DNA from: a virus
IMG/VR virus record: IMGVR_UViG_3300020176_000107
Coordinates: 1 to 22,086 of that record
Reading direction: 5' to 3' (one strand)
Length of the DNA stretch: 22,086 bases
Part shown: piece by piece, positions 1 through 22,086 of the stretch
How the letters are laid out: every line of letters begins with the position of its first letter
Position numbering within the stretch: position 1 is the first letter of the stretch
Translations under genes and position numbers: made by a program
The notes under the pieces: generated by a model
What the model saw: only the letters and a program-made list of their open reading frames with translations
What the model was told of the DNA's origin: nothing
Database searches by the model: none

Positions 1-233
1 AACACGCCGCCCGGCACGGCCTTAGAGTCGCCGCTGTGGTAGACACCTTCGAGCAGGCGTGACTTGAAGAATCGCATAGAGTCACGTGAGAAGAAATAGC
101 TACCCGCGTGATCTGCGATAGCGCGAAGGTCGGCGGCGTTGCGAACGTGCGTGCGCTGATAGTGAACGGCCATGTCTTCATTCCCTTGTGTTGGTTGACT
201 AGTAGAACAATACGCGGTGCAATTGGTAGTCAT
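1..233 (-). CDS. Small phage protein with YFFS-MRFF-SR signature, 3' end outside window
   Basis: The reading frame is open from an ATG at 233 to the window edge, at least 77 codons, so the C-terminus is missing. AGGAGA lies six bases before the start. A second in-frame ATG at 173, preceded by AAGGGA, would give a protein starting MAVHYQRTHVRNAADL and is an equally possible start. The visible part carries a compact signature, SYFFSRDSMRFFKSRLLEGVY. I recall similar short proteins in many actinobacterial phages, but they have no assigned function. It is the most downstream visible gene of the leftward cluster. I am confident that it is coding, because a ribosome site, the family-like motif and the strand of its neighbours agree. 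I do not claim a role for it. Confidence 0.7.
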   Translation of the reverse strand, partial: MTTNCTAYCSTSQPTQGNEDMAVHYQRTHVRNAADLRAIADHAGSYFFSRDSMRFFKSRLLEGVYHSGDSKAVPGGV

Positions 234-269
234 GGTGTGTCTCCTGGTGTGTCGGGGCGTGAGGCTAGG

Positions 270-509
270 TCAGTCCTGGCGCCAGATGATGAGGGACGCA
301 AGCCCGATATCGAAGGTAGAGAGAACGTCGATAGTAGCGTCGATATAGAGTACGGCATCCGCGGCGGTCATGCTATCGATCTTAACGGTCTTGCCTGTCG
401 TAGTGGTGTACCCGATACGCACGCGGTCACCGCTAATGTTCAAATAACGGAGGTCTTCGGTGACACGGGCGATATCGCGGACGGCCTGCGGGGTGTGGAG
501 AGTGTGCAT
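270..509 (-). CDS. Hypothetical protein, 79 aa
   Basis: An open frame of 79 codons starts at ATG 509 and is preceded by GAAGGG at a suitable distance. The protein begins MHTLHTPQAVRDIARVTEDL and looks soluble. It has a predicted short beta section (YLNISGDRVRIGYTTTTGK) followed by an Asp/Ala-rich helical C-terminus. There are no transmembrane segments, cysteines or recognisable motifs. It sits in the same direction as five other small genes, 64 bases after the zinc-finger-like gene and 36 bases before the partial gene at the left edge, so it is probably part of one leftward transcript. I do not recognise the family. Confidence 0.6.
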   Translation of the reverse strand: MHTLHTPQAVRDIARVTEDLRYLNISGDRVRIGYTTTTGKTVKIDSMTAADAVLYIDATIDVLSTFDIGLASLIIWRQD

Positions 510-573
510 GGTGTACCCTTCGGTTGGTTGCTGATAACTACAGTTAATCAGGTACGCGTGCGAATGTCAAGCC

Positions 574-795
574 CTAAGCGTAAACGTCGGTGGGGGTCCA
601 CTCGAACATCGGCGTAATCGGTTGCGCTCCGGCGTTCGCGGCGTTACAGAACTTGCAGTCCGGGTCATAGTGCTCGAACATGACGCCTCCGCCCGAGCAG
701 GTGGAACAGGTAGCCGTGGTCAGGTTGCCATTCGGCAGGATAACAGTCACGCGGCCCATTCGGTCGCAGGTGGGACAGTCGATTCGAGTGTACAC
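574..795 (-). CDS. Small Cys-pair (zinc-finger-like) protein, 73 aa
   Basis: The gene starts at GTG 795 with AAGGAT seven bases upstream. The protein has three CxxC pairs: Cys7/Cys10 (CPTCDRMGR), Cys30/Cys33 (CSTCSGGG) and Cys47/Cys50 (CKFC). The first two resemble the CxxCxGxG knuckles of DnaJ-type zinc-binding domains, and two pairs together would coordinate one zinc ion. There is no J-domain and the protein is far shorter than DnaJ, so it is a stand-alone zinc ribbon, possibly a nucleic-acid or protein adaptor. It is in the leftward cluster, ten bases after a 40-residue gene. The zinc-binding call follows from the cysteine spacing; any cellular role is unknown. Confidence 0.68.
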   Translation of the reverse strand: MYTRIDCPTCDRMGRVTVILPNGNLTTATCSTCSGGGVMFEHYDPDCKFCNAANAGAQPITPMFEWTPTDVYA

Positions 796-805
796 GGTGA
801 GATCC

Positions 806-928
806 TTAGAACGATGGGATAGCGGTGATGGTGGTGCGCACGATAGTGGGCACGGGAGTGAAAGAGTACGCGGGCACGAGTACTGCGTGAGGGTGGAAGG
901 CGGCGATACCGGCCTGAGATGAGAACAT
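806..928 (-). CDS. Small hypothetical protein, 40 aa
   Basis: A short frame begins at ATG 928 with an excellent ribosome site (TTAGGAGTAGCCATG) and ends ten bases before the next gene. It encodes 40 residues, starting MFSSQAGIAAFHPHAVLVPA, rich in Val, Thr, Pro and aromatic residues, with no charged stretch. The frame stays open upstream to 1081, but the longer start lacks a ribosome site and would swallow the coupled 33-codon gene just upstream. The ATG at 928 is therefore preferred. The tight packing between neighbours on the same strand is the main support. Function is unknown. Confidence 0.5.
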   Translation of the reverse strand: MFSSQAGIAAFHPHAVLVPAYSFTPVPTIVRTTITAIPSF

Positions 929-936
929 GGCTACTC

Positions 937-1038
937 CTAACGAATGACGCAATAGAAACAAAAGACGACGGCGGAAGTAATCCACACAGTACGCACGATA
1001 CCCCGAATGACGTAGTACCGGCGCGAGCGGCGCGTCAT
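937..1038 (-). CDS. 33-residue single-span membrane microprotein
   Basis: ATG 1038 overlaps the TGA of the upstream Ala-rich gene in an ATGA arrangement, which normally means translational coupling. The frame ends in TAG at 937-939, eight bases before the next start. The peptide has a strongly basic N-terminus (MTRRSRRYYVIRGIVR) followed by one hydrophobic stretch (TVWITSAVVFCFYCVIR) with two cysteines. The positive-inside rule predicts that the N-terminus stays in the cytoplasm. The coupling overlap, the tight spacing on both sides and the membrane-peptide composition support a real gene. Small single-span phage peptides can act as antiholins, superinfection-exclusion factors or inhibitors of host membrane enzymes, but nothing here picks among these. 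Confidence 0.55.
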   Translation of the reverse strand: MTRRSRRYYVIRGIVRTVWITSAVVFCFYCVIR

Positions 1039-1283
1039 GCCTTCGACCCGCGCGGGGGAGGTGTGACGGCGGCGGCTGCAACGGCGGCCATGTTAGGGGC
1101 CGTGCTCCACAGTACCCGTGCCGCCGTGCGGTTCAGGTCGCGCATGTAGGCGGCGGTCGTGGGTGCGTAGTCTGCCGACGTGGCAACGCGGGCAGGAGCG
1201 GCGACGGTACGCGCGGGAGCGGCGAAGCGTGCGCGATTAGCGGCGGAAGCGTTGCGGTCAAGTGCAGGTGCGGTGTTTGTCAT
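1035..1283 (-). CDS. Ala-rich low-complexity protein, 82 aa
   Basis: The chosen start is ATG 1283 (MTNTAPALDRNASAANRARF). The frame continues upstream to 1421, but that extension is Arg/Ser-rich filler lying in the leader of the leftward promoter. The protein is very rich in Ala, Arg, Thr and Pro with one YMRDLNRTAARVLW patch, and is probably largely disordered. It is the first gene of the leftward cluster and overlaps the coupled membrane microprotein by four bases. A GAGAAT hexamer lies six bases before the ATG, 17 bases after a TTGACT, so a leaderless transcript starting on the ATG is possible in addition to the promoter at 1412-1440. Function unknown. Confidence 0.55.
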   Translation of the reverse strand: MTNTAPALDRNASAANRARFAAPARTVAAPARVATSADYAPTTAAYMRDLNRTAARVLWSTAPNMAAVAAAAVTPPPRGSKA

Positions 1284-1400
1284 GTCTTTATTCTCTCGCG
1301 TATTGCGGGGGAAGTCAAGCCGAAACGCAAAGTTTCTTCGATTAGTTTCTCGGCGTGATGCGGGCATCGAATGGCGCGAGCTGGCAACGGGGGAGGATAG

Positions 1401-1410
1401 GCACGCGTGC
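1401..1410. promoter_or_regulatory. Perfect palindrome at leftward start site, operator candidate
   Basis: GCACGCGTGC is a perfect 10-bp palindrome. It is centred on about 1405, which is where transcription from the leftward promoter (-10 at 1412-1417) should begin. A palindrome covering +1 is a classic repressor position. In a GC-rich genome a short palindrome can be chance, so the call is tentative. Confidence 0.3.
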
Positions 1411-1411
1411 G

Positions 1412-1440
1412 CGCGTATCACATATTTAGTCGAAAGTCAA
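1412..1440 (-). promoter_or_regulatory. Leftward promoter for the small-gene cluster
   Basis: On the minus strand, TTGACT (1440-1435) is followed by exactly 17 bases and TACGCG (1417-1412), with TGA immediately before the hexamer as in an extended -10. Transcription would start near 1405 and give a leader of about 120 nt before ATG 1283. The -10 hexamer is weak, matching only its first two bases, but the -35, spacing and TGN extension are good, and the mirror-image promoter shares the same architecture. Confidence 0.45.
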
Positions 1441-1442
1441 AG

Positions 1443-1471
1443 TTGACAAAGGTCTCGAATTGTGCTAACGG
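1443..1471 (+). promoter_or_regulatory. Rightward promoter with consensus -35
   Basis: TTGACA (1443-1448), a 17-base spacer and TAACGG (1466-1471) with a TGC extension. The -35 abuts the leftward -35 across two bases, forming the inverted repeat GTCAA-AG-TTGAC (1436-1447). Start of transcription is expected near 1478. No start codon with a ribosome site lies before the terminator at 1548-1577. Confidence 0.5.
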
Positions 1472-1477
1472 CGGGGG

Positions 1478-1577
1478 GCTCCTGGCTGGCGGAGAGGCAG
1501 TAAGCTCACACTCCATTCCAGGGGTTTCATCGCCCAAAAATATTTCAATTCCCGTTTTCGTTCCTGGGGATTTTTTT
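1478..1577 (+). ncRNA. Candidate ~100-nt non-coding transcript or attenuated leader
   Basis: This is bounded by the rightward promoter's expected start (about 1478) and the end of an intrinsic terminator (1577). It contains no ATG and no usable GTG/TTG frame. An upstream stem can form between CTCCTGG (1479-1485) and CCAGGGG (1518-1524), with one G-U pair. This is inferred from the sequence only; it may be an independent small RNA or an attenuator controlling read-through into the genes from 1628. Confidence 0.4.
1548..1577 (+). terminator. Intrinsic terminator upstream of rightward genes
   Basis: ATTCCC (1548-1553) pairs with GGGGAT (1566-1571), including one G-U pair, across a 12-nt loop. 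Six further T residues (1572-1577) follow. It precedes the second rightward promoter, so it would insulate the accessory genes from the first promoter. Confidence 0.5.
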
Positions 1578-1580
1578 CCG

Positions 1581-1589
1581 TGTTAGGCT
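1581..1589 (+). promoter_or_regulatory. Extended -10 promoter before the Cys-rich gene
   Basis: TGT-TAGGCT matches the TGN-TANNNT motif found before many genes in this window, and an identical hexamer with TGG precedes the endonuclease gene (6051-6059). It lies just after the terminator and 38 bases before GTG 1628. No clear -35 is present. Confidence 0.4.
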
Positions 1590-1627
1590 CGTACCGATAA
1601 TTATTTTTCAAAATTGAAGGAGTTCCT

Positions 1628-1738
1628 GTGGCGCACAACCTCCAACCTATAGGCGACGAAGATCCTGCGCTGATGTGTGCGGCGTGTCATCAGTGCCCGT
1701 GTTGCACGGGGTTGTCGGAGGATTGCGAACCTGGGTGA
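1628..1738 (+). CDS. Cys-rich 36-residue protein
   Basis: GTG 1628 follows GAAGGAG with a five-base gap, an excellent ribosome site. The protein ends in a dense cysteine cluster, MCAACHQCPCCTGLSEDC: six further cysteines follow within 17 residues, with one histidine. This spacing suggests metal binding (zinc, or less likely an iron-sulfur centre) or disulfides. It has no signal peptide, so a cytoplasmic zinc site is more likely. Its TGA stop is reused as the TGA of the next extended -10 motif (1736-1744). It is the first gene after the divergent control region. I do not recognise the family; the start and frame are well supported, the function is not. Confidence 0.6.
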   Translation: MAHNLQPIGDEDPALMCAACHQCPCCTGLSEDCEPG

Positions 1739-1744
1739 TAAACT
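1736..1744 (+). promoter_or_regulatory. Extended -10 promoter before the first membrane protein gene
   Basis: TGA-TAAACT (hexamer 1739-1744) fits the recurrent TGN-TANNNT motif. The same nonamer occurs at 11127-11135. It overlaps the stop codon of the preceding gene and lies 34 bases before ATG 1779. Confidence 0.45.
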
Positions 1745-1778
1745 AGAGGGAGATACTTTTCCCCCGGAAGGACACCTG

Positions 1779-2012
1779 ATGAGTTTTCCTGCCCAGACAC
1801 CAAACGTCGTCATTCATAACCCCCGTGCGCGGAGGATTGCCCGAGTGGTGCTGGATGTGATCGGCGCGGGGCTGGTTATTTCGATGGCGGTGGATGCGGC
1901 GACGGATGCGTTTGACTTGCTTGCCTTGACGGTTCCTGTTCTTGCCGGGTGGACTGCTGCGCGCACGGTTTTCGGCTTTGCGGTGGATACCCCTAACACC
2001 CCGCACCTGTAG
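1779..2012 (+). CDS. Small two-span membrane protein, holin-like
   Basis: ATG 1779 follows GGAAGGA with suitable spacing; an in-frame start at 1677 overlaps the Cys-rich gene and is rejected. The 77-residue protein has a basic N-terminal tail, a hydrophobic helix at about residues 22-42 (VVLDVIGAGLVISMAVDAAT) and a second at about 47-69 (LLALTVPVLAGWTAARTVF), joined by a short acidic turn. Size and topology match small class II holins, which form pores that release endolysin. No endolysin lies in this window, so the holin call rests on topology and on the neighbouring second membrane protein. It could instead be another small phage membrane protein. Confidence 0.55.
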   Translation: MSFPAQTPNVVIHNPRARRIARVVLDVIGAGLVISMAVDAATDAFDLLALTVPVLAGWTAARTVFGFAVDTPNTPHL

Positions 2013-2014
2013 GC

Positions 2015-2389
2015 GTGTCTGAGGTGAATGCCCCTTACCCGCAGGCGTCGGAGGCAGTGGACGCTCATCTGTCTACGGCTATTGAGTCTCTTCGTTCTTC
2101 GCAGGAATTGGGGTTTACTCGGGTGGAAAACCGTATCAATGAGATGGTCACCAAGGGCGAGTTCAACGCTACGATTCAGCGCCTTGATGCTAAGGACGAT
2201 CATCTGGAGGCTAAGATGGAGTCTGGGTTTAAGGATATGAAGCTGGAGGTGTCCCAGGGGTTCAACAATGTTAAGGATGCTGACCGGGAGCGGAACACGA
2301 AGAATCGCTGGTTTTGGGGTCTTATGGTTTCGTTTGCGGGTGTTATGTCGGGTACGATTTTCGGGATTATCACTCTTCTCACAAGATAA
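2015..2389 (+). CDS. Coiled-coil protein with C-terminal membrane anchor, possible second holin-type protein
   Basis: The gene starts at GTG 2015, two bases after the upstream stop, with only a weak ribosome site; GTG 2024 is an alternative. The 124-residue product has a long amphipathic, charged helical region (about residues 15-90) and one transmembrane helix near the C-terminus (WFWGLMVSFAGVMSGTIFGI) ending in LLTR. This layout resembles XhlA-type haemolysin/holin accessory proteins and some phage DUF-type membrane anchors. It is paired with the two-span protein and followed by an intrinsic terminator, so the two probably form a unit. Lysis is a reasonable guess, but a membrane-tethered regulator is also possible. 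Confidence 0.55.
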   Translation: MSEVNAPYPQASEAVDAHLSTAIESLRSSQELGFTRVENRINEMVTKGEFNATIQRLDAKDDHLEAKMESGFKDMKLEVSQGFNNVKDADRERNTKNRWFWGLMVSFAGVMSGTIFGIITLLTR

Positions 2390-2414
2390 CGGTTTCGTAA
2401 CGATCACACGTTCG

Positions 2415-2434
2415 CCCTGCTTTGGCGGGGTTTT
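2415..2434 (+). terminator. Intrinsic terminator after the membrane protein pair
   Basis: CCCTGC (2415-2420) pairs with GCGGGG (2425-2430) across a TTTG loop, one G-U pair included. TTTTCGTGTTTTTC follows. It lies 26 bases after the stop at 2389. Confidence 0.65.
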
Positions 2435-2449
2435 CGTGTTTTTCGGGGG

Positions 2450-2455
2450 TACACT
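2450..2455 (+). promoter_or_regulatory. Possible -10 hexamer after the terminator
   Basis: TACACT fits TANNNT and sits between the terminator and ATG 2501. It lacks the TGN extension and a recognisable -35, so it is the weakest of the rightward promoter candidates. A promoter is expected here because the upstream transcript should end. Confidence 0.25.
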
Positions 2456-2500
2456 TTTAACAGGGGTGCGGACATCGACGTGAGAACAAGGGAGCAAAAG

Positions 2501-2998
2501 ATGGCAATTGAAGTAAAGGTAGGCGACCGGGTTCGGCTCGTAGGGACGGGCTGGGCGGGGGCATACGATGGGTACGGGGCAGGGGACATCGTAGATGTAG
2601 TCGAGGTCCCGGTTGTCCGTGAAGAGAGTTCCGTTCGTGCCTACAGTATTCACGTCGTTTGCCCAGATGTGGGCATGTTCGCGGTGGAACTCGTTACGGA
2701 TAATGCCAAGCAGGGGGAGAGTTCTTTCGATCAAAAGGTACGCACCATCCTCGACGACATGGCGACGTTGCTCGTAGAGAAGAATACGGCTTACGGTAAT
2801 TCCGCCCTAGACCCCGTTCGCATCTTCTCGAAGGCGGATACCCTGGAGCAACTGTACGTGCGTCTGGACGACAAGATTAATAGGGTCAAGCAGGGCCACG
2901 AGTTCCCAGGGGACGACACGATTCGGGACATTATTGGGTATTGCACGCTTATTCTTATTGCACGGGAGGACAACGATGACAACGATTGTAGCGGTTAA
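2501..2998 (+). CDS. SH3-like plus Nmad1 (DUF1599, MazG-like) domain protein
   Basis: ATG 2501 is preceded by AAGGGAG; the in-frame start at 2480 has no ribosome site. Residues 1-65 form a small beta-rich domain beginning VKVGDRVRLVGTGWAG, typical of SH3-like barrels. Residues about 76-155 match the nucleotide-modification-associated domain 1 pattern: a helical domain with LVEKNTAYGNS, a central RLDDKINRVK and GDDTIRDIIGY with acidic residues suited to metal binding. This family is related to all-alpha MazG-type NTP pyrophosphohydrolases and is linked to modified-nucleotide or nucleotide-pool functions in phages. The last 23 bases overlap the next gene. Domain assignment is from memory of family motifs; the substrate is unknown. 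Confidence 0.65.
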   Translation: MAIEVKVGDRVRLVGTGWAGAYDGYGAGDIVDVVEVPVVREESSVRAYSIHVVCPDVGMFAVELVTDNAKQGESSFDQKVRTILDDMATLLVEKNTAYGNSALDPVRIFSKADTLEQLYVRLDDKINRVKQGHEFPGDDTIRDIIGYCTLILIAREDNDDNDCSG

Positions 2999-3491
2999 GA
3001 CGGCCAAGGGCGTAAAGTTCGCGTGGGACTCTCAGACGACGTGGCAGCACCGCTCCATGCTGGGAGCCGTGAAGGTGTTCCAGAACGGGCCTGTAACCTT
3101 TGGGGTGGCGGGTTTGGGGCGAGCGTCGGATGTTCTGAAGTACATGGGTGTCCCGGACCGCAAGGAGTACGAACCTGACTTCGATAATGAGGCGTGGATT
3201 GTGCGAACCCTAGTGCCTGCGATTATCAAGGAGTTCAAGAGTGTGGACGTGGGTGAGTCCGATTCATTTAGTACAGAGGCCCATGTTATCATCTCTGTAG
3301 GAGGTGATACGGGCTACCTTTCCGGGAACCTTTCCTTCGTTCGCGACGAAAGCGGCACTTATGCCGTGGGGAGCGGAAGCCAGTATGCCTTGGGGGCCTT
3401 GTCGGCAGGCGCGTCGCCGAAAAAATCAGTTGAGATTGCCCGAGACTGGGACCTCTACACCGGAGGAGAAGTTCAGGAGATGACGGTTTAA
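2976..3491 (+). CDS. HslV/proteasome-like Ntn hydrolase
   Basis: ATG 2976 has GGGAGGA just upstream. The resulting N-terminus MTTIVAVKTAKGVKFAWDSQ mirrors bacterial HslV (MTTIVSV...GDGQ). After Met removal, Thr1 would be the nucleophile, Asp17 is conserved and Lys32 lies at the place of catalytic Lys33 allowing one gap. Further family signs are TFGVAGLGRASD, GSGSQYALGAL and, near the C-terminus, DLYTGG. At 171 aa it is close to HslV size. HslV works as a dodecameric peptidase with the HslU unfoldase, but no HslU is in this window, so it may self-assemble or borrow a host partner. A longer in-frame start at 2934 would bury the catalytic Thr and is rejected. Peptidase activity is inferred. Confidence 0.8.
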   Translation: MTTIVAVKTAKGVKFAWDSQTTWQHRSMLGAVKVFQNGPVTFGVAGLGRASDVLKYMGVPDRKEYEPDFDNEAWIVRTLVPAIIKEFKSVDVGESDSFSTEAHVIISVGGDTGYLSGNLSFVRDESGTYAVGSGSQYALGALSAGASPKKSVEIARDWDLYTGGEVQEMTV

Positions 3492-3492
3492 T

Positions 3493-3711
3493 ATGGGAAA
3501 CGCATACACACTTGAAGAAGTAGAGCAGGAAATCAGCCAGACGTATCAGTGGTTTCACCGGGAGGCGGGCGTGACGGTTTATCCTCGTGAGGAGGGGCAC
3601 CTGGGGTCGCTCTGGGCGTTGCATGATCTTCTTGTGGAGGATCGCCGGGACGCCTTGACTGCTGAAGAGTTTAAGGCGGAGCATGGTCGCGGTACACATG
3701 CAGTAGACTAG
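3493..3711 (+). CDS. Hypothetical protein, 72 aa
   Basis: ATG 3493 lies one base after the upstream TAA, suggesting translational coupling with the HslV-like gene; a GGAG (3474-3477) lies in the end of that gene. The protein is acidic and helical (YTLEEVEQEISQTYQWFHRE, then LGSLWALHDLLVEDRRDALT) with no membrane segment or cysteine. It is the last gene before the structured gap in front of the terminase operon. I do not recognise the family. It could be a partner of the protease by proximity, but that is only an inference. Confidence 0.6.
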   Translation: MGNAYTLEEVEQEISQTYQWFHREAGVTVYPREEGHLGSLWALHDLLVEDRRDALTAEEFKAEHGRGTHAVD

Positions 3712-3715
3712 TAAC

Positions 3716-3772
3716 GACGGGGTTCCCTCCCTTCCCCCGTCACAGAAACGCACCTTCCCTCCCTTGGGTGCG
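3716..3772 (+). repeat. Twin hairpins with an identical 11-nt pyrimidine loop
   Basis: Hairpin A: GACGGGG (3716-3722) pairs perfectly with CCCCGTC (3735-3741). Hairpin B: CGCACC (3749-3754) pairs perfectly with GGTGCG (3767-3772). The stems are unrelated, yet both loops are TTCCCTCCCTT plus one base (3723-3734 and 3755-3766). Neither is followed by a T-run, so they are not ordinary terminators. The loops carry CCTCC, the anti-Shine-Dalgarno core, and can pair with GGAGGG in front of the small terminase gene. Confidence 0.6.
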
Positions 3773-3776
3773 GATA

Positions 3777-3817
3777 CCCCCTCTGGTTGTAGGCATTGCG
3801 CCTCCTGGAGGGGGTTT
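3777..3817 (+). terminator. Terminator-like hairpin before the terminase operon
   Basis: CCCCCTC (3777-3783) pairs with GAGGGGG (3808-3814) across a 24-nt loop, followed by TTTCACTTTCT. The loop is long and the T-run is short, so termination may be partial. It ends the rightward accessory unit and precedes a promoter-like hexamer. Confidence 0.5.
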
Positions 3818-3832
3818 CACTTTCTCTCGTAG

Positions 3833-3838
3833 TAAACT
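3833..3838 (+). promoter_or_regulatory. Promoter -10 candidate for the terminase operon
   Basis: TAAACT within TAGTAAACTAGGG matches the hexamer and 3' flank of the motif at 1739-1744 (TGATAAACTAGAG). It lacks the TG at the extension position. It lies after a terminator-like hairpin and 129 bases before ATG 3968, implying a long 5' leader. Confidence 0.4.
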
Positions 3839-3845
3839 AGGGGTA

Positions 3846-3967
3846 AGCCGAAAAAGGGTTTGTAGTAGGTGTTGCCGTCAAACCAGAAACCCTGCGGGGG
3901 TGACCCCAAGACACAGGCTCGAAGTTCGAGTGCTTACTGTTAGGGCGGCAGACGTAGAGGAGGGTTT
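3846..3967 (+). promoter_or_regulatory. Folded 5' leader of the terminase operon
   Basis: About 120 nt with two mutually exclusive stems: AGGGTTT (3855-3861) with AAACCCT (3887-3893), or GGTTTG (3857-3862) with CAAACC (3879-3884). A GGGG-TGA-CCCC hairpin and the perfect palindrome CTCGAAGTTCGAG (3918-3930) follow, and then the strong ribosome site GAGGAGGG (3957-3964). Switching between the stems could matter, but no ligand or known RNA class is recognised. Confidence 0.35.
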
Positions 3968-4483
3968 ATGGGTGAGTTGGAAGAGTTTGAGATTGATAGC
4001 CGTATCGAGAAGCTGATTTGGCGGTCTATTGGTCGCAAGTCGGTTCGGAAGATGGCTGAGGAGACGGGTCTTCCGGTTGAGACGGTTGCGCGTATTCGCA
4101 CCGAGCTTTTGGATGGGGTGGATGAGCTTACGATTGACCAGAAGCGCACGAAGCTTCTCGTAGACCTTCAGGATATTGCGGATACGGCCCGGAGTGACTA
4201 TGACAGTGCTGATGATACCGATTCGGGTTCTAAGCTTCTCACGGTGGCTGTGGGGGCTATTAAGACGGTGTTGGGTGAGATGCGTCAGATTGAGAAGTCT
4301 AGTAGCGGGGCTATTGACGCTTTGAACCAGATGCGTATTCGGGAGCTAATGCGTTTGGTGGACACTACCGTGACCCGCACGTTGGAAGAGGTCGCTACTA
4401 CGCATGATTTGGAGTTGACGGAGCTTCTGGGCATCTTCCAGTCTCACCTCATTCCCGCAGCACGGGAGCTTGATTCACGTTGA
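3968..4483 (+). CDS. terS: Terminase small subunit
   Basis: ATG 3968 follows GAGGAGGG by three bases, one of the strongest ribosome sites here. The 171-residue protein has an N-terminal helix-turn-helix (about residues 13-45, IGRKSVRKMAEETGLPVETV), the DNA-recognition part that binds the packaging site. A long helical, acidic central and C-terminal region, probably the oligomerisation domain, follows. It overlaps the large subunit gene by four bases, which is the standard arrangement. The call rests on the HTH, the size, and the unambiguous large subunit immediately downstream. Small subunits diverge quickly, so family identity cannot be fixed from sequence alone. Confidence 0.8.
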   Translation: MGELEEFEIDSRIEKLIWRSIGRKSVRKMAEETGLPVETVARIRTELLDGVDELTIDQKRTKLLVDLQDIADTARSDYDSADDTDSGSKLLTVAVGAIKTVLGEMRQIEKSSSGAIDALNQMRIRELMRLVDTTVTRTLEEVATTHDLELTELLGIFQSHLIPAARELDSR

Positions 4484-6045
4484 GTCTTTTTCTTGTAGCG
4501 GATGGTGCGTTTAGCCAAATTGAGGCTCGCCGGAAACAGCACACGTATAAGTTTGACCCTGTACTGTGGGCGAAGGAGGTTGCCGGGGTTCACTTGTGGA
4601 GCCGTCAAGCTGAGATTGCCATGTCTGTAGCGGTGAATAAGAACACCGCTGTGAAGGCAGGGCATGGTGTGGGGAAATCGTTCCTTGCAGCGTTGCTCAT
4701 CTGCTGGTGGGTGGATACCCGGTACCCTAACTGCTTCGTGGCGTCTACAGCCCCGTCTACAGCCCAGATTGGCGCTATCGTGTGGAGGGAGATTCACCTT
4801 CTCCGGGCGAAGATCGAACAGCGGTTCAAAGAGGGGCTCGTGGATCACAAGTTGCCGGGGTACGTGACATCTGACCATATTTGGAAGACGGAGCAGGGCG
4901 TTATCGTAGGGTTCGGACGTAAGCCACCGGATCAAAAGACTGATGACGCTTTCCAGGGTCTTCACGCGAGTGAGGGTGTCCTTGCCATTGGGGATGAGGC
5001 CGTGGGTCTTCGGGAGGAGATGATTGACGCTCTCGGTAACATTACGACTACTAAGAATGACCGTCGCCTTATTATCTGTAACCCGACCAACCCGGCGAGC
5101 TATGTGGGTCAGTTGTTTAAGACCCGGCCCTCAAACTGGGAGTATTTCACAATTGCGGTTATTCATAACCCTAATTTCACGGACGAGAAGGAGACGACAC
5201 CGCAGGCAGTGTTGGAGGCTCTTTCCGACGAGTCATTCTTGGACTCGAAGCGGGAAGAATACGGAGAAGGGTCGTCGCGCTGGACGTCCCGCATTATGGG
5301 TGAGTTCGCGTGGGATATGGGGTTCACGCTCATCCGGGCAGAGGATATAGCTAAGGGTTTGGACTGCAATATTGTGCCGTCCCCTGACGGTCGTCCCGTG
5401 TTCGGGGTTGACGTTTCCCGTTCTAAGCGGGGGGATAAGAACTCGATCTACAAGTGGCAGGACGGCCACCTCCGGTACGTGGACTCATGGAATGAGCCGG
5501 ACGCGATGAGGACGGCAGATCGTATCCACAGCCTTGCTCTTTCCCACGGCGTTTCCGACATCCGCATTGACGGCGTTGGTCTCGGAGGCCCCATCGCTGA
5601 CCGTGTTCGAGAACTCGCTGCCGGAAAGTACGATGTCTACGAGATTCTGGGTAACGATCCCAGCCCGGATAGGTCTCGTTGGTTTAATTTCCGCGCGTGG
5701 GCTTGGTGGAACTTTCAGGATCGCCTCTCGCAGGGGCTTATCGACATCGACACGGAGGACATCGACCTCCAGGAACAGCTTCTCAGCGTGGAGTTGAAAA
5801 AGCGCTCCTCGGGTACGGACAACATTCTCCTTGAGAGTAAGGAGGATATGGCGAAGCGTGGGGTCTCGTCGCCTGACCTTGGGGATGCGGCAGTGTATGC
5901 GTCGATTGACTTGAGCCCGTGGACAGGGAACCCCTACAATAACCTCCCCCTCGGGGCCGTACTGTCCGAGGATCGAGCGGATGTAGCCCCGATGGACGAC
6001 TTCCAAGCGGCAATTCGAGGCCCGGGGATGCCGATGTACTGGTAA
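4480..6045 (+). CDS. terL: Terminase large subunit
   Basis: This is the DNA-packaging motor and nuclease. The 521-residue protein has a Walker A motif KAGHGVGKS (residues 59-67) and a Walker B VLAIGDEA ending in catalytic Glu173. A C motif-like ICNPTNP lies near 199-205. The RNase H-fold nuclease has acidic residues at Asp311 (FGVDVSRS), Asp364 (RIDGVG) and Asp466/Asp469 (SSPDLGDAAVYA). The start is TTG 4480, sharing TTGA with the stop of the small subunit, so translation is probably coupled; no closer ATG exists before the ATPase region. It ends 49 bases before the endonuclease gene. All catalytic residues expected of an active two-domain terminase are present. Confidence 0.96.
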   Translation: MSLFLVADGAFSQIEARRKQHTYKFDPVLWAKEVAGVHLWSRQAEIAMSVAVNKNTAVKAGHGVGKSFLAALLICWWVDTRYPNCFVASTAPSTAQIGAIVWREIHLLRAKIEQRFKEGLVDHKLPGYVTSDHIWKTEQGVIVGFGRKPPDQKTDDAFQGLHASEGVLAIGDEAVGLREEMIDALGNITTTKNDRRLIICNPTNPASYVGQLFKTRPSNWEYFTIAVIHNPNFTDEKETTPQAVLEALSDESFLDSKREEYGEGSSRWTSRIMGEFAWDMGFTLIRAEDIAKGLDCNIVPSPDGRPVFGVDVSRSKRGDKNSIYKWQDGHLRYVDSWNEPDAMRTADRIHSLALSHGVSDIRIDGVGLGGPIADRVRELAAGKYDVYEILGNDPSPDRSRWFNFRAWAWWNFQDRLSQGLIDIDTEDIDLQEQLLSVELKKRSSGTDNILLESKEDMAKRGVSSPDLGDAAVYASIDLSPWTGNPYNNLPLGAVLSEDRADVAPMDDFQAAIRGPGMPMYW

Positions 6046-6050
6046 TCGTG

Positions 6051-6059
6051 TGGTAGGCT
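6051..6059 (+). promoter_or_regulatory. Extended -10 promoter before the endonuclease gene
   Basis: TGG-TAGGCT, followed by TAGGGG, lies between the large terminase stop and ATG 6095. It has the same hexamer as the promoter at 1581-1589. It would give the homing gene its own transcript. Confidence 0.45.
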
Positions 6060-6094
6060 TAGGGGTGTAGATCAACTGCACGCTTGGAGGACAC

Positions 6095-6979
6095 ATGACT
6101 ACGATTCTTTACGGGGTGTTTCACCCTCGCGCACCACAGGAGTGCCTGTACACAGGGGTAACCTCGGGGCTACTTCATGCTAGACAGAACGCCCATTGGA
6201 ACGCCGCCCTTACGGGGAAGACAAACGGCCCGTTCCCCAATTGGATGAGGAATTACCGGGGAGAGCGCGACGTAGTGGAGTTTATCGCGCTCCATGAGTA
6301 CCCAACCCGAGAGGAGGCGCTGGAAGCGGAAGTGGCACTAATAGCAGGGCTTAGGAACATCGGCCAGGCCCGCCTCAACCAAGCGGGCGGGGGCGAGGGG
6401 CAAACGCCCGGGTTTAAGCACTCCGACGAATCGAAGCGAAAGATGTCGTATCCGGGGGAGAAGAACCCGGGAGCAAAACTGACTTGGGCGGATGTTCGAG
6501 ACATGCGAACACGGGCATCTAAGGAGTATGTCCCCGTAGCCCGCCTAGCCACCGAATTTGAAGTCGCACAGACCCTCATCCGCAGGGTTCTCGCGGGAGA
6601 GGTGTGGGTGGACGAGACCTACGACCCGTCAGGGTGGGTTCCGAAATTCCGGATGACTCCAATGGATGTTATTACCCGCATCCGAGAGTTAAGGGCGGAG
6701 GGTGCGCGAACAAGGGAGTTGGCGAGAATGTTTAATGTATCGGAGTCCACAGTCCGGACAGCCATTCGCGGTACGTCCCGTCCCGATGACACCTATGATC
6801 CGGCAACCCAGAAGCCGCTCCCGCCCCCAGGAGCCAGGCTGACGGAGGACGAGGTTAGGGAGATCCGCAACCTCCGGGAGGCAGGGGTTTCCGTCAAGCT
6901 CATCTCGGAGAAATTCGCAGTCTCCGAGACTAACGTGTATTACATTGCCAGCCGCAAGATTTGGGCTGATGTAGAATAG
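6095..6979 (+). CDS. Free-standing GIY-YIG homing endonuclease with three HTH repeats
   Basis: ATG 6095 follows TTGGAGG. Residues 1-98 are a GIY-YIG nuclease variant: LYG (5-7), LYTGVT (18-23), Arg30, His34, metal-binding Glu79 and Asn95 in RLNQAGGGEG. A NUMOD3-like segment, GFKHSDESKRKMSYPGEKNP, spans 107-126. Three related helix-turn-helix units follow: about 128-178, 187-236 and 247-290. The first two each end in a DETYDP/DDTYDP tail, indicating internal duplication. Such enzymes cut at a specific site and spread their own gene. It lies between intact large terminase and portal genes, so it is a stand-alone element, not an intron ORF. Codons such as ATA, AGG and CTA appear more than in the neighbouring structural genes, suggesting separate ancestry. 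Confidence 0.88.
   Translation: MTTILYGVFHPRAPQECLYTGVTSGLLHARQNAHWNAALTGKTNGPFPNWMRNYRGERDVVEFIALHEYPTREEALEAEVALIAGLRNIGQARLNQAGGGEGQTPGFKHSDESKRKMSYPGEKNPGAKLTWADVRDMRTRASKEYVPVARLATEFEVAQTLIRRVLAGEVWVDETYDPSGWVPKFRMTPMDVITRIRELRAEGARTRELARMFNVSESTVRTAIRGTSRPDDTYDPATQKPLPPPGARLTEDEVREIRNLREAGVSVKLISEKFAVSETNVYYIASRKIWADVE
6970..6977 (+). promoter_or_regulatory. Weak -10-like hexamer at the endonuclease/portal junction
   Basis: TG directly followed by TAGAAT, within the last codons of the endonuclease gene and seven bases before the portal ATG. The base between TG and the hexamer is absent. It resembles the recurrent motif and would give an almost leaderless portal mRNA, but it overlaps coding sequence and may be chance. 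Confidence 0.25.
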
Positions 6980-6984
6980 GATAT

Positions 6985-8511
6985 ATGAGCGACTTCGACC
7001 CCATTAACCAGATTACAGAGGCCCTTTCACAGGTTCTTTCAGAAAATGATGGCCTACGGGAGTCGCTTTCGGACGTGAAGATGATGCTGGACGCCGAAAA
7101 CCGAGGCTGGTCGAGTATCGGCGCTTTCCTCTCGGGAGAGAACCTGGAGGGGTTCGACCTGGACGAGCTACAGGAAGTGTCGCAGAAACTCCGAACGTAC
7201 ACCACCGGAAACGCCCTTATGCGCCGAGGGTGCCAGTTGCACATCGGATACGTGTTCTCGAACGGGTTTTTTGTTGAGGGAACGGAGGCACCTACGAAGG
7301 GGCGACCCTCTGACCTGCGAAACGCTTTCGTCAACCGCGTGAACCAGGAAAACATCTTTTCCTACGCAGCACAGTCTGAACTTCAGCGGTCTCGGTACAC
7401 GGACGGAATGGTGTTCCTGGCTGCGCACCGGGGCAAGAAGGAAGTCCGCCGCATCCCGCTCTCGGAGATCACGGGAGTGAAGGTAGATGAGGACTACGGC
7501 GAGGACGTTATCGCATACCGGCGGACGTGGAAACAGCACAACGAGAACAAAACCCAGTCGCGGTGGTACATGACCGACCGATTCTCGGGGGTCAAGCCGA
7601 AGTCTTACGCTGACGGGGCTGGCGAGCGGGTTCCGGTCGATCAGGATGTCGTGATCGTGGATGGACGCTTCAATAGGGCCGTAGGATTTGTACTTGGAGT
7701 TCCAGACGCTATTGCCGCCAGCGTGTATGTCACGGCTTACGACCAGATCCTGCAATATGGCCGAATTGTCGATGAGTCGTTGAGTCGCATACTCTACAAG
7801 GTGGTCAACAAGACTAAGCAGGGCGTGCAGACTACGGGCGTCAAGATCGCCAACTCGACGGTGCATGGCGGCACGGCCAGTATGGCGGAGGGACAGGATC
7901 TCCAGGCTCTCGGCGGTACAAGGGTCAATTTCAACTTCAGTAACGCACGCCCGGTGGCGGCAATGGCGGCGGCTGCGCTAGACGTGAGCAATATCGACCT
8001 CCTGGCAGATAGTTCCGCCGCGGGATCCAGCTACGGCGCTGGGAACCTACTTACGGTAGGGGTGAGGAACGCCATGAAGCAGAAGCAGAACGAGTGGACG
8101 GACATCTTCCACCGTGTCTTCCACGTTCTCGGCCTTGGACGCCCCCGGATCTTCTTTGAAAAAATGGAGGACGTTGAGCCGTACCGCGCGGCCCAGGCGC
8201 TCACCCTCCTCTCCCCGACGCTCAGCGATGAAGAGTACCGGATGAAGGCACTAGACACCCTGGACATCATCGGCAACGCTACGGACATCCCGGAGTCGTT
8301 GAAACTCCGGAACATCAGCCCTAACGCGGCATCCCAGCAGGCCGCACCCGATCAGGGGCAGTCTAACGGCACTGGCGGGGGCGGGCAGGGTGCTAACGAT
8401 CAGCGCAGTGACGGCATCGGGGAGAACATGCGTCACGAAATGGCGATGGAGGATCAGTTGACGCGGATGAGCGAAATGCTGGCGCGGTTTGAGGAATTGA
8501 CGGAGCGTTAA
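6985..8511 (+). CDS. Portal protein
   Basis: The portal forms the dodecameric ring at the capsid vertex through which DNA is packaged and to which the tail attaches. The 508-residue product starts at ATG 6985, five bases after the endonuclease stop; the ribosome site is poor (AGGA). It opens with a helical region, then an alpha/beta core with LRTYTTGNALMRRGCQLHIG, SYAAQSELQRSRYTDGMVFL and a basic/aromatic wing. A long central helix region follows, then a Gly/Gln-rich linker (about 450-470) and a charged C-terminal helix. Length, position between terminase and capsid protease, and this motif pattern agree with actinobacterial siphophage portals. Confidence 0.88.
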   Translation: MSDFDPINQITEALSQVLSENDGLRESLSDVKMMLDAENRGWSSIGAFLSGENLEGFDLDELQEVSQKLRTYTTGNALMRRGCQLHIGYVFSNGFFVEGTEAPTKGRPSDLRNAFVNRVNQENIFSYAAQSELQRSRYTDGMVFLAAHRGKKEVRRIPLSEITGVKVDEDYGEDVIAYRRTWKQHNENKTQSRWYMTDRFSGVKPKSYADGAGERVPVDQDVVIVDGRFNRAVGFVLGVPDAIAASVYVTAYDQILQYGRIVDESLSRILYKVVNKTKQGVQTTGVKIANSTVHGGTASMAEGQDLQALGGTRVNFNFSNARPVAAMAAAALDVSNIDLLADSSAAGSSYGAGNLLTVGVRNAMKQKQNEWTDIFHRVFHVLGLGRPRIFFEKMEDVEPYRAAQALTLLSPTLSDEEYRMKALDTLDIIGNATDIPESLKLRNISPNAASQQAAPDQGQSNGTGGGGQGANDQRSDGIGENMRHEMAMEDQLTRMSEMLARFEELTER

Positions 8512-8533
8512 AAGGCGGCTTTCCTAATCGCCA

Positions 8534-8542
8534 TGCTAAGAT
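8534..8542 (+). promoter_or_regulatory. Extended -10 promoter before the capsid protease
   Basis: TGC-TAAGAT, followed by AGG, lies in the 41-bp gap between portal and protease genes, ten bases before ATG 8553. It matches the recurrent motif. The predicted transcript would have a leader of only a few bases. Confidence 0.45.
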
Positions 8543-8552
8543 AGGTAGAGAG

Positions 8553-9440
8553 ATGACAAAGCAACTTGCAATCCGCGAATCCGTCACCGAGGCCCCGGTC
8601 AAGTCGGGCAATCGCTGGCGCGTTATTGTCGCCCGCCCCGGACAGGGGTCCAGCGGGAACTACTCAGAGGAGATGTTCCGCAGGGACGCGCATCACATCA
8701 TCGCCCCGGGCGGTCAAATGTTCATCAACCACGATGACACCCGCAACCCCAAGGACATGCTTGCCGTGTACCCGGAGGGTTCCTACTGGGACGAAACCGA
8801 GAAGGCGGTCGTCGCTGAGGCGGAGGTGTTCTCCCATTGGGAGGCTTTCGTCAACGAGGTTGGCCCCCACTGTGGCGTCTCACTGTACGCCCTGGGAGAG
8901 TCGGACGAGAATGGGAACGTCACGGCCATTATCCCGGATCGCCTGAATGGCGCGGATCTTGTGGCGCGCCCTGGACTGGTTGGCTCTGGGCTAGCCGAAA
9001 AACTGTACGAGTCTGCAATCGCAGGTTCGGAAAAGACCAAGGCCGCCGCGGCCCTGGAACGAAAGGATAACGAACAAATGGATGAAAAGGTGATTGAGGC
9101 CCTTGAGGCCCTGACCGCCCAGGTGTCCGAACTCGTTGCCTCCAAGAAGAACGCCGAGGCCGCTGAGGCCCAGGCACAGGCAGACACCGAGGCCATTGCG
9201 GAGGCAGTCGCCTCCTTCCAGGCCGCGGTCGTCGCTGTGGACGAGGCTGACCTCCTCGCTCCGCAGAAGGCTGAGATTCTTGAGGCCGCGAAGTCGGGCG
9301 CTGATGTGGCACCCCTCATTGAATCGGCCAAGGCTGTAAAGGCTGCCGCTCTGGAGGCCGTCCAGGTCAACGAGTCGCACGGTCGTGACTTCGGTGGAAA
9401 CACTAGCAAGTCGTACACTGTCGCAGGATGGAGCAACTAA
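8553..9440 (+). CDS. Capsid maturation protease with C-terminal scaffold-like region
   Basis: ATG 8553 follows a purine-rich AGGTAGAGAG. The N-terminal 155 residues look like an HK97/prohead-type serine protease: a beta-rich domain with RWRVIVARPG, a candidate catalytic His60 in FINHDD, candidate Ser110 in GVSLYALGE, and the family-like NGADLVARPGLVGSGLAEKL. Residues about 160-275 are an Ala/Glu/Lys-rich coiled coil, the composition of internal scaffolds that are digested during head maturation. An internal start at Met176 with its own AAAGGA could produce the scaffold separately. The gene lies directly between portal and decoration/capsid genes, as expected. Catalytic residues are inferred from motif context, not from an alignment. 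Confidence 0.8.
   Translation: MTKQLAIRESVTEAPVKSGNRWRVIVARPGQGSSGNYSEEMFRRDAHHIIAPGGQMFINHDDTRNPKDMLAVYPEGSYWDETEKAVVAEAEVFSHWEAFVNEVGPHCGVSLYALGESDENGNVTAIIPDRLNGADLVARPGLVGSGLAEKLYESAIAGSEKTKAAAALERKDNEQMDEKVIEALEALTAQVSELVASKKNAEAAEAQAQADTEAIAEAVASFQAAVVAVDEADLLAPQKAEILEAAKSGADVAPLIESAKAVKAAALEAVQVNESHGRDFGGNTSKSYTVAGWSN
9078..9440 (+). CDS. Possible nested scaffold from internal start of the protease gene
   Basis: ATG 9078 (Met176 of the protease, MDEKVIEALEALTAQVSEL) lies ten bases after AAAGGA and opens exactly at the coiled-coil region. The 120-residue in-frame product would be a stand-alone scaffold. Nested protease/scaffold pairs are established for lambda C/Nu3 and similar phages. 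Support here is the ribosome site and the domain boundary only. Confidence 0.4.
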   Translation: MDEKVIEALEALTAQVSELVASKKNAEAAEAQAQADTEAIAEAVASFQAAVVAVDEADLLAPQKAEILEAAKSGADVAPLIESAKAVKAAALEAVQVNESHGRDFGGNTSKSYTVAGWSN

Positions 9441-9442
9441 TC

Positions 9443-9895
9443 ATGGCGCTTAACAAGATTTACGCCTCTACTCAGGAACTCCACCGGGATCGGGCGCTTT
9501 CGCTCATTACGAGTCCCAGCACCGCCCCTTCGAGCATCCAGCCGGGTGTTCCTGTTGTTGTCGGTGCTCGCCCTGCTGTGAGTCTCACCGCTTCTGGCAA
9601 CGCGACCAAGACGGTATCTTCGGGTCTCCCCGGGGGTATCAACTCGGTGGTCTACGACAACGGCGGTGTCGGCAACTCGGCAAGCCCTGCAAGCGCGACG
9701 TTCGCTTTCGACGGCACGTTTGAGTTTGCGGTTACTGGCGCTACCGCTTCGACCGCTAACGAGACCGCCGTTTACATTACGTCCGCAGGCGCGCTGACCC
9801 TTACCCAGGGTTCCAACGTCCTGTACGGCGTGGTCGATTACCCCGTGGGTTACCGCCGTAAGGCCGGTCGCGCCGCAGTCAAGATTGGAGCCTAA
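9443..9895 (+). CDS. Capsid decoration protein (DUF2190-like)
   Basis: ATG 9443 follows GGAG by nine bases, and the 150-residue product starts MALNKIYASTQELHRDRALS. After a short N-terminal arm the protein is beta-rich and Gly/Ala/Ser/Thr-rich, with PGVPVVVGARPAVSLTASG, a central SATFAFDGTFEFAVTGA strand pair and a C-terminal VLYGVVDYPVG. This is the layout of small trimeric capsid-stabilising proteins of the DUF2190 type that sit on the outer shell. It lies immediately before the major capsid gene, separated by two bases, as head decoration genes usually do. The call rests on size, strand pattern and location. Confidence 0.65.
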   Translation: MALNKIYASTQELHRDRALSLITSPSTAPSSIQPGVPVVVGARPAVSLTASGNATKTVSSGLPGGINSVVYDNGGVGNSASPASATFAFDGTFEFAVTGATASTANETAVYITSAGALTLTQGSNVLYGVVDYPVGYRRKAGRAAVKIGA

Positions 9896-9897
9896 TA

Positions 9898-11040
9898 ATG
9901 GCACGCGAATACAAGGATAACTTCACCCTTGATGGTCGCCTCAAGGTCGTCCCCGGTGTCTCTAAGGCTAAGGTTGCGGCTGTTGCGGAGATGACGGAAC
10001 GCCACCTCCAGGGTGACCGCGTTGCGTCGGCTACCCTGCACGAGGCGCTTACCACCTCGGACGCGATCTTCAACGCGGCGCACCTTGCCACGCTGAACTT
10101 CCTGCCGAACTACGACGAGGCTCCGCGCGAGTGGCGTTCGGTGGCTGGCACCCGGGCAGTCCCGGACTTCCGCCCCGCTACGCTTTACAGCCTGAACCGT
10201 TCTTGGACGGACGGTAACGGCGAGAGCAACGTGCTTTCGGCTAACGGTGGTGCCCCGGTCATCCCCGAGGGTGCGGCGTACCCTTACGCTTACATCTCGG
10301 GTCAGGACGCTCAGGGTGGCGCTGTCACCAAGAAGGGTCTGAAGACCGACTGGACGCTTGAGGCTCGAATCAATGACGGCCTGGGTGCTCTGGATGAACT
10401 TCCCCGTGAGCTTAACGAGGTTGCGCTGGACACGGAGGAGGAAGAGGTCTTTGGCGCTCTGACTTCGTTCGTCCGTGCCAACAGTACGACCGAACTTGAT
10501 GGTGGTCTCGTTCCGACCGGCTCGACGGTTCTCCCGAACGCCCCGTTCAGCCGTGATGCGCTTATCCGCGCGATCATCGAACTGTCCGAGCGTACCATCA
10601 ACGGTCGCAAGGTTCGTGTCTCTGGCGGCTACAACGTCATCGTTCCGGTTGGGCAGGGCATCTTCGCTCAGTTCATCCTGAACCAGACGTTCGCTGAGGT
10701 CAAGGACGGCAACTTCGTTCTCAACATCGAGGGCTACAACCCCCTCGCTGGCGTGAGCGTTGTGGAGTCGGACTTCGTTACCGGGACTGAGTGGATTCTC
10801 ATCCCGAAGCCGGGTGCTACCCGCCGTCCGGTGCTGGATCGACTCACCCTGCGTGGGTTCGAGACTCCTCAGTTGTTCGTGGACAACCATGTGGGTGTCC
10901 CGATTGGTGCGGCTTCGATTGCACCGTTCGAGGGTTCGTTCGCTGCTGATGCCATCACGCTGAAGCTCCGCCAGTTCGGCGGCGCGGCGGTGTGGGATCA
11001 GGGTCAGGCTATCGTCTACAGCACGGGCGCGGGGTCGTAA
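9898..11040 (+). CDS. Major capsid protein
   Basis: ATG 9898 follows TTGGAG. The 380-residue protein has the expected size and content of an HK97-fold shell protein without a long scaffold prodomain. It has a helical N-arm, an E-loop region around WRSVAGTRAVPDFRPATLYS, a long spine-like helix with EEEEVFGALTSFVRA, a P-domain/A-domain alternation including GGYNVIVPVG and EWILIPKPGATRRPV, and a C-terminal beta section. Codon use is the most regular of the window (GGT/GGC, CTC, AAG), as expected for a highly expressed gene. It is followed by the strongest intrinsic terminator in the window. Its position after protease and decoration genes makes the assignment safe. Confidence 0.92.
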   Translation: MAREYKDNFTLDGRLKVVPGVSKAKVAAVAEMTERHLQGDRVASATLHEALTTSDAIFNAAHLATLNFLPNYDEAPREWRSVAGTRAVPDFRPATLYSLNRSWTDGNGESNVLSANGGAPVIPEGAAYPYAYISGQDAQGGAVTKKGLKTDWTLEARINDGLGALDELPRELNEVALDTEEEEVFGALTSFVRANSTTELDGGLVPTGSTVLPNAPFSRDALIRAIIELSERTINGRKVRVSGGYNVIVPVGQGIFAQFILNQTFAEVKDGNFVLNIEGYNPLAGVSVVESDFVTGTEWILIPKPGATRRPVLDRLTLRGFETPQLFVDNHVGVPIGAASIAPFEGSFAADAITLKLRQFGGAAVWDQGQAIVYSTGAGS

Positions 11041-11047
11041 CCCCCTT

Positions 11048-11107
11048 CCCCCGCTAGAGAAGCCCCCGAGGACTTGAAACCTCGGGGGTTTCCCGTTTCT
11101 GCGGGGG
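11048..11107 (+). terminator. Strong nested terminator after the capsid gene
   Basis: A perfect 9-bp stem, CCCCCGAGG (11063-11071) with CCTCGGGGG (11080-11088), has an 8-nt loop and is followed by TTTCCCGTTTCT. An outer stem, CCCCCGC (11048-11054) with GCGGGGG (11101-11107), can enclose it. It should boost capsid transcript stability and reduce read-through into the connector genes. Confidence 0.8.
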
Positions 11108-11126
11108 TTCGTGAGGCCGGCCCCTG

Positions 11127-11150
11127 TGATAAACTGGTAGGTAGTAGGCT
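11127..11150 (+). promoter_or_regulatory. Two promoter-like motifs after the capsid terminator
   Basis: TGA-TAAACT (11127-11135) is identical to the motif at 1736-1744. A second hexamer, TAGGCT (11145-11150), repeats the sequence seen before two other genes but has TAG in place of TGN. They follow the capsid terminator and precede ATG 11172, so re-initiation is needed here. Confidence 0.5.
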
Positions 11151-11171
11151 TACCATCAAGGAGTAGTAAAT

Positions 11172-11357
11172 ATGGCTTTTCAGCCCGTCCCCCTAGAGCA
11201 GAAGTCGGGAACTCCCAACGCATTGTTCGCCCCCGTCCCCGTAGACTACCCCCTGGACCCGGTTCTGGCGGCCCTCATTGACGCCGGTTTCGGCTCCGCA
11301 GGTGAAGTGCTCGCTACGAACAGTACGGGCGACGGCTTCGAGTGGGTCACCCCGTAG
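11172..11357 (+). CDS. Small hypothetical virion-region protein, 61 aa
   Basis: ATG 11172 follows CAAGGAG by eight bases. The protein is Pro-rich at the start (MAFQPVPLEQKSGTPNALFA) and ends in AGEVLATNSTGDGFEWVTP. That tail resembles the GQVL.aTGDG..W phrase found at domain junctions of many phage fiber proteins. The fiber-like reading frames begin three bases after its stop, so it may be an adaptor or a detached N-terminal module of a head or tail fiber. Helical content is low. Coding status is well supported by the ribosome site and the re-initiating promoter; the role is a guess from context. Confidence 0.6.
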   Translation: MAFQPVPLEQKSGTPNALFAPVPVDYPLDPVLAALIDAGFGSAGEVLATNSTGDGFEWVTP

Positions 11358-11360
11358 GCC

Positions 11361-11543
11361 ATGACTAACTTTCTCGGGGGCGTCGTTCTAGTAGACCCGT
11401 CCGGGGAGCCCTACGCCGTGGGGAGTCCCGTTGACACGCCTATTGGCATCGGCGCGCTCGGGCACCCTCTCGGCCAAGGCCCCATCAACGGCAATTTCAG
11501 GTCTCGCCCGGTGGGGTATCGAGCAGGCAAACGTGGCCTTTAG
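11361..11543 (+). CDS. N-terminal fragment of a fiber-like protein (frame 1 of a split gene)
   Basis: ATG 11361 lies three bases after the previous stop, with only a weak ribosome site. The first half, MTNFLGGVVLVDPSGEPYAVG, is a typical opening of phage head/tail fiber proteins (LVDPxGxPY). From about residue 25 the translation turns Gly/Pro/Arg-rich and ends in RPVGYRAGKRGL, which looks like out-of-frame sequence. The +1 frame over the same DNA reads SARSGTLSAKAPSTA and continues as a LamG-like domain. The simplest view is a gene whose two parts are joined by a +1 shift, or one broken by a small deletion. It could also be a real 60-residue protein. Confidence 0.45.
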   Translation: MTNFLGGVVLVDPSGEPYAVGSPVDTPIGIGALGHPLGQGPINGNFRSRPVGYRAGKRGL

Positions 11544-12123
11544 GCAATACGTCTACTGTACCTCGGCTCACGCGGCGGACTATACACTTATTCAGACCCG
11601 AGGGACCACATCCGCGTCCACCACCGGACAGTCCACCGTCCTACTGACCGGGGCTAACCGCCTACGTCTTCGGGAGCAGGCTACGGGTGTGACCCTTTGG
11701 ACGGCCTCCGCCGACTTCCCGCTCAACGAATCCGTGAGGATCGAGAAACTGGTGGAGGTCGGAACCAGCCCTACCACTGGTCGCGTCCGGGTTGCCTACT
11801 ACCTTGGGGACAGCCTCACCCCTATTGAGGACACGGGGTGGCTTACGGGGGTGAACCTGCGCGGTGGCACATACCCAGTAGGCAACATATACTTTGGCAA
11901 AATTAGCGCCGCTGCCTATGCAGGCGACCTGTACGTGGACACGCTCAAGGTGCTGAGCGGGGCGGACTACACGGGCCAGTTCATTGGCCCGGCCGCCGTG
12001 CCCGCCACCGCGTCGCCACTCAAGCGGTGGGATGTGGCCACGTCGAGCTATGTTGACCTCGACGCATGGCGCTGGGACGGCTCGGAGTACGTCCCGGTAG
12101 ACGTATCTCACGCCCTTGGCTGA
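11431..12123 (+). CDS. LamG-like (concanavalin A-type) fiber/virion surface protein
   Basis: The open frame starts at TTG 11431, with GGGGAG five bases before it, and can be extended upstream only to 11395. Up to 230 residues are encoded. Residues about 8-195 follow the LamG-like pattern of phage surface proteins: SARSGTLSAKA, FRQYVYCTSA, LRLREQATGVTLWTASADF, a WLTGVNLRGG turn and YFGKISAAAYAGDLYVDTLKV. The C-terminus is a small WRWDGSEYVPVDVS module. The first strand usual for this fold is missing and lies in no frame, which fits a deletion at the junction with the 11361 frame. It probably decorates the head or neck and may bind glycans. Confidence 0.6.
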   Translation: MTRLLASARSGTLSAKAPSTAISGLARWGIEQANVAFRQYVYCTSAHAADYTLIQTRGTTSASTTGQSTVLLTGANRLRLREQATGVTLWTASADFPLNESVRIEKLVEVGTSPTTGRVRVAYYLGDSLTPIEDTGWLTGVNLRGGTYPVGNIYFGKISAAAYAGDLYVDTLKVLSGADYTGQFIGPAAVPATASPLKRWDVATSSYVDLDAWRWDGSEYVPVDVSHALG

Positions 12124-12129
12124 TAGAAT
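12121..12129 (+). promoter_or_regulatory. Extended -10 promoter before the connector genes
   Basis: TGA-TAGAAT (hexamer 12124-12129), followed by AG, uses the stop codon of the fiber gene as its TGA. Eleven bases (TGATAGAATAG) are identical to the site at 16681. It lies 23 bases before ATG 12153. Confidence 0.5.
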
Positions 12130-12152
12130 AGAACTTGAGCGAAGGATGACAC

Positions 12153-12620
12153 ATGGAATACCCGAACGGAAACCCCGGAGCATGGCCGGTTGACCTTGCA
12201 TCCCCCGTTGGGCAGTTTCGGGCCATAGCAGGTGACCTCAACTCTGAACCCTTTGACCCCGTAAAGCCGGGGTTCCAGAACTTCGAGAAGTTTTCCGACG
12301 CAGAGATTGAGGCGTACCTGGAGCAGGGGGCGGGTTCCCTGAACCGGGCGGTCGGTCTCTCGTACCTGTACCTTGCTGGGCAGGCCGCGATGGAGTCCCT
12401 TGCGATCAAGGACTACGACCTTCAGGTGGACTCGACAAAGCGAGCCGCCGACCTCCGAGCTATCGCGCAGATGTGGTTTGGCTTGGCGGACTCTGAAGAT
12501 GTAGCGTCTGCCGAGGAGGGATTCGTCATCGTCCCCACGGGAACCGACGCGGGGGGATTCATCCCCGAGCTGGCTCCCCCGGTTTGGGGCCGACAGTACA
12601 CTCTAGGCCGGTGGCGGTAG
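12153..12620 (+). CDS. Head-to-tail adaptor (gp6-like connector)
   Basis: ATG 12153 follows GAAGGA. The 155-residue protein has a short N-terminal arm, then an all-helical core with FEKFSDAEIEAYLEQGAGSL, a buried helix NRAVGLSYLYLAGQAAMESL and a third helix around TKRAADLRAIAQMWFGLAD. The C-terminal part is extended and Pro/Gly-rich. A small helical protein in the first slot after capsid genes fits the adaptor ring that docks under the portal (HK97 gp6/lambda gpW-type neighbour). It is abutted by the next gene with no gap, so the connector genes form one translational unit. The family is inferred from order and helix pattern. Confidence 0.65.
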   Translation: MEYPNGNPGAWPVDLASPVGQFRAIAGDLNSEPFDPVKPGFQNFEKFSDAEIEAYLEQGAGSLNRAVGLSYLYLAGQAAMESLAIKDYDLQVDSTKRAADLRAIAQMWFGLADSEDVASAEEGFVIVPTGTDAGGFIPELAPPVWGRQYTLGRWR

Positions 12621-13082
12621 ATGGCCTATAGCTTCAAGGCGGCCTGGAACGACGCCATCGCGGAGGTTTCAACCCGCGAGGAGTTTCAGACTGCCCGCAT
12701 TCGCATTGAAGACCCGTCCCTTCTCACTCAGTCCGACTACGACATCGAGACCGGGGAGTGGACTATCGTTGGAGACCCCGTGATCTACCCCGTGGGGGGC
12801 GAGACGGGGCAGGCTCGGATCATCGGCGTCCGATGGGGGGTCCAGTCGGGGGGCGAATCCCAGGCCAACGCTACGACCATCTCGGCTATCCGTATTCAGG
12901 TTCCCCAGCATGTCGTTGGAAGAGTGAAACGGGGCCTGAAGGTTCACGTCACGTCCAGCCCCCAGAACCCTACGCTCACCAACTTCGTCTTCACTGTGAA
13001 CTCCGACATGCAGGGATCGGCAGCCGCCGCCCGGACATTCGAGTGCTCTCTCGACCTCGACTACCAGGTGCCAAGTGGCTGA
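12621..13082 (+). CDS. Head-tail stopper-type connector (DUF6093-like)
   Basis: ATG 12621 directly follows the stop of the adaptor gene. After a 20-residue helix (MAYSFKAAWNDAIAEVSTRE) the 153-residue protein is mainly beta: ARIRIEDPSLL, GDPVIYPVGGETGQARIIG, AIRIQVPQHVVGRVKRGLKV and TFECSLDLDYQVPSG. This is the pattern of the DUF6093 family, which occupies the stopper position in actinobacterial phages and plugs the channel before tail joining. Its last eight bases overlap the next gene. I am confident that it is a connector; the precise ring is an inference from gene order. Confidence 0.65.
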   Translation: MAYSFKAAWNDAIAEVSTREEFQTARIRIEDPSLLTQSDYDIETGEWTIVGDPVIYPVGGETGQARIIGVRWGVQSGGESQANATTISAIRIQVPQHVVGRVKRGLKVHVTSSPQNPTLTNFVFTVNSDMQGSAAAARTFECSLDLDYQVPSG

Positions 13083-13536
13083 CCCGGGGCGAGGGGCCAG
13101 AGAGTACCAGAGCGGCGACCTCGTGCGCTGGTATAAGTCCAAGATGACTCGGATTGACGAGGGCGTTGAGGAGGCCATGACCTCTGCCGGGGAGCTTGGA
13201 AAAGACCTCGGGCGGCACTACATTGAGACCCGAGGGACGGGGCGGACGTGGACTCGGCCAGGCCCAACAGGGCGAGGCGGCTCCATCCCGGGTCGCGTAG
13301 ATACGGGTGCAATGCGGGACGCTTTCGGATACCGCAAGACCACGCAGGGTAACTCTCGTCAGCTCCGAGTGGGCTGGGTTACAGGAAAGCGAGAGGACTA
13401 CTTCCAGTTCCAGGAGACGGGGTTTACTCATTTTTCAGGTCTCGACGTGCCCGGCATGTATGCACTTCAGGACGCGACCGCCGCAGCGTTTGAGCAGTTG
13501 GCTCAGGACTTGAAGCAGAACATAAAGAAGGCGTAA
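13075..13536 (+). CDS. Tail completion / HK97 gp10-like protein
   Basis: GTG 13075 lies inside the end of the stopper gene (8-base overlap). The 153-residue protein carries the gp10-family pattern: a helix with MTRIDEGVEEAMTSAGELG, then GRVDTGAMRDAFGY, a strand LRVGWVTGKREDYFQFQETGF, and a closing helix after MYALQDATAAAFEQLAQDL. These proteins act at the head-tail joint with the terminator. Its stop overlaps the next ATG by one base (TAATG), so translation is coupled. The motif match is good from memory, and the order stopper, gp10, terminator is standard. Confidence 0.7.
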   Translation: MADPGRGAREYQSGDLVRWYKSKMTRIDEGVEEAMTSAGELGKDLGRHYIETRGTGRTWTRPGPTGRGGSIPGRVDTGAMRDAFGYRKTTQGNSRQLRVGWVTGKREDYFQFQETGFTHFSGLDVPGMYALQDATAAAFEQLAQDLKQNIKKA

Positions 13537-13964
13537 TGGCATCGAATCTTGAAAGCATCCAAGAGGGTATCCTGACGTACTTGGGCACTAACCTTGCCCA
13601 GCCGGTCATCGAGCAGGGCATCCCAGATGCCGAGACGGTTCTGCGGAACAAGGCAGGGGGCATTGACCCCTACATTGCCGTCCAGTTCGGGGACATCCAG
13701 CAGGGGCGCGCTCACTCGATGATTGGCCCGCGAGGGGACGACTACATTCTCCCACTGTACTTTCAGTGCGTTGGGCCTACACCCGCCATAGCCCGGGGGG
13801 TGCAGAACCGTCTCCTCGACCTGTTTCTTGGGGCAAAGTTCCCCTGGGCCGGGAACGTTCGCAAGCGACCTGGAGGGGGCATGTTCTCTACCACGAACTC
13901 CTCCGCTTCGACAGAGGCGTACATGATGCCGTCCTCCTTCGGAATTGTAGTGCAATTCGAGTAG
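13536..13964 (+). CDS. Tail terminator protein
   Basis: ATG 13536 overlaps the upstream stop (TAATG). The 142-residue protein begins with a helix (ESIQEGILTYLGTNL), followed by beta strands (PYIAVQFGDIQQ, YILPLYFQCVGP), a central helix ARGVQNRLLDLFLGAKF and a final strand SSFGIVVQFE. This alpha/beta layout matches gpU/tail terminator proteins, which cap the growing tail tube and join it to the head. It is followed by a promoter-like motif and a small acidic gene, then the tail tube genes. Assignment depends on fold pattern and order. Confidence 0.7.
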   Translation: MASNLESIQEGILTYLGTNLAQPVIEQGIPDAETVLRNKAGGIDPYIAVQFGDIQQGRAHSMIGPRGDDYILPLYFQCVGPTPAIARGVQNRLLDLFLGAKFPWAGNVRKRPGGGMFSTTNSSASTEAYMMPSSFGIVVQFE

Positions 13965-13967
13965 CCA

Positions 13968-13976
13968 TGCTAGAAT
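13968..13976 (+). promoter_or_regulatory. Extended -10 promoter after the connector genes
   Basis: TGC-TAGAAT (hexamer 13971-13976), followed by GG, lies in the 21-bp gap between the terminator gene and ATG 13986. It would produce an mRNA with only two to three leader bases, or a transcript that serves the tail tube genes further on. Confidence 0.45.
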
Positions 13977-13985
13977 GGAATAGAT

Positions 13986-14210
13986 ATGAAAAGTGATATG
14001 GTAGTCGTCCGAAACACCCTCACGGGGGAGATTGGCGATATTCGCCGTCGCCTTTTCGAGAGTCCCGTGTTTAATCCGAACGGCCTGCTCGTAGAGGTGG
14101 TTGACACCCGTGGTGGCTGTGTGGATTGTGGAACCGCTCAAGAGGCGGAGCATCCGGTGGACGACATCGAAGATATCGAACCCTACATCCCCGAAGAGGA
14201 AGAGGACTAA
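13986..14210 (+). CDS. Small acidic conserved-type protein, 74 aa
   Basis: ATG 13986 has only GGAAT upstream. The product starts MKSDMVVVRNTLTGEIGDIR, a form (RNTLTGE.G..R..L) I associate with short tail-region proteins of actinobacterial phages. It has one CVDCG pair and a very acidic tail ending EPYIPEEEED. It has no known function. It stands between the tail terminator and the tail tube genes, three bases before the latter, with a private promoter-like motif. The acidic tail suggests DNA mimicry or assembly-chaperone character, but nothing proves either. Confidence 0.6.
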   Translation: MKSDMVVVRNTLTGEIGDIRRRLFESPVFNPNGLLVEVVDTRGGCVDCGTAQEAEHPVDDIEDIEPYIPEEEED

Positions 14211-14213
14211 GCC

Positions 14214-14780
14214 GTGGCCTTGCGACGACTGACAGGCGATGAGGTCTACCGCATTGGTTTGACCTCTAAGCGCAACTTTGCGGACTGGACGAACCCCAAG
14301 TCCGCTGAACTGAACTCGAACCCCACGAACGACCCTGGCGGTCTTATCTGGGACTTGACCTGTGCGATTAACACGGATGGTTCGACGTTCGACCTTGAAG
14401 ACCCCGACTTTGACGACTCGCTGACGTTCTGCCAGGTGGCGGGCAACCAGGAGCGAATGTCAGAGAATGCAACTATCGTGTTCGACATTGTTCGAGCCGC
14501 AGAGCGATGGACGGATGCGGAGTCATTGCTCGCCGTAGACGGGTTCAACACCTCGAACCTGGCGATGTCGCTGATTGCTTGGCGTAACCCGGAGTACCTG
14601 GCGTTTATGAGCATCGGTGAAAGCCCCGACACCCCGTTTGCGCCCGGCCAGCGTATCTCGATGGTGAGTGTTGCGGCGGACTGGGGTATCGACAGTGTTG
14701 ACACTGGCTCCAAGGCCAACATGGTTCAGAACTGGGCGTTCCGAGGGGACATCCTCTGGAACTACAAGATTACGGCTTAG
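14214..14780 (+). CDS. Tail tube-type protein, first of two
   Basis: GTG 14214 follows AGGAAGAGGA. The 188-residue protein is mostly beta with a short central helix region. Notable parts are GGLIWDLTCAINTDGSTFDL, FCQVAGNQERMSENATIVFD and, near the end, MVQNWAFRGDILWNYKITA, which resembles the strand-rich shape of tail tube monomers. It is followed after 11 bases by the larger tail protein. Two adjacent tube-type genes are seen in several actinobacterial phages. It could be a tube-tip protein, not a second tube subunit. No signal peptide or membrane segment is present. Confidence 0.55.
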   Translation: MALRRLTGDEVYRIGLTSKRNFADWTNPKSAELNSNPTNDPGGLIWDLTCAINTDGSTFDLEDPDFDDSLTFCQVAGNQERMSENATIVFDIVRAAERWTDAESLLAVDGFNTSNLAMSLIAWRNPEYLAFMSIGESPDTPFAPGQRISMVSVAADWGIDSVDTGSKANMVQNWAFRGDILWNYKITA

Positions 14781-14791
14781 GAGACTGACAA

Positions 14792-15589
14792 ATGGCTCTT
14801 GACTTTACGAAGCTCAACAGTAACAAAGCACACGCGGTCTGGCATGGCCCGTCCGGTGGCACGACGCTCGGCATCACGGATGTCTACGAGCCTCTGGCTG
14901 CTGAGATTAACAACGTGGGTGGCACCTCTGGAGTCATCAACGTTACGCCCTCGATTTCGTGGAACGACTGGGGCTTTGGCACCCAGGCATCGGAGACGCT
15001 GAACGAGCCGTCGATGGCAGATGCGGCGGCGTTTACCGAGTTCGGCGCGAACAACTACGGCGGGAACATCTCGTACTTCCTTCCCGCCGAGTACGATATC
15101 AACGCCGACCTCCACAGCGTGACGTATGACCTCACGGACGCGATTGACGCCAAGATTGATGTCGTCACCCGTCTCGATGGGGACATTGACACTCAGCAGC
15201 CCGCCGCAAACGGCGAGTTCGTTTCGGTGTACCGGGTCGAGGGTGGTTCCGACCAGAACCCCTTTACCCCTGGGGAGTCGAAGCGTCACACCCGTAACTG
15301 GTTCCAGAAGTCGGACTTCTCGCACTATGTTGTTGTGGGTCCCCAGACGATTACCGCGATTGCCCCGGCGACGTTCACGGCAGGCTCGAAGGGCCGTATC
15401 CGTGCGTCGCAGGGTGGTCGAGACACTACGGGCCGGATGTCGTTCTCCACGAGCAACGCCTCGGTAATCGACATCGACGCTTACGGCGGCATGTACTCTA
15501 TCCCGGCAGGTGCTTCCGGCAGCGCCACTGTCACGATTACCGACGAGGGTAGCGGAGAGGTTGCGACCGTAGCGGTCGTGATTCCGTAA
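14792..15589 (+). CDS. Major tail protein with C-terminal Ig-like domain
   Basis: ATG 14792 follows AGGAGA. The 265-residue product combines a tail tube domain (residues 1 to about 180, including TDVYEPLAAEINNVGGTSG, WNDWGFGTQASETLNEPS and RVEGGSDQNPFTPGESKRH) and a C-terminal BIG2-type immunoglobulin-like domain (about 183-265). The latter includes PATFTAGSKGRIRA, FSTSNASVIDIDA and GSATVTITDEGSGEV. Such domains project from the tail surface and may bind cell-wall glycans; they are dispensable in known phages. Very regular codon use and a following terminator fit a highly made structural protein. The position before the chaperone pair confirms the call. Confidence 0.85.
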   Translation: MALDFTKLNSNKAHAVWHGPSGGTTLGITDVYEPLAAEINNVGGTSGVINVTPSISWNDWGFGTQASETLNEPSMADAAAFTEFGANNYGGNISYFLPAEYDINADLHSVTYDLTDAIDAKIDVVTRLDGDIDTQQPAANGEFVSVYRVEGGSDQNPFTPGESKRHTRNWFQKSDFSHYVVVGPQTITAIAPATFTAGSKGRIRASQGGRDTTGRMSFSTSNASVIDIDAYGGMYSIPAGASGSATVTITDEGSGEVATVAVVIP

Positions 15590-15591
15590 CC

Positions 15592-15600
15592 TGATAAGAT
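15592..15600 (+). promoter_or_regulatory. Extended -10 motif directly before a terminator hairpin
   Basis: TGA-TAAGAT lies three bases after the major tail protein stop. Its expected start (about 15607) falls right at the foot of the hairpin at 15610-15635, so any transcript would begin with that stem-loop. Confidence 0.4.
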
Positions 15601-15609
15601 TAAGTAAGG

Positions 15610-15635
15610 GCCTCGGGAACAGTCCCGGGGCTTTT
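15610..15635 (+). terminator. Intrinsic terminator after the major tail gene
   Basis: GCCTCGGGA (15610-15618) pairs with TCCCGGGGC (15623-15631), one G-U pair, with an ACAG loop and TTTT (15632-15635). Partial termination here would keep tail tube mRNA above chaperone mRNA. Confidence 0.7.
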
Positions 15636-15655
15636 ACATGTAGAAGGAGAGAATC

Positions 15656-16240
15656 TTGTCTGAGGCGTTGAACCCGGCAACTTTTGACGTTGCGGAGATG
15701 TTCCTGGGTATTTCGTACCCTACTGAGGTCGTCATGTTTTACACCGATCACGGCGTCGCTTACGAGATGCATCAGGTGGAGCAAGAACTGGTTGCGGCGA
15801 TCCGCCGAGAGGACGTTGCGGCAGAGAAGGCGGCTGAGGCCCGTAAGGAGGAGCTTGCTGCCCGGGGGGCTAAGAACCGCTACGAGTTCCACCTCCGGGG
15901 GCAGAGCCGTGACAACCGCGCCGCCGCGCGCAATAAGGTTCTTGCGGAGTACCCCGCGACCCACGACTTCCTGGGTAGGGAGGTGGCTAACCCTGACGCA
16001 GACGAGATGTACGCCAACCTTACGTGGTCGCTCTACATCGAGAAGGTTGTCCGCCCGGACGGGGCAGTTCTCATCGCACCGGACGAGGCCACTGTGAAGA
16101 TCATTCGCGGTAACGCGCCGGACTCGGAGTGCGCGAAGGTGGAGGCGGCGATTCGGGGCTTTTCGGAGGGCGTGAAGGATGGCTTTGAACTCCTCGCGCA
16201 GGAGCACGATTTTTTGTCCAGTGCCTCACCCGAGGCATAA
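15656..16240 (+). CDS. Tail assembly chaperone, unshifted product
   Basis: The gene starts at TTG 15656, seven bases after AAGGAG. The 194-residue protein is helical and charged, with MSEALNPATFDVAEMFLGIS at the start and a long Ala/Glu/Arg helix in the middle. It has the gpG-type role of coating the tape measure during tail assembly, and it is not part of the virion. Just before its stop the heptamer TTTTTTG (16210-16216) permits a -1 shift into the downstream frame. Location between the major tail and tape measure genes is diagnostic. The TTG start may lower its expression relative to the tail tube. Confidence 0.85.
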   Translation: MSEALNPATFDVAEMFLGISYPTEVVMFYTDHGVAYEMHQVEQELVAAIRREDVAAEKAAEARKEELAARGAKNRYEFHLRGQSRDNRAAARNKVLAEYPATHDFLGREVANPDADEMYANLTWSLYIEKVVRPDGAVLIAPDEATVKIIRGNAPDSECAKVEAAIRGFSEGVKDGFELLAQEHDFLSSASPEA

Positions 16241-16683
16241 GTAAGAGGTACATGCCCTCCATTCGCGCCTCGATGGCGTGGCGGAGACGGCCCACAGCGG
16301 TTATCATGCGTGACGACTGGTTTGGGAAGCGCGACCCCTGGACAGGAGAACCGTCAGGCACGATGGACGAGTTTACGTCCTGGGACTACGCCCTGATGGA
16401 TGCATTCCAGACTATCGAGGACTTTACCGACCAGAAATCGGGCATCCCTATCTGGGAGCTGGACGATGAGGCGGTGTACGTCGATGCGGTGCGCAAGTTC
16501 AACAAGTTTCAGCAGGCCATTGACAATGCCACTAAGGGCAGTAAGTCGAAGGCGTATGAACCCGCGCCCGGGGAATACTTTGTGCCGGACATGGGGACTC
16601 GTCGCAAGGACGCGGACGGCAAGCCCATCTTCCAGTCGTACTCGGAGTGGGTGCGGAAATCAATCGAGGACGCCCCGGACTGA
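15656..16683 (+). CDS. Tail assembly chaperone, -1 frameshift fusion product
   Basis: Reading shifts -1 at T-TTT-TTG (16210-16216). After Leu187 the frame resumes at GTC 16216 (VQCLTRGISKRYMPSIRASM) and runs to 16683, giving about 342 residues. The downstream part begins acidic and aromatic (MRDDWFGKRDPWTGEPSGTM), then DAVRKFNKFQQAIDNATKGS, and ends in a short acidic tail. It lacks a ribosome site at its own first ATG (16252), supporting fusion over separate expression. Such gpG/gpGT pairs made in fixed ratio are established for lambda and most siphophages. The shift site is read directly from the sequence; the efficiency is unknown. Confidence 0.85.
16210..16216 (+). promoter_or_regulatory. 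Slippery heptamer for -1 frameshift
   Basis: T TTT TTG in zero-frame phasing (GAT TTT TTG, codons starting at 16208) fits the X-XXY-YYZ rule. It sits eight codons before the zero-frame stop (16238-16240), and the -1 frame is open from here through 16683. Confidence 0.88.
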
Positions 16684-16689
16684 TAGAAT
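16681..16689 (+). promoter_or_regulatory. Extended -10 promoter before the tape measure gene
   Basis: TGA-TAGAAT, followed by AG, uses the stop codon of the chaperone frame as its TGA and is identical over eleven bases to the site at 12121. It lies 33 bases before ATG 16723. Confidence 0.5.
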
Positions 16690-16722
16690 AGGGGTTAGAG
16701 ACTTTTAGGAGACGCACCCCGT

Positions 16723-19700
16723 ATGGATGAACGCTTTGACCTCATCATTGATGTACAGTCTAAGGGCATCCGGGCCACCCTCGGGGACATTGAGGCTGCC
16801 GACAAGGCCCTCTCATCCCTGAATGCGGATGGCCTTATCTCTAAGGACACTTTCCAGCAGGTCTCGGGGGTGTTTACTGCCGTCGCCACCCAGCTCAAAG
16901 CGATGTCTGACACCCTCAAGTCTGGAGAGGGGAGCTGGAAGCACTTTACTACAAGCGTCATCGACGCCCGCAAGGAAACTGAAGCCCTTGCCGCCGCACA
17001 GGCCAAGATCAAGGCGGGGCAGGCGGCTGTCTCAGGGGCGCAGAAATCCCGCTCCTTCGAGGCCGAAATCCAGGGCCTATCTAAACTGGAGCAAGCTGAG
17101 CGCCGGTTGGCGGTAGCCCGTAAAGAATACTACAACGCCAACCGACAGGTTTCCCGGGCGGAGGCCAGCGGCGACACGTCCCGGCAAGTAGCGGCGCTCA
17201 AGCGCCAGGAAAGTGCTATCCGGGAGGTGTCCAAGGCGGAGCGGGAGAAGACCAAGCAGGTCGCCGCATCTGCCTCTGAAGAGCAGAAGTTCCTGGACGC
17301 CATTGCCGCGTCACACGCGCGTAACGCAAATGCCCGCCGCAAGGACGCGGAGCAGGATCGCGCGAAGCAGATGGGTGCGGCTCAGAAAGCCACCGAGGAT
17401 CAGATCGCATCTACCGGCAAGCTGGCGGATAACCTGCCCCGCCTCCGGTACGCTCTTTACGATGTAAGCTCGTCCCTCATCATCACGGGCGGCGCGATGA
17501 CGGCCCTTTCAGTCGCATCCGCTGGGGTCGCAATCTCGATGCAGCGATCTTTTGCCGACGTACTCCGAACCACGGAGACATTCGGAGAAGCGGCCAACCA
17601 GGCGGATGGGCTTCGTAAAGAGTTCGAGAACCTGTTCACGTCGATGCCTATTTCATGGGCGGCCCTCACGGAAATTGGAACCCTCGCAGGGCAGTTGAAC
17701 ATTGCCCGGGGTAGCGCGGCAGAGTTCACCGAGCTTGTCGCCATGTTCGCCGCAACCACGGATGTCTCCATCGAGCAGGCCGCGACGGCGTTTGGCCGTC
17801 TTTCCCAGCTTCTCGACGTGCCGGATGACGAACTTCAGAACCTCGGCTCGTCCATTCTCGCTGTCGGCGTTAACAGCATCGCAACTGAGTCGCAGATTAT
17901 TGCCATCTCCACCCAGATTACGTCGATGGCCTCTACTGCCGGGTTCTCCGCCGATCAGGTATTCGGTCTCTCAGCGGCCCTTGCGTCTCTCGGAACTCAA
18001 CCTGAGCTTTCTCGCGGTGTCGTCACCCGTCTCTTTACGAAGATTTCGGTGGCGATCCAGGAGGGCGGAGACAACCTCGAACGCTTCGGGCGACTGGCGA
18101 ACCTCACCGGGGCGGAGTTCGCCCAGGCGTGGGGACAGGACGCATCGGGCACCTTGCTCAAGCTGATGCAGGGCCTTGACGGGGTTGCCGACTCTCAGGC
18201 CGTCTCCACCCTCACCGAACTCGGCATCACTGCCGCCCGAGACGTTCCCACCATCCTCCGCCTCGCCCAGAACAGTGACCTGCTTGCAGACTCTCTTGGC
18301 GTTGCGGCAGAGGGCTACGCGGAGGGAACCGCACTCAGTGAGCAGTATAGCGTCATCTCCAGCACGGTCGGGGAAAAGCTCAACGTCCTCGCCAACACGT
18401 TCCAGAACCTCGCCGCAACCATCGGTACTGCGGCGGGTGGATTGACCCCGTTCATCGACATCTTGATCGGCATGGTCAAGGGGTTCACCGCGTTCATTGA
18501 CAACCCAATCGCCGCTACGATTATCGGCATTACTACCACCCTCGCGGGCCTGGCTGGGGCGCTCCTCCTCGCAGGTGGGCTGCTTCTTCGACTGATCGCA
18601 TCCGGTGTTGCGACCAAGACAGTGTTCCTGGAACTCGCCCGGTCGGGTTTCACGGCCTCGGGGGCGCTCGCATCAATGACCGCCCATCTTACAGGGGTCA
18701 CGGTGGCGAGCGAGACCGCCTCCAAGGGCACGAGGGCCTTCGGAATGGCCGTCCGGTGGGCGGTGCCGGTACTGGGTGCCCTTATGACGGCGGCGGCTAT
18801 TGCAGGCCCGCTTCTCGAAAACGCCTTCAAATCGGCAAGCGACAGGGCCACGGAGTTCTTCGGAGACCTCTCCGGGTTCCATGACGCTATCGTTAAGGAC
18901 ACTCAGGCGTGGGACGGCTACTCGAACACCCTTGGACAGTTCGAGGTCGAGACCACTAAAGCGGCCAAGGCTACCGATGAGGCGGGGGACGCAACCCGCG
19001 TGTGGCTCGGTATCCAGGGTAGCGTGTCGTCCACTGTTGATGACTCCACTGGAGCGATCCAGCGCCAGACGTACATTCTGGACGAAAACGCTGACGCTTG
19101 GCTCCGAAACGCACTCTCCAGCAACGAGGCAGTCCAGCGACTCGCTAACGACCCTACAGCCCTGGCCGCATTTGAGTCGTGGGGCGGAAACATCAGTGAT
19201 CTTATCGCGGCGGGCCTCAAGGGGCGTAGCGCTGTGGAAGAGTACATGGCCGGGATCATGGAGAACGCCAACCAGAGGATGCAGGAAGCCCTTAAAGAAG
19301 GATCGGCTGCCGCCCTGGAGTACAAGGCCGTGTTCGACCACACCATCCCCACCATTGAGACGATTGCGGGGGCTCTCGCGGACGCGAATGACGCGGCCAT
19401 CGAGAACGCAAATACGAGCGCACTTCTTACCGACAGGAAAGCAGAAGAGGCGCAGGCATGGGGTGCCCTGAACGGCGAACTCATCGCGGCCTATGAGTCG
19501 TACCGGGACATGCAGGGCGGCGTCGTCGGGCTTGAGAACAGTATCTTCGGGCTGGGTTCTGCGTTGGCCGAGAACGGCAACGATTGGAGCGAGTTCACCG
19601 AGGCCGGGCGGGCCAACATTGAGTCCCTTATGGGGGTCATGTCCGCCTTGGAGGTGCAGGCAGGAGGGGACGCGGCCACGCTTGCCGCTTCTCTTCAGGG

Positions 19701-21141
19701 CCTCTTCGACTTCATCGTTCAGGGCGGTTACGCATCCGCCCAGCAAATCCTATTCCTGAAGGAAGCTATCGCGTCCCTCGGAGGTGTCAAGGGCGCTGTG
19801 ACGGCGTTCAACCCGGCGTCGTTCTTTGGTGGCTGGACCAAGGGCGCAGAAAAGGCGTCCAAAGCTACACGGGGCGCGGGTAACTCCGCTCGTCAGGCGG
19901 CGAAGGAAGTCCGCACGCTTGTGGACTACGGGAATGACCTGGAAAAGGTGTTCTCCCGTGCGTTCGACATTCGCTTCTCGGGCGAGTCCACCCTGGACAA
20001 GATCACCTCGACGTTCCTGGGAATGCAAGAAGCTCTTGAGGAGTCCGCCCGTAGCATCCAGAAGTTGAAGGCCGAGATTCAGGGTCTCCAGTCGGACATC
20101 CAAATCCAGGAATACTTCTTGGGTATTGCCCTTGAGTACGGGGACTCCAAGCGAGCCGAGGCAATCCAGGCGAACCTTGCGAAGTTGCAGGCCGACCTTG
20201 CGGACAAGACTGCGGCTCTTTCCAAGGAGGAGGATAAGAACTCCAAGTCCCTCGTGGGCAACTCCAAGGCGGCTCTCGAAAACCGGGAGGAGATGCAGGG
20301 TCTCGTCAAGCAGTACCAGGACCACATCACCGCCCTGGCGTCATCGGGCATGAGCCAGGCTGACCTCGCCCGGAGGACAGCGGAACTCAAGGAGCAGTTT
20401 ATCCAGCAGGCGACCCAGCTTGGCTTCAGTCGCGCAGAACTTGAAAAGTATGCTGCCGTATTTGACGACGTGCGAGTGGCGATTGCCCAAATCCCCCGGA
20501 ACATTACGGTGGCCGCCAACGCCGACCCCGCAATCCAGGCAATGAACGAGTTTAGGGCAGCCGCAGATCGTGCCAGTGGGGCAGTCAATGGCCTTCGGGA
20601 TAACGTTGGCCGGGGCGTGGGTTCCTTCACCACCCCTCTCGTGGACTCCAAGGGTGACCGTCAGTTGGCCCTCCGGGCAGAAATCGCCGCCACCGAGAAG
20701 GCGCTCGCCAGTGGGGCGTACAAGGGCTTTGAACAGTCTATCGCCTCCGCCCTGGCCGAAATGCGGCGACAGCTCGCCACCGGAAGCTTCGCAACGGGCG
20801 GATACACCGGAGCGGGTGGAAAGTACGAGCCTGCCGGTATCGTTCACCGAGGCGAGTACGTTGTCCCGAAGGAACACGTCAACCAGCGCACGGGACTTCC
20901 CTACGCGGACGCACTGGGTCGCCTTACTCGGGGCGCTCCCGGCCCTGGCTATGCGGGCGGAGGATACGTCCAGTCTAACCCTGCCGCTATGGCGCTCCAG
21001 CTTGCGAGCATGGGGCCTATGGCGATGCAGCAGTTCCATCAGGTGATGTCAGATGCCATGCGGGTATACTTGGACGGAAGGGATATTTCCGCGAACTCCG
21101 CAAGGAACTACGCCCAGCAGACCGCGATTGGAGCAAATTAG
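16723..21141 (+). CDS. Tape measure protein
   Basis: ATG 16723 follows TTAGGAGA. At 1472 residues it is the largest gene and sets tail length. Residues 1-240 are Ala/Lys/Glu-rich coiled coil. Hydrophobic segments lie near 247-275 (SSLIITGGAMTALSVASAGV), 575-630 (including TIIGITTTLAGLAGALLLAG) and 676-700 (VPVLGALMTAAAIAGPLL); these may insert into the host membrane during DNA entry. Helical stretches with KLKAEIQGLQSDIQIQ follow at about 1100-1180. The C-terminal end has the typical GGYTGAGGKYEPAGIVHRGE motif (about 1358-1378) seen in actinobacterial tape measures. No lysozyme or peptidase domain is obvious. Its stop shares a base with the next start. Confidence 0.95.
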   Translation: MDERFDLIIDVQSKGIRATLGDIEAADKALSSLNADGLISKDTFQQVSGVFTAVATQLKAMSDTLKSGEGSWKHFTTSVIDARKETEALAAAQAKIKAGQAAVSGAQKSRSFEAEIQGLSKLEQAERRLAVARKEYYNANRQVSRAEASGDTSRQVAALKRQESAIREVSKAEREKTKQVAASASEEQKFLDAIAASHARNANARRKDAEQDRAKQMGAAQKATEDQIASTGKLADNLPRLRYALYDVSSSLIITGGAMTALSVASAGVAISMQRSFADVLRTTETFGEAANQADGLRKEFENLFTSMPISWAALTEIGTLAGQLNIARGSAAEFTELVAMFAATTDVSIEQAATAFGRLSQLLDVPDDELQNLGSSILAVGVNSIATESQIIAISTQITSMASTAGFSADQVFGLSAALASLGTQPELSRGVVTRLFTKISVAIQEGGDNLERFGRLANLTGAEFAQAWGQDASGTLLKLMQGLDGVADSQAVSTLTELGITAARDVPTILRLAQNSDLLADSLGVAAEGYAEGTALSEQYSVISSTVGEKLNVLANTFQNLAATIGTAAGGLTPFIDILIGMVKGFTAFIDNPIAATIIGITTTLAGLAGALLLAGGLLLRLIASGVATKTVFLELARSGFTASGALASMTAHLTGVTVASETASKGTRAFGMAVRWAVPVLGALMTAAAIAGPLLENAFKSASDRATEFFGDLSGFHDAIVKDTQAWDGYSNTLGQFEVETTKAAKATDEAGDATRVWLGIQGSVSSTVDDSTGAIQRQTYILDENADAWLRNALSSNEAVQRLANDPTALAAFESWGGNISDLIAAGLKGRSAVEEYMAGIMENANQRMQEALKEGSAAALEYKAVFDHTIPTIETIAGALADANDAAIENANTSALLTDRKAEEAQAWGALNGELIAAYESYRDMQGGVVGLENSIFGLGSALAENGNDWSEFTEAGRANIESLMGVMSALEVQAGGDAATLAASLQGLFDFIVQGGYASAQQILFLKEAIASLGGVKGAVTAFNPASFFGGWTKGAEKASKATRGAGNSARQAAKEVRTLVDYGNDLEKVFSRAFDIRFSGESTLDKITSTFLGMQEALEESARSIQKLKAEIQGLQSDIQIQEYFLGIALEYGDSKRAEAIQANLAKLQADLADKTAALSKEEDKNSKSLVGNSKAALENREEMQGLVKQYQDHITALASSGMSQADLARRTAELKEQFIQQATQLGFSRAELEKYAAVFDDVRVAIAQIPRNITVAANADPAIQAMNEFRAAADRASGAVNGLRDNVGRGVGSFTTPLVDSKGDRQLALRAEIAATEKALASGAYKGFEQSIASALAEMRRQLATGSFATGGYTGAGGKYEPAGIVHRGEYVVPKEHVNQRTGLPYADALGRLTRGAPGPGYAGGGYVQSNPAAMALQLASMGPMAMQQFHQVMSDAMRVYLDGRDISANSARNYAQQTAIGAN

Positions 21142-22043
21142 TGGCTGTCCATCCTAACCGTAAGGCCCTTTGGTTCGGCACCGAGGAGCGCATGGGATGG
21201 TTCCCTACGCCCCTCCGGGGGGCCGACTCTACCCCCGAAGGGTGGGGCACAAGTGGCACGCTCCTGAACGGTGGCGGGTACGGATTTAACTCGTGGGGGA
21301 CTCACAAGACGTACACGTATGAGTGGCCTGAGTCCTCGTCCCCCGAGGTCGCCCAGATGATGAAGTCCTACCGGGACGGCACCTACGGGCGGGGCCTCAT
21401 CTACTTCATCGACCCCCTGGCCTACACGACGAACATCCTCCCGGCGTTGTGGGCCGACCCCAGCATGGCGGTAGGGGGCGAGGGGCCGTCAATCGTTCCG
21501 GGAGTGGAGCCCGAGGGCGTACCTACTAGTAGTGGGGGGGCTAACTTCCTCCCCACGTCTTCCGCCTACTTCTCCTCTGTCCCAGCGGGGGATGCAAGCG
21601 ACGTGGCCCGCACGGTATTTATTCCTATCCCGGAGGGCTTTGTCCTGCACATGGGGGCGTTCTATTCCGGAAGCGCGGAGATTTGCGTCTCTCCCGTATC
21701 GTCCAGCGGAGCCCTCCAGCCTGCCGTGCCTCTTACCCCCCTCAGCCCCAACGCAACGAACATCGCGCCTGACACATTCACGGGGGGCCGTGGGGTGCGC
21801 CTGTGGGTGAGAGGTCCGGGAGACCTGACCGCCACCGCACTTATCGCCCGCCTCGTCAAGGTCGGAGCTAACCCCGGAGCGGTTGCTCAGATTACTCGGG
21901 GGCCGTGGGTCGGGGGCCAGGGCCATTCCGGGTGCAGGTTCCAGGGTGCCCCGACCTACGTCACGAACAGCCCAATCGCGGGTGGTAGAATTGGGTTTGC
22001 GGCGACATTCCGGGAAGTCGGATCTTGGGAGTACGGAATCTAA
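21141..22043 (+). CDS. Minor tail protein, distal-tail type
   Basis: GTG 21141 overlaps the tape measure stop (TAGTG) and has GGAG upstream. The first 110 residues (WFGTEERMGWFPTPLRGADS, SWGTHKTYTYEWPESSSPEV, GRGLIYFIDPLAYTTNILP) form the beta-rich opening typical of the first minor tail protein after the tape measure, which has the distal tail role of starting the tube at the tip. The rest, from about residue 130, is Pro/Ser/Gly-rich beta sequence, possibly a carbohydrate-binding or baseplate domain. At 300 residues it is of usual size. Position is the main evidence, supported by the WFG/FIDPLA pattern. Confidence 0.75.
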   Translation: MAVHPNRKALWFGTEERMGWFPTPLRGADSTPEGWGTSGTLLNGGGYGFNSWGTHKTYTYEWPESSSPEVAQMMKSYRDGTYGRGLIYFIDPLAYTTNILPALWADPSMAVGGEGPSIVPGVEPEGVPTSSGGANFLPTSSAYFSSVPAGDASDVARTVFIPIPEGFVLHMGAFYSGSAEICVSPVSSSGALQPAVPLTPLSPNATNIAPDTFTGGRGVRLWVRGPGDLTATALIARLVKVGANPGAVAQITRGPWVGGQGHSGCRFQGAPTYVTNSPIAGGRIGFAATFREVGSWEYGI

Positions 22044-22086
22044 ATGGCTATCACCGTTACCTTCACTCTTGAAGGCCCTCTCAGCG
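22044..22086 (+). CDS. Start of next tail gene, truncated by window end
   Basis: ATG 22044 directly follows the stop of the minor tail gene, and the first 14 codons (MAITVTFTLEGPLS) are visible. A GGGAG lies further upstream than ideal. In this gene order it should be the next minor tail or tail-tip protein. Too little is present to name it. Confidence 0.5.
   Translation, partial: MAITVTFTLEGPLS

Follow-up and report, generated by a model that had tools for sequence, protein, structure and literature searches.

The α-r14/NfeR1 'cuckoo' RNAs of Alphaproteobacteria (RF02344) are described as three hairpins that present an identical unpaired anti-Shine–Dalgarno (anti-SD) sequence, CCUCCUCCC, on highly different stems (PMC10746234, PMC7143759). 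B11 of Actinobacteria is reported to repress mRNAs with G tracts through two C-rich loops (PMC10470900), and sX13 of Xanthomonas (RF02232), a structured, Hfq-independent small RNA (sRNA), to direct three C-rich loops at G-rich motifs near starts (PMC3771888). For the Gram-positive UCCC-motif sRNAs RNAIII, RsaE, LhrC and SprD, a loop-exposed UCCC is described as pairing with Shine–Dalgarno (SD) regions (PMC3861533, PMC4132741). Actinobacterial phages are reported to express abundant non-coding RNAs of unknown function (PMC5712189, PMC10986025).

Here we analyse a virus record from IMG/VR, a stretch of DNA 22,086 bases long (the window). Its segment from 3716 to about 3825 is, to judge from sequence, probably an autonomous phage sRNA gene whose anti-SD-like loops would block SDs in trans. 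In literature searches we found no account of a phage RNA of this kind. The candidate is small and well bounded, with a concrete, testable mechanism, and phages LeeroyJenkins, WaterT, Lifes, BarnCat and Cassita are in hand on M. paraoxydans.

Layout of the candidate RNA in the window

The preliminary description of this locus proposed that two unrelated stems, GACGGGG/CCCCGTC and CGCACC/GGTGCG, share one 11-nt loop. Both stems are present and correspond to the predicted fold of the + strand. An 11-nt sequence, TTCCCTCCCTT, is indeed common to the two loops, each of which is 12 nt long by perfect pairing (TTCCCTCCCTTC in hairpin 1, TTCCCTCCCTTG in hairpin 2); RNAfold adds a U-G pair to hairpin 2, leaving a 10-nt loop. 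A terminator directly 3′ of the hairpins and a promoter-like box directly 5′ of them had been missed. The features of the locus are as follows.

3493–3711, + strand: upstream ORF of 72 aa, ending 4 nt before hairpin 1
3704–3709, + strand: promoter-like −10 box TAGACT (a TANNNT box), separated from hairpin 1 by 6 nt
about 3716, + strand: transcript start predicted from the −10-like box
3716–3741, + strand: hairpin 1, GACGGGG/CCCCGTC, 7-bp stem (3716–3722/3735–3741), loop UUCCCUCCCUUC
3749–3772, + strand: hairpin 2, CGCACC/GGTGCG, 6-bp stem (3749–3754/3767–3772) plus U-G, loop UUCCCUCCCUUG
3776–3825, + strand: intrinsic-terminator hairpin ACCCCCTCTGG...GGAGGGGGT, then T-rich tail TTTCACTTTCT
3833–3838, + strand: second promoter-like box, TAAACT, between the hairpin RNA and the small terminase gene
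3957–3964, + strand: SD region of the small terminase gene, GAGGAGGG, complementary to the loops
3968–4483, + strand: candidate small terminase (TerS) gene, 171 aa, the conserved downstream neighbour

The common loop sequence occurs exactly twice in the whole window, both times in the loops of this hairpin pair. When the window was shuffled 100 times with its dinucleotides preserved, one shuffle contained a pair of hairpins, each with 6 bp or more and both within 120 nt, that had at least 7 loop bases in common; the real pair has 11. The whole unit, 3713–3825, is unusually stable (z −4.04, 0/200 shuffles); over the seven units folded, z ranges from −3.8 to −5.65, with 0/200 shuffles for each. 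Stability is not unusual for the stretch 3690–3800, which cuts off the terminator (z −0.54), and the minus strand folds worse than its shuffles (z +1.67). In the modelled structures, stable hairpins expose C-rich, anti-SD-like loops.

The TerS candidate lies directly 5′ of the large terminase gene (TerL) and is 38–48% identical to genes 22 of LeeroyJenkins and Cassita. On the other side, the 72-aa ORF is not kept as a neighbour in other lineages; its start region matches LeeroyJenkins gene 17. Elsewhere in the window, about 390 nt (11041–11430) are without a convincing long ORF and contain a promoter-like TAAACTGG at 11130.

Distribution and conservation of the element

Searches by BLAST and with the terminases pointed to isolated Microbacterium phages of cluster GB and to metagenomic contigs, and in both a promoter-like box, two hairpins and a terminator precede TerS. 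A single descriptor, applied to all 20 TerS-side loci, found the C-rich-loop hairpins in tandem, together with a −10-like box, at 15. Three of these 15 are contigs almost the same as the window and three are cluster GB phages that do not differ from one another in the gap, which leaves about nine versions of the element that can be distinguished. Every relative that has the hairpins has a counterpart of the terminator. By the same descriptor the element is absent from the TerS side of L120, L121, L124 and L126 (in L126, TerS was assigned by position, as the ORF preceding TerL), and L119 has only 86 nt of sequence upstream. L124 is without it although its TerL is 79% identical to that of the element-bearing contig L117. 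Loci identified solely from a large terminase have it in 0/17 cases; of 29 TerL loci, the upstream scan covered those of the window lineage together with L014, L016, L022 and L029. Lifes is known from a BLAST match only.

Element loci were located through terminase genes. Pattern scans of viral contigs (36, 40 and 4 stretches) recovered as true elements the window-lineage contigs, L059, L118 and L092 (which is the L117 contig); the remaining stretches were without the fold or its context. A looser descriptor finds tandem C-rich hairpins elsewhere too, with three more in LeeroyJenkins and seven more in Cassita. No relative of TerS or TerL was found in a prokaryote genome collection. The terminase searches also returned a record named Stenotrophomonas virus Jojan60 (L076), whose large terminase is 49% identical to that of the window and, among the matches listed, closer to it than those of Arthrobacter and non-GB Microbacterium phages; its host label may deserve a check.

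The versions are of two types. In the A type, LeeroyJenkins, WaterT and BarnCat have AGCGGGATCT-TTCCCTCCCTTCG-AGATCACCGCT as hairpin 1 and GCGCC-TTCTCCCG-GGCGC as hairpin 2, followed by the terminator; Cassita and L059 carry a variant of this form, and L117 and L118 present the same loop 1 on different stems. The B type (L125, L129, L137 and L150) has GCGAATT-CCACTCCCAC-GATTCGC or variants as hairpin 1 and GTAGGC-TCCCACCCCTCCT-GGCCTGC as hairpin 2, with the terminator after it. Loop 1 of the A type retains UCCCUCCCUUC intact in all five lineages (window, LeeroyJenkins, Cassita/L059, L117 and L118). It is not the same in the B type, the two having only YUCCC in common, and outside the window lineage loop 2 is unlike loop 1; this core, UCCC with a preceding pyrimidine, is found in every loop of every version.

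Stems vary at nearly every position, and the partner varies too: in hairpin 1, the second pair from the loop is GC, CG or TA and the third GC, TA or AT. Because MAFFT put the stems out of register (alignments A5 and A7; in A7, 75% paired, rising to 88% on a slide of +1), loop-anchored arms were counted by script, and 35/35 stem pairs in hairpin 1 and 25/25 in hairpin 2 were standard. The arms were picked because they fold, so this complete pairing is by construction and not itself evidence; the information on pairing lies in the variety of pair types and in an arm-exchange control. When 3′ arms were exchanged between lineages, which are not all independent, standard pairs fell to a mean of 21.2 (maximum 30) for hairpin 1 and 17.5 (maximum 22) for hairpin 2, with full pairing in 0/1854 and 0/44 rearrangements. 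The comparison supports the earlier proposal that selection acts on the loop and on pairing, without regard to stem identity: across relatives the stems have changed and the loops have been kept. The reverse case, stems kept and loops lost, was looked for, and the opposite was found.

The element is also independent of the sequences beside it. Compared with one another, the B-type contigs are 96–99% identical across the RNA, hairpin 1 to terminator (87–96% for the element by MAFFT, with a 20-nt promoter stretch included). Identity of the TerS coding DNA is 93% for the pair L129/L150 and 58–70% for the other five of the six pairs, and upstream DNA aligns only with many gaps, at 31–47% (MAFFT values, preferred here as global identities are crude for flanks). 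The upstream ORFs of L125, L129 and L137 differ in the protein they encode, and L150 has no called ORF there; in the A type other than the window, the element follows a gene-21-like ORF. Cassita keeps the LeeroyJenkins element and upstream genes with a large terminase only 27.5% identical to that of the window. The RNA is thus tied to the sequence of neither neighbour. In the alignments the unit persists amid divergence of the stems, the upstream genes and much of TerS. In Cassita (L075, 2463–3000), DNA similarity to LeeroyJenkins stops just after the terminator, marking a mosaic junction.

In every version, a TANNNT box (a copy of TARAMTRG or related) ends 5–8 nt before hairpin 1. TARAMTRG has nine matches on the + strand of the window, against a mean of 1.2 (maximum 5) in 200 shuffles, and one on the other strand; the corresponding counts in LeeroyJenkins are 17 against 3. 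The copies in the window lie mostly 13–40 nt before genes. Within 80 nt upstream, the motif precedes 12/43 forward genes versus 1/81 reverse genes in LeeroyJenkins, and 12/45 versus 1/79 in Cassita. It is likely to be the phage's own late promoter class, present also in these two phages; in three long B-type records it shows no enrichment relative to the reversed control (7 vs 9, 11 vs 9 and 8 vs 10). Copies at window positions 1739, 6972, 12124, 13971 and 16684 (+), often as TGATARAMTRG, stand before genes. The box before hairpin 1 lies 191–264 nt from the next gene start in the two phages checked, and in the window and the A-type relatives with the gene-21-like neighbour it shares sequence with the final codons and stop codon of the preceding ORF. 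A −35 box was not found for this promoter-like site. The evidence that the RNA has its own promoter consists of the motif and its spacing; the intrinsic terminator is clear. Just before the TerS −10 box, LeeroyJenkins has a long inverted repeat (GTGTTAGAT...ATCTAACAC; L003, 5149–5210) that looks like an operator on the TerS promoter, and other, different repeats occupy that place in L117 and Cassita.

Candidate targets and competing explanations

Under the preferred explanation, RNA polymerase would start at the base of hairpin 1 and produce a compact RNA of ~100 nt with stems closing both ends. Its C-rich loops, in which the YUCCC core reads CCCUCCC in the window lineage, would pair in trans with G-rich SD regions of phage and/or host mRNAs, and this pairing would block ribosome entry. 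The RNA may appear with the late genes, as the matching promoter motif suggests, and its targets may include TerS, either in trans or within a read-through transcript. The anti-SD reading given in the preliminary description fits: the loop CCUCCCUUC resembles the 16S anti-SD tail, CCUCCUUUC.

Complementarity to loop 1 over 6 nt or more is found before 27/124 genes in LeeroyJenkins and 33/124 in Cassita, against ~5 at random positions. Shuffled loops of the same composition do nearly as well, reaching the observed number of 6-nt matches in 75/300 and 38/300 cases, so tuning of the loops to SDs is not shown beyond their C-richness. Reverse-strand genes have stronger predicted pairing with loop 1 (p 0.018 and 0.0034) and with the anti-SD as well, and the difference between the two does not separate reverse from forward genes significantly (p 0.88 and 0.34). 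A late sRNA that silences early genes was rejected for want of such a loop-specific preference. The broader idea, that a late sRNA of lytic actinobacterial phages mimics the anti-SD tail, retunes translation of early phage and host mRNAs and arose independently of the bacterial families, is possible but doubtful; it would amount to a phage-borne cuckoo/6C-like regulator, broadly active as virion production begins.

Might the loops instead act in cis, pairing with the TerS SD in read-through RNA and keeping the gene silent until the downstream promoter fires? The preliminary description had suggested that they mask GGAGGG, which it placed correctly at 3959–3964 in front of the small terminase gene. 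We folded the read-through RNA with and without loops free to pair in eight cases: the probability that the SD is paired to the loops is 0.40–0.85 in seven relatives and 0.00 in the window, where the SD is taken up by other local structure. Masking is therefore predicted for the relatives and not for the DNA on which it was proposed, and any fold of this kind is prone to pair C-rich loops with strong SDs. In complementarity to loop 1, the TerS SD ranks 1/124 in LeeroyJenkins and, on a hand list of 25 genes, 1/25 in the window (2/25 for loop 2); taking all + strand ORFs of 60 aa or more, each with its best start, it ranks 10/59 there, and in Cassita its rank is 19/124. With a rank that is not consistently best, TerS was rejected as a dedicated target. 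Obligatory read-through masking was likewise set aside: a strong terminator and the separate TAAACT box at 3833 intervene, the Cassita rank is low and the RNA seems to carry a promoter of its own. We consider the cis switch unlikely. These mixed results for TerS favour a trans-acting RNA with SDs as its targets, TerS possibly among them.

That the C-rich loops are displayed to an RNA-binding protein of host or phage, as a sponge or assembly site and not for mRNAs, is also improbable. A constant loop on free stems is equally expected of a protein site, and the known actinobacterial phage non-coding RNAs of unknown function (PMC5712189, PMC10986025) are in keeping with it; there is, however, no candidate protein, and the change of loop between A and B types preserves SD complementarity (YUCCC) and not one longer site.

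We hold it very unlikely that the hairpins and terminator are a plain mRNA 3′ end that protects the upstream operon transcript, with loops that regulate nothing. The element does start a few nucleotides from a stop codon in the window, L117, L118 and LeeroyJenkins, but neither the conservation of loops on free stems nor the near-fixed spacing of the promoter box behind a changing upstream ORF is explained in this way, and both rule against it.

A DNA packaging or processing signal close to the terminase genes, also raised in the preliminary description, is extremely improbable. In its favour, the element adjoins TerS in all found cases, though these loci were found through terminase genes. Against it, the element is kept in Cassita despite the distant large terminase, folds stably on one strand only and lies kilobases from the genome ends of cluster GB phages, which are terminal repeats (LeeroyJenkins genes 1–6 recur as 127–132, and direct terminal repeats are reported for BarnCat, PMC12776033), so that a cos or pac site at a packaged end is rejected, for the window by analogy with these two phages only.

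Comparison with described RNAs

No Rfam family reaches its threshold in a scan of the element. Units of four lineages gave sub-threshold matches to the bacterial sRNA families anti-hemB, ar14, sX13 and Pseudomon-1/ErsA, plus unrelated families such as miRNA precursors, all compatible with chance. For the LeeroyJenkins unit, ar14 is the permissive match of lowest E value (15.5 bits against a gathering score of 58.8, E 0.6); the sX13 match of the L117 unit scores 11.9 bits against 50; and 6C (RF01066) gave no match in the four units even at E up to 10.

6C RNAs are defined by loops with six or more consecutive C, and 6C/B11 RNA has a terminator downstream. The phage element resembles 6C/B11, as described, in its two C-rich loops and its downstream terminator; it differs in being carried by a phage and in having CCCUCCC where those RNAs have one C run, and six or more consecutive C are not found in its loops (for example, UUCCCUCCCUUC). 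With sX13, on the published description, it has C-rich loops in common, which in sX13 are directed against G-rich motifs near starts; sX13 differs in its 4C/5C loops and its place on a bacterial chromosome. The UCCC-motif sRNAs are alike in the UCCC presented by their loops; they differ in belonging to Firmicutes and in having other architectures. The abundant non-coding RNAs of actinophages D29, L5 and WC1 are, like this one, phage-encoded in actinobacterial hosts (PMC5712189, PMC10986025); as those reports describe it, the L5 right-end transcript is without an evident terminator, and they give no account of anti-SD loops.

The free-stem, fixed-loop pattern is that described for ar14/cuckoo, seen here across A-type lineages with UCCCUCCCUUC. 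An identical CCUCCUCCC in all loops, with hypervariable stems, is not found: the phage loops read CCCUCCC or CACUCCCAC/CUCCCACCCCUCCU. Unlike the cuckoo RNAs as they are described, the element is phage-encoded, belongs to an actinobacterial-type host and has two loops plus a terminator. By analogy, it would work on the principle of α-r14, sX13, B11 and LhrC, without being shown to be a member of any of them. If the preferred explanation holds, it would be an example, encoded by a phage, of the anti-SD RNAs with fixed loops and free stems that are described in bacterial chromosomes and plasmids.
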